Below are positions 1 through 64,000 of a stretch of 64,000 nucleotides of DNA, piece after piece. The translations under genes were made by a program, and so were the position numbers. Origin of the DNA: Planctomycetaceae bacterium (lineage in GTDB: Bacteria; Planctomycetota; Planctomycetia; Pirellulales; Pirellulaceae). Location of the stretch: assembly GCA_002723275.1 (NCBI GenBank), contig PBNZ01000031.1:58447-122446 (forward strand), written 5' to 3'. The notes beneath the pieces are model-generated. The model did not search any database. It worked only from the letters and a program-made list of their open reading frames with translations, and was not told the DNA's origin. Position 1 is the stretch's first letter, and each line of letters begins with the position of its first letter.

Positions 1-341
1 AAGCAATGTTCATCCTTGACGTCGAACTTTTGCCCCATGTCCTCGCCTTCAGCGGCAGTACGGATATTGCGACGGCTTCTTTGGAGGCGATCATCAAACA
101 AATCAGCCATCGCGGTCAGCTTCATGTTTTCATCAGCGTGCATCGCATTAATGGCTGCCCCACTACCGCGGCCACCACAACCAACGAGTCCAACCTTGAT
201 CGTTTCGTCGCCAGCCGCATGCACCAATTGAGGCCGTGCCAGTGATCCCACCACTGCGCCCGCGGCTAAGCCGGTAGACGTGTTCCGGATGAATTGACGG
301 CGTGAGGGGGAGGGGGAGGATTTCGAATCATGATTACTCAT
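1..341 (-). CDS. Gfo/Idh/MocA family oxidoreductase, N-terminal part (cut by window edge)
   Basis: This is the N-terminal 113 codons of a gene that runs off the left edge. The protein opens with a twin-arginine export signal (SRRQFIRN at about residues 13-20, then an alanine/glycine-rich stretch ending LVHAAG). A Rossmann dinucleotide-binding start with GLVGCGGRGSGA follows. This combination is typical of the planctomycete secreted Gfo/Idh/MocA oxidoreductases, which bind NAD(P) and act on sugars or related polyols in the periplasm. The substrate cannot be inferred from this fragment. The ATG at 341 is chosen because it directly precedes the Tat signal. Confidence 0.8.
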   Translation of the reverse strand, partial: MSNHDSKSSPSPSRRQFIRNTSTGLAAGAVVGSLARPQLVHAAGDETIKVGLVGCGGRGSGAAINAMHADENMKLTAMADLFDDRLQRSRRNIRTAAEGEDMGQKFDVKDEHC

Positions 342-492
342 GGATAAAGCTCCTTGAAGCATCGCCTGTGGCGGGAATAGTTGGGGCAGGTCTGCAACTA
401 GAATCATACTGATTTAGCCGTTCAGATTCCAGCTTTTCACCCGTTGTTGCGGCTTCGAATACCGGACAGTCGTACTCAATGGGCGGCGTCAG

Positions 493-1674
493 TTATCGCC
501 ACTGTTGAATTGCCTTGACGAATTCTTTGTCCAGCAAACCGATGTCATCACCAAAAGCAGCTTTGAATTCGGCAAGTCGTGCTTCGGGATCGGTCGGCTC
601 CAGTGGAGGTTTTTGACCAATCTTTTCCAGATATGCCTTGAATTCCTGCGGGCGGGTGCGGATCAAATGGTAGCAGAGAGACCAGGATTCAGCATAGGCA
701 TGATTCGCCAGACGAGAATCACGGAATCGCTGGTCATCGACGATCAGAGAAGTGAGTGATCCAGCAGGACGTTTTTGAAGGTAGCTCCTCATCTGGCGAA
801 GTCGGAATTGATTGACAGCGCCAATTCGTCGCCAGCCTTTCCGACTCTTCAGATCCGGAGACTCAAAGTAGATCGCAAGGCCTTCACTGAGCCAAAGAGG
901 ATTGTCCGCAAACCGACGTTGAAGACCGCTGTTGAAAGCGATTTGATGGGTTGCTTCATGGATGATTGTTGCGACGGTTCGTTCTGCTTGGGGTCGTCGA
1001 AGCATCTGGCTGATATGGGCCATCGTGCCCGTTCGATCTCCCGGCGCACGCAATTGTTCAAGGCCGGTTAAATCGTACGAGACAATGCGATTCGACTTGA
1101 GGCTGTAATAGCCGATGATCGAATTCGTCGCTTCTCCTAGCTCCGGCTGGCTGTAAGCGCGGTAGCCTGCCTTGTCACGAAAGACCACTGCCACAAGCGG
1201 CTCGTTGGCCGTTAACTCAATACCGTGGCCTTTCCAAAAATTAAGGAAGGCTCGATGCAGTCGTTCATATAACGCACCACACCATTGAGCGTAAGCTTTT
1301 GACGTGTTGTAACAGATTACATAATGAGCAGTGTTGTGAACGTTGAAGCCCGGCGGAAGTTCGCGAAGCGTGAGTGCGGTCAATTGTTTACGGTCTGCTA
1401 GCTCGAAACTTGCGTCATCGGATCGACGAGAAACAATCTCCTCCGGCATGATCGTCCAGATGATCTGTTCGGGTGTTTCCAACAGCAGACCACCATCTTG
1501 AGCTTCGACGAGTATCCGGCCCGATAATTCTTGTTGCTCGCCGTCACGAGAGACCGTTACCGTTTCAATGCCGAATACCGAGGATGCATTGGTGACGAAC
1601 GCAAAAGCTACCAGAAACCAACGCCATCTTTGTCGAGTCTGTTGCAATGCCGCGTCCCTATCGAATTGATTCAA
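493..1674 (-). CDS. DUF1570 family secreted protein with HExxH metalloprotease-like site
   Basis: A 393-residue protein with a hydrophobic N-terminal segment at about residues 17-35, suggesting a signal peptide or membrane anchor. The central part carries HEATH (239-243), followed 21 residues later by WLSEGLA (Glu264). That is the HExxH...E layout of gluzincin-type zinc peptidases, and it matches the DUF1570 family that is expanded in planctomycetes. Zinc binding and peptidase activity are inferences from the motif; no substrate is known. The outermost start is a TTG at 1674. A second TTG at 1647 has a better-spaced AGGG upstream and could be the true start. It is followed downstream by the Tat-oxidoreductase gene, about 150 bases away. 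Confidence 0.7.
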   Translation of the reverse strand: MNQFDRDAALQQTRQRWRWFLVAFAFVTNASSVFGIETVTVSRDGEQQELSGRILVEAQDGGLLLETPEQIIWTIMPEEIVSRRSDDASFELADRKQLTALTLRELPPGFNVHNTAHYVICYNTSKAYAQWCGALYERLHRAFLNFWKGHGIELTANEPLVAVVFRDKAGYRAYSQPELGEATNSIIGYYSLKSNRIVSYDLTGLEQLRAPGDRTGTMAHISQMLRRPQAERTVATIIHEATHQIAFNSGLQRRFADNPLWLSEGLAIYFESPDLKSRKGWRRIGAVNQFRLRQMRSYLQKRPAGSLTSLIVDDQRFRDSRLANHAYAESWSLCYHLIRTRPQEFKAYLEKIGQKPPLEPTDPEARLAEFKAAFGDDIGLLDKEFVKAIQQWR

Positions 1675-1738
1675 TTGAGTCGACCTGGTTTGTGAATGAC
1701 GAGTTTGTAAATTCTCGTGATCTTATTCCATTATACTC

Positions 1739-3340
1739 TCATCGGTGACTATCGCTTCCGATACTTGCCAACCAGATTCCAAAGCCGGCGATTCCAGCGA
1801 ATCCAGCGACCGATAAAAGGCATAGTCCGGCAAGTTGGTCTTCTACCCCATAATGGACGAGATTGAAAACCCGAATTGCGACCGTGGTGACTCCAGGGGG
1901 AACTGCAAGGATGCTGGTGGAAAGGTCGCCAACCGAAATGGCAAATGCCAAGATCCAGAGACTTGCCATGAACATGAGAATCTGCGGTATCACCACGGCG
2001 AGCAATTGACGAATCCGACCCGCCCCGTCCAGAGAAGCTGCCTCCAGGATGCGCTCTGGAATCTGACGAACTGCGAAGATTGCCAGCAGGAATGCATAGG
2101 GGAACGTCTTGATGCCAAGTGCCAGCCAGGGTAGCACGAGCGTGCGGTCGTACAGGTGAAAAAGCCAGTCCGAATCGGGTTGATTAAAAAGCCGGCCGAG
2201 TCCTAACGCCAGAATCGGCCCTGGGATTGCCAGCCCCAGTAACACTGCAGCCCAGCAGATCATACGAATCGTACGCCAGCTCTGAGAGAACCACGCTAAT
2301 GGCACACTGATCGCCAACACCGACAAGGCCGTGAGTTGCCCGAGAGCAGTGGACCAGCCAAATTCTTCCGCAAATTGTCCAGGGCTTTCGGCAACGATTC
2401 GAATGCACTTGAACACACTCCAGATTCGTATCCGTGTCTCGCCCGTTTGTTGCACCTCGATTCCGGCCTTGTACAACAGGTTGCCGATTGGAAGGGCGAT
2501 GAGCACCATTGTCGTCAATACAATCAACATCCCCATCCACCAACGTGCCTTGCCGAGCGGATAGGTCCAGTCGGGTGTCAATCGGGTCGGCTGAATCGAT
2601 TTCGTCAACGATTGACAGGCGACTAATGCGGCTGCTGAAAGACCAGCGATCAATAGCACACCCGGTAAGGTGCGCGATTGGGATTCAGTCAGATTGTCTC
2701 CGAGCGCGAAGCCCGTATAGATCTCTTCCGCGAAAGTCCGTACCTGATAAACATCTGTGATCGTGATTTCGCTTCCGGTCGTGACAAGAATCCACATCGC
2801 GGCGGCGATCAGGTAGGGAACCATCAACGGCAGAACTGTATCTAGAAATGCTCGTAGGGGACGAGCTTCGAGAAGCGTTTGTTCAGTCAGGTGTTTGGGG
2901 ATACGGCTGAGGCCAGTCCCCAGAATTAAGGTGACCCAGGGAAGGGCGATCACAGCATGTAAAAAGACCGCACCTCGCCATTCTTCAAGCGGCGCCGTTG
3001 CCTCTGACAGCAGAACGACACGCGAAAACCATCCTTGCAGACCAAAGCCAGCATTCCAACCTGCAACCTGTAAATAGGCTGGCATAAAAAGCATGACGAT
3101 GAGAATCATGCGAAAGAAATGACGACCAGGGAGATCAGTGCCATAGAGCAGGACTGCCAAGACGATTCCGACTGGGACACTGCTCAGGATCACCAACCCG
3201 GCAAGGAGTAACGTATTTCGTAAGAGCTCATCCGTTGCCGGTGGAGAAATCCAGAAAGCCGTGAAGATGGAAATCGCAACGATCAGCAGGGCCAAGCCGG
3301 TCTCGCCAAAATGGCTCGATAATGAGCTTCTATGAGACAT
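1739..3340 (-). CDS. ABC transporter permease, Fe3+/thiamine (FbpB/ThiP) type
   Basis: An integral membrane permease of about 533 residues with two fused BPD_transp_1 units, the architecture of FbpB, AfuB and ThiP permeases for ferric iron or thiamine. Each half has its EAA-loop region: LEARPLRAFLDTVLP in the first, LEAASLDGAGRIRQL in the second. About twelve hydrophobic segments are visible. An upstream in-frame GTG at 3400 would add 20 polar residues, but it sits directly on a GGA with no room for a ribosome site, so the ATG at 3340 is preferred. No binding protein or ATPase gene lies next to it, so the cargo is not known and its partners must be encoded elsewhere. Confidence 0.75.
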   Translation of the reverse strand: MSHRSSLSSHFGETGLALLIVAISIFTAFWISPPATDELLRNTLLLAGLVILSSVPVGIVLAVLLYGTDLPGRHFFRMILIVMLFMPAYLQVAGWNAGFGLQGWFSRVVLLSEATAPLEEWRGAVFLHAVIALPWVTLILGTGLSRIPKHLTEQTLLEARPLRAFLDTVLPLMVPYLIAAAMWILVTTGSEITITDVYQVRTFAEEIYTGFALGDNLTESQSRTLPGVLLIAGLSAAALVACQSLTKSIQPTRLTPDWTYPLGKARWWMGMLIVLTTMVLIALPIGNLLYKAGIEVQQTGETRIRIWSVFKCIRIVAESPGQFAEEFGWSTALGQLTALSVLAISVPLAWFSQSWRTIRMICWAAVLLGLAIPGPILALGLGRLFNQPDSDWLFHLYDRTLVLPWLALGIKTFPYAFLLAIFAVRQIPERILEAASLDGAGRIRQLLAVVIPQILMFMASLWILAFAISVGDLSTSILAVPPGVTTVAIRVFNLVHYGVEDQLAGLCLLSVAGFAGIAGFGIWLASIGSDSHR

Positions 3341-3539
3341 CTGAGGCGAAGTTCTTTCCGGGTTCCGGGGGCGGTCAGCGACCGCGTTGTGAATGGACAC
3401 TCCGCAACGATCAAAGCTGTCCGATCCTGATCTCCCATTCTATCGCGAAATGGGAACTGCCAGAATCGCACTCCCTTACGATTGCAGAGCGATCAGCTGA
3501 GAAATGGAATTGCCTTGTGACGGTCGGGCATCGGCTGGA

Positions 3540-4925
3540 TTATGGAGTGAGTTGTTTTCGGATTTCAGCCATGATCAACTGTTCGACAGAAGCATCCCAA
3601 CGCGTGGGCAATCCATAATAGACCATCGCGCTCTCTCCCTCGTATCCGCCCTCGAGCCAGATACGTCGAGACGGAATGTAGGCCATGACGTCGTTGGCAT
3701 AACCAGCAACCCATGCCTTGTCATTCAGCGACTTCGTCTTGATGGCAAAGTCGACAACGACTTCGCCACCTAGAAAGACCATGGGGATCTCGTCACCAAT
3801 TCGCCACGTTTGAATCGGGTAGGGATAGGTCTTGGAAAGCGGTTTTCCAGATTGGATCTGCCGCAGCAACACTTTGGCCCGCATCGAACGGTAGATGTCT
3901 TTGCCGTCAACATCTTTCTGTAAATCTGCTTCATCGGGAAGGTCATCGAAAGGCAGGGCAATTTCGGAGTATTGTGAATGAAGCTTGCCGGTGATCGGTT
4001 GCATCGGTTCCTTGAGTTCCGCGAGCACGGTTTGTCCGAGTTGTCGTCCGTAATTTTTGGCAAGCTCAACCGAACGGCGTGGTAATGGATTCTGGTCGGC
4101 GCCGCAGCCCGCCCAGAACATCGCTGTGCAGTCTGGAATGGCCTGTTCGATTTCGATTTGTGCAAATCCCGGGTAATCGCCCGACCATTCAAAAGAGCTC
4201 AAGACAGTTGCGTGGCAGGCATAGCCGAAAAGGACGGCCTTGAGTTTGTCATTCTTGCGCACGGCCAAGACAGGGACCGCATGGTCGATTGGACCGACAA
4301 GCTGACCAGCCTGTCGAAGTTGGGGCACCTTGTTCTCCGGGTTGTTACGTCGATTGACGGCAAAATCTGTCGTGCCGACGGACCAAGTGAGCGATGCCGG
4401 CTGTATTTCACGCCGCGCGCGATCGACCACGTCGATAATTTTTTGCGAGGTGCTTTCAGCATATTTTAGAATCTTCTGGCGATCGGTGGGGGCGATCGCT
4501 TCGAAGTGCATCGGCCGCAGGTTGTAACCGACCACGGGGCCGGTGTGCGTGTGAGAACAACAGATCGCGATCGAATCACGCGGAAAACCAAATTGATCGC
4601 TGAGCTTTTTGCAGAGTCGCGTTGAAAAGTCTCGGTCGACTCCGATCAGATCTAACGTGATGATGACGACCTGCTTGCCTGTCGTATCCTCGAGAACCAG
4701 GGCTTTGGCCCAGAGATCCGTGAGCTTGCCCTCGGCGGGTCGGTCGCGGGAAGCGTAGCCCGCCATCCAGATCGGTTCATTCGGAGTAATGTTGGCTGAG
4801 GCAACTCCTGCCTTCCATCCGTCTGACGCGAAGGTGGACCCAGTGATCATCAATAATAGAAGTCCCGAAGTCCATAGCGTCATCCAGTCGCTAAGGTGAC
4901 TTTTCGATCCGATCGACGTCTTCAT
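3540..4925 (-). CDS. Neutral/alkaline non-lysosomal ceramidase N-domain protein, secreted
   Basis: A 461-residue protein with a signal peptide (hydrophobic segment at about 17-34). It belongs to the neutral ceramidase N-terminal domain family. The start of the mature chain, GVASANITPNEPIWMAGY, and the metal-site motif CSHTHTGPVV are characteristic. Neutral ceramidases cleave the amide bond of ceramide with zinc. The planctomycete relatives are short (the C-terminal immunoglobulin-like domain is missing here) and their real substrates are unknown. The gene starts 3 bases after the stop of the PVC cytochrome gene, so the two are probably co-transcribed and co-translated. Confidence 0.8.
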   Translation of the reverse strand: MKTSIGSKSHLSDWMTLWTSGLLLLMITGSTFASDGWKAGVASANITPNEPIWMAGYASRDRPAEGKLTDLWAKALVLEDTTGKQVVIITLDLIGVDRDFSTRLCKKLSDQFGFPRDSIAICCSHTHTGPVVGYNLRPMHFEAIAPTDRQKILKYAESTSQKIIDVVDRARREIQPASLTWSVGTTDFAVNRRNNPENKVPQLRQAGQLVGPIDHAVPVLAVRKNDKLKAVLFGYACHATVLSSFEWSGDYPGFAQIEIEQAIPDCTAMFWAGCGADQNPLPRRSVELAKNYGRQLGQTVLAELKEPMQPITGKLHSQYSEIALPFDDLPDEADLQKDVDGKDIYRSMRAKVLLRQIQSGKPLSKTYPYPIQTWRIGDEIPMVFLGGEVVVDFAIKTKSLNDKAWVAGYANDVMAYIPSRRIWLEGGYEGESAMVYYGLPTRWDASVEQLIMAEIRKQLTP

Positions 4926-4928
4926 GAG

Positions 4929-7901
4929 TTATTCCGATTGCATGAGGAATGAAAGCAGGTTGGTCATCGCCGCCTTGTCGATTTGTGCCTCAAGCCCCTC
5001 CGGCATGATGGATTTTCCCGTACTCCGCAACTCTTCGATTTCCGCGCGAGTCAACGTGTGAGCATTCTGGTTATCGCTCCGCAGGGTAATCGATGATCCT
5101 GTTTCACTGGTTAGCATGCCTGAGATTACTCGTCCGTCTGAAGTCGTTGCGATGTAATTCATGTATTGCGGATTTACTTCACGATTTGGAACCAGCACAT
5201 TGGTCAGGATTGCGTCTGGTCCACGATTTCGCATGGCAGCCAGATTCGGCCCTAGTTCATAGCCAACATCACCAACGCGGTGGCAGCTCGAGCAATTCTT
5301 CTTGAAGACTTCCGCACCAGCGGTCACATCGCCCTTCGTTTCCAGAACGATACGATACTCTTCGAGGATTCGCTCACGGTCGGGGTTCAAGGAAGTGGCC
5401 AATCGCTCGATCCGTTGTTGTGTCGCGGATCCGTCGGGGACGATCGACTTCCATTTTGAAAAATCTAATTCGATCGCAGAGATTCTTTCCGATTCGATAG
5501 CCGTTAACAAAACGTCCTGCCAAGCGGGACGCGAAACGATGGTGTCGAACGCGCTGCGTCGTCGCTGTGGTGTCAATTGCGGCCACTCATCTATTAATGC
5601 TTCAGCGACCTGATTCGACGTGAATTGTCCCATTACCTGGAGACTCAACTGTTGCAGCGACGAAGATTCGGTGGGCGAGAGCAAGCGACGGAGCCTCGGT
5701 ATTTCTCTTTCAGCATCACCGAGTGTGAGAGCGCGAATCGCGAGAGTGAGTTGCGAGCTTGTTTTGTCGTCGGAGGCTGACGGTTGATGATCGTCAAGTA
5801 ATTGATGAGCTCTGTCCAGCACATCACGTCTCGCCGACTTCCAAGGCTCTCGATTCATGGCCCGTTGCAACTCGGATTTGGGTTGAGGGCGAAGCGAGGT
5901 CAGAACGGTTGTCGCAGCACGCCAACGATCGGGGGGCAAGTTTTGCAACCACCCCGCCAAGTCCTGAAGATCTTGTTTGTCTTGCTGCTGGCTGATCTGT
6001 CTTGCCAGGCGACTGACAAGATTTGCCGATGGCGATGGCGATTCGACGATTTGAATTAATGCTGGACCGGCACCCGATGCGAGTGAACTTTGGATGGCAA
6101 GGTCAAGGTAGAGATCGTTAGGGCGGTCGAGGGCGAGATCCACTAAAGGTCCAAGGCGATCTTTCAAATCGAGGCCGCCGAGGCTAAAGGCGAGTTGAAA
6201 TCGGACGGGCATTGATTCGTCCTGAACCATCGCCGCGAGGTGCTCTCGGATTGCAGGTGAGTCAAGTTGAGATTCGGCGCACTCAATCGTATGGCGACGA
6301 ACTTGTTCGTGTGAATCCTTCAATGCCGTCAGTAGTAATGAATCCGGCAAAGCATCCGCTGCCTGCAGAGCCCGCAATGCTCGAATCCGCGCTTCCGGAT
6401 GTTTTCCTTGCCGAACCAGCTTTTGCAAATCTTCTTCCGCTTGCTGCCAACCTCGTTCGTACAGCAGTCTTGCCGCTGTCTCACGATGCCAGTCGTTGGC
6501 ATGATCCAGCGTTGCGACGAGTTCACGCGCCGAAGCCTCGTGAAGTTTTGGCAGGGCAGGCTGTTGGAAATTGTCCGGAACGATGCGGTAGATACGTCCC
6601 CGGTCCCGACCGCTTGTGAGATCGAGATGCTTTTTGATGATCGGTGGCAACGATGCGGGATGCTCAATTACCTCGCGATACATGTCGGCGATGTAGAGCG
6701 TTCCATCGGGAGCATTCGCCAGTTGGACGGGGCGAAACCAGATGTCGGTTGAAGTCAGGAATTCGTCGCCCTCGTCGATGCGTGATCCCGAATATCGGAG
6801 ACCTTGCCTGTGGAGACGCTTGCGATGCACCAGATTGCTGCCAACGTCACATACGTAGGCGAGTTGGTAGTCTTCATGAGGCCAGGCATTGCCCCGGTAG
6901 ATCGTCACCCCCGTTGCACCCGTGAAGTATCCAGCGGGAGTCCCACCGCCCTCGACAGGCCCGGGCACTTCACCGGCGACCCGAAGGCGAGTCCGGACAA
7001 TTCTCCAAGGCTCTATCGGACTTTGCCGGAACACCGGTGCTTGTGGACCATCCGTGGCGATGCTGATGCGTGGTGATGGGGCGGCGAGGAACGGGTTTCG
7101 TATCAGGTAACGATCGTCAAAAACCACATATTGCAGGTGATCGCTATTCGAGCAGACGAACCGCTCGCCCCAGCCGTTGATTGATAAACCATGTTGTGCA
7201 CCGCCGCTCACGGGAATCATCGCTTCCGTCTTAGGATCGAACGCAAAATCCCGACCTCGTAACGAAAGCTTTTGGCCATTGGGGGTATCGAGCGTGGCGC
7301 CGGAACTACTGGTGGCACCATAGAGTTGGTGATCTAAGTTCCAGTGAAACGAATTCAAGAGACCTTGGACATTGCCTCGCCCAAATCCCGAATAGACAAT
7401 TCTCTCTTCATCGGCGCGGCCGTCGTCATCTTGATCTCGATAGTATCGGATGTCCGGGGCAACGCCCACGTAAACGCCACCGTTATAGCATGCGATGGCC
7501 GTCGGCCAGGATAATTGATCGACATACGTCGTCGCGTGATCAAAAACTCCGTCACCATCCTTGTCGGTCAGTCTGCGAATTCGACCCAGATTCAGATTCT
7601 CGTCTTCCGAGTAGCCTCGCATTTCGACGACGAATAATCGCCCTTGTTCGTCGAATGCCATGGCGATCGGATCCGTCACCATCGGTTCGCAGGCGACCTG
7701 TTCGATACGAAAACCAGGTTGGATGCGGAACGAGTCGAGAGCCGCCTTGGGTGAGAGAGGTTTGATGCGAGGCAATTCACTCGCATAGTCAGGCTCCGCG
7801 GCGAACGTAACCCGATAGGAAGTTGTCAGAACCACCAGAATCCAGGCAATAGTGAGAGCTTGGATCCAAACGACAGAGCGATGCGGCAGATGTGTAGACA
7901 T
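4929..7901 (-). CDS. PVC-type haem-binding CxxCH protein with beta-propeller and HEAT-like repeats
   Basis: A 990-residue exported protein with a hydrophobic leader at about 13-33. The first half is a glucose/sorbosone-dehydrogenase-like propeller (PVC family 'membrane-bound dehydrogenase' region, with phrases such as FDEQGRLFVVEMRGY). The middle is a helical repeat region with HEAT-like spacing. The C-terminal approximately 130 residues form a cytochrome c-like domain with CSSCH. Proteins of this build are strongly enriched in planctomycetes and verrucomicrobia and are thought to oxidise sugars or sugar derivatives in the periplasm, passing electrons to the haem. The specific substrate is not known. 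Its tight coupling to the ceramidase-like gene suggests a joint extracytoplasmic catabolic role. Confidence 0.85.
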   Translation of the reverse strand: MSTHLPHRSVVWIQALTIAWILVVLTTSYRVTFAAEPDYASELPRIKPLSPKAALDSFRIQPGFRIEQVACEPMVTDPIAMAFDEQGRLFVVEMRGYSEDENLNLGRIRRLTDKDGDGVFDHATTYVDQLSWPTAIACYNGGVYVGVAPDIRYYRDQDDDGRADEERIVYSGFGRGNVQGLLNSFHWNLDHQLYGATSSSGATLDTPNGQKLSLRGRDFAFDPKTEAMIPVSGGAQHGLSINGWGERFVCSNSDHLQYVVFDDRYLIRNPFLAAPSPRISIATDGPQAPVFRQSPIEPWRIVRTRLRVAGEVPGPVEGGGTPAGYFTGATGVTIYRGNAWPHEDYQLAYVCDVGSNLVHRKRLHRQGLRYSGSRIDEGDEFLTSTDIWFRPVQLANAPDGTLYIADMYREVIEHPASLPPIIKKHLDLTSGRDRGRIYRIVPDNFQQPALPKLHEASARELVATLDHANDWHRETAARLLYERGWQQAEEDLQKLVRQGKHPEARIRALRALQAADALPDSLLLTALKDSHEQVRRHTIECAESQLDSPAIREHLAAMVQDESMPVRFQLAFSLGGLDLKDRLGPLVDLALDRPNDLYLDLAIQSSLASGAGPALIQIVESPSPSANLVSRLARQISQQQDKQDLQDLAGWLQNLPPDRWRAATTVLTSLRPQPKSELQRAMNREPWKSARRDVLDRAHQLLDDHQPSASDDKTSSQLTLAIRALTLGDAEREIPRLRRLLSPTESSSLQQLSLQVMGQFTSNQVAEALIDEWPQLTPQRRRSAFDTIVSRPAWQDVLLTAIESERISAIELDFSKWKSIVPDGSATQQRIERLATSLNPDRERILEEYRIVLETKGDVTAGAEVFKKNCSSCHRVGDVGYELGPNLAAMRNRGPDAILTNVLVPNREVNPQYMNYIATTSDGRVISGMLTSETGSSITLRSDNQNAHTLTRAEIEELRSTGKSIMPEGLEAQIDKAAMTNLLSFLMQSE

Positions 7902-7943
7902 GCTGTCGATTGTAGCATTGTCTGCCCGACTTTGCTCAAAAAG

Positions 7944-8879
7944 TTACTCGGTTTGGGCATCGCTATCTTTGCGTGCCGTCGCCTGGCGATCTTCGAGCGA
8001 TTCGGTTGAGCGGGCGAGATACTTCATGTTGCTTTCAGGACCGTTGAATCCCAGGACATTTTCGTCCCAGTCAAGTTGTTTCGAGAGTAGGCGTCCGGCG
8101 TCCACATCAAATCGTAATTGACCCTTCGAAATGCGTTGGACCAATTGAGATTTTACACGCGGGCTGTTGATGGGAGTCAGGACTTCCGTTTTGACGGAGA
8201 TGGTCGCAACGCCTGTCTCAACTTTTTCCAATCGATAGACCTGTCGTGTTTTGATCGACTTGATGCGGTTACTTTCAAGGCGAACCTTCAGCTCCAGGGG
8301 TTGGGCCCATTGGTAACCGACCTTCACCTCTTTTTGCGGGAGGGGAATTGAGAGTCCGCCGAGTCCGAATTCTGGATGGACCACGTTGTTCACGCGATTC
8401 ACAATTCGGCCCGAACGATCCATGGTGATCGTGCTCAACGGAATCCCAATCGTTTTTTTGACCTCGCCAAATTCGATCGGCGGTTCTTCATCGGTTTCGC
8501 TGTTGAAGCGGACTGGCTCGCGACCGGCAACTTCGGACCACATGTCGACAGCGTCGACGATGTGAACAAATTCCGCGTGCCCTTTATCGTTGACATCTTT
8601 GACATGAAGCGAACGCGTCGATTTAGTCCGCAGCTTTGTTTTTTGATTGTTGCCCGAGATGGTGGTGTCAATCGTCGCAAGATGCTCGATCGTGTAAGTG
8701 AGAACTTCGCCGGGCTCATACTTGTATTCCAGCAGATGGCTCTCTTCCGTTAGGTCTTTCTTCGCTTCGCGAAGTTCCTGCGTCAGAGATTCCTCAGCGA
8801 CAGTCGAGAAGGTGCCGACAGCGCCCCAAAGAGTCATCGTAAAAACGAGAGTGCAGTTGATAGGCTTCATTTTATGCAT
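7944..8879 (-). CDS. Secreted protein of unknown function, DUF6263-like
   Basis: A 311-residue protein with a signal-peptide-like start (positively charged, then about 18 hydrophobic residues). The rest is predicted mostly beta, with a repeated pattern of surface-charged strands. It contains YEPGEVLTYTI early on, and later a passage on 'SGRIVNR', which resembles the DUF6263 type of planctomycete secreted proteins. No catalytic motif is visible. The start may be either ATG at 8879 or the one nine bases later. It lies 20 bases from nadK and on the same strand, but I see no functional link. Confidence 0.55.
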   Translation of the reverse strand: MHKMKPINCTLVFTMTLWGAVGTFSTVAEESLTQELREAKKDLTEESHLLEYKYEPGEVLTYTIEHLATIDTTISGNNQKTKLRTKSTRSLHVKDVNDKGHAEFVHIVDAVDMWSEVAGREPVRFNSETDEEPPIEFGEVKKTIGIPLSTITMDRSGRIVNRVNNVVHPEFGLGGLSIPLPQKEVKVGYQWAQPLELKVRLESNRIKSIKTRQVYRLEKVETGVATISVKTEVLTPINSPRVKSQLVQRISKGQLRFDVDAGRLLSKQLDWDENVLGFNGPESNMKYLARSTESLEDRQATARKDSDAQTE

Positions 8880-8899
8880 CCGTGCAAAGTAGACCGGTT

Positions 8900-9787
8900 T
8901 TAATCACGCTCCATCTGTTGGATTCGCCCACCCCAACCAAGCTTTTTGCGCAAAGTCCGGTAGTCATTATGCCCAGTGACTTCAACGAGCTTGAATTGCG
9001 GTTCAGCTCGCCGAACAACAACATGATCGTTGGGCGTCAAATTATGGAGCGTCTCTCCGTCGACAACGACGGCGGTGTCGACATGCGGCTCCTGGACAAC
9101 CATCTCGTAAACACGGTCAGCCGTGTCAACAACAGGGCGAACCGTCAAGGTATGTGGACTTATCGGCGACACCACAAACGCCTGCAGGTTCTTCCGCAAG
9201 ATCGGGCCACCTGCCGACAGACTGTGTGCTGTCGAACCGACAGGTGTACTGATGATCAAGCCGTCGCAACTATAAGTCGTCACCAATTCTGCGTCAACGT
9301 AAAGATCAACGTTCATGATCGAGTAGGGAGGTCCGCCTAGTACGGCAGCTTCGTTGAGTCCTAATCGTTCTGCTAGCACCTGTCCATCTTTTCCGATGAC
9401 CGAACAGCTCAGCATCAGATGTTCAACGATCGTGCAGTTGCCCGCACATACGTCCGCGAAGACGGACAACAGTTTTTCGACTGACAGATCTGCCAGGAAA
9501 CCTAGCTTGCCAAGATTGACTCCCACAACGGGTCTTTGGTGAGGTCCCATCTGACGGGCCGAACGCAGAATCGATCCGTCGCCACCGAGTACCACGGCCA
9601 AGTCCGATTCGACCCGGCTCAGGTCCTGCGTGAACGTAAAGTCTTCGCAGACAATCTCTGCGTGCCTTTCGATCAAAGGCCGCACTCGAGTCAGGGCTTC
9701 CTGGACCGACGGTTGGTCGGACCCCAGTAGCATCACACGTGGCCGTGCGGAAGAATCTCGAAGGTCATCGGAGCGATCAGGGTTCAT
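8900..9787 (-). CDS. nadK: NAD(+)/NADH kinase
   Basis: A 295-residue ATP-NAD kinase that phosphorylates NAD to NADP in the cytoplasm. The catalytic GGDGS motif is at residues 68-72. The NE motif (GLNEAAV) and the glycine-rich block DGLIISTPVGSTAHSLSAGG, which lines the NAD site, follow in the family order. Length is normal. The ATG at 9787 is the only reasonable start. It sits just downstream of dxs on the same strand and may share its transcript. Confidence 0.93.
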   Translation of the reverse strand: MNPDRSDDLRDSSARPRVMLLGSDQPSVQEALTRVRPLIERHAEIVCEDFTFTQDLSRVESDLAVVLGGDGSILRSARQMGPHQRPVVGVNLGKLGFLADLSVEKLLSVFADVCAGNCTIVEHLMLSCSVIGKDGQVLAERLGLNEAAVLGGPPYSIMNVDLYVDAELVTTYSCDGLIISTPVGSTAHSLSAGGPILRKNLQAFVVSPISPHTLTVRPVVDTADRVYEMVVQEPHVDTAVVVDGETLHNLTPNDHVVVRRAEPQFKLVEVTGHNDYRTLRKKLGWGGRIQQMERD

Positions 9788-9839
9788 TATGCCGGATCAT
9801 AAGTTAGGTGATCAGCGAGGGAAACCCCGACAGTCGGTA

Positions 9840-11726
9840 TCAAACCTGGAGTTGCCCGGTCATTTCACGACAGGTTTCGGCGATGCCATGGGCATCGAGT
9901 CGTAACATTTCGAGGAGTTCCGATCGATCTCCGTGTTCAACGAATTGATCGGGAATCCCGAGACGCTTTACATGACTTGCATCCATGCCTTCGTCGGCGG
10001 CGACCTCGAGAACGGCACTGCCGAAACCTCCCATCAGAGCATTTTCCTCAACGGTTACCACGAAAGGACATTCTCGGAGGGCTCGTGTGACGACGTCGCG
10101 GTCGATCGGTTTCACGAATCTAGCGTTGACGACACCCACGTCCAGATCCTGGCTCGCCAGTTGGCGACGTGCCTCAAGGCAAGCGTCTAGCTGTGTGCCG
10201 GCACACAGAATGACACCATCTTCGCCCCATTCGATGATCTCGGCGGCACCGAGTTCGATGGGGCTGCGACTTCTTTCGATGCGAGATGCTTTTGTCTTGG
10301 GATACCGCAACGAACAGGGGGCGTCGTGTTGTAGCGAGAATTCCAGCATGCCTTCGAGATCGTAAGCATCGCCCGGTGCCATGACCACCATATTCGGGAA
10401 AATCCGCATGTAGCTCAGGTCGAACACACCGTGATGAGTCGGGCCATCGGGGCCGGTCAAGCCTGATCGATCCAACATGAATGTTACAGGAAGGTTCTGC
10501 AGCGCCACTTCCTGAAAGATTTGATCGTAACTACGTTGCAGGAAAGTGCTGTAGATGTCGACGATTGGTCGCATGCCAGCCTTGGCCTGTCCAGCGGCGA
10601 AGGCAACCGCATGGGCTTCACAGATACCGACATCGAAGAATCGATCGGGTAGATCGTCTCGTACAGTCTCCAGCTTATTGCCCTGGCACATCGCAGCGGT
10701 GAGCACGGTCACTTGCGGGTTTGCCTTCATTTGTTCGTGAATGGCTTGACTGGCGACGTTGGTATAGGCCGGGCCGCCGGAGCTTGGATTTGGAATGGCC
10801 TGTCCGTTTTCACGTCGGAACGCGGGAGGCGTGTGGAAGAATACCGGATCTTCCTCGGCAGGTTTGAATCCGTGTCCCTTGTCGGTCACCACGTGCAGCA
10901 AAACCGGTCCCGGTACTTCTCGTACCATGTTGAGATACTTGCGAAGCAGCGGGATGTTGTGACCATCAATCGGGCCGATGTAATTGAAGCCAAGTTCCTC
11001 GAAGAGCATTCCGCCATGCAGTCCCGCCTTGACCCCTTCTTTCAGCTGAGCCAGGAAACGTTCGGCGGGGTCGCCGAAGACGGGGACTTTGTTGAGCACG
11101 CGAACGATCTCAGATTTCAAGCCCGTGTAGAACGGATTGGTTCGCAAACGGTCAAGATAGTTCGCAACGCCACCGACCCGGGGGCAGATGGACATCATGT
11201 TGTCGTTGAGGACGACGAGCAATTTCTTTTTCGTGATGCTCGCGTTATTCATCGCTTCGAAAACGATGCCGGATGGAAAAGCGCCATCTCCGATGACCGC
11301 AACCGAGTGACGATCACTCTCCCCCATCAACTCGTCGCCGCTACGAAGGCCTAATGCAGTGGATACGCTGCAGCCAGCGTGTCCCGTCATAAACAGGTCA
11401 TACTCGCTTTCATGAGGATTCGGATAACCCATCAAGCCACCACGGGTCCTCATTGTATCGAAGCGGTTGTAACGACCCGTCACAAGTTTGTGGGGATAGA
11501 TTTGGTGTCCGGTGTCCCAGATCAGTCGGTCTCTTCGGAAATCGAATATCGAGTGCAGCGAGACACAAAGCTCGACCACGCCCAGGTTCGATGCAAAGTG
11601 CGCCGTTCGGTCAGCGACGAGATTACAGAGTACTTCTCGGATCTCAACTGCCAGCTCGTTGAGCTCTACCAGCGAGAGTTGCTGTAGATCTTGTGCCGAT
11701 TGAATTTTCGGAAGTAGCTTTTCCAT
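9840..11726 (-). CDS. dxs: 1-deoxy-D-xylulose-5-phosphate synthase
   Basis: A thiamine-diphosphate enzyme of about 628 residues that condenses pyruvate and glyceraldehyde 3-phosphate in the first step of the MEP isoprenoid pathway. It shows the TPP/metal region (GDGAF ... NDNMMSI), the transketolase pyrimidine domain with DRSGLTGPDGPTHHG, and the C-terminal transketolase domain with VTVEENALMGGFG. The ATG at 11726 lies 4 bases after the ispA stop, so the two are translationally coupled and the pathway's first and later prenyl-transfer steps are co-expressed. Confidence 0.95.
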   Translation of the reverse strand: MEKLLPKIQSAQDLQQLSLVELNELAVEIREVLCNLVADRTAHFASNLGVVELCVSLHSIFDFRRDRLIWDTGHQIYPHKLVTGRYNRFDTMRTRGGLMGYPNPHESEYDLFMTGHAGCSVSTALGLRSGDELMGESDRHSVAVIGDGAFPSGIVFEAMNNASITKKKLLVVLNDNMMSICPRVGGVANYLDRLRTNPFYTGLKSEIVRVLNKVPVFGDPAERFLAQLKEGVKAGLHGGMLFEELGFNYIGPIDGHNIPLLRKYLNMVREVPGPVLLHVVTDKGHGFKPAEEDPVFFHTPPAFRRENGQAIPNPSSGGPAYTNVASQAIHEQMKANPQVTVLTAAMCQGNKLETVRDDLPDRFFDVGICEAHAVAFAAGQAKAGMRPIVDIYSTFLQRSYDQIFQEVALQNLPVTFMLDRSGLTGPDGPTHHGVFDLSYMRIFPNMVVMAPGDAYDLEGMLEFSLQHDAPCSLRYPKTKASRIERSRSPIELGAAEIIEWGEDGVILCAGTQLDACLEARRQLASQDLDVGVVNARFVKPIDRDVVTRALRECPFVVTVEENALMGGFGSAVLEVAADEGMDASHVKRLGIPDQFVEHGDRSELLEMLRLDAHGIAETCREMTGQLQV

Positions 11727-11730
11727 CAAC

Positions 11731-12627
11731 CTAATGATTCCTGTTTAGGACGTAATGAGCAAGAGCTTCCAAATTCGACGCTCGCGATCCAAACGAATTT
11801 AGAGAGGCAATCGCCTCTTCGATGAGTTTTTCAGCTCTCTGCCGACTCTCCTCGATCCCCAAAATGCTTGGGAACGTCAGTTTACCATGCTCGGTATCCT
11901 GATTCGTTTTTTTCCCGATCTGTGCTTCAGCGCCGGTGATGTCCAATAAATCGTCAACGATCTGAAACGCTAGGCCTAATTTACCACCATAAGTAGTGAG
12001 TGACTCTATTTGTGCACTGGTTCCGCCCGCGGATATTGCACCAAGACGTAAGCAGCAGGTTAACATCGCTCCCGTTTTGCGGCGGTGAATGCTCGTCAAA
12101 AATTCGACGTCACCCGCTTGGAATTCAGCTGCCAAATCATCCGCTTGTCCGCCAACCATGCCACAGGATCCGGCTGCTCGAGCAAGTTCGGTAACGCATT
12201 GGATTGCAGTCGAGGTTGGTTTTTGGTCTCTGGCAATAATCTCGAAGGCCCGGGTTAACAGGGCATCCCCGGCGAGTATTGCCGTCGCTTCGTCGAAAGC
12301 TGCGTGGCAGCTAGGAAGACCACGACGAAGGTCGTCGTCGTCCATTGCAGGTAAATCGTCGTGGACGAGGGAATAGGTGTGAACCATCTCAATGGCGCAA
12401 GCCGCCGGCATTGCCGTCCTACGCGTTGAACCGCATGTTTCCGCCGCAGATAACACAAGCAGTGGGCGCAAACGCTTGCACGGAGCCATCAAACTGTGGC
12501 GAATCGCTGCCTCAAGCCGCTCGGGACAACCATCCCCAAAAGTGGCGTAAGTGGCGAGTTGTTCGTTGACCTCCTCGCGTATTTCGGCGGCGTATTTCAG
12601 GAATTCAGCCGTCGTTGCATCCATCAT
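11731..12627 (-). CDS. ispA: Polyprenyl (farnesyl/geranylgeranyl) diphosphate synthase
   Basis: A head-to-tail prenyltransferase of about 298 residues. The first aspartate-rich motif reads DDLPAMDDD and the second contains DDLLD, as in IspA-type enzymes that build C15 or C20 diphosphates. The GKLTFPS(I/L) stretch near the C terminus is also typical. The open frame extends upstream to a GTG at 12678, but that lacks a ribosome site. The ATG at 12627 follows AAGAAGAGG by 12 bases and gives the normal family length. Chain length of the product cannot be fixed from sequence alone. Confidence 0.9.
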   Translation of the reverse strand: MMDATTAEFLKYAAEIREEVNEQLATYATFGDGCPERLEAAIRHSLMAPCKRLRPLLVLSAAETCGSTRRTAMPAACAIEMVHTYSLVHDDLPAMDDDDLRRGLPSCHAAFDEATAILAGDALLTRAFEIIARDQKPTSTAIQCVTELARAAGSCGMVGGQADDLAAEFQAGDVEFLTSIHRRKTGAMLTCCLRLGAISAGGTSAQIESLTTYGGKLGLAFQIVDDLLDITGAEAQIGKKTNQDTEHGKLTFPSILGIEESRQRAEKLIEEAIASLNSFGSRASNLEALAHYVLNRNH

Positions 12628-12749
12628 CAGCTCATCGAACCTCTTCTTCCTTGGAGCAAGCCTCCTGGCTTGGTGCACTGGGGGGATCTCTTTTCAGGGA
12701 TTCCCGTCCGGCATCAGTTTGCCAGCCAGACGATTTTGTGTCCCGTATT

Positions 12750-13172
12750 TTAGAAAAGGCCTGGGGAATCGTCCACGTGATCGCCTGCCTCCTCGTCCGA
12801 CTTTTGGGCCTTGGCCGAACGGGGTTTGGCTTTGGTCGATCGGGGTTTGCGAGTGCGGCGGGCCCCTCGGGCAGCCGCTTTTTCCTCCAAAGACATCGAA
12901 TCTTCCTCGAAGGGTTCCGTAAGGGAGCTGCCGTCCTCGGCCACTTCCCGAAGCAGCTCAACCTTCTGCTCTGCCTTGGCCAATTGGCGATAACATTGCT
13001 TCAGATGTTGAACTCCGGACTCATAGGAATCGAGTGACTCAGAGAGTCCTAAATCGCCCTGTTCAAGCTGTTGCACGATCTTTTGCAGCTCTTTTAATGA
13101 ATCTTCGAAACTCAGTTCCTTCTTCGAGCTTTTGGGTGCTTTTGTTTTGGGAGTCGTGGGCTTTTTGTTCAT
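12750..13172 (-). CDS. xseB: Exodeoxyribonuclease VII small subunit, with basic tails
   Basis: The family core (FEDSLKELQKIVQQLEQGDLGLSESLDSYE...) is at about residues 21-72. This is the short helical subunit that associates in several copies with XseA to form exonuclease VII, which degrades single-stranded DNA. The usual protein is about 75-90 residues; here it is 140. A Lys/Thr/Pro-rich N-terminal tail and a C-terminal Arg/Lys/Ala-rich tail account for the extra length. The start is 3 bases downstream of the xseA stop. Confidence 0.9.
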   Translation of the reverse strand: MNKKPTTPKTKAPKSSKKELSFEDSLKELQKIVQQLEQGDLGLSESLDSYESGVQHLKQCYRQLAKAEQKVELLREVAEDGSSLTEPFEEDSMSLEEKAAARGARRTRKPRSTKAKPRSAKAQKSDEEAGDHVDDSPGLF

Positions 13173-13175
13173 AGG

Positions 13176-14474
13176 TCAGACTTCGTCTTCCTCGATCTCT
13201 AAGACCTGGCTGATCACGGTACCCTGACTGAGACGAGATCGAATCTTGTCACCGTCACGAAGTTGGCTGCTGCTGCGAACCAAGGTGTCGTCTTCCGCAA
13301 GTTGAGTCAAACTATAGCCGCGGCCAAGTACCGCTAACGGACTGAGTGCCTCGAGTTGACTGGCGTAATGAGTCAGTTGTTCTTTGCCCTGTCCGATCTG
13401 TAAGTTGATGGCCCGCAGTATTCGCTCCGATAAATCGTCGACTTGTTGAGTTAGATCGACGAGTCGCTGCTCCGGACGAGTCAAAACAGGGCGGCTCGCG
13501 AATCCATCGAGTTGAGCTCGTACGGTCTTAAGACGCAAGCTAAGGTTGGCGTTCATGCGGTCCAGCCAGCCCTGCAACTCGGACAAAATATCATCGCGCG
13601 ATGGGACAACACGTTCTCCCGCTTCCGTCGGTGTCAAAGCGCGAAGATCGGCAACCAGATCTGCCAGTGTCACATCGATTTCATGACCGATGGCTGAGAT
13701 GACAGGGATTTCCGCCGCGAACATCTCGCGGACAACGTGTTCATCATTGAAGCACCACAAGTCTTCGAGCGATCCGCCGCCTCGCGTGACGACGAGAACG
13801 TCGGGGCGAGGTTGAAGCTGGTGACTGATTCGAATGGCTTGCACGATTTCAGGAACCGCCTCGGCACCCTGGACGCGGGTGGGAATGACGGTGACTCGAC
13901 TGCCGGACCAACGTCGCTTCACGACCTCCATGAAATCTCGTACGGCTGCACCCGTGGGACTGGTTACCACGGCGATGTGTTTGGGGAAACGAGGCAATGG
14001 CTTCTTGTGGCTCGGGTCGAATAAACCTTCCCTCGCCAGACGCTCACGTAATTGTTTCAGAGCCAGTTGCAGGCCACCGAGTCCCTGTGGCTCAACTTTG
14101 CGGACGATGAGCTGGTAGGTGCCACGAGGAGGGTAGACGTCGACTTCGCCTTCGCAGAACACCTGCATCCCGTCTTCTAGGTCAAAGTCGAGTCGGCTTG
14201 CCGTCGAACGCCAGAGGACAGCTCGCAGTTGTCCAACGTCATCCTTGAGAGTCAGATAAATGTGTCCCGATTGGGGACGGGCTAGATCGGAAATTTCCCC
14301 ACTCACCCAGACGCTCGGAAATGTGTTTTGCAAGCAGTCCCGGATTTGGGAGTTCAGATCCGAGACGCTAATCACGCGGCGGTGGTCGTTTTCGGTAGTG
14401 GGAAACAGCGATTGACTCATATTGTCAGAATACGAAACCCCGCGAAGCTGTGCTATGGGGCCGGTAGAAGCCAT
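13176..14474 (-). CDS. xseA: Exodeoxyribonuclease VII large subunit
   Basis: The N-terminal OB-fold single-strand DNA binding domain is clear (VWVSGEISDLARPQSGHIYLTLKD around residues 56-80). The catalytic exonuclease VII domain follows with VTSPTGAAVRDF, VTRGGGSLEDLWCFND and AIGHEIDVTLADLVAD. The C-terminal coiled-coil region and the final LGRGYSLTQ block are present, so it appears complete. A start at the internal ATG (MSQSLFPTTEND, about residue 19) is possible and would remove an unusual leader. It forms an operon with xseB. Confidence 0.93.
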   Translation of the reverse strand: MASTGPIAQLRGVSYSDNMSQSLFPTTENDHRRVISVSDLNSQIRDCLQNTFPSVWVSGEISDLARPQSGHIYLTLKDDVGQLRAVLWRSTASRLDFDLEDGMQVFCEGEVDVYPPRGTYQLIVRKVEPQGLGGLQLALKQLRERLAREGLFDPSHKKPLPRFPKHIAVVTSPTGAAVRDFMEVVKRRWSGSRVTVIPTRVQGAEAVPEIVQAIRISHQLQPRPDVLVVTRGGGSLEDLWCFNDEHVVREMFAAEIPVISAIGHEIDVTLADLVADLRALTPTEAGERVVPSRDDILSELQGWLDRMNANLSLRLKTVRAQLDGFASRPVLTRPEQRLVDLTQQVDDLSERILRAINLQIGQGKEQLTHYASQLEALSPLAVLGRGYSLTQLAEDDTLVRSSSQLRDGDKIRSRLSQGTVISQVLEIEEDEV

Positions 14475-14504
14475 GGTGTCGGTAGAATAGGAAGGCTCGA
14501 CCCG

Positions 14505-15296
14505 TCACGCTGCCCGGTTTCGTTTTGTCGAGATACGGTTCGAACGAATCGAAACCTTGGAATCCCCCATGACCCCGTGATGTCTCACGGATGCCGGTAA
14601 TCGATAGATCGGCTCTTGTTCAACCTTGCGAGTTCCCGATTCTGCCCAAGACTCGGCTTCCCAGGTAAGACGCAGCAGCAGACGTTCCACGCGTAGACGG
14701 TAATGTTCCACATCCTTGCGGCTTAAATTCGGTGGGATCTGAACGCGCGGGCTGACGATAATTCGAGCTCGTGAATAGGGGCGAGGAATGGCGAAGCGAT
14801 CCCAGCTAGGCATGCGGTATGGACGGTCGTAACCAACGGCGTAGGCAAGCAGCGGGATGCCTAACTTCGAAGAAAGATAAATCGGTCCTTGAGCTAGTCG
14901 GCGACGCGGACCTGTCGGGCCATCACAAGCGATACCCATATTGCAGTTTCCGCGACTGCGAATCAGTTCCAGTAATGCCTTGCCGCCGCCACGATTGGTC
15001 GATCCACGCACTGTCACATAGCCCATGTGCCGAGCCGCCTCCGAAAGCCACTCTGCATCGCGGTGACGACTGGTTAGGATCGCCGAGTTTGTACGACCTC
15101 GAAGATAAAACGGAGCCAGCAGGCATTCATGCCAGAAGGCAACAATCACCGGACCTTGGAAGTCGTCCCGGACGGGATCCACCGTGGGATCATAAAAAGC
15201 GCCCTGGATATCGAGAGTACCCATCCAGGATTTGACCAAGCCCGCTGCCAAGAGGCCTCCGAGCTTGGTCTTGAGTGATTTTTGAGGGGATTTCAT
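14505..15296 (-). CDS. DUF374 lysophospholipid/Kdo-lipid acyltransferase-like protein
   Basis: A protein of about 263 residues resembling the DUF374 branch of the LPLAT acyltransferases. It has AFWHECLLAPFYL, then TSRHRDAEWLSEAARHMGYVTVRGSTNRGG, where His-Arg-Asp and the following RGS are family landmarks, and later CDGPTGPRRRLAQGP. Such proteins act at the cytoplasmic face of the inner membrane, probably acylating lipid A or another glycolipid. The open frame extends to a TTG at 15392; the ATG at 15296 is preferred because the extra 32 residues do not resemble the family. The specific acceptor is unknown. Confidence 0.75.
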   Translation of the reverse strand: MKSPQKSLKTKLGGLLAAGLVKSWMGTLDIQGAFYDPTVDPVRDDFQGPVIVAFWHECLLAPFYLRGRTNSAILTSRHRDAEWLSEAARHMGYVTVRGSTNRGGGKALLELIRSRGNCNMGIACDGPTGPRRRLAQGPIYLSSKLGIPLLAYAVGYDRPYRMPSWDRFAIPRPYSRARIIVSPRVQIPPNLSRKDVEHYRLRVERLLLRLTWEAESWAESGTRKVEQEPIYRLPASVRHHGVMGDSKVSIRSNRISTKRNRAA

Positions 15297-15434
15297 CGAA
15301 GCCGGTCTCGTCTCAATCTCAAAAATAAACGGGCTGCATTTCACGCGGTTGAGCGTTGCAAGAGATCTAATCGTTCGGAACGGATTGTGCAATCCGAGTT
15401 GGTTGAAAGGTTGTCGATGCTAGCGTACTCACCG

Positions 15435-18400
15435 TCATTTCCATCGTGGCAGAAAACGCCGACTGGTGTTGTCGGCGGGCGGAGTGGGTGTCATTAATTC
15501 GGGGAACAACTGCTGCAGAGTTTCATTGAGCCCCGGGAGAACCTCTTGCCGCGTGACGGGGGCGTCGAGCGTACCATCGACGTGGATCTGCAGGAATTGA
15601 CGACTGGCTTCGCCCAGGAAGGGACGGACGAGCGGGCTCCATAGACCCTCGTTGCCCACAAGGCTATAAAAGTCCAGATTCAATTCCCGATGCAGGCTCA
15701 TCTCGCCAATCCCTTTCAGCGTGATGGCATCGCCACTTAAGTCGAATTGATTGAAGTAGACGTAGCCATCTCGGATGCGATACTCGACATCGCTGCTATT
15801 GAAGGCTGTGTTGTCGGCATTGCGCGATCCAATACGACTCAGAATGGCAAGCACAATGGGGAGCTCATACATGTTTGCGTTTCGTAGACGCAAGTTTCCC
15901 GATCCATTGAAGGTATGTTGGCCCCGGCTTGAGCCGCGCAAGTTCAAGGCAGCGGTTGCCTGGCCAGACAGGTTTCCATTTCCCAAACGCAGGTCGCGTG
16001 ACAACGTCGAGACATTCGCGTTTTCCAGTCGCAGTTGCGTATTGAATTCGGCGAATTCGCCAAGCGTCATCTCCAGGTCGGCCTCGACCTTGCCCTCGTA
16101 AACCTTGGCACTCAACATTTGACTGGGCTGTTGGCGATCGACAGCGGGGACTCGGCGACCGAGAGCAACTCGTGTGGAATCGATCCAAATGGGACCTTGC
16201 AGTTCTGTGAGTTGAATGCCGCGAACGAACATCGAGTCGACATTCAAGGTTCCCCGCGACCAGAACTGGGGGCCGAAGCTACTGCCCCGCATGTTGACTT
16301 CGCCGAACACATGATTGATGGGAAGTCCCGCTTGAAGGCTCATCTGATCGAGTTGCACAGCGAGATCCCAGCCGGCTTCGACGGGGGACTGTGAGTTTTG
16401 GCGAGCGAAGTGAGCGGCACCATCGAGGGAGAAAATGCCATTCGCATCGATGCGATTAATCGTGTCGGAAAAACCTTTGGGCAAAGCGTGAATCAGATCG
16501 TTATCGAGTCGTAGATTGTCGACCGCAAAGTTGGTCATGTTCATTCGCCAGGCACCGTCCGCTGAAACCGATCCGCTGATGTTGGTGCGGACTGTCGTCT
16601 CATCGTGCTTGGCCATCAATTTTTGAATGACCAATTCACCATCAAGCCAGCGAGCCTGACCACTGACATCACTGAGATGATAGGGGAACCACGTCGGTTG
16701 CATGCTCAGAGAACCTGCTTTGGGTGGACGCGATGCTTGCGGACGCTGAAGAGCGCGAATCTCCACGGCGGGACGAGGCGAAGCATCTGTCTTGCGGAGA
16801 CTCACTCGTAGCTCCTCAATCGAGCCTTGGGGGCGAAGGCCCTCCCAGATCTGCTGTGTGTTCGGTTTGAGGGCTCGCTTGAGTTCTGGGCCCATCATCA
16901 CCTGACGCGCTAAAAAGTTGAGTTGCAGGGGACGCTCGGGAACGGTCGCATTCCAGAATCCGTCGCAACTGATTCGACTGTCCCCGTGGACACCCTGTAA
17001 TCCACTAAAGGTCCAGTTTCCATTCAGCCAGACGATTTCACCGCGGATGTTGCTGATCGGGTATGGGAAGTCTTCGTAGTTTACCCAGCCTTCGTTTACG
17101 ACCAGTTTCAGGTGGGGTTTGGGAGGGATCAGCGAGGGTTTGGTTCTTTCGAAACGGGCCCAGAAACCAACGTCACCTCGAATCTGAAGCTTGTGAGCTA
17201 ATTCCTGAGTCTTCGGTGGAAGTGCACGGATTAACGCATCATCGATCGGTTTCCAGCCGCTCGTGCGCACCTCACACCATCCTGTCGCCAGAGGTCCCGG
17301 GTTTCGCAGGGAACCCTTGATCGTGATAGGGGTACGTCCCGCTAAACCGTCGAGATGAAAATCGAACAATCCATTGTAGAGCCTTGCTGTACCTCGGCAG
17401 TCCGTGACCGGATATTGGTGCTTGTAGTGCAGTAGCGATAGATCTTGGCTCGTGAACTCCGCGTCGTGCTCTGTTTCCCGTCCGTCATGGGTGATCTGTA
17501 GCCGACCACTGACCGTACCGATCGGCCGGTACTTCCGCCAAGTTTCCTGTAATGATTCAGGCAACGCTTCAATCAGTCGTGGCGTGACTGGGAATTGAGT
17601 TGTCGTCATTGAGAGGGCATAGGGTTGCTCCAGGTTGAAGCCATTAAGATGGAACTCCGTTTGGATCTTGCCAGCACCGAGAGTGGCAGAGAGTTGTTGA
17701 ATGGCGACGCCACGATTGTCTACTTTGAAATTGGCACGCAGGTTGGTCATCGGTTGGTGGAGACGAGGAGGGTGCCATTGTCCTCGGTTCACTACGCCGT
17801 CGACTCGAAATTGAGGTGTCGATTGGTCGGGACGTTGAGCGGCGCTGAATTTAATTTGAGCTTCTGCTTGTAAGTCCTCGATGAAATCGCTTGGGATTTC
17901 GACCGGTAGAATATCAATCAATGCTTGCGACCACTTCACCTCACGAATCTCTCCAGATACTACCCATGACTTATCGCTCGAATTTGCCGAACCCTTGATC
18001 GCAATTTGGCGGCAGAAATCAGTGGATACCGTCCCGTTGAGTTGTGCGCTGATGTTTCCTGTTGATTGTTGCTGACGGTTTAGGAGAGCCTTGAGTTGTA
18101 AACGCAGGTCCAGTTCCTTGAATAGGACTGGGGTCGTTGGGAGCGAACGGTCGGTGTACTGAACGACGCCACCCCGTACCACGACCTCCGGCAACGTCGT
18201 CCGATTCATCGTGGGAGAAGATGGCATTAGCGTTTCGACATTCCAGCGACCGTCGACCTCTCGGACAATGTCACTGATGAGCCCATGGATCTGAACGCTT
18301 TCAATCGTCAACTTGCCCTGGACGAGATCCTGCAAGTTTGGATCGCAGAGGATCTTGATTTCCTCGGCATAGATGAGCTGTGTTGCTTGGCTCTGTTCGG

Positions 18401-18713
18401 ACTCCGGTTTCGTCAGGGAGAGCTGACGTATGCGAATCCCTTCATTACCGACTAACTCTGCTTCGCCAAGTCGGACGTCTAAGTGAGGATATTTTTGTTG
18501 CACATAATTCAGCAGGTGCGCGCGCAATTCATCGTTGCCGCGATGGTAGAGATAAACTCCCGCCAACAGCAGCACGATCAAGATCGCGAGGACGGTCCAA
18601 GATAGGATCGACCAGCAGAATTTGATGAGGCGCCCGACGATTCGATTAATCCTCTGAATTCCCTGTGGACAAAATGGCGGGGGATGGTAATTCGAGGACG
18701 AACGGGACGTCAA
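15435..18713 (-). CDS. AsmA-like very large envelope protein
   Basis: A 1092-residue protein with one N-terminal membrane segment (about residues 33-52). A long periplasmic region follows, made of repeated beta-strand units of the AsmA/TamB type. The C-terminal part (about 940-1060) shows the AsmA C-terminal pattern, with FNGSGNLRLRNANMYELP and a following YRIRDGYVYF block. Family members bridge the inner and outer membranes and are implicated in lipid transport. That role is inferred here from architecture, helped by the neighbouring acyltransferase gene. It is complete, with no frameshift seen. Confidence 0.7.
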   Translation of the reverse strand: MTSRSSSNYHPPPFCPQGIQRINRIVGRLIKFCWSILSWTVLAILIVLLLAGVYLYHRGNDELRAHLLNYVQQKYPHLDVRLGEAELVGNEGIRIRQLSLTKPESEQSQATQLIYAEEIKILCDPNLQDLVQGKLTIESVQIHGLISDIVREVDGRWNVETLMPSSPTMNRTTLPEVVVRGGVVQYTDRSLPTTPVLFKELDLRLQLKALLNRQQQSTGNISAQLNGTVSTDFCRQIAIKGSANSSDKSWVVSGEIREVKWSQALIDILPVEIPSDFIEDLQAEAQIKFSAAQRPDQSTPQFRVDGVVNRGQWHPPRLHQPMTNLRANFKVDNRGVAIQQLSATLGAGKIQTEFHLNGFNLEQPYALSMTTTQFPVTPRLIEALPESLQETWRKYRPIGTVSGRLQITHDGRETEHDAEFTSQDLSLLHYKHQYPVTDCRGTARLYNGLFDFHLDGLAGRTPITIKGSLRNPGPLATGWCEVRTSGWKPIDDALIRALPPKTQELAHKLQIRGDVGFWARFERTKPSLIPPKPHLKLVVNEGWVNYEDFPYPISNIRGEIVWLNGNWTFSGLQGVHGDSRISCDGFWNATVPERPLQLNFLARQVMMGPELKRALKPNTQQIWEGLRPQGSIEELRVSLRKTDASPRPAVEIRALQRPQASRPPKAGSLSMQPTWFPYHLSDVSGQARWLDGELVIQKLMAKHDETTVRTNISGSVSADGAWRMNMTNFAVDNLRLDNDLIHALPKGFSDTINRIDANGIFSLDGAAHFARQNSQSPVEAGWDLAVQLDQMSLQAGLPINHVFGEVNMRGSSFGPQFWSRGTLNVDSMFVRGIQLTELQGPIWIDSTRVALGRRVPAVDRQQPSQMLSAKVYEGKVEADLEMTLGEFAEFNTQLRLENANVSTLSRDLRLGNGNLSGQATAALNLRGSSRGQHTFNGSGNLRLRNANMYELPIVLAILSRIGSRNADNTAFNSSDVEYRIRDGYVYFNQFDLSGDAITLKGIGEMSLHRELNLDFYSLVGNEGLWSPLVRPFLGEASRQFLQIHVDGTLDAPVTRQEVLPGLNETLQQLFPELMTPTPPADNTSRRFLPRWK

Positions 18714-18896
18714 GACAGCTTAGGCCGCGAGTGACAGCATGCAGGCTGAAAGCAGATTGGGAGGTTGCGAAGATCGACAGCAGGAGTGAACGCGGGAAAT
18801 CAAAGGAATTGCCACACGCTTGCATCCGTTGGAGAGATCGTGAGTGATCTCAATCGAGGCATCTTTCTGAGTCGGTTCTAGCGGGAAAAATTTAGC

Positions 18897-18929
18897 TATA
18901 AAAAAAGGGACTCCGTGAAGGAGTCCCTT
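18897..18929 (-). terminator. Rho-independent terminator after the MFS transporter gene
   Basis: A perfect 10-bp stem (18905-18914 with 18920-18929, core AGGGACTCC) with a 5-base loop. Read on the minus strand it ends in a run of Ts. It lies about 75 bases past the stop of the MFS gene at 19002 and ends that transcript before the AsmA-like gene. Confidence 0.85.
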
Positions 18930-19001
18930 GAGTCGATCGACGGTGTCTGTCTGGAGCACGTTCCCTGAGATGGAAACGCTGCAGCTAGACACGTTCTTGA
19001 T

Positions 19002-20585
19002 CTAATGCCCTTCGCTAAGCGATACAGGCTTATAACCACCCTTCGATTTGAAGTAGAACCAAATCACGATGTAACTCACCAACATGATCAGTGGGAAAAT
19101 CGTCATACTTGCTAAGGCTTTTTGCCCACTGCCTGCACTGGCCGCGCTGATCTCTTTGGTGAGCTGAGCTTGTTCTGCTTCAGGAGCTTGCTTGACGCGC
19201 TCGTTCACCTTTTCCATGTCGAGAGTCTGGTATTTGATGATCTCGTAGATGCTCTTTTCCGTCAGGATGCTGGCTTCATTACCGCCGTCGATACTTGCAA
19301 CGTACGGTGAGACCGCCTGGATTTCTTTCTCGGCTTGCAAGGCGCCGATGTAGGGAAAGCCAAGTGTGCCGACGGCCAACATACCTATACCTGCGATTGC
19401 GTTCAGCGTTAGAGCTCCACCACGAGGTGTTTGCTCGGAGACGATTCCCAGCATCGTTGGCCAGAAGAAAGTTTTTCCAAGAGCATACAGCGTTGCCGCC
19501 GCGAAAATGATCGCCACGCCCTCGGCAAATGAGAGGCAATAAAGTCCAGCGATGGCCAGAACACAACTCACCATCAAGAGCCCTAGAGCAGAAAGATTAT
19601 GCACGATTGGACCGGCGAAGAAACGCAAGACCATCATGATGAATGAGGTGTAAACCAGAATCCATCCTGCGTGGAAGGTGACTGCGTTAGCCATAATCCC
19701 GGAGATCCAGCCATCGGTTCCAATCTCAGTGGTCGCCAAAGGCATCATGATCAGGATTAATACAAACATGAGCGGACGGCCAAGACTGCGCGTGTAAGCT
19801 CCGAACGCCAGAACCATCGCGACGCCGATTATGATGAAGAGAGACTTGTTGCCGTCCGGGAAGAAGTCCATCAATTGAAGCGTGACCAAGAAGCCTACAA
19901 CGGCGGCTCCCAGGATGCCGAATTCCGAGAGCATGTCCTTATAGCTAACGCCAGCTGCAACACGTTCCTGTTTGGGGAAATCAACCCGGATCAACATGAT
20001 GAAGTAGAGCGCGACCGGAATGGCGATTGTTGCCAGCTTGATGCTCCAGTCAAGATCAAGCGTCTCCATGAAAATCGTCAGGATGCCTGCGACCACCAAG
20101 CCTCCGGGCCATCCTGCGTGCAGGATGTTCAACCATTTGGTTTTGTCCTTGTCGAAGATGGTCGCAACGACAGGGTTGATAAATGCCTCAACCGTTCCGT
20201 TGCCTAGAGCGAGAATAAGACCACCCCAGTAGATAAGAGCCCCGGCTCGTTCCGGATTGTCGTCGATGGTCGCGAGGGCGAAAACTCCCATCACCGTCCA
20301 GATCGCCTGACAGACAAAGGCGAAGATCATGGAGAACTTATAGCCAACTTTGTCGATGATCAAACTGAAAATGATGATGCTCAACGCAAAGGGCCAAACT
20401 TGGATTCCCTTGTAAGCACCGACTTCTGCCGGATCGAGTCCTAGCGTCGCGATAATCGTTGGGTCATCCAAGAGGAACATTCGAGTGATGAACCCAAATG
20501 CCGTTGTGATAAGTGCAACAAAACAGCCCCAAAACAAAAACATGTTTGGTTCGTTTGAGGTTTGGTTTGCGGTTGAATCTGACAT
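19002..20585 (-). CDS. Major facilitator superfamily transporter
   Basis: A 527-residue integral membrane protein with about 12-14 hydrophobic helices, the two-bundle arrangement of MFS carriers. A loop near the first third reads IFDKDKTKWLNILHAGWPGG, the conserved region of sugar/nucleoside-type planctomycete MFS proteins. Between the last helices is a hydrophilic insertion of about 90 residues (VSPYVASIDGGNEAS... to GSGQK) rich in Glu and Gln, probably an extramembrane domain. The substrate is not determined. It stands alone, with a strong terminator downstream. Confidence 0.8.
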   Translation of the reverse strand: MSDSTANQTSNEPNMFLFWGCFVALITTAFGFITRMFLLDDPTIIATLGLDPAEVGAYKGIQVWPFALSIIIFSLIIDKVGYKFSMIFAFVCQAIWTVMGVFALATIDDNPERAGALIYWGGLILALGNGTVEAFINPVVATIFDKDKTKWLNILHAGWPGGLVVAGILTIFMETLDLDWSIKLATIAIPVALYFIMLIRVDFPKQERVAAGVSYKDMLSEFGILGAAVVGFLVTLQLMDFFPDGNKSLFIIIGVAMVLAFGAYTRSLGRPLMFVLILIMMPLATTEIGTDGWISGIMANAVTFHAGWILVYTSFIMMVLRFFAGPIVHNLSALGLLMVSCVLAIAGLYCLSFAEGVAIIFAAATLYALGKTFFWPTMLGIVSEQTPRGGALTLNAIAGIGMLAVGTLGFPYIGALQAEKEIQAVSPYVASIDGGNEASILTEKSIYEIIKYQTLDMEKVNERVKQAPEAEQAQLTKEISAASAGSGQKALASMTIFPLIMLVSYIVIWFYFKSKGGYKPVSLSEGH

Positions 20586-20773
20586 GCTTGATTACCTATT
20601 TGGAAATAGAGAGGACGCGGATTCCGCAAATCTCAATCAGATATTCGCCTCAAGATTCACTGATTCGCCCAATGCGTGATTTGCCTGGTTCGTGAAACCG
20701 CCTGAAGGGTATGTGAATTTAGCCAGACAGTATAATGCCGTGGAGCGCGGTGTAAACCAATATCAATTGGCTA

Positions 20774-21805
20774 TCAATTGACGTGGGGAGGCCCCTGAAT
20801 TTGCAGCTCAGTGTCGGTCTGAGCGACTTGGATGTCGCCAGGGAAGGGAGCCAAGGTGGTATTTGATAGAGGTTCCGTCGATTCGGCTAATTGCTGCCAA
20901 TGGTGAAAATGCATCGACTGCAGCGGCCACCCCTGACGCTGCCAGACGAGCACGAAACACTCCCGCCGCAGGTGGATCGACAGCTCTCGAAGGGGCTCCA
21001 GCTCGAGAATCACCTTGTTCTTGTCGCCTTGCCGGATCGCTCGATCCAATACCCCCTCAGCAATCTCCCGCAGCGAAGCTTGGGATTCGGCAGCGATCTG
21101 GCTGAGGCGAACGAGTGCAGCCCGAACGTCTGAATTGAATTCAGATTCCAGCCACGGTAACAGTTTGTGGCGGATGCGATTCCGCGTGAAACGCTCTTCT
21201 AAATTCGTTTCGTCCAGTCGGTGGGGCAGATCGGATTCCTGGAGATAATCGAGAACTTGTTGTCGGGAGTGATTCAGCAGAGGGCGGACGAGCGACACGG
21301 CTTCGTTCAGGCAACGAACTCGCGGAATGCCAGCTAACCCCGCGAGACCAGTCCCACGGATAATATTGTGCAAAACCGTTTCGACTTGATCATCGCGAGT
21401 GTGTCCTGTCACGATGTAACGAGCACCGCTTTGCTCAGCCTTTTCCACGAGGAACTGATATCGGAGTTGCCGCGCAGCGGACTCCCAGCCCTCGCCACGA
21501 CGCTCCCGTTTGAACTCCGCTTGGTCAGCATTGCCGACGATACATTGAATCTTCAAATCTCGGCAGACTTGTTTAGCGAATGCCTGGTCGCCCGCGGATG
21601 CCGAATCACGCAGCCCATGATTGAAGTGAGCCGCCACTAATCGTTGGCGGTTCGGCTGCAATTCGGCCAGAGATGAGATCAGGGCGGTACTATCCGGACC
21701 ACCGGAGTAGGCGACAAGAACGATTGAACCTTCCCACCTTTTTCGAGGCCAAATGGCCAACAATTGGTCTGTAAATGAGGTGTGGCCGGGATCGTGCTCG
21801 GACAT
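20774..21805 (-). CDS. tilS: tRNA(Ile)-lysidine synthase
   Basis: A 343-residue PP-loop ATPase that converts C34 of the AUA-reading tRNA(Ile) to lysidine. The nucleotide motif YSGGPDSTALI is at about residues 29-39. The family blocks AHFNHGLR, VTGHTRDDQVETVLHNIIRGTGLAGLAGI and the downstream TRNRIRHKLLPWLE all appear in order. The protein is shorter than E. coli TilS (about 430), lacking most of its C-terminal domain, as in many bacteria. It is probably essential and monocistronic. Confidence 0.92.
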   Translation of the reverse strand: MSEHDPGHTSFTDQLLAIWPRKRWEGSIVLVAYSGGPDSTALISSLAELQPNRQRLVAAHFNHGLRDSASAGDQAFAKQVCRDLKIQCIVGNADQAEFKRERRGEGWESAARQLRYQFLVEKAEQSGARYIVTGHTRDDQVETVLHNIIRGTGLAGLAGIPRVRCLNEAVSLVRPLLNHSRQQVLDYLQESDLPHRLDETNLEERFTRNRIRHKLLPWLESEFNSDVRAALVRLSQIAAESQASLREIAEGVLDRAIRQGDKNKVILELEPLRELSIHLRRECFVLVWQRQGWPLQSMHFHHWQQLAESTEPLSNTTLAPFPGDIQVAQTDTELQIQGPPHVN

Positions 21806-22567
21806 CAGAAAGACTCAACCGTATGGAGGAGTTAACGAGGGGCGGAATCCGATCTTCTTGTTAATTTCTTTGTATTTCACCGGCAAATCCTGTGAACGTT
21901 GCCCAGGATAACTCGTTTCACCGCTTGGTTTCCATGGGGCAATGTTGAAAGTCATCCGTGACATTGAAGTTTAGTCTGACTCTGTTACTATAGTAAATCT
22001 GGGGGTCAACCACATTTGTCTCGTTGGCTCCTGAATTGATTAATTACGGTTACAGCCGATCGTGGCGGAAAACGAACGATCGAACGGTTCAACTGCAACA
22101 TGGAAACATGTTTGGAGACGAAGCCTTGAACCAACTTACGTTGATTGAACGATTTGTAATTTTGTTGTGTCTCTGGTTTGTCCAGTTCACTTCCAGCTGC
22201 GCGCGTTGGGTGAGGCATCATCCGGTGTTGCAAATGGTTTTGGGGACGCCCGGCCACGATAACAACCCTTGGGCCATCACGTTTACCAATTATTTTTGGC
22301 AGACCGAAAGGGTGGCTGCTCGGGTTCCAACGACCCTGCATCAAAATTGGTTGTCGAAACGAAGGCAAGATCGCGCGCCCATTGTGCATCCCCTCATACA
22401 AATACGCTCAAGACGTTAGTTTCAGGCTGACTTTCTCACAGATTCTATGCTGTTGGAACCGTTGCGGTTTTTGAATCGCGGTTCGTTCGTGGCTTCATGG
22501 TTGAAGTTTCCCTCCGCTGCCCACTTCGGTTTAGCGATACCGTGCCTCGGAGAAGGGAGACTGCAGC
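21806..22567 (+). other. Long non-coding stretch upstream of rny; possible leader with a doubtful small ORF
   Basis: No convincing gene lies in these 762 bases between divergent tilS and rny. A plausible promoter is at 21964-21991. An open frame at 22108-22419 (ATG, 103 codons, one hydrophobic helix) has only a weak ribosome site and a basic, low-information C terminus. An equally long frame exists on the opposite strand over the same bases, so neither is called. If the promoter is right, rny has a leader of more than 500 bases. Confidence 0.4.
21964..21991 (+). promoter_or_regulatory. Candidate sigma70-type promoter ahead of rny
   Basis: TTGAAG at 21964 and TACTAT at 21986, separated by 16 bases, in the divergent region between tilS and rny. 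This is a match by eye only, with no supporting operator or transcript evidence. Confidence 0.25.
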
Positions 22568-24145
22568 GTGGGTTATCCGTTAATAATTGCGATGAATGAG
22601 ATCACGATCGCCGCGATCTGTGCGGTAGTGGGCGGTACTCTCGCATTTATATTCGTCAAATTGCTCGATCGGCTTCGCCGCAAGGATGCGGAATCGGAAG
22701 CTCAGTCCATCGTGGAAAAAGCTCGAGTTGATGCCTCGAATCGTCTCAAAGAGGCTGAGCTGAAGATCAAAGAAAACGATATTCAGCAAAAGGCTGAATT
22801 CGATCGTGAGCTCCATAAGAATCGTGAGCAGCTACGTGATCGAGAAAGATCACTCGATAAACGCCAGGAAGCGGCTGAGCAACAGGCGGAACATCTCCGC
22901 AAGCAGGAAAGAATTGTTGAGGCAACTCAACGACGTCTGACCGAAAAAATTAGCGACGCCGAGCAACGCAATGAAGAACTCGGCAAGTTGCTCGACTTGC
23001 AACGCCAAACCCTGCACGATTTGAGCGGCCTCAATCGAGATGAAGCATCCTCACGACTGCTAGAGATGCTTGAAAAGGATCTTCAGCAGGAAGCGGGTTC
23101 GCTGATCATGCGGCACCAGAAAAAGATCGAGGAGACCTGCCGAGATCAGGCACGTGAACTCCTGATCATGACGCTGCAAAGGTATGCCGCAGCGCATACG
23201 GCTGAATCGACCACCAGCAGCGTTGATATCCCGAATGATGAGATGAAGGGGCGAATCATCGGTCGAGAGGGGCGAAATATACGCTCCTTCGAAAAGGAAA
23301 CTGGTGTCGATGTGATCATCGACGATACGCCCGGAGTGGTCATCGTGAGCGCTTTTGATCCCGTTCGACGGGAGATCGCTCGACAATCCCTGATCAAGCT
23401 GATCGCGGATGGCCGAATTCACCCCTCGCGAATCGAGGAAATTGTCGCCGAAACCGGCACTGAGATTGAGCGTCATATCGAGAAACAGGGTGAAGAAGCC
23501 GCTCATGAAGCGGACGTGCACGGTCTCAATCCACGTGTGATCAGCATGCTGGGACGACTTTGTTTCCGAACTAGTTATAGCCAGAATGTTCTGAGGCACT
23601 CGATTGAAGTCGCCTTCCTTTCTGGCATGTTGGCGGAAATGGTGGGCCTCGATGGCAACCTCGCGAGACGATGTGGACTGCTCCACGATATCGGCAAAGC
23701 CGCTGACCATGAAATGGAAGGTGGGCATCCGAAAATTGGTGCCGATCTGCTCAAGCGACTCGGCGAAGGTCCCGAAGTTGTTCACGCAGCACTCGGTCAT
23801 CATGACGAAATCGTCGTTGAGCATCCCTACACGGTGCTCGTCGCCACCGCGGATGCCTGCAGTGCATCTCGGCCTGGAGCACGTCGAGAAACACTCGAAC
23901 GTTACATCAAGCGGATGGAAGAACTGGAATCCATTGCAAATGAGTTTTCCGGGGTGGATCAGGCTTTTGCCTTACAAGCAGGACGCGAATTGCGTGTGAT
24001 TGCAAATGCGAAGGAAATCAGCGATCAGGCCGCTGCGAAGATTTCTCGAGATATTGCCAAGGCTTTCGAAGAGAGATTAACCTACCCAGGAGAAATCAAG
24101 ATTACGGTTGTGCGGGAATCTCGTTTCTCCGAAATTGCTCGCTAG
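22568..24145 (+). CDS. rny: Ribonuclease Y
   Basis: A 525-residue membrane-anchored endoribonuclease that starts mRNA decay. Domains in order: an N-terminal transmembrane helix (about 13-33), a long charged coiled coil (about 40-190), a KH RNA-binding domain ([19 protein letters not shown]), and an HD catalytic domain with [19 protein letters not shown]. Length and order match the family. The GTG start at 22568 is chosen because GGGAGA lies 7 bases upstream; the ATG at 22592 has no ribosome site. It is followed directly by ymdB, a common rny partner. Confidence 0.95.
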
Positions 24146-24190
24146 TTCGGCAGCCTTGTGACAGACACCTATTCATAGAAAGATACCCAC

Positions 24191-25024
24191 GTGCGAATCC
24201 TGCACATTGGTGATATCGTCGGTAAACCCGGTCGGCAATTTGTCAATCAATGCCTGGCTTCGGTCAAAGAATACGAGAAACTTGACTTCGTCATCGCGAA
24301 TGCGGAGAACGCGTCTGGCGGCTCGGGACTCACCCCCCAAATTTTTCGTGAATTGATCGCTGCCGGTGTGGATTGTGTAACTTTGGGTGACCATATCTAT
24401 CGGCGTCGTGAAATCATTTCGATGCTGGAAGCTGACGAACCGATTGTTAAACCGGCGAACTATCCTGCCTCCGCCCCCGGTAAGTCCTGGGCTGTTGTGA
24501 ATGCTGAAAATGGAACTCCTGTTGCCGTTTTCAGTTTGCTGGGACGGGTCTTCATGAAACCCGTCGATTGCCCTTGGACTGCCGCCGAGTGTGTACTCAA
24601 TGAGATCCCAGCTGAGGTGAAAATTCGCTGGCTGGATTTCCACGCAGAGGCAACGAGTGACATGCAGCTCATGGGACGCTATCTCGACGGGCGCGTGACC
24701 GCCGTGTTGGGAACCCATACGCATGTCTCAACGGCGGATGAGCAGATTCTTCCCCAAGGTACAGCTTTTCAATGTGATATTGGAATGACTGGGCCGCATG
24801 ACGGAATCCTTGGACGACGGGTCGATCGTGTGCTGGAAACGACTCTATCTTTTCGCCCTACGCACTTTGAAGTTGCAAGCGGCGATGTGCAATTGCACGG
24901 TACCATTGTTGATGTTTGTCAGGAGACTGGACAAGCCACAGCGATCCGCCGTCTTGTCGTTACTCAGGATCAACTGCGTCAGGGAGTTTATCAACCTGCT
25001 AGCAAAGACGTCGCTGCACCTTGA
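24191..25024 (+). CDS. ymdB: YmdB-type (TIGR00282) metallophosphoesterase
   Basis: A 277-residue calcineurin-like phosphoesterase. It has GDIVGKPGRQF at the N terminus, NAENASGG, GDHIYRRREI, and GTHTHVSTADEQILPQGTAF followed by DIGMTGP. These are the conserved metal ligands and signature of the TIGR00282 family. YmdB in Bacillus subtilis hydrolyses cyclic nucleotides and affects RNase Y-linked gene expression. The GTG start lies 45 bases after rny, and conservation of the pair supports a shared role. Confidence 0.9.
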   Translation: MRILHIGDIVGKPGRQFVNQCLASVKEYEKLDFVIANAENASGGSGLTPQIFRELIAAGVDCVTLGDHIYRRREIISMLEADEPIVKPANYPASAPGKSWAVVNAENGTPVAVFSLLGRVFMKPVDCPWTAAECVLNEIPAEVKIRWLDFHAEATSDMQLMGRYLDGRVTAVLGTHTHVSTADEQILPQGTAFQCDIGMTGPHDGILGRRVDRVLETTLSFRPTHFEVASGDVQLHGTIVDVCQETGQATAIRRLVVTQDQLRQGVYQPASKDVAAP

Positions 25025-25386
25025 GTGATCCGATCGTTTGCAAGTTGCTTGCATCAGCCAGCTGCGTTCAGCGATGATGTATTTCTCGGCTGACCGCCGG
25101 TGTACCGCCAAGATCTCTGTTTTTTAAAGAAAGCTTCAGGCTTTTTTGAATCGGATTCGACCGGCTCGTACAACGCCGCATTGACAGGCGCAAAATGCTT
25201 CGGTACAACCCAACGCTTCGGCAATGTCGGTAAGCTCTGCACGCCGTTAGAAGATGGATGAGATTGATTTTCGATTCGACAGTTTCGATTTCAATCGAGG
25301 CGGGCATCTGCTGATCGTTCCTCGATGTAAAAACATCAAAGCCTTCACGGCAATTGATAGAGACAGAGATAAGGTGGTTGGATTCT
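25025..25386 (+). other. Intergenic region after ymdB; terminator, no gene seen
   Basis: This 362-base stretch holds a likely terminator at 25127-25148. No frame in it carries recognisable protein content. The frame that reads through to the next gene opens at a TTG at 25354, but the real start appears to be the ATG at 25387. Confidence 0.5.
25127..25148 (+). terminator. Probable Rho-independent terminator after ymdB
   Basis: AAGAAAGC pairs with GCTTTTTT across the loop TTCAG, giving 8 bp including one G-U pair. The right arm is itself a T run. It lies about 100 bases after the ymdB stop. Confidence 0.5.
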
Positions 25387-26160
25387 ATGAATCGCATACA
25401 AATGCTCGATCAGGAAATGCAGACCACTTCTTCATCGAATGCTCAAGCGAGCCGAATGGGAACCCCTTCGACTCAAACCGTCGAGCACAGTTTCTTTGTG
25501 CCGCTGCACTACGAACCCAATTATGCATATCCATTGGTTGTCTGGTTGCACGGGCCCGAAGGTAGCGGGCATCGGCAATTGAAGCAGGTTATGCCTCATG
25601 TCAGTATGCGAAACTATGTTGCCGTCGCACCGGCGTGGCCGGCACCTGGTGAGAGTGACGAGTCGCAGTCCGATGTGGCATGGTCGCAGGATGCGAATGG
25701 GATTGTTGAAACGATGTATCGTGTGAACGATTGTATTCGTATGGCATCTCAGCGATTCAATATTGCAACGCAGCGTGTCTTTCTAGCCGGCTTTGATGTC
25801 GGTGGCTCGATGGCAATGCGACTTGGCTTGGCAGCACCCGATCAATTTGCGGGGGTGGCTTCCTTGGGAGGACCTGTTCCGACGGGGCATAATCCCTTGG
25901 CTAATCTGCACGAAGCTCGACAGCTCCCCATGTTGATCGGTTACGGACGTGACAGCGAGCAGTATCCGGTTAGTCGGATCTGCGAAGAGTTGCGATTGTT
26001 CCACATTGCCGGGCTCTCTCTAAATCTGCGGCAGTATCCGTGTGGCCAGGAATTGACCACGCAAATGTTGGCCGATCTTGATGCTTGGATGATGGAAATC
26101 GTGACAGGGGTGGCCAGCACTCCGGCCGTGCCAGAAACGCCGCGGTTCGAAGAAAACTGA
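25387..26160 (+). CDS. Alpha/beta-hydrolase of carboxylesterase type with lost catalytic residues
   Basis: A 257-residue protein with the phospholipase/carboxylesterase fold: LVVWLHGPEGSG early (oxyanion region), then a nucleophile-elbow position reading GFDVGGSMA, and a late segment YPCGQEL. In active relatives these read GxSxG and GHE, so the Ser nucleophile is Asp and the catalytic His is Gln. Only the acidic member (in YGRDSEQYPVS) may remain. The fold is inferred; hydrolase activity is unlikely. The function could be binding or regulatory. The ATG at 25387 is preferred over a TTG 33 bases upstream. It precedes the flagellar-type locus on the same strand. Confidence 0.7.
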   Translation: MNRIQMLDQEMQTTSSSNAQASRMGTPSTQTVEHSFFVPLHYEPNYAYPLVVWLHGPEGSGHRQLKQVMPHVSMRNYVAVAPAWPAPGESDESQSDVAWSQDANGIVETMYRVNDCIRMASQRFNIATQRVFLAGFDVGGSMAMRLGLAAPDQFAGVASLGGPVPTGHNPLANLHEARQLPMLIGYGRDSEQYPVSRICEELRLFHIAGLSLNLRQYPCGQELTTQMLADLDAWMMEIVTGVASTPAVPETPRFEEN

Positions 26161-26435
26161 TTTCTAGCCAAGCAGCTGGTTCTCTTTGCTTTTGTGGGCC
26201 GACCTTGTGATGGCTGCGGCCAATACCATGGCATCGCTATGCCAAGTTGAAAATTTTCCGCGAAAACTGCCGCGCCATAAGGCCTCATCGGACATGCCTG
26301 CTGATGTCAATGCATGCTCACGTGGGTTCGGTCGCTCGTCGCCGAGCAAACGTTGACACATCTTTTGATTGTCAGTAAAAATGCTCCGCTTGATCTCAAG
26401 GAGATCGTTTGCTCAACCAAGGAGGAGTTGAAGCT

Positions 26436-26915
26436 TTGAATACCGTGCCTTCTGAAAGTAACGGACGTCATCTGTTGAACGACAACCTGCTCTCGCATTC
26501 CCCCGTGTCCTTAACTGCGTTTTTGACAGAGGTTTGTGCATCCTTTCACGAGCGTTGCGAAGCGTTGAATGTGGTTTGTGGAATTGATGCGAGTCCAGAG
26601 ATTCCGTCGCCGGCAGGGACGCAGGTCCTCACCAAAGTTTTAAAGCTCATGATTGAAGATGCGTTATCCGCAATGCCAGATGGAGGCCAGCTGGATCTTG
26701 TGGGTGTTGCGAATGCGAACGGATATGAGATCGAGATTTCAGATTCAGGAGACCGGCATTGGGATTTGCCTTCCGAGGCACCCTCTGAACTTTGGAGCCA
26801 TGGTCAACATCTTGCCTTGGCCGCTGGGATGGAACTCGATGCAGCGCGTTGTCCCCAAGGCGGAATTGCACGCACCCTGTTGATCCCTCGGCAGGCGGCT
26901 CGTGCAGCAGCTTGA
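26436..26915 (+). CDS. Orphan HATPase-like (GHKL) protein
   Basis: A protein of about 159 residues resembling only the ATP-binding half of a histidine kinase. LKLMIEDALSAMPDGGQLDL matches the N-box region (LxNLLxNAxxAMPxGGxL) but lacks the Asn. VEISDSGDRHW-type sequence stands where the DxGxG G1 box should be, and the C terminus has the G3-like GGIARTLLIPRQ. No phospho-acceptor His domain is present. It may be a serine-kinase-like, anti-sigma-like or inactive relative. The TTG at 26436 is chosen because AAGGAGG lies 10 bases upstream. It sits 56 bases before fliF. Confidence 0.55.
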   Translation: MNTVPSESNGRHLLNDNLLSHSPVSLTAFLTEVCASFHERCEALNVVCGIDASPEIPSPAGTQVLTKVLKLMIEDALSAMPDGGQLDLVGVANANGYEIEISDSGDRHWDLPSEAPSELWSHGQHLALAAGMELDAARCPQGGIARTLLIPRQAARAAA

Positions 26916-26971
26916 TTCTCGATGCGGGCATAGGCGAGTTACTCTGGTAAGCGAAAATAACGGCGATCAGT

Positions 26972-28321
26972 ATGAATCATCAGAAGGACGAGTTGCGTCG
27001 ACAGATCATGCAGCTCGTTGCGCATATCCGTGAGATACCTCCAACGCTGCGGATCGGCATCTTGGTGGTCGTGATCGTGATCGTTTTTGGATTTCTTGGA
27101 ACTCGCTATTCTTCGAACGGTAATCTGGAAATCTTGCTGGCTGACGTTGATCGTGAACGTTATCAAGAATTAGAAGCGGCGTTTCTGAAATCGAACCTGC
27201 AAGGCTCGCAGTGGGTTGATGGCCAGGTGATGGTACCCGCTGACCAACGAGAACGATTTTCGGAAGTGATGAGCCTGCAATCCTTCGGTGTTGACATCGG
27301 CAATAAATCTGAAGCGATCAGTAAGAGCAGTATTCTGTTGCCTCCTCAGACGCAATCGAATCGAGTTCTCAATGGTTTGGAGAAAGATCTTGCCGGTTTG
27401 ATTACGAGGGGGATGCCTGAAATCGACCAGGCTTATGTGCACTTTGATCGTGAGGTGACACGTGGTCTGCGAGATAAGAAGGTCGCGACAGCTGCCGTTT
27501 GTGTGATCTCGAACCAAAGCCAGACGTTGACGCTTTCTTCGGTAGAAACCATTCGAAGGATGGTGGCTTCGGCGGTAGCAGGCATGTCCGTTGCCGACGT
27601 GACTCTGACGGATTTATCCACCGGACGGTCTTATGGTGGCACTGACCAGGAAACAATGGATTGGAGAATTCAAGACTTGGAAGACGGTCTGCGGAGGAAG
27701 GTGCAAACGATCTTGCAGATTCCCGATGCGGAGGTTGCTGTCAGTTTACAAGCTCCGTCAGAGATCGCTCAGCCTGAAGTCGTCGTGGATCTCAACTCGT
27801 TTTCTAAGATTGCGATAACGATCAGCGTGCCTCGTCGTCACTATGAAACGGCTTATGCGATTAGGAAAGCAAGTCGCATGGGACGGCCGGTCGAGTTTTC
27901 TGCGTTTGTCGCGCAGACCGAAGAGAGTATGAGACAGGGAGTTGTTGGTTTATTGCCGGATCCATCTGAACATCTTGTGACATTCACGATGTACGACGAT
28001 TTGCTGCCGGTTGCCGCCGCGAATCCGCCGTTAATTTCAGGCCAATTGCGACGATGGTCGGGAGCGCTCGCCTTGGTGTTTGCTGGCTTAGGCATCTTGA
28101 TGATCCACTTAATTAATCGTCGAGCGAGCCAAGAGGTTAGTGATAGTCCGGCGACACAGCAGATCTTTCCAATCCATGATGAATTACAGGAACAATCGGT
28201 CACCGAAATGGATGACCGCGAGGATGATGACGATCTGCGTACAAAGCTGACAGACGTTGTCCGAGATGATCCCGATCAGGCGGCTCGAATTCTCAATCAG
28301 TGGATTGGAAAAACAGGGTAA
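26972..28321 (+). CDS. fliF: Flagellar MS-ring protein FliF, compact form
   Basis: A 449-residue protein with N-terminal (about 27-46) and C-terminal (about 361-381) membrane helices. YscJ/FliF ring-building domains lie between (EILLADVDRERYQELEAAF, and later ITRGMPEIDQAYVHFDRE). The C-terminal tail DDPDQAARILNQWIG is the FliG-binding helix. FliF normally has about 550 residues; most of the loss is in the third ring domain, where the beta-collar insertion is missing. It is the base of the flagellar-type export apparatus in the inner membrane. fliG follows after 3 bases. Confidence 0.88.
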   Translation: MNHQKDELRRQIMQLVAHIREIPPTLRIGILVVVIVIVFGFLGTRYSSNGNLEILLADVDRERYQELEAAFLKSNLQGSQWVDGQVMVPADQRERFSEVMSLQSFGVDIGNKSEAISKSSILLPPQTQSNRVLNGLEKDLAGLITRGMPEIDQAYVHFDREVTRGLRDKKVATAAVCVISNQSQTLTLSSVETIRRMVASAVAGMSVADVTLTDLSTGRSYGGTDQETMDWRIQDLEDGLRRKVQTILQIPDAEVAVSLQAPSEIAQPEVVVDLNSFSKIAITISVPRRHYETAYAIRKASRMGRPVEFSAFVAQTEESMRQGVVGLLPDPSEHLVTFTMYDDLLPVAAANPPLISGQLRRWSGALALVFAGLGILMIHLINRRASQEVSDSPATQQIFPIHDELQEQSVTEMDDREDDDDLRTKLTDVVRDDPDQAARILNQWIGKTG

Positions 28322-28324
28322 TAC

Positions 28325-28978
28325 GTGAACGAAATGGATGTAATTCGTAAGGCTGCCGTGCTGGTTGCCAGTCTCGAAAGGGATGCGGCAGATGTGTTGT
28401 TGGACCAATTAGAACCAGCGCAGGCCGAATCGATTCGTCACGCCGTCATGAGTATGCCGGAGATCGATGGTCGAGAAGAAGCCGAGACGATCCGAGAATT
28501 TCTCGGTGCTCGAAATAGCTCGGTGAACGGTCGTGAAGAGAGCGGGGACCTGGATTTGGCCACGACTGAACCAACCGCATCCAAGCTGGATCAGGCATCC
28601 GATCAGTTGATCGCAGATTGCCTGAGCGATGAAATGCCGCAGACAATCGCGGTAGCACTTTCGCAGTTGCCCGCTCAACGAGCCTCTGAAGTCGTGACCC
28701 ATCTACCTGCCCATGTACAGACTCAAGTGCTTGAACGACTCGTTGAATTAGAGCCCAGCGGTGATCTGGAGAAGACGGACGTACGAGATGAGTTCCAAGA
28801 TTGGCTGAACCAGCAAATTGAACGATCGATGCATCGTGCTCAAATGGCCTCCCGGCTCGCGACCATTCTGGATGCTACCAATTCGCCGACAAGGCAGCGT
28901 ATCCTGGAAAATGTTGCGATCAATGACACTCGATTGGCTGCTGAATTACGGCATCGAGTAGAAGATGCTTCAGCCTAA
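28325..28978 (+). CDS. fliG: FliG-like switch protein lacking the C-terminal torque domain
   Basis: A 217-residue protein. Residues 1-65 match FliG_N (MDVIRKAAVLVASLERDAAD), which binds the FliF tail. Residues about 95-165 match FliG_M, with EMPQTIAVALSQLP in place of the usual EHPQ motif. The chain continues with TRQRILENVAINDTRLAAEL and stops. The family is normally about 330-340 residues, and the charged C-terminal domain that contacts MotA is absent. Only 142 bases separate its stop from fliN, too few for the missing domain, so this is not a simple frameshift. It should bind FliF and FliN but not the stator. GTG start; an ATG 9 bases later is possible. Confidence 0.8.
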   Translation: MNEMDVIRKAAVLVASLERDAADVLLDQLEPAQAESIRHAVMSMPEIDGREEAETIREFLGARNSSVNGREESGDLDLATTEPTASKLDQASDQLIADCLSDEMPQTIAVALSQLPAQRASEVVTHLPAHVQTQVLERLVELEPSGDLEKTDVRDEFQDWLNQQIERSMHRAQMASRLATILDATNSPTRQRILENVAINDTRLAAELRHRVEDASA

Positions 28979-29120
28979 GATGCCATCACTCTAACGCTAG
29001 CTCTTGGCCAGTTGATCTTGCGTTCCCGTTGCGGATCAGGGACAGTCCCGCGGCATTTATTGATCTGGCTGACTCCAGCCAGGCGGTTTCATGATTTGTC
29101 TCGGCAAGAGGAGATTGACG

Positions 29121-29498
29121 ATGTCCCGTGGTGATATAGGAATCACCCGTGTTGATGCTGCTCATCAACCACCGTCTGCAGCAACGAGTCATGCTCAAGC
29201 AACGTTGCAGTCAGACTCGCAATCTGAGTCGCCAGCTCCGTTTTGTTGGCAAGATCTAAATCTCTCCTTCGAGAAGGTTGAGGTTGAAGTTCAACTTGGC
29301 ACACGTCGGATTTCACAACGAGAAGTTGAGTCATTTCAAACGGGGCGCGTCGTTCGACTTGATCGTTCGTTACAAGAGCCTGTTGAAATACGAATGAAAG
29401 ATGGAGTGATCGGACTCGGTCGACTCGTTGTTGTCGAAGGCCAGTTGGGAATTGAAATCATCGAACTACGTCAAGTGCCTTGCCGTCAGACTGCCTAG
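29121..29498 (+). CDS. fliN: FliN-like SpoA-domain switch protein
   Basis: A 125-residue protein. The C-terminal 75 residues form a SpoA domain (VEVQLGTRRISQREVES, LGRLVVVEGQLGIEI), as in FliN/FliM C-ring proteins. The first approximately 50 residues are Ser/Gln-rich and probably disordered. The ATG at 29121 has AGAGGAG well placed upstream. In flagella FliN forms the base of the C-ring and helps dock FliH/FliI export cargo. Here it lies between the truncated fliG and fliO. Confidence 0.88.
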   Translation: MSRGDIGITRVDAAHQPPSAATSHAQATLQSDSQSESPAPFCWQDLNLSFEKVEVEVQLGTRRISQREVESFQTGRVVRLDRSLQEPVEIRMKDGVIGLGRLVVVEGQLGIEIIELRQVPCRQTA

Positions 29499-29509
29499 GA
29501 TTCATCGTC

Positions 29510-30139
29510 GTGATAGAGCTCGTACAGGACAAAAGGATCATGCTGTTTTTTCGAAGTCGTCGATATCTGGCGATCGCCATTCTTGGACTTGTTGTGCTCG
29601 CACCGGGTTCGTTGTGTGCCGAGGGGACGAATGGCCTGGTGACGGAATCGATCCTGAATAGTTCGACAATTGAGGCAATGAGCGATGAGCCTCTGCGGTT
29701 GGGGCCTCCTCGCACGACCCCTGATTCTCCAGTCAAGCGATGGACGCTGTCGGATTCGGATTTTTCGGCGGCAAGCTTTACCAAGAACTTACCTAAAACG
29801 TCGGGGCAAATCGGATTAATGCTCGCGATCTTTGCCGGACTGGTGCTCGTTTGGCGAGTGATGGCGGCGAGATCCTCCTCATTGCCGTCCAGCCTGGTGG
29901 AGGTTTACGGGAAGGTCCCGATGACAGGGAAGCAGTCACTGCACCTTGTGCGTATCGGAAGTCGATTGTTGATCTTGATTGAGTCGAATCAGGGGATGCA
30001 GCGGCTTGCTGAAATCACCGATCCCGAAGAGGTTCGCAGTGTGGTGGAACAATTAGGGAAGGGACATTCGCAACGACTCCCACAGGGGATTCAGAGTTAC
30101 GTAGATGAGAGTCACTTGTCGTCGTTTCGGGCAGGCTGA
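29510..30139 (+). CDS. fliO: FliO-like flagellar export assembly protein
   Basis: A 209-residue protein with a signal-like N-terminal hydrophobic segment, a Ser/Pro-rich periplasmic stretch, and a second membrane helix (LMLAIFAGLVLVWRVMAARS). A FliO cytoplasmic domain follows: VEVYGKVPMTGKQSLHLVRIGSRLLILIES. FliO helps the FliP ring assemble. The start is GTG at 29510 (GGA 9 bases upstream); an ATG at 29540 is too close to its ribosome site. It is 11 bases from fliN and ahead of fliP. Confidence 0.85.
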   Translation: MIELVQDKRIMLFFRSRRYLAIAILGLVVLAPGSLCAEGTNGLVTESILNSSTIEAMSDEPLRLGPPRTTPDSPVKRWTLSDSDFSAASFTKNLPKTSGQIGLMLAIFAGLVLVWRVMAARSSSLPSSLVEVYGKVPMTGKQSLHLVRIGSRLLILIESNQGMQRLAEITDPEEVRSVVEQLGKGHSQRLPQGIQSYVDESHLSSFRAG

Positions 30140-30212
30140 TGCCAGTCCGATGCAGCGGGCGTTGATGAAGTAAAGTCCGGGTTTTCAGTTTCAGTTTCGA
30201 AAAGGATCATTC

Positions 30213-31199
30213 ATGCCGCGAATCGGGACGAGTATCGCTGACCTCGCAGCGCCCGCTCGCGGCCTTCTCGTTGTTGGCCTGTGTTGCCTACTTGTTGGAG
30301 GGGTGTTTGCACAAGAGCCGGCATCAGAGCCTGCTTGGCTGTCCGAAGATCAGGCGCCCACGACCGAGCCTCGGATCGAATCGGTGAACGCTGAAATCAC
30401 AGCGTCGGAAATCACAGCGTCGGAAATCATAGCGTCGGAAATCATAGCGTCGGAAGCCGAGACTCAACAGGACGATCAACTTTCGGGCACGCTCTCCGAA
30501 TTTGCTTTCGAGCAGGCGGAGTCCTGGGTTACGCCCCAACGCATGGGCTCATCAGCTCAGGTCGTCGTTACGATGGTTGTATTAGGACTGGTGCCTGCAC
30601 TCTTGCTGATGACCACGTCTTATGTTCGCGTCGTGGTTGTACTTGGATTGTTACGGCAGGCGTTCGGTGCACAGCAAATGTTGCCTGCTCAGGTGACGAC
30701 AGCCATCGCCATGTTCATCACGGTTCTTGTGATGTGGCCGACTTGGGAGCACGTTTATCACGACGCGATTGAACCGTACGCCGCTGAAAGTTCGGAGATG
30801 ACTCTCGAAGAGGCGTGGCAGGCAGCGGAGAAGCCGATACGAGCGTTTATGAGTCAGCAGATCAAAAGCAATCAGAATTGCGACGATGTTCGCCTCTTCA
30901 TGCGTTATCTGCCGGATGTCAAAACGCTACCTGAAGACTACGACGATGTGCCTCTGCGAGCTCTATTGCCGGCTTTCATGCTGAGCGAATTAAAGACCGC
31001 ATTCTTGATCGGTTTTGGGATCTACTTGCCATTCCTCATTATCGACTTGTTTGTCTCAGCGGTGACGACATCGATGGGAATGTTCATGTTGCCTCCAGCC
31101 ATGATCTCGATGCCACTTAAATTGTTGCTGTTTGTTCTCGTAGACGGCTGGAATCTTGTCGTGGGCATGTTGCTTGAGAGTTTTCAATCGTTTGGATAG
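30213..31199 (+). CDS. fliP: Flagellar export-gate protein FliP with repeat-bearing leader
   Basis: A 328-residue protein. A signal peptide is followed by an acidic region of about 80 residues containing a four-fold five-residue repeat (EITAS/EIIAS). The FliP core then follows: MTTSYVRVVVVLGLLRQAFGAQQ, then LPAFMLSELKTAFLIGFGIYLPFLIIDL, and SMGMFMLPPAMISMPLKLLLF. The core is complete and well conserved. FliP with FliQ and FliR builds the helical export gate in the membrane. The ATG at 30213 has AAAAGGA about 6 bases upstream. Confidence 0.95.
   Translation: MPRIGTSIADLAAPARGLLVVGLCCLLVGGVFAQEPASEPAWLSEDQAPTTEPRIESVNAEITASEITASEIIASEIIASEAETQQDDQLSGTLSEFAFEQAESWVTPQRMGSSAQVVVTMVVLGLVPALLLMTTSYVRVVVVLGLLRQAFGAQQMLPAQVTTAIAMFITVLVMWPTWEHVYHDAIEPYAAESSEMTLEEAWQAAEKPIRAFMSQQIKSNQNCDDVRLFMRYLPDVKTLPEDYDDVPLRALLPAFMLSELKTAFLIGFGIYLPFLIIDLFVSAVTTSMGMFMLPPAMISMPLKLLLFVLVDGWNLVVGMLLESFQSFG
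30393..30452 (+). repeat. Four tandem 15-bp repeats inside fliP
   Basis: Four 15-base units beginning GAAATCA, the first two and last two identical pairs differing by one base (ACA to ATA). They encode EITAS, EITAS, EIIAS, EIIAS in frame in the periplasmic leader of FliP. The multiple of three keeps the reading frame when the copy number changes. Confidence 0.95.
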
Positions 31200-31211
31200 C
31201 GTTGAGGGAGA

Positions 31212-31478
31212 ATGAACGTGGCAGACCATTATGTGATCGAATTGGCGAGTCAAGCGTTGATGACGACCTTGGTTTTATGTCTGCCTGTGCTCGTGATTGG
31301 GGCCGTTGTGGGAATCGTCGTTGGGCTTATTCAATCGGTGATGCAATTGCATGACCAGACATTAACGTTCGTTCCCAAGCTGATCGCGATCGTGGTGACG
31401 CTGATCGTAATGTTGCCTTGGATCATGCAGCATCTGGCCTATTTTGCCACAGAGATGTTCGCAGGCCGGCCGTTTTAA
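31212..31478 (+). CDS. fliQ: Flagellar export-gate protein FliQ
   Basis: An 88-residue protein with two membrane helices. Between and after them is the family signature GLIQSVMQLHDQTLTFVPK. Length matches the family. It follows fliP by 12 bases. The ATG at 31212 is only 1 base from GAGGGAG; a GTG six bases later (31218) has better spacing and could be the true start. It forms part of the FliPQR gate. Confidence 0.95.
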   Translation: MNVADHYVIELASQALMTTLVLCLPVLVIGAVVGIVVGLIQSVMQLHDQTLTFVPKLIAIVVTLIVMLPWIMQHLAYFATEMFAGRPF

Positions 31479-31547
31479 CCCCGGCGATTCTCCCTAAGGT
31501 TTTTGGAAGTTCAGCACAAACGGCACGGAGAACATGGAACAGACAGC

Positions 31548-32321
31548 ATGGAACAGCTGACAAGTCTGCTCTTGGTTTTTGTGTTCGTGTTGGCACGACT
31601 CCTGCCGACGGCGCTGTTGTTTCCCTTCGTGGCGGGCCATACCGTTCCACTACGAATGAGACTCGCGTTTGCCGTGTTGATCGCTTTGATGATTACGCCA
31701 ATACACGGAGGATCGTTGGGGATTGAGGGGGCCGTGCCCTTGCGGGTTGCGCGAGAGTTGGTGCTAGGATTGGGACTTGCTTTGTCGGTCGTCATTCTTG
31801 TCGGTGCTCTTAAGCAGGCCGGTTCGATTATTAGTCAGATCTCCGGCCAGACCGTCGCCGATGTCGATCCTGGAGTGACCTTTGGAGCGACCCCCATCGA
31901 ACGGTTTTTTGCTCTGTTGGCCGTCGCTGTTTTTTTCGCGATCGGTGGCCACCGGATGGTCGTAGAGGCTCTGCTGGACTCATTTCAGTGGGTACCGCCG
32001 GGAGCTGCCGCTCCCTCCGCCGATTCACTCACCATGTTGGCCGATTTGTTGCGTCATAGTTTTGACCTGGCAATCCGGGCTGCGGCACCGGTCGCCTTCT
32101 CGGTGCTGATGTCGACGCTGCTAATAGGTCTGCTCTCGAAAGCTCTGCCTCAGGTCGGGACGTTAGGGTTCGGCTTGGGCATTAACTTTGCCGTTGTTGT
32201 GGTGATGACCGTCGCTTCGCTCGGGGGAGTTGCCTGGCTCATGGAATTGCATCTTGCAACGGGATTCGACCGTATCGTGACTGAGATTTCGAAGGCCAAT
32301 CTGGCGGAGCTTGTCGAGTAG
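31548..32321 (+). CDS. fliR: Flagellar export-gate protein FliR
   Basis: A 257-residue membrane protein with about seven hydrophobic segments, including RLLPTALLFPF and RMRLAFAVLIALMITP. QISGQTVADVDPGV and the later ALPQVGTLGFGLGINFAVVV match the FliR/SpaR family. The open frame reaches back to a TTG at 31503, but the ATG at 31548 starts at the correct position for the family. It follows fliQ and is 15 bases before flhB. Confidence 0.92.
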   Translation: MEQLTSLLLVFVFVLARLLPTALLFPFVAGHTVPLRMRLAFAVLIALMITPIHGGSLGIEGAVPLRVARELVLGLGLALSVVILVGALKQAGSIISQISGQTVADVDPGVTFGATPIERFFALLAVAVFFAIGGHRMVVEALLDSFQWVPPGAAAPSADSLTMLADLLRHSFDLAIRAAAPVAFSVLMSTLLIGLLSKALPQVGTLGFGLGINFAVVVVMTVASLGGVAWLMELHLATGFDRIVTEISKANLAELVE

Positions 32322-32336
32322 TCGACAGAAAACGAG

Positions 32337-33113
32337 ATGTCCGAAGATCGATCACATGCACCCACGCAACGACGGCGGCGACAGGCTTTGGAACAAGGCC
32401 GCGCTCCTCGCAGCGCGGAACTATCAGCGGCCGTGGTCTACCTTGGGGCGATTGCTGCGATTGTGCTTTTCAGCCCCCGACTTTTTGACCATCTACTGGC
32501 CCTGCTGGAACGTCAATTGACGACACCTGTTGCGTCGAGCTCACTTCCTGATCAAGTGAGTGAATTGCAAACGACCGGCTTGCAGTCGCTCGTCAGCGCG
32601 CTACCCATCTTTGCGATGCTCGGCGTCGTTGCCGTGATGGTCCAATTGACGCAAATGGGATTCCTCTGGTTGCCACACAAAGCATCGCCAGATTTTGCAC
32701 GTCTGAATCCTGCCTCCAGAATCCAGCGACTGTTTTCACCCACACATTGGGCTTCGCTGCTGCTTCAGTCTTTGAAAGTGGCGGCGCTTGTCACCGCTAG
32801 TTTTTTCGTGATGAAGCAACTGTTACCTCAGTTGCTCCAACTTTCAGCAACCGCCCCCGAATTCCTGCTTTCAAAGGTTGCTGGACTGCTTCTGCAATTT
32901 GCGACCGCCCTCGGCGCTGTCTTACTGGTCTTTGGGGTGATCGATTATGCCTTGCAGAAACTCAAATTTGAACGCGATTTGCAGATGTCACCCGAAGAAC
33001 TTCGCGAAGAAATTCGAGCCATCCAAAATGACGTTTCCTTGGCTCGTCGTCGCCGTTTGCAAACCGGATATCCAGCTGCCGAAACCGACCAAGCTGGGGA
33101 GGGGGCGAATTAG
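32337..33113 (+). CDS. flhB: FlhB-like export protein without the self-cleaving C-terminal domain
   Basis: A 258-residue protein with the FlhB membrane domain: an N-terminal cytoplasmic start with GRAPRSAEL (the usual GQVPRS region), four hydrophobic segments, and the linker FERDLQMSPEELREEIRAIQNDVSLARRRR. It then ends in a short tail (TGYPAAETDQAGEGAN). FlhB is normally about 350-380 residues, and its C-terminal domain carries the NPTH autocleavage site that switches substrate specificity. That domain is missing. The stop overlaps the opposite-strand sulfotransferase gene by 4 bases. No NPTH motif occurs in any plus-strand frame immediately downstream. Confidence 0.85.
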   Translation: MSEDRSHAPTQRRRRQALEQGRAPRSAELSAAVVYLGAIAAIVLFSPRLFDHLLALLERQLTTPVASSSLPDQVSELQTTGLQSLVSALPIFAMLGVVAVMVQLTQMGFLWLPHKASPDFARLNPASRIQRLFSPTHWASLLLQSLKVAALVTASFFVMKQLLPQLLQLSATAPEFLLSKVAGLLLQFATALGAVLLVFGVIDYALQKLKFERDLQMSPEELREEIRAIQNDVSLARRRRLQTGYPAAETDQAGEGAN

Positions 33114-34240
33114 CGATCTTGGGTCGTGTAACCGTAGCGGGTCGCGAAATCACCCCAGTTCTGAAGAATCTTCTGCTCCGAATTTGGCGAAAGTTGGTAG
33201 CGGTTCGTGCGATACTCGCGTTTGCGACCTGCAAACGCCTCGAGCTTCGGGGTGACCGAGTCAAAATCGTTCAATTTAAGATGCTCGTAGGCCTTGCGCA
33301 ATTCCCGCACGGGATCTTCGACGAGCTGCTCGTAATGAAGGTCATAAATCTGGCCGGGCTGCAACTGCTCCCGGCCCTGTTCAAACGAGCCGTACATCCT
33401 TTGGAAGGCATCCAGGACATATTGCTCCAGACCTTCATGATTGGGAATCTGCAGGCTTTGAGCTTCGTCGAGAACTTTCCAAAGGCGAATTGTCGATGGA
33501 TAGACTGCCAGGGGGTCACGAACGATATGCAAGAATTTCGCGCGAGGAAACATTTGTGATAGCAGACCGATCCGTGCAGTATGGGTCGGTGACTTCAAAA
33601 TTAATCGCTTTCCCGTGTGTAGCGTCAGTGCTTTGAGGAAATCCAGAAACGCAGCCTTCCAGGCATCTAATTCCTCGCTGGGGATGTCGGCCAGGTCCAG
33701 GTAGTCCAAATAGCGATTTGGCTCATTCGGAAAAGCCATCCGCAAATAGGGCGACGGTACGCCCATGGAACACAATGCAAATTCGTCCTCCTGAGGTACA
33801 TTCCAGCCGAATTTGACATTGTCCATCGGGCGCTTGGACGGCATCAGAAACCAAAGAAATTTGGGAACGATTCTTTCACTGAGCAAAAAATGATTCGCGG
33901 CGAAGCACTGATAGCTAGTCGGTGATGCAAAGCGATCGTCGCACGACATTAATTCGTGGAGGTACGTGGTTCCGCTACGCCAGTGCCCCACAATAAACAC
34001 GGGATCATCGATCAACTGCGTTTCGGCCACGCGTCGACGGTAGAGGGTCTGGCTTGCCCATTTGAGCGCAGAATTGAAGACCGTCGCCTGCGTAACGGTG
34101 CCAACGAGCCCCAGTCGAAAGGGGTGGCAGCGGAAGCGATTTTCAGCAGCTAGTTTGACCCAGTCGCTGAACAACATGCCGTGCCAGAATCGAGGGGCCC
34201 AAAACGGGTACTTTTTTGGTTTCGATTCAGTTGAACTCAT
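33110..34240 (-). CDS. Sulfotransferase family protein (PAPS-dependent)
   Basis: A 376-residue member of the Sulfotransfer_3 type. The 5'-phosphosulfate loop reads VGHWRSGTTYLHELM near residue 85. A 3'-phosphate-binding block follows about 130 residues later, with LKSPTHTARIGLL and FLHIVRDPLAVYPS. It transfers sulfonate from PAPS to an unknown acceptor. It lies on the opposite strand between flhB and flhA, inside the flagellar-type locus, and its 3' end overlaps the flhB stop. The cysC gene at 53.4 kb encodes the PAPS-forming kinase, so the donor pathway exists in this genome. Confidence 0.85.
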   Translation of the reverse strand: MSSTESKPKKYPFWAPRFWHGMLFSDWVKLAAENRFRCHPFRLGLVGTVTQATVFNSALKWASQTLYRRRVAETQLIDDPVFIVGHWRSGTTYLHELMSCDDRFASPTSYQCFAANHFLLSERIVPKFLWFLMPSKRPMDNVKFGWNVPQEDEFALCSMGVPSPYLRMAFPNEPNRYLDYLDLADIPSEELDAWKAAFLDFLKALTLHTGKRLILKSPTHTARIGLLSQMFPRAKFLHIVRDPLAVYPSTIRLWKVLDEAQSLQIPNHEGLEQYVLDAFQRMYGSFEQGREQLQPGQIYDLHYEQLVEDPVRELRKAYEHLKLNDFDSVTPKLEAFAGRKREYRTNRYQLSPNSEQKILQNWGDFATRYGYTTQDR

Positions 34241-34430
34241 ACGTCTTCGTCAGGTGCAAGGATCCAGTGCTGGCATATCACAGCAGTCACTTCGTTGAAT
34301 TAAACCGATCTGGACAGTCCCAGATCAATGAAGTACTTTCCCGCCGCAATTCAGCAGATTCCTTCACATTCGTAATCTTTTCTTTTCACGCTTTGTTCAT
34401 TCGGCTCAGTCCTTGACTGAGCGAGAGTCA

Positions 34431-36497
34431 ATGTCACGATTTCCACGGGCTTCCGAACTGATACTCCCCATCGGGCTGATTATCTGCCTGTTGGTGGTAC
34501 TCTCACCGGTACCGCCTGAGTTGCTTGACTTGCTGCTCATCGGGAACATTGCAATTTCTGTGATTATCCTGCTCACGACCGTGTACGTTGCAGCACCGTT
34601 GGAGTTTAGCGTCTTTCCGACAGTGTTGTTGGCGACGACGCTGGGCAGATTGGTGCTGAATGTTGCCACCACCCGCATCATCTTAACCGAAGGCTCGCAA
34701 GGGATAACCGCAGCAGGCGGTGTGATTCAGAGTTTTGGTCAATTTGTTGCTGGAGACCAGGTGCTGGTGGGGCTCGTTATCTTCTCGATTATTGCTGTCA
34801 TCCAATTCGTGGTGATTACCAAAGGTGCAACTCGGATCAGTGAAGTGACCGCCCGTTTTGCCCTCGACGGAATGCCGGGCAAGCAAATGGCGGTGGACGC
34901 CGATTTAAACGCGGGTGTGATCACGAATGAGGAGGCGGTGGCTCGACGCAATGAGATCACCCGTCAGGCAGATTTTTACGGAGCGATGGATGGGGCCAGT
35001 AAATTTGTGCGAGGCGACGCGATCGCGGCTGTATTCATTACATTGATTAATATTCTCGGCGGGTTGGCGATTGGGATTTTTCAATACCAGATGTCCCCAC
35101 TCGACGCGGCTGATGTGTTCACAAAATTGACGATCGGGGATGGCCTTGTCAGTCAGGTGCCGGCTCTCTTCATTTCGTTGGCAGCTGGTCTCCTTGTGAC
35201 TCGATCGACACAACGAACAAACCTTCCTGTCGACTTTTTGTCGCAATTATTGAATCGTCCACAGGTCATGTGGGCAGCGGCCGGTGTTCTGGGCTTGTTG
35301 ATGCTGACGAGCCTGCCTCGCCTGCCTTTGTTTGTGTTGGCGGTGGGATGTTGCGGAGCGGCAGTCTTGTTGCGTGGACCGACCCACACGGCTCCGGAGA
35401 AATCACAGTCGAAGAAAACTTCGGTCAAGGGTGAGCCTCAGAAACTTGAACCAAGAATTGAAGAATACCTTGCTGTCGATCCGGTCGAGTTAGAGCTTGG
35501 GCTTTCTTTGGTTCGATTGGCGGATGTGAAGCGAGGTGGCAGTCTCCTTTCGAGAATCACAGAGCTGCGGCAGTCGATTGCGGTCCGATTGGGACTGGTT
35601 CTGCCGAAGGTTCGTATTCGTGATAATTTACGTTTGGACGAGTCCCAGTATCGAATCAAGGTAAATGGAAACTCGGTTGCCAGTGCTGAACTTCCAATGG
35701 ACCTAGTCTTTATGACTGGCTCACGGGATCAGTGGCCAGCCCTTGAAGGAAAATTGATTCGTCATCCGGCTTTCTCCCAGCCTTTGCTGGGCGTAATGCC
35801 TGAGCAGATTCAAGTGGCCAAACAGGCTGGCTTGGAGATTCTGGATCCACTTCAGGTTTTACTGCGGCACCTACGTATTGTCGTCAATCAACACGCTCCT
35901 GAACTGTTGACGCGAGATGCTACTCGTCATTTGGTGGATGAGACGCGAAAAACGTCGCCCGCTGTCGTTGATGAACTGATTCCTGACATCATGAAGCTCT
36001 CGGATGTGCAGAGGATTCTGCAGCGTTTGTTGTCCGAAGGGGTTTCGATTCGTCAGTTGAGTATTGTGCTTGAAACCCTGGGCGATGAATCCGACGCAAC
36101 CAAGTCTGACGTTGAACTCACCGAAAGTGTACGGCAACGGTTAGCCCGCACGATCTGTGCTCAATTCCGTGACGAACGCGAACGATTGCACGTCATTACG
36201 TTAGATCCGGCTCTGGAAGAACAGATTCAAGAGGCTGGGCAACTGCGAGGCCGTGAGTTAATGCTGGACTTGCCGTCGCAGCAGGTTGAGTCAATTTGTC
36301 GATCGATCGATCGGGAGTTGGAGCAGCTTCGCGGGCAAGGACGTCCGGAAATTGTACTCGTGACACCAGAGATTCGTCCGATGGTGAAACGGCTAACCCG
36401 TCATTTATTACCCCAAATTATCGTGTTGAGTTACGCCGAAATTACTGCCGAAACGAAGGTCGTTTCCTTAGGAATTGTCAGTGAGGCTGATGAGTAA
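34431..36497 (+). CDS. flhA: Flagellar export protein FlhA
   Basis: A 688-residue protein with the N-terminal membrane half of about eight helices. It contains the family block MAVDADLNAGVI followed by FYGAMDGASKFVRGDAIA. The cytosolic half is complete in length, with ...VDELIPDIMKLSDVQRILQRLLSEGVSIRQL. The usual VDPxxVxxTHL motif reads LDPLQVLLRHL, so one conserved Thr is replaced. FlhA forms the nonameric ring that receives export substrates. The ATG at 34431 is preferred over a TTG at 34413. flhF overlaps its end by 8 bases. Confidence 0.92.
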   Translation: MSRFPRASELILPIGLIICLLVVLSPVPPELLDLLLIGNIAISVIILLTTVYVAAPLEFSVFPTVLLATTLGRLVLNVATTRIILTEGSQGITAAGGVIQSFGQFVAGDQVLVGLVIFSIIAVIQFVVITKGATRISEVTARFALDGMPGKQMAVDADLNAGVITNEEAVARRNEITRQADFYGAMDGASKFVRGDAIAAVFITLINILGGLAIGIFQYQMSPLDAADVFTKLTIGDGLVSQVPALFISLAAGLLVTRSTQRTNLPVDFLSQLLNRPQVMWAAAGVLGLLMLTSLPRLPLFVLAVGCCGAAVLLRGPTHTAPEKSQSKKTSVKGEPQKLEPRIEEYLAVDPVELELGLSLVRLADVKRGGSLLSRITELRQSIAVRLGLVLPKVRIRDNLRLDESQYRIKVNGNSVASAELPMDLVFMTGSRDQWPALEGKLIRHPAFSQPLLGVMPEQIQVAKQAGLEILDPLQVLLRHLRIVVNQHAPELLTRDATRHLVDETRKTSPAVVDELIPDIMKLSDVQRILQRLLSEGVSIRQLSIVLETLGDESDATKSDVELTESVRQRLARTICAQFRDERERLHVITLDPALEEQIQEAGQLRGRELMLDLPSQQVESICRSIDRELEQLRGQGRPEIVLVTPEIRPMVKRLTRHLLPQIIVLSYAEITAETKVVSLGIVSEADE

Positions 36498-37680
36498 TCA
36501 ACAATCAAGAGTCATGACCTGCCGCGCACGATCGCTTCAAGAAGCACTCGATATGGTGCGTACCGAACTTGGGCCTGAGACAACGGTGCTCAATACGCGT
36601 GAAGTCCCCACCGGCTGGTGGGCTCGACTTGCTGGGAGTCGTCATTTCGAAATTGAAGCTCGTCGAGCGTTGCCCAGCAACAGTAGTGTTGCGGTCAAAT
36701 TGCGACGGCGACCGTCTCCTTTGAGCCAGTTGGCTGAATTGGATACATCGCAGGCCATTCCTCGCGTTGACGCAGAAGATCATCGGCGACGTCTGATTGG
36801 CAGCCTTGATCGAGGTGACTTGGATATTTCACTTCCGAATCTTGATCCCAGTTTGAAGCAGACGGCTTCCCACACCACCGGTCCCGTTTTCGATTTGCTC
36901 ACAGAATTGCTCGATGCGGATGTGTCTGAGTCAGTGGCACGGGAACTGGTGACTGAGCTTCGGAATGTTGCGTCACCTGCCGATCTTGCCAATTTCAATC
37001 GGCTACGAGCGCTACTCGAGCATCGTCTTCAAAGTCAGCTCGTAACAAGCGGCTCAATTCGTTTGACACCGGGTAAACGTCGCGTGGTCGCTCTCGTGGG
37101 ACCGACCGGCGTTGGCAAAACAACCACCATCGCCAAACTTGCGGCAAATCTACGACTGAAGGACAAGTTGCGAGTCGGGCTGATCACCGTCGACACCTAT
37201 CGTGTCGCGGCAGTCGATCAGTTGCGAACCTATGCGGAGATCATCGACTTGCCGATGAAGGTTGTCGCGTCCCCTCAGGAGATGCGCGATGCCGTTGTTC
37301 AACTGGCTGACCAGGATATCGTACTCATCGATACCGCAGGACGCAGTCCTCGTGATGAAATTCAATTACAGGAATTGCGGGCGATGTTGCAGGAGGCGGA
37401 CGTCGACGAGGTCCATCTGGTGCTCAGTGCCGTGTCTGCCACATCACATCTGACTCGAACCGTCCATAGTTTTGAAGCGGTTGGGACGACGTCACTACTG
37501 CTCACCAAATTAGATGAGGCTGACGGGCTGGGAAACCTTGTACCCCTCGTGCGTTCCGTCAAATTGCCATTGAGTTATTTGGGATGCGGACAAAGTGTGC
37601 CTGACGATATTGTGGTGGCAGAAAAACAAAAGCTCGTCCGTGTCCTGTTAAGTCGAGAAACGTATCAAACACTTCTTTGA
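36490..37680 (+). CDS. flhF: SRP-type GTPase FlhF
   Basis: A 396-residue protein with the FlhF N-terminal basic domain (MTCRARSLQEALDMVRTELGPE), a helical N domain, and an SRP-family GTPase domain. The GTPase domain shows VALVGPTGVGKTTTIAKL (P loop), DTYRVAAVDQL, DTAGRSPRDE and TKLDEA. All GTP-binding motifs look intact, so unlike FlhG it should be an active GTPase. FlhF sets the site and number of polar flagella. Its ATG lies within the last codons of flhA (ATGAGTAA overlap), so translation is coupled. Confidence 0.93.
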   Translation: MSNQQSRVMTCRARSLQEALDMVRTELGPETTVLNTREVPTGWWARLAGSRHFEIEARRALPSNSSVAVKLRRRPSPLSQLAELDTSQAIPRVDAEDHRRRLIGSLDRGDLDISLPNLDPSLKQTASHTTGPVFDLLTELLDADVSESVARELVTELRNVASPADLANFNRLRALLEHRLQSQLVTSGSIRLTPGKRRVVALVGPTGVGKTTTIAKLAANLRLKDKLRVGLITVDTYRVAAVDQLRTYAEIIDLPMKVVASPQEMRDAVVQLADQDIVLIDTAGRSPRDEIQLQELRAMLQEADVDEVHLVLSAVSATSHLTRTVHSFEAVGTTSLLLTKLDEADGLGNLVPLVRSVKLPLSYLGCGQSVPDDIVVAEKQKLVRVLLSRETYQTLL

Positions 37681-37733
37681 GATCACTTCACTTTTTCGAT
37701 AAACCCGATGTACCAGGCGATTGGAATCAGATC

Positions 37734-38564
37734 ATGACCGACCAGGCTACCTCTCTGCGAAATTTGGCGATACAAGTCGCCATGCGCGATGATGGTCGCG
37801 AACGGTACGGCGTGCTCGGAGTCATCGGGGCGCGGCGAGGTCTGGGAACCACCTTTGTGGCCGTTAATCTGGCGATTGCACTGGATCGAATGGGGTGGCC
37901 GGTAGCCGTCGTGGATGCCAACTTTGACGCTCCGGCATTGCATCACCGTTTGGGGGTACGCCCATCTTCCGATTGGGCAGCCTTTCTAGAGGGCGACAAA
38001 AGCCTGCGAGAATTGCAGCGGTCGGGACCCGCCGATATCAAAGTCATTACGGGGATTTCAATCTCAGCGGAAAAGGTTGCCGCTCGGGAGCATGCCCTTG
38101 AACAATTGCAGCAACAGTTGCCTTCGCTCGCTCAGTCTCGGCTGGCCATTGTCGATTTTGGGGACGCTGCACAACTGGAAGACTGTGATCCGGCAATCCA
38201 GGAACTCCTGATTGTCACCCAGCCAGAGGTCGAGTGCCTGATGGATGCCTATGCACGGATCAAGCAGTTCATGCAGCAGCCTACAGGGGCCACCATGTGG
38301 ATGGTGACCAACCGAGTGGGATCCGCTGAAGCTGCTGAGTTGGCTCGACAACGGATGGTCTCATCCTGTGACCAATTCCTCAACCTTTCATTACGTACCA
38401 CCGCACTGCCAGAAGATCCGCAGGCAGCTGAGGCCGACCAGGCTGAGCGACCCATTTTGCTGCATCAACCCAAGTCAGAACTTAGCCGGACTTTCGAGTC
38501 CCTGGCCCAAGAATATACGCATGTCCGTCGTTCCTACGGACGTGTACTTCCGCACGGAGTTTGA
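37734..38564 (+). CDS. flhG: FlhG/MinD-like protein with degenerate ATPase site
   Basis: A 276-residue protein that starts MTDQATSLRNLA. DQAxxLR at residues 3-9 is the helix by which FlhG stimulates FlhF's GTPase, and this supports the ATG at 37734. The deviant Walker A of the MinD family (KGGxGKT) reads RRGLGTT at residues 34-40, so both lysines are lost (Arg and Thr). The switch II position reads IVDFGDA instead of DTGAG. The fold should remain, but ATP hydrolysis and membrane cycling seem unlikely. It follows flhF and is separated by about 320 bases from the sigma factor gene. Confidence 0.82.
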   Translation: MTDQATSLRNLAIQVAMRDDGRERYGVLGVIGARRGLGTTFVAVNLAIALDRMGWPVAVVDANFDAPALHHRLGVRPSSDWAAFLEGDKSLRELQRSGPADIKVITGISISAEKVAAREHALEQLQQQLPSLAQSRLAIVDFGDAAQLEDCDPAIQELLIVTQPEVECLMDAYARIKQFMQQPTGATMWMVTNRVGSAEAAELARQRMVSSCDQFLNLSLRTTALPEDPQAAEADQAERPILLHQPKSELSRTFESLAQEYTHVRRSYGRVLPHGV

Positions 38565-38882
38565 TTGTTTGTGCAAACCAGCACAGAACTTACAAAAACT
38601 AGTTAGAAAGATTTAATCGAGTAGTACTGATCGTCCGATACCGAGAAGCAGCGTTGCCCCGCTTTGTGGCGGCAAGCTGTAAGGAGTACGAAGACTTTTC
38701 TAGTCATGAGGCCAAGGATGGCCGAGAGTCTGACGAGTCAATGAACTCGAGCAGAACATTCGTTCCGTCCGTCTCCTGGTGGGAAAAATTTCTTCGTTCC
38801 CCTTGGAATTCGCAGCAGGCCGCTTGCCTCCCCGGGGCTCGGTCGCTCGGAGATTGCCGGTCAACATATCATGGAGGATTGC
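38565..38882 (+). other. Intergenic region upstream of the FliA-type sigma factor gene
   Basis: These 318 bases carry no convincing gene. An open frame here has no recognisable content. The region is probably the leader and promoter of the sigma factor gene, whose ribosome site GGAGG is at 38873. I see no clear operator. Confidence 0.4.
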
Positions 38883-39695
38883 ATGGCAGTCACGACAGCC
38901 AAGGTTGCCCCCGCTAAACGCCCGCAAGATGAAGAAATCGAGCAGGTGTGGCGCGTATACAAAACGGATATGACGAACAAAGAGCTTCGCAACCGTCTTG
39001 TCGAACGGTACTTGCCTCTGGTGAAGTACAACGGCGAACGAATCTGGGCCCGGTTACCCGATGGCGTCGAACTCGATGACCTGATCTCTGCCGGTGTCTT
39101 TGGATTGATGGACGCGATCGATGCATTTGATCTCTCGCGTGGCGTTAAGTTCGAGACCTATTGTGTACCGCGAATCCGCGGAGCCATGCTCGACGAACTT
39201 CGTTGCATGGACTGGGTTCCACGTTTGGTCAGATCAAAGGCCAGTAAACTGGCTGAAGCCAACAAAACGCTCGAGGCCCGGTTAGGCCGACCTCCGTCCG
39301 AGCCTGAATTGGCTGAGCATATGGAATTGAGCATGCCAGAATTGGAAAAGATGATTCTGGAAGCGAATGCCGTCAATTTGATCAGTCTCAACAAGAAATG
39401 GTACGAGACTGATAGCTACAAAGATGTTCGTGAGATCGATATTCTCGAGGATAAGAAGGGTGAGGATCCCACGCGTCGGATTCAGAAGAACGACCTGATG
39501 CGACTCGTCACCAAAGGGCTTAATCGCAACGAGCGACTGATCATTATCCTCTACTACTACGAAGAGCTCACGATGAAGGAGATTGGGGCGACGCTCGATC
39601 TGAGTGAAAGTCGTGTCAGTCAGATGCACAGTAGTATTGTGAACCGGCTGCAGGGCCAGTTGGGACGTCGTCGTCCTGAGTTTGGTCACGCGTAA
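38883..39695 (+). CDS. fliA: FliA/WhiG-family RNA polymerase sigma factor
   Basis: A 270-residue sigma-28-type factor. Region 2 is clear (LDDLISAGVFGLMDAIDAFDLSRG), then MLDELRCMDWVPRLVRSKA, region 3, and region 4 with LTMKEIGATLDLSESRVSQMHSSIV. The ATG at 38883 is chosen over one at 38871 because GGAGG lies 6 bases upstream. In flagellates it drives late flagellar genes; in planctomycetes related sigma factors are also used more widely. Its position after flhG suggests flagellar control, but no FlgM is visible in the window. Confidence 0.9.
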   Translation: MAVTTAKVAPAKRPQDEEIEQVWRVYKTDMTNKELRNRLVERYLPLVKYNGERIWARLPDGVELDDLISAGVFGLMDAIDAFDLSRGVKFETYCVPRIRGAMLDELRCMDWVPRLVRSKASKLAEANKTLEARLGRPPSEPELAEHMELSMPELEKMILEANAVNLISLNKKWYETDSYKDVREIDILEDKKGEDPTRRIQKNDLMRLVTKGLNRNERLIIILYYYEELTMKEIGATLDLSESRVSQMHSSIVNRLQGQLGRRRPEFGHA

Positions 39696-39720
39696 CGCCA
39701 GTGTCGGATACCTTCCAAGA

Positions 39721-39753
39721 AAAGCAGGGCAGTGACAGCCCTGCTTTTTTTAT
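39721..39753. terminator. Bidirectional terminator between fliA and the copper monooxygenase gene
   Basis: An 11-bp stem (39721-39731 with 39739-39749, core AAGCAGGGC) with a 7-base loop. The plus-strand arm ends in a T run and the minus-strand reading also ends in Ts. It lies between two convergent genes; the minus-strand gene ends at 39750, within the structure. Confidence 0.85.
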
Positions 39754-41717
39754 GGATTGGCCAAAGTTCTTTGCAACTGGACACGAGCCGCATCATTGCC
39801 TGGGGCAAGCTCCACGGCCTTCTCGAATGCGTTGATCGCGGCCTGTCGTTGGCCATCCGCACGTAGTGAGATGCCCAGATTTAGGTGGGCAATGGCATTG
39901 CTGGGTTGGCGTTCAACCGCCTCTCGCAAAATTCCAATCGAATCGCGAACCTGACCCGCTTGTCCCCACAAGATTCCCAGGTTGATTCGTGAGGCGACAT
40001 CTTCGGCATTCAACTGAATAGCGCGTCGATAACACGCAATGGCCGCTTCAACCTGGCGGCCGGTCTGAAGCAGAATGCCCATTTGATACTGGATCTCCGC
40101 ACTATCAGGAGAAGCTGCCGCCGCTCGTCGTGCGTTCTCAGCGGCAAGCTTGTACTGTTGCAACCGAGAATACGCCATCGCCATCTTCGCATACAGATGG
40201 CCGGGAGATTCCTTCAAGTCTTGTTGCGTGGCCGCCGCTTGCAGATGAGGCAGGGCTCGAGCGGGCTCATTCAGCAGAAGATAGGCCTCACCCGCGCCAT
40301 TGTGATGACGGCCCGCTGGGTGTCCTTGTTGCAACGCCCAAAGATGATGTTGCAGACTCTCCTGATATTGATATCTCAAAAAGTTTTCGGCCAAAGTGCG
40401 GCGATCTGATTCGATATGCGGAAGTACCTGCAGGACAAGATCGGCCATTTCATCGGTCGATTGTTCGCCGTAAACGACTCGTGCCGGAGGTTGATTTGGA
40501 TTGCGGGGATTGTCCTCGGAATTGTCAAACTCGTAGGTCATTTGAACCAGGCTGTTTGCCGGCAGCGATACGGGCTCGGCAAAGCGATATTCATCTTGCC
40601 AATCGAAATTCCAATCCGGAATGTTGAGCATAAGCTGGGGGGCTGCTTCGGGGGGCGTTACCGTGACTCGCATCGACCGACAAAGATAATGGGCGTGGGG
40701 ATAAACGCTTAGCAGATCACAAGCGACCGGGATTCGATATTCCAGTTTAATTTGATAGTTGGATTGGCCGGCAGGGATATCGATGCTCCGAGCACTCAGC
40801 AAAACGCAAAATGGAAATTGTTTGGGCGGTTGATCGGCGAAATAAAGTCCGACTCTCGATTGAACCTCTTCTGATTTTCCAGTCGCTGGCATGTGTAGCT
40901 GCAAAATGAGATCTGAATCGGTGGGCAGTTTCCAGGCTAATCCGTCCTGACGCCGATAGGGAACCTTGCCAGGAGTCCAGCCGACGAAATGGCCGTCCGG
41001 ATTTTTCGCATACGGGCCCAAACTAAGCACGCCGTCACGCATCCCTGCAAAGCCGTCCTCGGGGTCCGATTCATCGAGAGTGCGTGAACGCCGGGCAGCG
41101 TCGAGCTGTAAAACGGCATGATGAACCGCTTTCGGATTACCCGCGTCGATATCCACCGCCTCCACGTATTGTGTTTTTTCGGTGTTGACTGGCAAAACGA
41201 AATTCCGCCAGCGATCGTGCTCTTCGGGATCACGAGTGTACGGAGCCGACATGCTGACGATTAGATCCGGTTCTCCCAGTGCCCACTCGTTGGTTCGTAG
41301 CGGGGGTGTTGGTCGCAAGGCAGGATCACCTTCGGGAGTGTCCTGAGCAAGCCAGGTTTCCAGCTGATTTCGTTCTTCGTCCGTCAGTCGACGATCACCA
41401 TGAAAGGCATGGTCACTATCTCCAGGCAACCAGGGAGGCATGTATCCCGAACGAACCACCTCAACGATTTGCGTCGCGCGCTCCGCTACCTGTTCGTATT
41501 CCGTCAGACTGAAGGGGGCAACGCCAGAGTCATAGTGGCATGAGGTGCAACGTTGGTCGATGATCGCAGCGACGTGTTCACTGTAGGTGATCTTTGAGGC
41601 GGGAGCAGTGTCCTCGGTTGGGGGTGCGTTCTGCGCACAACCAGCAAATAAGCTAACCGTAAGCAACATCAGGGTTGCAGTCCGAGTTCGATGAGGCTGG
41701 CTGAAAACGAATTTCAC
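39750..41717 (-). CDS. Lipoprotein: cytochrome-like, PHM-type copper monooxygenase-like and TPR domains
   Basis: A 655-residue protein with a lipobox start (VSLFAGC). The order is: a CTSCH haem motif (c-type-like region); a PHM-like Cu domain pair with VHHAVLQ, a further His in LQLHMPATG, PHAHYLCRSMRVTV and a Met candidate in DEMADLV, matching CuA and CuB ligand positions of peptidylglycine hydroxylases; then several TPR repeats over the last approximately 200 residues. The GTG start is coupled to the upstream redoxin gene by a 4-base overlap. Catalysis is inferred from the motif set; the substrate is unknown. Confidence 0.75.
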   Translation of the reverse strand: MKFVFSQPHRTRTATLMLLTVSLFAGCAQNAPPTEDTAPASKITYSEHVAAIIDQRCTSCHYDSGVAPFSLTEYEQVAERATQIVEVVRSGYMPPWLPGDSDHAFHGDRRLTDEERNQLETWLAQDTPEGDPALRPTPPLRTNEWALGEPDLIVSMSAPYTRDPEEHDRWRNFVLPVNTEKTQYVEAVDIDAGNPKAVHHAVLQLDAARRSRTLDESDPEDGFAGMRDGVLSLGPYAKNPDGHFVGWTPGKVPYRRQDGLAWKLPTDSDLILQLHMPATGKSEEVQSRVGLYFADQPPKQFPFCVLLSARSIDIPAGQSNYQIKLEYRIPVACDLLSVYPHAHYLCRSMRVTVTPPEAAPQLMLNIPDWNFDWQDEYRFAEPVSLPANSLVQMTYEFDNSEDNPRNPNQPPARVVYGEQSTDEMADLVLQVLPHIESDRRTLAENFLRYQYQESLQHHLWALQQGHPAGRHHNGAGEAYLLLNEPARALPHLQAAATQQDLKESPGHLYAKMAMAYSRLQQYKLAAENARRAAAASPDSAEIQYQMGILLQTGRQVEAAIACYRRAIQLNAEDVASRINLGILWGQAGQVRDSIGILREAVERQPSNAIAHLNLGISLRADGQRQAAINAFEKAVELAPGNDAARVQLQRTLANP

Positions 41718-42304
41718 GGCGTGCTGCTTCTCTTCAATGGCTCGATGTAACAGCCAACAGCCTCAGTAAATCGTTGGGGCGGAGCTTTCCCAGCACAGAT
41801 CTGTGTGAGGACGTCATAAAGGTCGCGGCTGGTTGGTGCCGCTCGAGCTTGACCAAAGTCAACGTAGCGGTCGTCAATGCGGCCACGATAGATCAACTCA
41901 CCGTCCTGCATCATGACAGCCACCTCCGGCATTGTGGTCGCCTCAACCCAGGCGGCAAAATTCTGTTGGGGATCACGATAGGCTTCGATGGGTAAACGGT
42001 ATTCTTGCCGATGCTGCCGAATCTGCTCGGCAGCTTCGTTAGCCTGTGGATAGATCAGGTAGAAGCCAACGTTCTGGTGCTTGAATTCATCGAAAATTCG
42101 AATGATTTCTGGGGCGTAACGATTGCCGATGGGGCAGTCCGTTCGCATGAAGATAAAGACCGAGGCCTGATTCTTGCCGTCAGCCAACAGGTTCACCTGT
42201 TTTCCGGCGAGGTTTTCCAGGATTGGATGAGTCTCCTGCGCGCAGCCGCCGACGAGCAGTATTATGTAGGCATTCAGGATGAGCGACGCTGGCGATCGAA
42301 ACAT
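41714..42304 (-). CDS. Thioredoxin-fold (redoxin) lipoprotein
   Basis: A 196-residue protein with a lipoprotein signal (ILLVGGC). A redoxin-type chain follows: SVFIFMRTDCPIGNRYAPEI, where a CPxxNRY motif has only one Cys, then RDPQQNFAAWVEATTMPEVAVMMQDGELIYRGRIDDRY. A typical CxxC is absent, so it is more like the single-Cys redoxins found near planctomycete cytochrome/PHM fusions. The ATG at 42304 has GGAG about 6 bases upstream. It forms a two-gene operon with the copper monooxygenase-like gene, perhaps keeping its copper site or haem reduced. Confidence 0.7.
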   Translation of the reverse strand: MFRSPASLILNAYIILLVGGCAQETHPILENLAGKQVNLLADGKNQASVFIFMRTDCPIGNRYAPEIIRIFDEFKHQNVGFYLIYPQANEAAEQIRQHRQEYRLPIEAYRDPQQNFAAWVEATTMPEVAVMMQDGELIYRGRIDDRYVDFGQARAAPTSRDLYDVLTQICAGKAPPQRFTEAVGCYIEPLKRSSTP

Positions 42305-42393
42305 GGTATTCTCCACAACTCTACTCTACTCCTATCGTAATCAATCGGCATCTTTTGCAACGCCCGTCTCAGCGCATTAAGGGTTCGTTTGGC

Positions 42394-44169
42394 ATGTGGT
42401 CATCACGGCTGTTTTGGAAGGTTTTTCTAGGATTTGTGGGCCTGATCGTTCTGTCGGCCGCGGTTTTTGGCTATCTGGTGACGGAAGGCCAAGAGAATCA
42501 AGTCTCCGAGCAGTTGGGAGAACGATTGCGAGTCAGTGCCGTTTTACTTGGACAGATGGTCAAAGAATCAATCGATTCCGAAGATCGCGAGAGGTTACAG
42601 GCCGAGGTGCGACGACTGGGGCAAGAAACGCAGACCCGGTTTACGGTCGTTGACCTGAACGGAACTGTGCTCGCTGATTCAGGCAGATCGACGCTGGCCG
42701 AAGTCAAGCAGATGGACAACCATCGAAATCGGCCTGAGTTATTGGATGCGGCCAACACGGGAGCGGGCGAGTCGGAGCGTTACAGCGATACGATGCAATC
42801 TCCACTCGTCTATTATGCTTTGCGAATCGAACGAGACGATCGCCCTATCGGACTCGCCCGAGCAGCGCTTCCCGTGCAAGCTCTCCAGCAACGATACCAA
42901 CGCATTCGCGGCCTTGTTGTCTTATGGGCTTCCCTGGTCACGGTTGTCGCCATGGCAGTGGGATACCTTTTGGTCGCGCGAATTATTCAACCACTCATGA
43001 GACTCACGCATGCGGCAGAGCGAATTGCCGATGGGCAAGATCAGTCGCCGATCGATGTCTCCAACCAGGATGAGATTGGGACGCTCGCCAAATCGTTCAA
43101 TCGGATGAATAGTGAGCTTTCGTCGCGAATCGGCGAGTTGCGAGAACGAGGTGAACAGCTGGCGGCTGTGCTCGGTGGCATGGGCGAGGGAGTGATTGCC
43201 GTCGATGACCAGACTCGGATCCTGTTCGCCAATAAAACCGCCGGCAGGTTGTTCGAATTTGACGCGAATGAATCTCGTGGACGTCCTTTGCTATCGACGA
43301 TTCGAGATGAAGTCTTGAGGTCTTCGGTGCAAGAAGCGATCGAGTCTCGCAGACCGGTCTTCAACGAAATTGAATTGCGGGGTCCCAAAACCGGTACGCT
43401 TGCCGTCCGTGCAAATCCACTTCCCGGTGAGCCTTGTCCAGGTGTTGTGCTGGTGTTGGACGATCGGACGGAATTAGTTCGCTTGGAATCGCTGAGGCAG
43501 GAGTTCGTTGCCAACGTTTCTCACGAATTGAAGACGCCCTTGAGTTCCATCAAGGCCTATGCTGAGACGCTCCGTAACGGAGCCATTCACGATGACCAAC
43601 ACAATGTTGTTTTCGTTCAGCGAATTGAAGATCAGGCTGACCGACTGCACCAATTGATTCTTGATTTGCTGAGTATCGCCAGAATCGAATCCGGTCAGAA
43701 AACTTACGAGACGGCGAACGTGAACGTCTTACCTGTCGTGGAAGCCTGCTTTGATCGGCATCAACCTGTTGCCGAATCGAAACAGATTCGGCTTCGCATC
43801 GAAGAGAACCAGGAAGCACTTGTGTTACGCACGGATGAAGAGGCACTTCGTGAAATTCTTGATAACCTCGTCAACAACGGCATTAAGTACACACCTGCGG
43901 ACGGAGAAATCGTTCTACGATGGCGAACCGATGGCGAAATGGGGGTGATCGAGGTTACCGACACGGGGATTGGTATCGCCGAAGAAGATCAAGAACGCTT
44001 ATTTGAACGCTTTTTCCGCGTTGATAAGGCACGCTCTCGTGAGATGGGGGGGACTGGACTTGGGCTCTCCATCGTGAAGCACTTATCGCAATTCTTCGGG
44101 GGAAATGTGGGTGTGACGAGCGAGTTGGAGAAGGGGAGTACTTTCTGGGTTCGGCTCCCCCTCGGATAA
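42394..44169 (+). CDS. phoR: PhoR-type sensor histidine kinase
   Basis: A 591-residue membrane kinase with two membrane helices (about 8-30 and 165-190) enclosing a periplasmic domain of about 130 residues. Then come HAMP, a PAS domain, the HisKA domain with FVANVSHELKTPLSSIKAYAETL, and a HATPase domain with DNLVNNGIKYTP and TDTGIGI. It sits upstream of pstS, with pstC, pstA, pstB1, pstB2, phoU and phoB following, so it is the phosphate-limitation sensor, likely controlled through the Pst/PhoU complex. The ATG at 42394 is preferred; the upstream TTG at 42355 would add 13 polar residues. Confidence 0.9.
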   Translation: MWSSRLFWKVFLGFVGLIVLSAAVFGYLVTEGQENQVSEQLGERLRVSAVLLGQMVKESIDSEDRERLQAEVRRLGQETQTRFTVVDLNGTVLADSGRSTLAEVKQMDNHRNRPELLDAANTGAGESERYSDTMQSPLVYYALRIERDDRPIGLARAALPVQALQQRYQRIRGLVVLWASLVTVVAMAVGYLLVARIIQPLMRLTHAAERIADGQDQSPIDVSNQDEIGTLAKSFNRMNSELSSRIGELRERGEQLAAVLGGMGEGVIAVDDQTRILFANKTAGRLFEFDANESRGRPLLSTIRDEVLRSSVQEAIESRRPVFNEIELRGPKTGTLAVRANPLPGEPCPGVVLVLDDRTELVRLESLRQEFVANVSHELKTPLSSIKAYAETLRNGAIHDDQHNVVFVQRIEDQADRLHQLILDLLSIARIESGQKTYETANVNVLPVVEACFDRHQPVAESKQIRLRIEENQEALVLRTDEEALREILDNLVNNGIKYTPADGEIVLRWRTDGEMGVIEVTDTGIGIAEEDQERLFERFFRVDKARSREMGGTGLGLSIVKHLSQFFGGNVGVTSELEKGSTFWVRLPLG

Positions 44170-44180
44170 TCCCTACATTC

Positions 44181-44240
44181 TTCTCATAAAATTCTGAATA
44201 AATTCTCGTCCTTCACAGTTTATTCACATTTGTCTGATAG
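44181..44240 (+). promoter_or_regulatory. Pho-box-like array upstream of pstS
   Basis: Seven-base half-sites phased at 11 bp: TTCTCAT (44181), TTCTGAA (44192), TTCTCGT (44203), then after a 9-bp step TTCACAG (44212), TTCACAT (44223) and a weaker CTGATAG (44234). The spacers are AT-rich, as in PhoB boxes (a 7-bp repeat plus 4 bp). The site lies between phoR and pstS, about 140 bases ahead of pstS. Binding by the local PhoB is inferred from spacing and context. Confidence 0.55.
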
Positions 44241-44376
44241 GTTGAACCGCCATCGGTTGGAAGCCGGTGGGTTTGTCGTCCGCTAACTAAAAAAAGGCAC
44301 TCCCAGACACCGTAAAGGCTTTTGTGCGGACGCAGGAAATACGGTAATGGCGGGTCTATAAGGATGAGAATCAATA

Positions 44377-45291
44377 ATGTTACGACGCAGTTCGAGTTTC
44401 TTGGGAATCTTGGGTTGTCTGGGATTGTTTTTGGGTTGCGGCGGTGGCGGAACCAGCTCGGATGATATCGTCCGAGTGAGTCGCCAAAACAATTCTGGGA
44501 CTTACGCCTACTTTCGAGAAGCAGTCCTCGGCAAAGAAGGGCAATTTAAGCTTGGGTCTATCGATCAGAGTGGATCTAAGGATGTGGTTGAGTTGGTTTC
44601 GATCACGCCGCAAGCCATCGGCTATTCCGGCATGGGCTATGCCACTCCAGAGGTGAAGATGCTGGCAGTCAAAGCCGAGGGCGCTGATGCCGCGGTTGCT
44701 CCGACGTCGGAAAATGCAGCCGCTGGAGCCTATCCCTTGGCTCGTGGACTCTACATCTATCTTCTCGGCGAACCCGAAGGTGCAACGAAGCATTATCTCA
44801 ATTGGATCATGTCGCCTGAAGGACAGAAAATTGTTGAGGACATTGGTTACGTTCCGATGCCGGCTGTCGAAGTCACTGACGAGACTGCTCCTCCAGAAGC
44901 AACCATCAAAGTTGCAGGGTCGGACACGATGGTCAATGCTGCTCAGGCGTGGGCTGAGGTCTACATGAAGAAGTATCCCCAAGTCAGCATTCAGGTTTCC
45001 GGTGGCGGTTCTGGGGTAGGTATCGCAAAGTTGATCGATGGTACCGTTGATCTGGCTAATGCAAGTCGTGACATGAAGGAAGAAGAACGCGAGCAAGCCA
45101 TTAGTAAGTCCGCCGGCAAAGAGATTAAGGAGATAACGACCGCTCTGGATGCATTGGCGGTTTACGTCCATAAGGAAAATCCTTTAAATGAAATCGACAT
45201 CGAAGATCTAAAACAGATCTATGGCGATGGTGGTACGATCCAGAAATGGTCTCAAGTTAAGGGTTATCCAGCAGATGACGCTACAAACTAG
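44377..45291 (+). CDS. pstS: PstS-type phosphate-binding lipoprotein, circularly permuted
   Basis: A 304-residue lipoprotein (lipobox Cys21). Residues 30-162 match the second half of PstS: VRVSRQNNSGTYAYFRE, AIGYSGMGYA, VAPTSENAAAGAYP, LNWIMSPEG, YVPMP. Residues about 176-298 then match the first half: IKVAGSDTMVNAAQAWAEVY, VSGGGSGVGIAKLI, DLANASR, LAVYVHKENPL, IYGDGGTIQKWSQV. In ordinary PstS the order is the reverse. A short linker (about 163-175) joins the old C and N ends. The frame is continuous, and the 3' end overlaps pstC by 17 bases in the usual operon manner. It should still fold as a two-lobe phosphate binder. Confidence 0.85.
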   Translation: MLRRSSSFLGILGCLGLFLGCGGGGTSSDDIVRVSRQNNSGTYAYFREAVLGKEGQFKLGSIDQSGSKDVVELVSITPQAIGYSGMGYATPEVKMLAVKAEGADAAVAPTSENAAAGAYPLARGLYIYLLGEPEGATKHYLNWIMSPEGQKIVEDIGYVPMPAVEVTDETAPPEATIKVAGSDTMVNAAQAWAEVYMKKYPQVSIQVSGGGSGVGIAKLIDGTVDLANASRDMKEEEREQAISKSAGKEIKEITTALDALAVYVHKENPLNEIDIEDLKQIYGDGGTIQKWSQVKGYPADDATN

Positions 45292-46333
45292 TCAGAGCGA
45301 AATTGCCTCCGGCGGATCGAAGTCCTCCGGAGGGCTGTCGCAACTGCTCAACCGGATCTCCGATAAGCTCGAACCCGTTATCGAGTGGACGATCTGGTTT
45401 TGTGGGTGGAGCTCAATTATTTTCGTCGCGGCCATCTTTTTGTTTGTCGCGATTGAGGCCGGGGGGTTCTTCGAGCAGGTTCTTGACGAGGAAACCAACA
45501 AGCTGGAATACCGCTGGAAGGGCTTCGAGCCGATCAAGGGCTTCACTTTCAAGGAGTTCTTTACGAGCATTAACTGGCGACCCGATCGGTACGATAAGCC
45601 GGAGTACGGGATTTTGGCGTTGCTGGTGGGAACGGGGGCAGTCACCATTGGGTCGATGATCTTGGCCGTGCCACTCGGTCTCGGGGCAGCCGTCTTTATT
45701 TCCGAATTCTGTACCGGGCGAGTTAAAGAGACGCTCAAGATTGTGATTGAGCTACTCGCGGCGATCCCGTCCATTGTCTGGGGGTTTATCGGGGTAGTCG
45801 TGCTCGGACCGCTGATTGTCAGTGCGACGCACCAACTGAGTCACATCATTCCCGGTTTTCAGCCAGCGTTTGTCGGTGTGAATGTTCTCAACGCGAGTAT
45901 CATTTTGGCGTTAATGAGCGTTCCCGTCATTGTTTCTGTCGGCGAAGATTCACTGAAGGCGGTGCCGGATTCCTATCGCGAAGCCGCTCTCTCGTTGGGA
46001 GCCTCTCGTTGGGAAATCGTCTATCGCGTCCTGTTTCCGGCCGCCAAGAATGGATTGTTGGCCGCTGTCTTGCTCGGGGTGGGTCGAGCCATTGGTGAAA
46101 CAATGGCCGTGTTGCTCTGTACCGGACACGCGGTGAATATTCCGACGAAATTGACCGATCCTGCTCGAACCCTTACGGCGACGATTGCTTCAGAGCTTGG
46201 GGAAGCCGTGCGGGGCGGTGATCACTACCGAATTCTGTTCTTCATTGGAGTTGTTTTGTTTGCCATCACGTTCGTTGTGAACTTAGTCGCTGATCTGGTC
46301 GTGAAAGGCATTAAGGGACAAGACAATGCCTAA
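45275..46333 (+). CDS. pstC: Phosphate ABC transporter permease PstC
   Basis: A 352-residue permease with about six membrane helices, a BPD_transp_1 domain and the EAA loop REAALSLGASRWEIVYRVLFPAA. PIVSVGEDSLKAVPDSY, ending in IGETMAVLLCTGHA, matches the PstC subfamily. An extended loop of about 45 residues lies between the first two helices (LDEETNKLEYRWKGFEPIKGF...). The ATG lies within the last codons of pstS, giving translational coupling. It heterodimerises with PstA in the inner membrane. Confidence 0.95.
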   Translation: MTLQTSQSEIASGGSKSSGGLSQLLNRISDKLEPVIEWTIWFCGWSSIIFVAAIFLFVAIEAGGFFEQVLDEETNKLEYRWKGFEPIKGFTFKEFFTSINWRPDRYDKPEYGILALLVGTGAVTIGSMILAVPLGLGAAVFISEFCTGRVKETLKIVIELLAAIPSIVWGFIGVVVLGPLIVSATHQLSHIIPGFQPAFVGVNVLNASIILALMSVPVIVSVGEDSLKAVPDSYREAALSLGASRWEIVYRVLFPAAKNGLLAAVLLGVGRAIGETMAVLLCTGHAVNIPTKLTDPARTLTATIASELGEAVRGGDHYRILFFIGVVLFAITFVVNLVADLVVKGIKGQDNA

Positions 46334-47612
46334 ACATGATAATTTAAGATTTGATGCTAGTTCTGTACGCTCCTTCGTTGTCTGTGCGAATGCCGGTGAC
46401 GATAGTGAAAACGCGTTTCCAACCTTTGAGAAAGCGATCGAAGGAATCGTTGCCGCCTGTTCGCAGGACGACGCTCATGAACCGGTTGTCGAACGCATTG
46501 AGATTAGCGTGCAGGAATCTGTGAGTGGTTCGTCAAAACGGAAAAAGCCGTCTCGGCACTTCTACTACGATACGCATCTGCTTGGTGCCTGTGGTAACGG
46601 TACTGAACGCGATCCATGGCCCGATATTACATCGTCATTGAACAGTATGGGCGAGATGTATCGTCAAGGGGAGCTTGCGGCGAAGCCAGGTGACCTGATT
46701 TGGCTCGATCGTCGTGAGGTCTTCACCGCGACTGAACACGAAAAAAAGAAGCAGCGTTCGGAGACCATTGCGAAAATCACTTTTCTGATGATGTCGCTTA
46801 GCCTCGTGGCGCCATTGGTGCTGATCTTGAGCTATCTCCTGTACAAGGCCATGCCTGCTTTGACGATGGGGTTTCTCACAGAGAATCCTCGCGACTTCAT
46901 GACCGCGGGTGGGATTTGGGCTCCTTTGATCGGGACGTTCTTCCTCGTGTTTATCTCGCTGATGATTGTCGCTCCGATCGGGATTTTGGCGGGCGTTTAT
47001 TTGAATGAGTACGCCCGCGACAATTGGTTGACCCGTTTGATTAATCTGGCCGTCGTGAATTTGGCAGGCGTCCCGAGTATTGTGCATGCGTTGTTCGGTG
47101 TCGGAGCGTTCGTGCTCTTTGCCAATCTGGGGGAATCGTTGATTGCTGCCTCCTGCACATTGGCGGTGATGACCTTACCTGTGATTATCACGAGTACCCG
47201 TGAAGCACTAGCTGCCGTTCCCATGTCGTTCCGTGAAGCCTGTTGGAATATGGGGGCAAGTAAATGGCAAACGATACGCACGATCGTGCTGCCCAACTCA
47301 ATCAGCGGGATTTTGACCGGGGTGATTCTGCAGGTCGCGCGTGCTGCCGGTGAAACCGCTCCAATTTTGTTTACCGGGGCAGCGTTCTTCATGAATGTTG
47401 CAGACGAAGGATGGGGGTACTACTTCCCCTATTCACTCACCGATAAAGTGATGGCGCTTTCGATGCACCTCTTCACCTTGATGACTCAGGTCAATAACGC
47501 ACCGGAACATTTGGTTTACGGTACGGCAGTGGTCCTGATCGGACTGGTGTTGGCAGTGAATAGTTTTTCGATTGCACTCCGCGTTTATCTCCGTTCGCGA
47601 AAGAAGTGGTAA
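46326..47612 (+). CDS. pstA: Phosphate ABC transporter permease PstA with a long soluble N-terminal domain
   Basis: A 428-residue protein. The C-terminal approximately 280 residues are a standard PstA permease (six helices, EACWNMGASKWQTIRTIVLPNS EAA loop). The first approximately 145 residues are hydrophilic, charged and without a signal peptide; they include a Lys-rich segment (SSKRKKPSRHFYYD). Ordinary PstA is about 280-300 residues. By topology the extension should be cytoplasmic, near the ATPases and PhoU. No known domain was recognised. It overlaps pstC by 8 bases and its stop abuts pstB1. Confidence 0.9.
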   Translation: MPKHDNLRFDASSVRSFVVCANAGDDSENAFPTFEKAIEGIVAACSQDDAHEPVVERIEISVQESVSGSSKRKKPSRHFYYDTHLLGACGNGTERDPWPDITSSLNSMGEMYRQGELAAKPGDLIWLDRREVFTATEHEKKKQRSETIAKITFLMMSLSLVAPLVLILSYLLYKAMPALTMGFLTENPRDFMTAGGIWAPLIGTFFLVFISLMIVAPIGILAGVYLNEYARDNWLTRLINLAVVNLAGVPSIVHALFGVGAFVLFANLGESLIAASCTLAVMTLPVIITSTREALAAVPMSFREACWNMGASKWQTIRTIVLPNSISGILTGVILQVARAAGETAPILFTGAAFFMNVADEGWGYYFPYSLTDKVMALSMHLFTLMTQVNNAPEHLVYGTAVVLIGLVLAVNSFSIALRVYLRSRKKW

Positions 47613-48371
47613 ATGCAACAGGAAATGATGGTTGATTTCGATCAGGTCAAGGTCAAGTATGGCAATGATGTCGCACTTGATGTGATCTCGTTTCAAGTAC
47701 CTAAGAATAGTATTCTCGGCGTCATCGGCCCGGCGAACTCCGGCAAGACAACGATGCTGAAATGCATCAATCGGACGATTGACTTCATCGATTCAGCCAA
47801 AGTCGAAGGTACCGTCATGGTGAATGGTGAAGATGTTCGCAAAGTGCGAAGTGTTTACCAGTTGCGGCGCAACGTCGGGATGGTCTTTCCCCTGCCGGTT
47901 GGTCTTCCGATGTCGATCTATGAAAACGTGGCCTATGCACCACGCCGCAAAGGAATGCATGATCGAGACGAACTGGATGAGTTGGTTGTTCGATGTTTGA
48001 AACAATCGATGCTCTGGGACGAGGTAAAAGATCGATTAGATTCGCTCGGTACGAAGCTGTCCGGAGGGCAGCAGCAACGACTGACTCTCGCGAGAGCTCT
48101 CTCAAATCAGCCGGAGATCCTCTGTCTCGATGAATTTTCCATCGCGATCGATCCGGTGACGACCATGAAGATTGAAGATGTGCTTCTTGAACTCAAAAAC
48201 GAGATGACAATTATTCTTGTCACAAATCTAGTTCAACAAGCCCATCGTTTGGCGGATAATACTCTTTTCCTCAATGATTCCCAATTGATCGAGGTTGGTG
48301 AAACTGAAAAGATCTTCACCGAGCCCGATCAAAAACTTACCTACGAATACGTCACGGGAGGTTTCGGATAA
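47613..48371 (+). CDS. pstB1: PstB1: phosphate ABC ATPase with degenerate Q- and H-loops
   Basis: A 252-residue ATPase. Walker A GPANSGKT (39-46) and signature LSGGQ (149-153) are intact. The Walker B region reads ILCLDEF with the catalytic Glu present. The Q-loop, normally MVFQxP, reads MVFPLP (Pro at 93), and the switch His, normally VTHN, reads VTNL (Asn at 205). It can therefore bind ATP and provide the signature to a partner, but is not expected to complete its own catalytic site. It begins directly after pstA and is followed immediately by pstB2. Confidence 0.88.
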   Translation: MQQEMMVDFDQVKVKYGNDVALDVISFQVPKNSILGVIGPANSGKTTMLKCINRTIDFIDSAKVEGTVMVNGEDVRKVRSVYQLRRNVGMVFPLPVGLPMSIYENVAYAPRRKGMHDRDELDELVVRCLKQSMLWDEVKDRLDSLGTKLSGGQQQRLTLARALSNQPEILCLDEFSIAIDPVTTMKIEDVLLELKNEMTIILVTNLVQQAHRLADNTLFLNDSQLIEVGETEKIFTEPDQKLTYEYVTGGFG

Positions 48372-49205
48372 ATGTTGCAGTCGAATTTACCCATGACGGA
48401 GGGTCAGAAAAGATTGTCGATGGTAGCGAAAACAGGATCACGGTCCTACAGCATCACCGCCAAAGACGTTGATCTTTGGTACGGTGATTTTCAGGCTCTG
48501 AAGAAAGTAACCTTTAATGCCAAGCAAGGTATTATCACAGGTTTGATCGGACCGTCCGGTTGCGGCAAAACAACTTTGCTCAGAAGTTTCAATCGAATCA
48601 ACGAACGCTACGGCAATGTTACGACCGAGGGCGAGATTCGCATCCTGGATAAAAATATCTACGATGATGATGTGTCGCTGAGCGAATTGCGAAAAACCGT
48701 CGGGATGGTCTTTCAGCGCCCGAATCCGCTACCGATCTCGATCTATGAAAACATCGTGTTTGGAGCGAGAGTTCACTCCGGACGTGGAGAACTTAAGCGA
48801 TCAGAACGTGATGAGATGGTTGAGTCTGCACTGCGGGAAGTGCAGTTGTGGGATGCCGTCAAAGATAATCTGAAGCGACGTGCGACCAGCCTCACGCTGG
48901 AACAACAGCAAAAACTGTGTATCGCTCGGCTCCTCCCCCTGAAGCCGCGTGTGATCCTGATGGATGAGCCTTGCTCGGCCTTGGATGCAGAAGGTATCGA
49001 ACGCGTCGAAGAATTGATCTCCAGTTTTCGGGATCGTTATACGGTGATCATCGTCACCCATAATATGGCTCAGGCTCGTCGCGCGACCGATGAATGCGTC
49101 TACATGCTGTTGGGTGAGATTATGGAACACGCTGATACGGCCGAACTATTCTTGAATCCCAAGCGTAAGGAAACGGAAATGTATATCGAAGGACGCTACG
49201 GTTAA
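48372..49205 (+). CDS. pstB2: PstB2: phosphate ABC ATPase with degenerate signature motif
   Basis: A 277-residue ATPase with an N-terminal addition of about 20 residues. Walker A GPSGCGKT (60-67), the Q-loop MVFQRP (Gln115), Walker B ILMDEP (Asp198, Glu199) and the switch His (VTHN, His230) are all normal. The signature, usually LSGGQ, reads LTLEQ (174-178). In an ABC dimer its intact ATP site would be closed by the LSGGQ of PstB1, while the opposite site is doubly defective. The ATG follows the pstB1 stop without a gap. Confidence 0.88.
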   Translation: MLQSNLPMTEGQKRLSMVAKTGSRSYSITAKDVDLWYGDFQALKKVTFNAKQGIITGLIGPSGCGKTTLLRSFNRINERYGNVTTEGEIRILDKNIYDDDVSLSELRKTVGMVFQRPNPLPISIYENIVFGARVHSGRGELKRSERDEMVESALREVQLWDAVKDNLKRRATSLTLEQQQKLCIARLLPLKPRVILMDEPCSALDAEGIERVEELISSFRDRYTVIIVTHNMAQARRATDECVYMLLGEIMEHADTAELFLNPKRKETEMYIEGRYG

Positions 49206-49262
49206 TGGCAGCCAGGTAATGGCAGTCAGTGAGGTAATGGCAGCCAGGTAATGGCAGTCAAC
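49203..49262 (+). repeat. Tandem repeat between pstB2 and phoU
   Basis: TAATGGCAG followed by CCAGG or TCA recurs four times, arranged as a 32-base unit (49203-49234) and a second near-copy (49235-49262). The first unit includes the pstB2 stop codon. An imperfect inverted repeat follows at about 49271-49328, before phoU. The function is not known; it may affect stability or coupling of the downstream mRNA. Confidence 0.85.
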
Positions 49263-49389
49263 CAGCCTCCCGCACACCACGGCACGAATTGTTTTCAATT
49301 TTCAATTGAGTTCGTTGACCGTGTGCCTCCGGCCGAGGGCTTTCGTGCGGTGACGGAGCTTTTCTTTTGAGCAAGGAGAGATTGGGACG

Positions 49390-50085
49390 ATGAAAAAAAT
49401 GGAACGCGAGCTGGCCGTACTCCGCCAGCAAGTCATCGATATGGGGAATCTCACCGAGCAAATGGTGCTGCATGCCATTGATGCCATCACCGATTTCAAG
49501 CATGAAGGGATTACGGAACGAGTGATGAAGGAGGAAGAGCGGCTTGATCAGATGCAGCTAGATATCGATAAGGAAGCGATCCGACTGCTGACCCTCTACA
49601 GCCCTGTTGCCGGTGATTTGCGACTCATTATGTCTGTCTCTCGGATTACCGCGGAACTTGAACGAATCGGCGATCACTCCGTCAATATGTGTGAGAGTTT
49701 GCAGTTGACGCACGCTGAAAAAGAGATCGTTTGGTTGCCGGAAGTCGAGAAAATGGCCTCCGTTGTCAAGGTGATGGTCAGCGATGCTCTCAACTCTTTT
49801 GTGCAAAGTGATATCCGCAAAGCCCGAGCTACCATCGCCAGCGATAATATGGTGGACGCCCTGAATGATCAAATCGTCGGTGAACTTCTCAGTATCGAAG
49901 TCGTGCGTGAAATGCTGAAAGGCCCGACCGATTTGGCGAGCGCCCTGGCACAGTTGCTCATCGCTCGTTCGCTGGAACGGATTGCAGATCAAGCAACGAA
50001 TATTAGTGAAGAAGTTGTCTACATGGTCGAAGGTGACGATATTCGCCACCAAACGCTTCTTGGTGAGTCTGCTGTAACTGAATAG
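49390..50085 (+). CDS. phoU: Phosphate transport system regulator PhoU
   Basis: A 231-residue protein with two PhoU domains: the first with LRQQVIDMGNLTEQMVLHAIDAI, and IADQATNISEEVVYMVEGDD in the second. The metal-cluster motif ITAELERIGDHSVNMCE and its second copy ARSLERIADQATN are both present. PhoU links the Pst transporter to PhoR and represses the regulon in high phosphate. The ATG at 49390 has AAGGAGAG upstream. It follows the repeat region 3' of pstB2 and precedes phoB. Confidence 0.95.
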   Translation: MKKMERELAVLRQQVIDMGNLTEQMVLHAIDAITDFKHEGITERVMKEEERLDQMQLDIDKEAIRLLTLYSPVAGDLRLIMSVSRITAELERIGDHSVNMCESLQLTHAEKEIVWLPEVEKMASVVKVMVSDALNSFVQSDIRKARATIASDNMVDALNDQIVGELLSIEVVREMLKGPTDLASALAQLLIARSLERIADQATNISEEVVYMVEGDDIRHQTLLGESAVTE

Positions 50086-50145
50086 CTCACACCGTTTAAC
50101 AATGATTCTTCGGTTTTGTTTGGTGCCGGTTCGAGGAGAAATGGG

Positions 50146-50835
50146 ATGGCGAGTCCCAAGCAAATCGTCGTCGTGGAGGATGACGGAGCGATTGCAGAGA
50201 TCGTGTCCTACAACTTGCGGGAACAGGGATTTAACGTTCAGCTTGCCTATGATGGGCAGGAAGGTCTTGAGCTGATCCGGAAAACGCTACCCGATCTGGT
50301 TGTACTTGACCTGATGCTGCCGTCACTCGATGGCACCGAAATTTGCCGAGAACTTCGCGCCGAATCTGCGACACGTGATATGCTCGTGCTGATGCTCACT
50401 GCGAAGTCCGAAGAGACCGATCAGGTGATCGGATTTGCCGTCGGGGCCGATGACTATGTGACCAAGCCATTCAGCGTCAAGATCCTCGTGGAACGGGTCA
50501 AGGCGTTGTTGCGTCGGAAGGGCACGAAAGAAGAAGACCGAGATATCGTCCAGCATCTCGGTGTGTCGATCGATTGTCACAGTCATGTTGCCAAGGCCGG
50601 AGATCTCGTACTCGACCTGACTCCAAGTGAATTCTCGTTGCTCGACGCACTCATGCGGCAGCCTGGACGCGCCTTTACACGGCACGACCTCATCGATGCT
50701 GCACTCGGAGGCGATGCGATTGTGCTGGAACGCACCATCGACGTCCACATCCGCTCTCTTCGAAAAAAACTTGACCAGTTCGCCGATGTCATCGAAACCG
50801 TTCGCGGTGTTGGCTATCGGCTTCGCAACTCCTGA
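50146..50835 (+). CDS. phoB: PhoB-type response regulator
   Basis: A 229-residue OmpR/PhoB-type regulator. The receiver domain shows VVVEDDGAIAEIV, the phosphoacceptor Asp in VVLDLMLPSLDG, and later DDYVTKPFS. The winged-helix DNA-binding domain ends with RTIDVHIRSLRKKL and VRGVGYRLR. It is expected to bind the Pho-box array upstream of pstS. The ATG at 50146 is preferred because GAGGAGA lies 6 bases upstream. It closes the phosphate cluster that begins with phoR. Confidence 0.93.
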   Translation: MASPKQIVVVEDDGAIAEIVSYNLREQGFNVQLAYDGQEGLELIRKTLPDLVVLDLMLPSLDGTEICRELRAESATRDMLVLMLTAKSEETDQVIGFAVGADDYVTKPFSVKILVERVKALLRRKGTKEEDRDIVQHLGVSIDCHSHVAKAGDLVLDLTPSEFSLLDALMRQPGRAFTRHDLIDAALGGDAIVLERTIDVHIRSLRKKLDQFADVIETVRGVGYRLRNS

Positions 50836-50983
50836 TTCAGGGTCTGCTGTCTGCAAGCAAGCATCTGCTATCGCTTGTGAAGATCGCCCAGTTTCTCGCC
50901 TCTCGCTCCGTCGATCTTGGTTAATCGGCGGACACCTGCTACAAAATCGCCTCTGTCGATAGCAGCTCAATCAAGGATGAACG

Positions 50984-52981
50984 ATGAAGAATTTTTCGCG
51001 AGTGCTACGGATCGCACTCCAATTCCGTTGGACGGTCGCTGGAACCTTCGGCTTTTCGCTGCTTGTCGCCATTCTTTGGGGAGGTAATATCGGTGCGCTC
51101 TACCCTGTCATTCAGGTTGCCTTTCAAGGAAGCTCGTTGCAGACCTGGATTGATGAGGAAGTAGATAAGTCGCGTGATTCGATCGCAAACTACGAAGAGA
51201 CAATTAATAAAACTCAAAAGCAGCTGGAGCATGCCAAGCCTGAAGACGTTCCCGTTTTGGAGCACCGTTTGCGGGATACCGAATTCGACCTGATGGCCGA
51301 GCAGAAGGTGTTGGCCACTCAGGAACGTGTCCAACCCTGGATCCATCGCTTGTTACCGAATGATCCATTTGGGACCGTCGTGGCCATCGTCGTGTGTCTT
51401 GTCGTTGCCACCGCCGTGAAGGGACTCTTCATCTTCGCCAGTTCCATGTGTGTGGCACGACTTGAGCAGAAGACGATGTTCGAGTTGCGACGACAGTTCT
51501 ACCACCAGGCCTTGCGGCTTGATCTGACGGCGTTTGGCGAGGAACGTACCAGCGGTATGTTGAGTCGCTTTAATACCGATATCGCCTACACCACTGCCGG
51601 TTTGAAGAATCTATTCGGGAGCGCCCTCCGAGAACCTCTGAAGATGATCGCCTGTTTGATTGGTGCATCTTTGGTGAGTTGGCGTCTATTGGTCTTTTCT
51701 TTGTTTCTCGCACCCCTGGTGGGCTATCTGATTCGTCGTTTAGCCGGTTCGATCAAGCGAGCCAATCGGCGAGTGATGGAAGAGATTACTCAACTCTACG
51801 GAGTCCTGACGGAGACCTTTAACGGGATCCAGACCGTTCAAGCCTATACCCTCGAACACAACGAGAAGAAGAAATTTCATCGCGTTGCCAAGGAATGCTT
51901 TGATAAGTCGATGCGGATTTCGCTCTACAGCTCCTTGACAAAACCCATCACCGAAACGATGGGAATTGCCATGATCTCGTTGGCGTTGGTGGCAGGTGCC
52001 TATCTCACTTTGAATCAAGAGACGCATCTCTTCGGGATCCGAATCTGCGAGCGGCCTCTCGACGTACCCTCGCTACTTGTCTTCTATGGTTTTTTGATCG
52101 GAGCGACGGAGCCGGCTCGAAAGCTGTCTGAAATCTTTAATTCTATCCAAGCCGGATTGGCCGCCTCAGATCGACTCATCCCATTGCTTGACATGAAACC
52201 ATCGATTCAGGCCCCCCAGAATCCCCGGCCGCTGCCCGAGCGACATCGTGAGATACGCTTTGAAAAGGTGAACTTCTCGTACGAGAAAGGGTCGCCGATT
52301 CTCCACGAAATTGATCTCTCGATTCGTTTTGGTGAGACCATTGCGATTGTGGGACCCAACGGCTGTGGCAAATCGACCCTGGCACAGATGATTCCTCGTT
52401 TCTTCGATCCAGATGAAGGCGTTGTTCGCTTTGACGATATTGATCTGCGAGAGGTCGCTCTGGATGATTTGCGCGGCCGAATCGGTTTTGTCACTCAACA
52501 ATCCATCCTGTTTGATGATACGGTCTTCAATAATATTCTGAGTGGCCGACTCGATGCCTCTGAAGCAGAGGTGCTCGCCGCAGCAAAGCGTGCACGAGCG
52601 CATCGATTTATCAGCGAACAGCTGACTCATGGCTACGAAACCAATGTGGGGTCTGGAGGCGGACGTCTGTCAGGTGGCCAGCGACAACGGATTGCCCTGG
52701 CGAGGGCTATCCTCAGGGACCCCGAGTTTCTGATACTCGATGAGGCAACTAGTCAAATTGATCTGGAAAGTGAACAGTTGATTCATCAGGCGCTGGAAGA
52801 GTTTGCTCGTGATCGTACCGTCCTGATGATCACACACCGCCTGGCCTCGTTAGATCTGGCAGATCGAATTCTAGTGATGGAGGCGGGAAGAGTGGCCGAC
52901 TTTGGCACCCATGAGCAGCTATTGTCTCGCTGCGGCCTCTATCAGAGACTCTATTCGATTCACTTCCAGAAAAGTGCTTAG
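50984..52981 (+). CDS. MsbA-like ABC exporter (fused permease-ATPase)
   Basis: A 665-residue half transporter. An N-terminal membrane domain of six helices is interrupted by a soluble coiled region at about 50-118 (rich in Glu, Gln and Arg) between the first two helices. The ATPase domain carries GPNGCGKST, the signature LSGGQRQRIALARAI, ILDEATSQID and the switch His in MITHRLAS. Such homodimers export lipid A, lipids or drugs. No coupled gene fixes the cargo. AAGGATG precedes the ATG. It lies after phoB, but its transcription link with it is uncertain. Confidence 0.9.
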   Translation: MKNFSRVLRIALQFRWTVAGTFGFSLLVAILWGGNIGALYPVIQVAFQGSSLQTWIDEEVDKSRDSIANYEETINKTQKQLEHAKPEDVPVLEHRLRDTEFDLMAEQKVLATQERVQPWIHRLLPNDPFGTVVAIVVCLVVATAVKGLFIFASSMCVARLEQKTMFELRRQFYHQALRLDLTAFGEERTSGMLSRFNTDIAYTTAGLKNLFGSALREPLKMIACLIGASLVSWRLLVFSLFLAPLVGYLIRRLAGSIKRANRRVMEEITQLYGVLTETFNGIQTVQAYTLEHNEKKKFHRVAKECFDKSMRISLYSSLTKPITETMGIAMISLALVAGAYLTLNQETHLFGIRICERPLDVPSLLVFYGFLIGATEPARKLSEIFNSIQAGLAASDRLIPLLDMKPSIQAPQNPRPLPERHREIRFEKVNFSYEKGSPILHEIDLSIRFGETIAIVGPNGCGKSTLAQMIPRFFDPDEGVVRFDDIDLREVALDDLRGRIGFVTQQSILFDDTVFNNILSGRLDASEAEVLAAAKRARAHRFISEQLTHGYETNVGSGGGRLSGGQRQRIALARAILRDPEFLILDEATSQIDLESEQLIHQALEEFARDRTVLMITHRLASLDLADRILVMEAGRVADFGTHEQLLSRCGLYQRLYSIHFQKSA

Positions 52982-53004
52982 CTGGAATCGGCAGCCACCT
53001 CCTG

Positions 53005-53238
53005 CTAATGAGAATCTGCGTATTCGACGTGAATCGAATTGACCAGCGGATAGTCATTCAGCACGGTTCGCACGACCTCTTGAGCTAACTGCTTGTGGTA
53101 GAAGGTTGCGACACGGCCAGACAAAACGATCGCCTCTGAAGTCAGTTCAACACTAACCTCTCGCAAAGCGTGAATTGAACTATTGCTTAATGCGGTTCTC
53201 GCTTGTTGCGGAATATCTTTGGCCTCAGAGCTGGCCAT
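53005..53238 (-). CDS. Small BON-domain protein
   Basis: A 77-residue protein made almost entirely of one BON domain (VSVELTSEAIVLSGRVATFYHKQLAQEVVRTVL), here without a signal peptide, so probably cytoplasmic. BON domains bind phospholipid or act as stress-related modules. The ATG at 53238 has GGAGGG about 8 bases upstream; an upstream frame extension (to 53277) is dismissed for that reason. It lies convergent to the ABC exporter gene. Confidence 0.75.
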   Translation of the reverse strand: MASSEAKDIPQQARTALSNSSIHALREVSVELTSEAIVLSGRVATFYHKQLAQEVVRTVLNDYPLVNSIHVEYADSH

Positions 53239-53444
53239 GATGTTCCCTCCGTGGACTCTTTTGGCGTGAGCGATCATTGTAAGTCACAACTTGGATACCC
53301 GCCAACAAACAGGGTCGCGACGACATGATGGTCTCAGGTTAATGCTGATTTGTGATCTGTGTCAAGACCCCGCGGTTGATTCCCAACATTGTCTCTTGCC
53401 ACTGCCGTGCAGGACTTGACCATCGGTAAGGGTGTGTCGCCCGA

Positions 53445-54116
53445 TTATGCTTTTGGGATCTTGCCGATGCTTTCGAGAAAGGCGACAACCTGGTCGGCCA
53501 GTTCGTCGGGTTGAGCGGCTCCCGAGTTCAGGATCAACTCGGGTTCCGTCGGCGGCTCGTAAGGGTCATCGATCCCGGTAAAGTTCTTGATCTCTCCTGC
53601 GCGAGCCTTCTTGTAGAGGCCTTTGGGATCCCGCTGCTCGCAAACTTCCAAGGGGGCGTCTACAAAAACTTCAACAAAGTCATCGGGGCGACCGCGAGAA
53701 ACGACTAAACGGCGAGCGAGATCTCGGTCCTGCCGATAAGGGCTCACAAAAGCCGTTAACGTGACAAGTCCAGCCGAGCAGAACAGTTCAGCGATCGCAC
53801 CGATGCGACGGATGTTCTCTTCTCGGTCCATCGCCCCAAAGCCGAGACCGAATCGTTCGGCAAAATCTTCGCCATGTTCGTCACTCAGCATCGTCGGACC
53901 CGCATTGAGACCGTGCCGAATATTGTCGCCGTCAAGCAGAATGGTGCGGATTTTCCGTTCAAATAGTTTGCGATCGACTACGTTCGCGACGGTGCTCTTG
54001 CCGCAGCCACTCAAACCCGTGAACCATACGACACAGCCACTGTGGCCCGCCATTTGTTCTCGGTCGGCACGGCTGACGTTGTGGTCATGCCAGGTTACAT
54101 GCGTGTCGCCGCTCAT
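53445..54116 (-). CDS. cysC: Adenylylsulfate (APS) kinase
   Basis: A 223-residue APS kinase that phosphorylates APS to PAPS. It has the P-loop [20 protein letters not shown], and [24 protein letters not shown], followed by FTGIDDPYE. No ATP sulfurylase gene is fused or adjacent. PAPS here could feed the sulfotransferase at 33.1 kb or sulfur assimilation. The ATG at 54116 is favoured over the longer frame. The acyl-CoA dehydrogenase-like gene lies just upstream. Confidence 0.93.
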
Positions 54117-54150
54117 ATTAATGCTCCAATCGATCAGCAAAGTTTCTAAA

Positions 54151-55296
54151 TCATGCGGTCGACGTCGGTTCCGAAATCCGTTGGGTTAACTCCCGGAAAT
54201 AGCTTTCGGCCACCGGACCTGGACAACTCCAGACAAGGAAGAAAAGTGCTTCCTGGCACCAGCGACCCGCCGGGTGCCCCTGCACGTAGCCGCTCCCTTT
54301 GGCGGCTAGCAACGCGGCCTGAGTCGCTCGTGATGCCAAACTGTTGGCACGAGAGCGACAGCCCAATGCGTCAAATTCAGCCGCCCCCGAATCCGCTCCC
54401 AAAAGGAGCTCTGTCGTAATGCTATCGTACTCAGCCTGGAATGCGGCAGCATGCGTCCCGAGCTCGGGACGTTCTGCGGAGGCAGCTTGAAGTTCACGGA
54501 TGGCGACACCGGCCAGCCCCGCTGCCAGGGCGGATGTTTGCAGGCCTCCGGTCTGGCCGCCACCCTTCGACATGAGATTCTCGGTGGGCCCCGCCAAAAG
54601 CTGTTGGTGGGGAATTCGAACCCCCGACAGCTCCACTTGGCTAGTCTGGCTACCTGTTAAGCCAACCAGAACAGGGGCGTCCTGAATCACGATCTTGGGA
54701 TCCCGGGCATCAGCCAGGCAGAGCAGCTGTTCGCCGGTCGAAGTCACCGCTCCCAAGACCAGCCAATCGGCAAAACGAGCTCCCGTGATCCACGGGCTGC
54801 GCCCACGCAGGACCCATGTGTCGCCCTCCTGGATCGCCAATAAAGCTGGTTTTCCCAAGTGTCGTTGACTGGTGGTGAGTTGAGAGATGCCCAGAGTTGC
54901 CATTTTTTGGCCGGAGATCAGATCGGGCAAAACTTCGTCGCGCAAGTCATGATTTTTGCTGCTTGCGATCCGCTGGCAGGCCCCCATGCTTTGCGTCAGG
55001 ACAAAGGCGGTCGTCAGGCAGCCGGCACTCAACTCCAGATAACCGCGAACGATCTCTTGTTTCGACCATTCGCTGCCGCCCAGCGATCGGGATAGAAACC
55101 AGCCTGGCACCCCCGCCTGTCCGCAAACGGCGAGCTGTTCGGACGGCCAGGCATCATCCGCTTGCTGGTTGCGAATGGCGGCGAGGCGGTCTCGGAGCTC
55201 TGCCAGCGTCGCGGCTTCATACTGATTTATTTTACGAAGAAATTCTTGCATGCTGCGGTCGAGTCTGGTGGGGAGAGATGCTTGTTCGTTGTTCAA
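54151..55296 (-). CDS. Acyl-CoA dehydrogenase family protein
   Basis: A 381-residue protein with the three-part acyl-CoA dehydrogenase fold: a helical N domain, then a middle beta domain with [13 protein letters not shown] and [23 protein letters not shown], and a C-terminal helical domain. The start is a TTG at 55296 and an internal ATG at 55251 is possible. I did not identify the catalytic base with certainty, and sequence similarity to characterised enzymes is modest, so the substrate is open. It may be flavin-dependent but act on something other than an acyl-CoA. Confidence 0.65.
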
Positions 55297-55551
55297 ATCG
55301 TAACGCGCCGATCGAGTCTTAGATTGTGGGGGTTACGCGATCTGCGGTTTGACCCTTTTTGCCTCTTGCGACTGGGTGTTTATAACCCATTTTAGCGAAA
55401 GCAGTGATATCATTGCAGTTCTTCTTGTGCGTCGAGCACCTATAATTTACCGCTTTGAAAACTCGACAAAAGTTGGTTGATATTATGGTCGATAGCAAAC
55501 TGCACGACCACGTGTCGCACAAAAGGCAGAAGCGTCATAAAAGGAGCATCC

Positions 55552-57756
55552 ATGAGCCAGACGCAGACGGTTTTACCGGAAGAGTCGTCGACGAATTCGC
55601 GTAGTCACGAGATGGGAGCTCAGACGCTCTACGATAAGTGCATGGCGCTCGCTAGCAATATGTGGTGGGCTTGGAATCCAGAGGTGATTAACCTCTTCCG
55701 AGATTTAGATCCCATCCGCTGGCGCCAACTGGACCACAATCCCATTGCGCTGCTCAAAGAGTTTACTCCAGCCAGGTTGGAGTCGCGTGCCACCGAGATG
55801 GTGCTTTACAGTCGCATCCATCATGCCTATCGGCAGTTGAAGGCTTATGTTTCCTCCAACCGTCCCACGTGGGCGACGATGCACGCAGGCGTTCTTGGAG
55901 CCAAGCCGGTAGCCTATTTTTCGGCTGAGTTTGGGATTCACGAATCCGTGCCGATTTATTCAGGCGGTTTAGGCGTTCTCTCGGGTGACCACATTAAGAG
56001 CGCCAGTGGACTTGGTCTACCGCTCGTGGCCATTGGATTGTTCTATGACCAGGGCTACTTCAAGCAACGTCTTGATGAAGAGGGTTATCAGGTCGAAGAG
56101 TATATGGACACTCGTGTTGATAATCTTCCGCTCAAGCCCGTTCTTGATGACAACGGGCAGCAGTTGACGATTTCCATTGATACACGCACGGGCAAACTAT
56201 TGGCTCGGGTTTGGTTGATGTTCGTCGGTCGTGTTCGTTTGTATCTTTTGGATTGTGATGTCGAAGGAAACAGTCCGGAAGATCGTTCGTTGACCAGTCG
56301 TCTGTATGGTGGCGACGAACGAACTCGAATTCGTCAAGAGTTGGTACTGGGCGTTGGTGGAGTTCGAGCATTAAAGGCTTTGGGCATTACACCGGGTGTG
56401 TACCATCTCAATGAAGGTCACAGTGCGTTCGCTCCCCTCGAAGCGGTTCGGCAACGGATGGTCGACGATGGATTGTCGTTCGACGATGGACTACGAGAGG
56501 TAACGCGACATACTGTATTCACAACCCACACGCCCGTGCCTGCGGGACACGACCGTTTTGCAGCGGAATCGGTCGAGGAGCATCTCGGACCGTTGCGCGA
56601 CGCCTTGGGCATCTCGTATGAACAACTCATGGGGTTGGGCCGCGTTGAACCACAAAATGTCGAAGAAAGTTTTTGCATGACCGTTTTGGGGCTGAAGCTT
56701 TCTCGAAGAGCCAACGCGGTAAGTTCGCTGCACGGACACGTCTCCCGTCGTATGTGGGCTCATCTGTGGCCTTGGCGAGCGGAAGAGGAGATTCCGATCG
56801 GCCATATCACCAACGGAGTCCATGTTCCGAGTTGGTTGGCCTACCAAATGAATCAGTTGTATGACCGCTACTTCCCAGCTGGTTGGATGCAACGAATGGG
56901 TGAACCCGAGGCTTGGCAGAGCATTTACGATGTCGATCCTGGCGAGCTATGGGAAACTCACAATTCGCTGAAGAACCTAATGTTGGCGTTTGTCCGACGT
57001 CGGATTAGTCGGCAGTGTCGTCGACGAGGTGAAAGTGATGAAGCGGTTGAAACCGCACGTAATCTCCTTGATCCCGACGTGTTGACGATCGGCTTTGCTC
57101 GTCGCTTTGCGACCTACAAGCGAGCGGATCTCATCATGCGAGACATGGACCGCTTATGTGCGATCCTGAGCGACGAAGAGCGACCGGTGCAGATCATCTA
57201 CGCCGGCAAGGCTCATCCGAAAGATGAACCGGGCAAAGAGCTCATTCGTAAGATCGCGAATGCTCGATTCGAGTCGAGATTCCGCAATCGTCTCGTCTTC
57301 ATTGAAGACTACGATGTGAATGTTTGTCGACACCTCATCCAAGGTGTCGACGTGTGGCTTAACAATCCACGTCGTCCTCTCGAAGCCTCAGGCACAAGCG
57401 GCCAAAAGGTCGTACTCAACGGCGGACTGAACTTTTCCGTTCTCGACGGTTGGTGGGCTGAGGCGTTTGACGGGCGAAATGGCTTTGCCATCGGAAGTGG
57501 CACCAGCCACACCTCGGATGAGATTGGTGATCAACGTGATGCCGATTCTCTCTTCGAAGTCCTGGAAAGCCGCATCATTCCGTTGTATTACAAACGGGAT
57601 GTCGATGGACTACCCGGCGAGTGGGTCCGTATGATGATGCATTCGATCGGATCCCTGGCGTGGAGATTCAGTGCCCATCGTATGTTGATGGATTATGCAC
57701 GAACCTGCTACGTGCCTGCTGCTGGTGGCCTAAGCTGCGATATGAATTTCCGGTAG
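55552..57756 (+). CDS. glgP: Alpha-glucan phosphorylase
   Basis: A 734-residue GT35 phosphorylase of the TIGR02094 type, with the N-terminal region [17 protein letters not shown] and [25 protein letters not shown]. The pyridoxal-phosphate lysine lies in [17 protein letters not shown], near the C terminus. It releases glucose 1-phosphate from alpha-1,4-glucan. The ATG at 55552 is preceded by AAAGGAG at good spacing; a longer frame to 55477 is not supported. It is a single gene with a hairpin after it. Confidence 0.92.
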
Positions 57757-57813
57757 TCGGTGTCCACGGCCGCGCGATGCTTCTAGACGGCATCCGCGGC
57801 TGCTAATCATTTG

Positions 57814-57844
57814 CCGAACGGCTCTCTCGGTGGTAGCCGTTCGG
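57814..57844. terminator. Hairpin between convergent glgP and methyltransferase genes
   Basis: A perfect 10-bp inverted repeat (CCGAACGGCT with AGCCGTTCGG) around an 11-base loop, in the 158-base gap between two convergent genes. No T run follows on either strand, so intrinsic termination is not certain. Confidence 0.45.
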
Positions 57845-57914
57845 GATAGGGGTCGCCCTTCGACCCACTCTGATGCAGCAAAGAGATGTTGGCCAGTCAA
57901 GCTGCTCAAGTGAA

Positions 57915-58727
57915 TCAGGCGTGTGACGCCAGATGTGTCTTGACGGATTGAATCCATTGATCGGGTTTCATGCGTCGGTGTGGGACACGAGCTCTGAGTA
58001 GCTTGTAGCGGAGCTTGGCCAGGCCACGTGGGGATTCTGTCTGGCAGTGGTATTCGACCAAGGGCAGCAGTTGTTCCAAAAGGTCTTGCTTTTGCGGTGC
58101 GTAAAACGATGCGTCTTCTGGATTCGACCAGTACTGGGCCCAGCCGATCGATCCGCATATTCCGGCGGCTCCAAAATGAGGCGACGTCAAAATATCTTCC
58201 GTAAAGACGCGAATGCAGCCGTCGTATCTTGAGAGGACGTCATGCATCGCCAGCACGCCACCATTCGTAATGTGAGGAGCATAGAGATCGAAGTCTTGCT
58301 TTGTCGACGGGTAACTGTGATCTCCGTCGATCCAGAGAAGTCGCAGAGGGCGGTCCCATTCGGCGGCCAAGTCATAGGAATAGGTCTGGTGGAACTCAAC
58401 TTCGTCGCTCACACCTGCCGTTTGTAAATTATGTTCAAACAACGCCCGTGCCGTACGCTTGCCATCGCTCCCCTCGGCCATCGGTTCCTCGTTCGGCAGC
58501 GGGTCGATCGCGATTAGCTCCGAGCGTTTCGCCAGTTGTTTGGCCTTGGCTAATACAACGGTTGAGCGACCGCGGTAGCTGCCGATCTCCAGAATGTCGC
58601 CCTCAGCGGTTGGGTGAGCTGCAGCCATGGCCAGGAAGGAAACCTCCCGGTCGGTTAACCAGCCATCGATATTCGTGATCGTCTTGCGAATGTCTTGCAG
58701 AGAAGCCGAGTAATTCTGAGCAAACAT
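57915..58727 (-). CDS. Class I SAM-dependent methyltransferase (Methyltransf_24 type)
   Basis: A 270-residue protein with a Rossmann methyltransferase motif I, ILEIGSYRGRSTVVLA, then IAIDPLPNEE and a motif near LRLLWIDGDHSY. It resembles the glycan-associated O-methyltransferases found in planctomycete LPS regions, where it probably modifies a sugar or a small hydroxylated acceptor. The location next to GT9, GT4 and GT2 genes supports an envelope polysaccharide role. Substrate unknown. Confidence 0.75.
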   Translation of the reverse strand: MFAQNYSASLQDIRKTITNIDGWLTDREVSFLAMAAAHPTAEGDILEIGSYRGRSTVVLAKAKQLAKRSELIAIDPLPNEEPMAEGSDGKRTARALFEHNLQTAGVSDEVEFHQTYSYDLAAEWDRPLRLLWIDGDHSYPSTKQDFDLYAPHITNGGVLAMHDVLSRYDGCIRVFTEDILTSPHFGAAGICGSIGWAQYWSNPEDASFYAPQKQDLLEQLLPLVEYHCQTESPRGLAKLRYKLLRARVPHRRMKPDQWIQSVKTHLASHA

Positions 58728-58756
58728 GTCTTGGATCCTTCCAGGCTTGCCCGTTC

Positions 58757-60013
58757 TTAAGCGACGTGGCGGATCGGGCGAGTTGTTTTCAATAAGTTGA
58801 CGGTTGCATGAAAGACCTGATCAACGGTCAGTTCTCGCATACAACGATGGTGGGCGACGGGACATTTGCGATTAGCACACGGGCCACAGGGTACGTCGCG
58901 ACTTAAATGAATTGCATGTTCTTGATAGTTCTCGCTCCAACGAGGATCGGTGGGACCAAAGAGCGTAATCGTCGGAACGTCGAAGGCAGCACCAAAATGG
59001 CGGGGGCCACTGTCTGTCGAGATCAACAACCGAGCACGTTTGACCATCGCCTTGCTGAGGCCAATCGAGACCGACTCATTTGCCAAAGTGCGGACCCGGT
59101 CGCTGTTGGTGAGCTCCTCAATCCTCGACGCGCTGCCCGTTTCGGAGGGACCGCAGAGGACAATGATGTTTGCTTCCAGTTCGTGGATCAGACGTTGTGC
59201 GAGCGTCGCAAAGTATTCGACCGGCCATTGCTTTGCCGCCCCGTAAGCACCACCTGTATTCAACGCGATCATGGGGCGGCTATCGCGAAATCCAAACCGT
59301 GTGGCAATCGCTGCCGCCTGATCGTCATTCTTGGTCGTCGTCGCCAACTCTGTATGTCGAGAGTCAATCGAAGCACCAACTGCTTGAGCTAGATTGAGGT
59401 AGTAGTCGAGAGCAGAGATCGGGCTAAGCCGGATACCGCTGCGCGGTGGTTCTAGCTTTTCGGTTAACAGTAAACCGCGACCATAGCGAACATAACCAAC
59501 TCGCTGAGGAATTTTGCTGAGCCGAGCAATCACTGCTGATCGTAATGAATTCGTAAACAGAAGGACTGAATCAAGCTGGCGGTTTCGAAGCTGACGAATT
59601 AGCGACAGTCCTCGCATCGTCTTGTCGCCAGAACGTCGGTCGTAAAGGATTACGTCGTCCAGCCAATTCGTGCCACTCAACACCTCGGCAACGTACGGGC
59701 GCATAATACCAATGAGCTGATGGTGATTGCCGTAATATTCTCGCAGAGTGCGAAGTGTCGGGGTGGCCATCACCACGTCCCCAACCCAGTTCGGCAAAAA
59801 GAGCCCTATCTTAATCGTTCTTCTCCTGTCGATGTCGTCGACATCCTCATCGGTGAATGGCAACTCGCTTAGCAGATCTTTACGAGTCCCAGGACCGGCT
59901 AGACGCTCACCTTGCTCGGTCGTCCCTTCACCCTTGCCCCCAGTACGCGGACTATATGGTCTTCGGTGAATTTGGAGAATGCCAACTTGAGTAAGTCGTG
60001 CGAGCGGTGACAT
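58757..60013 (-). CDS. GT9 family heptosyltransferase (WaaF-type)
   Basis: A 418-residue glycosyltransferase of the GT9 heptosyltransferase family, with the core PNWVGDVVMATPTLRTLREY and the later TDSGPRHFGAAFDVPTITLFGPTDPRWSE. It adds heptose from ADP-heptose to the LPS inner core, fitting the hldE gene at 62-63.7 kb. The ATG at 60013 gives a 66-residue, polar, low-complexity leader. The family normally starts MKI-PNWVGD, and here an ATT at 59815 (I-K-I-G-L) stands exactly there, with AGGAG 7 bases upstream, so the true start may be a rare ATT. Confidence 0.82.
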   Translation of the reverse strand: MSPLARLTQVGILQIHRRPYSPRTGGKGEGTTEQGERLAGPGTRKDLLSELPFTDEDVDDIDRRRTIKIGLFLPNWVGDVVMATPTLRTLREYYGNHHQLIGIMRPYVAEVLSGTNWLDDVILYDRRSGDKTMRGLSLIRQLRNRQLDSVLLFTNSLRSAVIARLSKIPQRVGYVRYGRGLLLTEKLEPPRSGIRLSPISALDYYLNLAQAVGASIDSRHTELATTTKNDDQAAAIATRFGFRDSRPMIALNTGGAYGAAKQWPVEYFATLAQRLIHELEANIIVLCGPSETGSASRIEELTNSDRVRTLANESVSIGLSKAMVKRARLLISTDSGPRHFGAAFDVPTITLFGPTDPRWSENYQEHAIHLSRDVPCGPCANRKCPVAHHRCMRELTVDQVFHATVNLLKTTRPIRHVA

Positions 60014-60161
60014 CGTTGCTAGCGTCGTTGGCTTGATTGGCTTTGACCTGTCTCAGACGCGTGAGTATTCTCGTTCTCGCAAGTTGCCGTGGAAAAACTT
60101 GCCATCGATCTGAAGATGCAAAGTCAATATTCAAAGTCATTGTCAGGCAGGACGATTGGCC

Positions 60162-61349
60162 GTGAACCCTCCCGAATCCATCCAGCCGTTCCACGCATTT
60201 CCGTTGGGAGTTCAAGGGCCAGAGCAGGCGACACGAGTCGCTATCGTTTCAACGCAGCGTCGCTGGCATGGTGGTGAGGAGCAAGCTCTCTTGCTCGCCG
60301 AAGGGTTGCGACGACGTGGGCACACCTGTGCTATCTTCGCGCGACGAGGAGGAAAGTTTGCCGAGCGTTTGCGGGAGGAAGGCTTTCCCGTGTTCACCTT
60401 TGCCGGCCGTGGACGCTCGCCTCAGGCTCTTTGGAGTTTGCGGAAGACACTCGCTGAGTTTTCCCCGGAGATTCTACATTACAACGATCCCCATGCGATG
60501 GTCGCCGCGGGGATTGCTTCGACAGGATTGACGATTCCCGTTCGGCTGGCCGCTCGTCGAGTCGATTTTCGACTCAAATCCGTCCGCTTATACCGTCTTT
60601 TTTGTGACAGTATGATCTGTGTCTCGCGAGCCGTTGCAGAGATCTGTCGCGAAGCTGGCTATCCCGCAGATCGTTTGCATCTGGTGCACGATGGAGTGGA
60701 TCCGGCAAGAATGTTGTCTGGGAATCGTGATGTCGGCCGACGATCTTTGCAGCTTAGCGATCATCACCAGTTGTTATTGTGTGTCGCGAAATTAACGGAC
60801 CACAAAGGCCATCAATATCTGCTTGATGCAATGCCTGCCGTCGTGCGCCGACATCCAGAGATTGTTTTGGCGTTGGCTGGCGAGGGAGAGCTGCGAAACG
60901 AATTGGAGGCTCAGGTTCAACGGTTGGGAGTGGAGTCACACGTGAGGTTCCTGGGATATCGTAATGACATCCCTGACTTGATGGCGGCGGCAGATCGCAT
61001 GGTGGTTTCATCGCACATGGAAGGACTGTGTAGTTCGATCATCGATGCGATGTTGATTGGTTGCCCTGTCATTGGGACCCGTGCCGGTGGGATTCCCGAT
61101 TTGCTATCTCATCAGAACTCGTCGCTAGGCTGGCTGGTGCCAGCTCGTGACTCGGATGCCCTGGCCAACGCCGTCACCGATTCGTTGGAATCGCCCGAGC
61201 AATCGATCGAGTTTGCTCGCCTGGCAAGAGAGCGGGCTTGGCGAGATCTGACTCACGAATCGATGGTCAACCGTACCATCAGTATCTATCTGACACAGTC
61301 ACGTCGAGCGTGCTCAGCCTCAATGCATCAATTGGCACCGGCTGCCTGA
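60162..61349 (+). CDS. GT4 family glycosyltransferase
   Basis: A GT-B-fold glycosyltransferase of about 395 residues. An N-terminal region has VAIVSTQRRWHGGEEQALLLAEGL, and the C-terminal half has LLCVAKLTDHKGHQYLLDA and GLCSSIIDAMLIGCPVIGTRAGGIPDLL. This is the GT4 donor-binding fold. The donor and acceptor are unknown; the neighbours suggest LPS or exopolysaccharide. The GTG at 60162 is preferred (GGA 9 bases upstream) over a TTG at 60156. It is divergent from GT9 with 148 bases between, and its 3' end overlaps GT2 by 22 bases. Confidence 0.82.
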   Translation: MNPPESIQPFHAFPLGVQGPEQATRVAIVSTQRRWHGGEEQALLLAEGLRRRGHTCAIFARRGGKFAERLREEGFPVFTFAGRGRSPQALWSLRKTLAEFSPEILHYNDPHAMVAAGIASTGLTIPVRLAARRVDFRLKSVRLYRLFCDSMICVSRAVAEICREAGYPADRLHLVHDGVDPARMLSGNRDVGRRSLQLSDHHQLLLCVAKLTDHKGHQYLLDAMPAVVRRHPEIVLALAGEGELRNELEAQVQRLGVESHVRFLGYRNDIPDLMAAADRMVVSSHMEGLCSSIIDAMLIGCPVIGTRAGGIPDLLSHQNSSLGWLVPARDSDALANAVTDSLESPEQSIEFARLARERAWRDLTHESMVNRTISIYLTQSRRACSASMHQLAPAA

Positions 61350-62143
61350 CCCAAGCCTTTGGGTTCCAGATCGACTCTTTGACGTGCGTGATGCATGTGC
61401 CAGAGTCGCGCTTGTTTCATGAACGAGTAAAAGCCGGTGAGTGCAGAGACTTGGAAGCCAGCGCGACCATCGAGGAAGCCGCCCTGAATGACGTAGCACC
61501 GGAGGAATCTTAAAGGACCTGTTGTCAGCAAACGAATAACGCTCGGACGTCGACCTTCCTCATACCAAACGCGCGCCTGTTGATCGGTGTATTTCAGCAG
61601 CTTTCGCAAGTAAACGTCGTAGTCCCAGCAGGTGTAGTGAATGAGTCGAGCATTCAGGCTTCCGACACGATGGGCTGGCATCTGAACTTCGCTGTGATCG
61701 GTATATTCTCGGTAACGACCTGTATCGCGGCGGAATAGGCGGATTACACGATCACGACCCCATGAAGTGTGATTTAAAGCATGGCCCATAAAGTGATTTT
61801 TGCGATAGACCCAATAACCGTCGGCTTCCGGAGGTTTGCTCAGAACCGCTTTGATCTCTTGGCGTAATTCGGGAGTGACGCGTTCGTCCGCATCGATCGT
61901 CAGGACCCATTCGTGACTCATCTGTGGAATCGCCCAGTTTTTGAAGTTTCCTGCATCCACGTATTCGCGTTCGAGAATACGACAACCTTCGTGGCGTTCT
62001 ACGAGTTCCAGCGTACCGTCGGTCGAACCTGAATCGGCGATCACGATCTCGTCCGCCAAATCCTCAACCGATTGGATGCACGGCAAAATGTTGTCGTGTT
62101 CGTCTTTGCACGGGATCAAAACGCTCAGTTTTGCGCGATTCAC
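61328..62143 (-). CDS. GT2 family glycosyltransferase (LPS-core type)
   Basis: A 271-residue GT-A-fold glycosyltransferase. LSVLIPCKDEHDNI opens the chain, DEIVIADSGSTDGTLEL follows, and TIDADERV carries the metal-binding DxD. It resembles WaaE/KdtX-type enzymes that glycosylate LPS core. The GTG at 62143 is chosen: AAAGGAA lies 7 bases upstream, and it removes an overlap with hldE that the longer frame (to 62221) would create. Its C terminus overlaps the convergent GT4 gene by 22 bases. Confidence 0.82.
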   Translation of the reverse strand: MNRAKLSVLIPCKDEHDNILPCIQSVEDLADEIVIADSGSTDGTLELVERHEGCRILEREYVDAGNFKNWAIPQMSHEWVLTIDADERVTPELRQEIKAVLSKPPEADGYWVYRKNHFMGHALNHTSWGRDRVIRLFRRDTGRYREYTDHSEVQMPAHRVGSLNARLIHYTCWDYDVYLRKLLKYTDQQARVWYEEGRRPSVIRLLTTGPLRFLRCYVIQGGFLDGRAGFQVSALTGFYSFMKQARLWHMHHARQRVDLEPKGLGQAAGAN

Positions 62144-62174
62144 TTCCGGTTTCCTTTCATCGCTCTTTGCCGAT

Positions 62175-63662
62175 TTAACCCGCTCGGAGCAATCTTTGGT
62201 TGGTTTGCATCGATTCCACAATCCGTGTCGTTGAGACGCCTGCCAGGACCTGCGTTACGCATACTTGCCCGCCATAGCTTTCGACAATTTCCCGGCCCAC
62301 AACTTCATGAGGTTCGTAGGTGCCGCCCTTGACCAGGATGTCCGGCTGGATTTGTTGCAAAAGATGGTGGGGCGTGTCTTCGTTAAAGATCACGACGCGG
62401 CTAACACAGGCGAGTGAGGCCAGCATCGCCACGCGATCCTCTTCACTGATAATGGGACGTTGAGCTCCCTTCAGGCGTCGCACACTCGTGTCACTGTTAA
62501 CGCCGACAATCAGAGCGTCGCCATGCGAGGCAGCTTCTTCCAGGTAGGTTACATGACCAACGTGCAGTAAATCAAAACAGCCATTAGTGAAAACCACACG
62601 CTTGCCCCGCCTGCGATATTCCTCAGCAAATTGAGCTGCTTGACTGACGGTGACCTGTTTACGCAGCGAATTGCGTTCCGCAGTAAGTTCGGCCATGATC
62701 TCGTTGCGCGTGAGTGTGGCAACGCCGGTGCGATCGACTTCCAGCCCCGCTGCGACATTCGCTAATTGAACCGAATCCTCAGGACACAATCCGCCGCCGA
62801 AACATAGACCCAAAACTGAAAGCACCATGTCACCAGCACCGGTGATGTCATAGACCGAACGCGCTTTGGTTGCGTACACTTGCCCCGGGCCATGCCGCGG
62901 TACTAAGGCCATGCCGTCTGAGTCCAGCGTGATAACGGCCATCTCCAAGTCGAGTTGTTGGCATAAATCGCTGCCCGCTTGGATTGCGCGAGGAGGATTG
63001 TCGATCGTTGCTTGAGTCGCCGCTTCTGTTTCTTTGCGATTCGGCTTAATCAAAGTCGCTCCGCGATACAGAGAAAAGTCAATGTCGCGCCCCGGATCAA
63101 CCAAGACCGGAATTCCTGCGATTCTCGCCGTATTAATCGCCGCCTGGACACAACCGTGCGTGCAAACACCCTTGGCATAATCCGAGATTAAAACCACGTC
63201 ATGTTCCGGGATCTGTTGGCGAAGTTGGTTGATCAAATCGGCTTCGGTCGTCGAATTGATTTCGCCGGTCGCCTCGGTGTCCACGCGAAGAATCTGACTC
63301 GGCAATCCCGACCCCGTGCGCCCAACTAAACGCTCCTTCTGGGTCGTTACTCGGTCGGTACACTTAAGCACGAGTTGTGTGTCGATCCCCGCCGCATTCA
63401 ACAGGTCAATGATCGTTTTACCGGCACTGTCTGAGCCCACCACACCGGCACATGTCACTTGAGCGTCCAAGACTCGCAGCATGTGGCATACGTTCGAGGC
63501 TCCGCCAAGACGATGCTCACGAGAGTCGACTTGCAGAACCATCACCGGAGCTTCTTGACTCACTCGACTCGTCGAGCCCCAGGTGTATTGGTCCAACATG
63601 AGATCGCCAAGCACCAAAACTTTGGGCTGGCCAAGACGGGATAGCGCATCGACTGGATTCAC
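62175..63662 (-). CDS. hldE: Bifunctional heptose-7-phosphate kinase / heptose-1-phosphate adenylyltransferase
   Basis: A 495-residue fused enzyme. The PfkB-type kinase domain covers about 1-320 (VLGDLMLDQYTWGST, LRVDTEATGEI, and the C-terminal site DITGAGDMVLSVLG). The nucleotidyltransferase domain follows, with VVFTNGCFDLLHVGHVTYLEEA (HxGH). It makes ADP-heptose precursor for the LPS core, supplying the GT9 heptosyltransferase. GTG start at 63662. It is the second gene of the envelope cluster, after lpxK. Confidence 0.95.
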   Translation of the reverse strand: MNPVDALSRLGQPKVLVLGDLMLDQYTWGSTSRVSQEAPVMVLQVDSREHRLGGASNVCHMLRVLDAQVTCAGVVGSDSAGKTIIDLLNAAGIDTQLVLKCTDRVTTQKERLVGRTGSGLPSQILRVDTEATGEINSTTEADLINQLRQQIPEHDVVLISDYAKGVCTHGCVQAAINTARIAGIPVLVDPGRDIDFSLYRGATLIKPNRKETEAATQATIDNPPRAIQAGSDLCQQLDLEMAVITLDSDGMALVPRHGPGQVYATKARSVYDITGAGDMVLSVLGLCFGGGLCPEDSVQLANVAAGLEVDRTGVATLTRNEIMAELTAERNSLRKQVTVSQAAQFAEEYRRRGKRVVFTNGCFDLLHVGHVTYLEEAASHGDALIVGVNSDTSVRRLKGAQRPIISEEDRVAMLASLACVSRVVIFNEDTPHHLLQQIQPDILVKGGTYEPHEVVGREIVESYGGQVCVTQVLAGVSTTRIVESMQTNQRLLRAG

Positions 63663-63798
63663 GGTTGAGACTTCTCGCCTTCCATGATGAGAGGAACCGA
63701 TTGAACGAGCCTGAGTCTAGCTTGGATGAATAGGCCGGTCCTACCCCAGTTAATGCATGCATGGCATCGCTAGCAAGCTTAGACGTGTCGGCGAGAAT

Positions 63799-64000
63799 TC
63801 AGGAGACACGCTGCAGCACCTGTTGTAGCAGCTTTTCTAGCTCTGGCTGCCCGGAAGAAATCTGGAGATCGATCATCAAGGCCCACAGTGGATGACTTCC
63901 CAGCCGTTCGACCGCCAGTTTCACGAGATCCTTGTGCGTACAGATGGCTGCCTCGCTATTGCTGTTTGCAAGCCAACTTTGCAACGATTCTAAATCTTCT
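63799..64000 (-). CDS. lpxK: LpxK (tetraacyldisaccharide 4'-kinase), C-terminal part cut by window edge
   Basis: The C-terminal 66 codons of a gene entering from the right edge. The segment AICTHKDLVKLAVERLGSHPLWAL and the ending LEKLLQQVLQ resemble the last part of LpxK, which phosphorylates lipid A precursor at the 4' position. The short length makes the identification probable, not certain. Its placement before hldE fits a lipid A/LPS operon. Confidence 0.6.
   Translation of the reverse strand, partial: EDLESLQSWLANSNSEAAICTHKDLVKLAVERLGSHPLWALMIDLQISSGQPELEKLLQQVLQRVS

Follow-up and report, generated by a model that had tools for sequence, protein, structure and literature searches.

The ATPase of the phosphate importer PstSCAB of Escherichia coli is a homodimer of canonical PstB subunits. 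That system has one pstB gene, and its parts and fold (9k3s, 9k3x) are of the same kind as those of the planctomycetal locus described here, whereas the latter codes for two diverged PstBs that would share one degenerate composite ATP site. According to the available part of PMC7756269, ABC dimers are packed head to tail, and each ATP site is built from Walker A, Walker B, Q-loop and switch of one subunit together with the signature of its partner. Heterodimeric exporters, such as TAP, MRP1 and Pdr5, likewise combine a consensus composite site with a degenerate one, and the Pdr5 signature (LNVEQ) has an acidic residue at its fourth place, as has LTLEQ of the second PstB described below (PMC7756269). 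In the human degenerate sites treated in the available part of that source, the signature is changed in all cases, changes of the Walker B Glu being the next most frequent. This Glu is often changed in exporters (PMC7756269), whereas it is kept in the PstB pair, which has lost the Q-loop Gln and the switch His; moreover, the pair belongs to an importer and its ATPase genes are separate from the permease genes. The same text reports that MRP1 with Asn or Gln at the switch of its working site kept wild-type-like transport, and that Q-loop changes in this site were not tied to hydrolysis.

Among importers, RbsA and NupO also have one degenerate ATP site, as described in the available part of PMC11466899. 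Both are type II importers with fused nucleotide-binding domains (NBDs), the Walker A Lys being lost in the second half; such a fusion is absent here, a stop and a new ATG lying between pstB1 and pstB2. The E. coli dipeptide system DppABCDF contains two different ATPase subunits, DppD and DppF, each on its own permease, and a single Glu-to-Gln variant of either keeps activity, indicating that both sites work (available part of PMC12136057). A pst-phoU operon with two pstB genes side by side, as found here, also occurs in Firmicutes, namely in E. faecalis (PMC12096839, as far as available) and in the Latilactobacillus and Niallia loci read in the present study (L161 and L162). The tandem PstBs of E. 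faecalis are reported in that source as canonical for Walker A, signature and H-loop; in L161 and L162, the Q-loop, signature and switch were canonical in both copies, unlike in the pair under study. Degenerate sites are known from exporters and from RbsA and NupO; one in a phosphate importer is apparently new, as neither an asymmetric PstB pair nor a degenerate-site phosphate importer was reported among the open-licence literature matches listed. The original prediction, made from the DNA sequence, had recognised the design of heterodimeric exporters in a phosphate importer. The degenerate-site pattern bears this out, although the locus is not the first importer of this kind, since RbsA and NupO precede it (PMC11466899, available part).

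The window, i.e., the whole stretch of 64,000 nucleotides analysed, contained the pair in a pst operon with PstS, PstC, PstA and PhoU, which is the context expected for a PstB (Table 1). The genes for PhoR, PstS, PstC and PstA are located upstream of the pair and those for PhoU and PhoB downstream; PstS, PstC, PstA and PhoU were identified by profile, PhoR and PhoB from sequence and place. The open reading frame (ORF) of pstC overlaps pstS, and the start codon of PstC is uncertain. Furthermore, pstB1 abuts pstB2 with zero gap, the stop TAA (48369-48371) being followed by the ATG at 48372-48374. TIGR00972 was the best model for both ATPases, despite scores below its NCBIfam equivalog cut-off (343.2 bits), so that annotation pipelines may name both poorly.

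Table 1. Genes of the pst operon and ATP-site motifs of PstB1 and PstB2, with positions in the window
Feature	Positions	Strand	Profile score or occurrence
PstS, phosphate-binding protein	44377..45291	+	Passes phosphate-family profile; circularly permuted
PstC, permease	45221..46333	+	TIGR02138, 275.8 bits (cut-off 196.45)
PstA, permease	46326..47612	+	TIGR00974, 259.1 bits (cut-off 193.45)
PstB1, PstB-derived ABC ATPase subunit, 252 aa	47613..48371	+	TIGR00972, 282.4 bits
PstB1 Walker A GPANSGKTT, intact, Lys45	47727..47753	+	Lys in 61/61 readable B1 rows
PstB1 Pro93, replacing Q-loop Gln	47889..47891	+	Pro in 62/62 B1 rows
PstB1 signature LSGGQ, residues 149-153, intact	48057..48071	+	62/62 B1 rows
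PstB1 Walker B Glu174, kept	48132..48134	+	62/62 B1 rows
PstB1 Asn205, replacing switch His	48225..48227	+	Asn in 61/62 B1 rows, one X
PstB2, PstB-derived ABC ATPase subunit, 277 aa	48372..49205	+	TIGR00972, 314.8 bits
PstB2 Walker A GPSGCGKTT, intact	48549..48575	+	Lys in 62/62 B2 rows
PstB2 Q-loop Gln115, intact	48714..48716	+	62/62 B2 rows
PstB2 degenerate signature LTLEQ, residues 174-178	48891..48905	+	L-x-LE[QE] in 60/61 readable B2 rows
PstB2 switch His230, intact	49059..49061	+	60/60 readable B2 rows
PhoU	49390..50085	+	TIGR02135, 173.2 bits (cut-off 130.25)

No further PstB was found in the window's genome at E <= 1e-60, the best other ABC protein being 32% identical to PstB2 (E 6.6e-23). 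Similarly, this assembly (6.8 Mb, 96.6% complete) gave no match to PF01384 (PHO4/Pit; control positive in 10/14) or PF02690 (Na_Pi_cotrans; control positive in 5/14). With no other PstB, Pit or Na_Pi_cotrans match in so complete an assembly, the pair is very likely part of a working phosphate importer, phosphate being its presumed substrate.

Neither PstB1 nor PstB2 carries all ABC motifs in canonical form. In PstB1 the Q-loop Gln and the switch His are replaced; in PstB2 the Walker B is intact as well and an acidic residue takes the place of the second Gly of the signature. The residues and positions given in the original prediction (Pro93, Asn205 and LSGGQ; Gln115, His230 and LTLEQ) were correct to the residue, and so was the complementarity that it had noticed. 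Given the geometry of ABC dimers, the defects of the pair fall in one composite site, changed from both sides, while the other is fully canonical; this held in 59/59 pairs of close relatives read at every motif. The prediction had further called one site intact and the other dead. The asymmetry stands, but the word dead is too strong, since neither the Walker A Lys nor the Walker B Glu of PstB1 is lost, and since MRP1 with Asn at the switch kept transport (PMC7756269, available part).

Related pairs (B1 and B2) were collected by a PstB2 pattern scan of genome contigs, of which the best 80 of 589 loci were taken, and by a PstB1 search of a set of 60 relatives that included the window's genome, which yielded ten genomes with tandem pairs. 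A first alignment held 34 B1 and 34 B2 rows, one genome being represented twice; L095 was dropped from the tallies as a copy of L014. Profiles built from 21 B1 and 20 B2 rows, in which Pro93, Asn205 and the letters of L-x-LEQQQKLCI were invariant, were run on 392 genomes of the phylum. Counting the window's genome, B2 was detected in 28/392 genomes (15/217 of good quality; E <= 1e-110) and B1 in 30/392 (16/217 of good quality; E <= 1e-95). All 28 B2 genes adjoin a B1, and the two additional B1 genes (G246 and G159) border on contig ends, where truncated pieces of B2 were present. The 29 loci fetched after the profile search all repeated the pattern of the pair as far as readable. The two genes were neighbours on the same strand in 62/62 loci read. 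Chance, decay and misassembly of the pair were ruled out by its conservation, by the linkage across the 392 genomes and by the repetition of the whole operon in relatives.

The motif tallies of these 62 loci are included in Table 1; the single X at the B1 switch results from ambiguous bases (L015, which is among the 59 complementary pairs). All 61 readable B2 signatures deviated from LSGGQ, namely as LQLEQ (16), LTLEQ (16), LSLEE (15), LSLEQ (10), LPLEQ (2), LQLAE (1) and LQLEE (1), with one unread. The fifth letter was thus Q or E in this larger set, and LQLAE was the lone departure from L-x-LE[QE]. At E <= 1e-30, with at most 45 candidates scored per genome, the pair was the sole PstB in 5/10 pair-bearing genomes and a further PstB was present in 4/10; the remaining one (G007) gave one weak further match, in an ORF of 519 amino acids.

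A more distant pair with the same complementary logic was encountered in L052 (Verrucomicrobiota). Among the listed matches of a search of the phylum with its PstB1-like protein, 20 were chosen and fetched, besides three further loci; the chosen ones comprised 15 additional distant pairs, four canonical PstBs that were single (L177, L178, L185 and L186) and a PstB1-like gene with no partner found (L167). This brought the distant pairs (B1x and B2x) to 16, with the genes neighbours on one strand in 16/16 loci. Counting L167, the Q position of B1x was Ala (15) or Ser (2), the switch was Asn in 17/17 and LSGGQ was kept in 17/17. The B2x rows had the Gln in 16/16 and the His in 15/15 readable cases, the switch of L183 being unreadable because homology ends at base 3378, short of the switch, on a contig of 3506 bases. 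Their signatures were LSAEQ (6), LSLEQ (2), LSPEQ (2), LLPDE (2), and LPMDQ, LSGEA, LPPEQ and LTPEQ (once each). The fourth letter was Glu or Asp in 76/78 rows of B2 and B2x together, the exceptions being L019 (LQLAE) and one unread row; this position is presumably the one of G551D in CFTR. The gene spacing was at most 200 bases in 76/78 loci of both groups, with 621 bases in L012 and 745 in L029. The co-occurrence of the defects in tandem pairs of relatives, which had been proposed as a check, was indeed found in every fully read pair, i.e., 59/59 in the close and 15/15 in the distant group.

The partnerless gene (L167:1-1218) belongs to bin G203 (89% complete, 1140 contigs) and codes for a PstB1-like protein with Ala for Gln, Asn for His and an LSGGQ signature. 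No B2x was found in the 456 bases to the contig end or elsewhere in G203, the next matches being 34-37% identical. In addition, Poribacteria encode a third PstB-like ATPase between a PstA-like gene, which follows the pair, and phoU (L022:6699-7547, L025:6727-7524, L027:6761-7564 and L028:6781-7566); in this ATPase, Arg replaces the Q-loop Gln and Asn the His, and the signature is LSIGQ or LSRGQ. A strongly diverged third PstB-like ORF with a very long branch adjoins the pair in an acidobacterial locus (L021:5647-6531); it has the signature LTTSM, Thr for Gln and Asn for His.

The other PstBs, 84 in number, retained Gln and His in 84/84, with LSGGQ (74), MSGGQ (9) or LNGGQ (1) as signature. These 84, three of them redundant and a few from genomes also holding a pair, either matched one of PstB1, PstB2, the L052 protein and the PstB family model or stem from loci fetched for these, and so do not form a random sample. 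Tandem pstB genes canonical in both copies, which the original prediction had named as a refuting finding, do exist and were deliberately sought (Latilactobacillus, L161; Niallia, L162; a planctomycete, L164); however, they fall outside both the B1 and the B2 clade. Hence, a tandem arrangement of pstB alone does not mean asymmetry. No pair with only one defective partner occurred among the tandem pairs read; considering asymmetric and canonical tandems together, these pairs have both defects or none. In the Limosilactobacillus locus L163, pstB is split into two short pieces, and this locus was not counted among the pairs. The two canonical pstB genes of L164 (L164:5239-7004) are placed apart in the PstB tree, which points to an independent tandem arrangement.

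Phylogenetic analysis of 87 rows recovered B1 and B2 as clades (100/100 each). In an unrooted tree of 103 rows, calculated without the Q-loop, signature, Walker B and switch columns, B1 plus B1x (100/98) and B2 plus B2x (100/96) were recovered, both excluding the Bacilli tandem pairs L161 and L162. Neither B1x nor B2x alone was a clade (two changes each), and the distant rows look like a grade at the base of the two clades. The distance matrices of the partners were correlated (r 0.86, 35 pairs), also within the two groups (r 0.59 and 0.79); in each case, 0/2000 permutations were as high. The pair was thus co-inherited. The organism labels of the 87-row tree cover Planctomycetota, Verrucomicrobiota, Acidobacteriota, Poribacteria, Thermodesulfobacteriota, Myxococcota and Rhodothermota, although all 24 named B1/B2 loci are metagenome-assembled, so that single organism placements may be wrong. 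A single origin fits, after which the two genes were inherited jointly or transferred as a pair. The asymmetric arrangement apparently arose once and was kept in distantly related bacteria.

The pair probably functions as an obligate PstB1-PstB2 heterodimer with one consensus, hydrolysing site and one degenerate site most likely holding ATP. The core of PstB2 would combine with LSGGQ of PstB1, which should serve the ATP site of PstB2, into the consensus site, and the core of PstB1 (Pro93 and Asn205) with LTLEQ of PstB2 into the degenerate site. The latter would most likely bind and hold ATP with little hydrolysis, so that one ATP would be hydrolysed per cycle and the degenerate site would act as a hinge or timer. 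Binding of ATP at this site is probable because PstB1 keeps the Lys and the Glu, and by analogy with the exporters. The same features would fit a rather unlikely alternative, in which both sites hydrolyse, the poor one slowly, as an asymmetric importer with two engines like DppD/DppF of E. coli, of which both subunits hydrolyse (PMC12136057, available part). Indeed, no readable row of PstB1 has lost the Walker A Lys or the Walker B Glu, and MRP1 kept transport with Asn at the switch of its working site, so that Asn205 and Pro93 may weaken the PstB1 site less than assumed (PMC7756269, available part). A second slow engine is harder to reconcile with the joint and conserved change of the Gln, the His and the second Gly of the signature, now acidic, in one composite site, and with the signature changes that the available part of PMC7756269 reports for all human degenerate sites.

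The remaining explanations concern the role of the genes rather than the rate of one site. It is improbable that one subunit forms a homodimeric motor and the other is a regulator outside the transporter, for instance in PhoU/PhoR signalling, since neither homodimer would possess a complete site (PstB2 lacking LSGGQ, PstB1 lacking Gln and His) and the complementary defects of every fully read pair would be left unexplained; the presence of phoU, phoB and phoR beside the operon, the L167 gene for which no partner was found, and the unequal tandem PstBs of E. faecalis, with pstB2 required and pstB1 accessory (PMC12096839, available part), would agree with such a division. Import of a substrate other than phosphate, such as another oxyanion, would match the scores of both proteins below the PstB cut-off and the permuted PstS, but is very improbable, as PstS, PstC, PstA and PhoU pass phosphate-family models, PhoR and PhoB adjoin, and the genome lacks PF01384 and PF02690 transporters. 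The low scores would also suit a redundant duplicate decaying under relaxed selection; this is practically negligible, given that the residues in question hardly vary among seven phylum labels, a conservation that refutes decay, that no other PstB is present in the genome and that the pair is co-inherited.

More tentatively, with chances that are close to even, the heterodimeric pair may represent an ancient importer class of single origin that runs permanently on one engine, i.e., a dedicated heterodimer with one ATP per cycle and the spoiled site as an ATP-holding hinge. If so, import of phosphate would cost a different amount of ATP, or the system would contain a built-in flux sensor for PhoU/PhoR, and the pair would offer an as yet unexplored model of ABC transport on one engine. 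The need of an importer for two functional sites, and the role of a degenerate one, are matters that have been studied mostly in exporters. The PstB family holds single, tandem-canonical and asymmetric forms, with signature states such as LSGEA, LSAEQ, LSPEQ and LTLEQ, so that these forms can be compared directly in affinity, PhoU signalling and the ATP used per phosphate.

To model the heterodimer, PstB1 and PstB2 were joined as one chain of 530 residues, read through the stop (as Gly), with a paired alignment of seven rows. A mixed alignment of 30 rows was rejected, because its PstB1-only rows were just 32-38% identical to the chain, as if placed on the wrong half. The arrangement of the domains in the fused model is unreliable (pTM 0.60), its best whole-chain matches being the fused DppD/OppD of Mtb (TM 0.45-0.48 of the query, ~15 A rmsd), so that it speaks neither for nor against the heterodimer. 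One half aligned with the E. coli PstB chain 9k3x_C over 248 columns (1.3 A rmsd, 46% identity), and a search with PstB2 gave E 3.1e-72 for the same chain.

The permeases displayed features of their own. The coupling helix of PstA carried W in 59/59 rows of B1/B2 loci matched by a regular expression (61 rows), and that of PstC had E at the same place in 33/44 matched rows (52 rows). Other loci mostly had Y, L or F at this position, with the pattern matching only 37/76 PstA and 8/57 PstC rows. These residues may reflect a dedicated pairing of NBDs and permeases. PstA also possesses an N-terminal extension of ~130 residues (46326-46720), the match to TIGR00974 beginning at residue 148; it was matched at least partly in L092, L093, L098 and L100 and unmatched in most other loci compared.

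PstS of the window is circularly permuted, in the order signal peptide, C-terminal half, linker and N-terminal half. Indeed, its residues 19-176 match the C-terminal half and residues 177-294 the N-terminal half of PstS of L011. A permuted PstS collinear with that of the window was present in three related genomes (G001, G034 and G044; L123, L124 and L129), indicating that the permutation is inherited and no assembly fault, and the usual order was found in the other six operons of that comparison (L125-L128, L130 and L131). No permuted PstS was reported among the literature matches listed. Between pstB2 and phoU, short direct repeats were present (TAATGGCAGCCAGGTAATGGCAGTCA; 49203-49260), as two exact copies and one partial copy. 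Lastly, a PhoU-like ORF is located between pstS and pstC in 20 relatives (L138, L139, L142-L149 and L151-L160), of which only L153 has another PhoU-like ORF elsewhere in the stretch.
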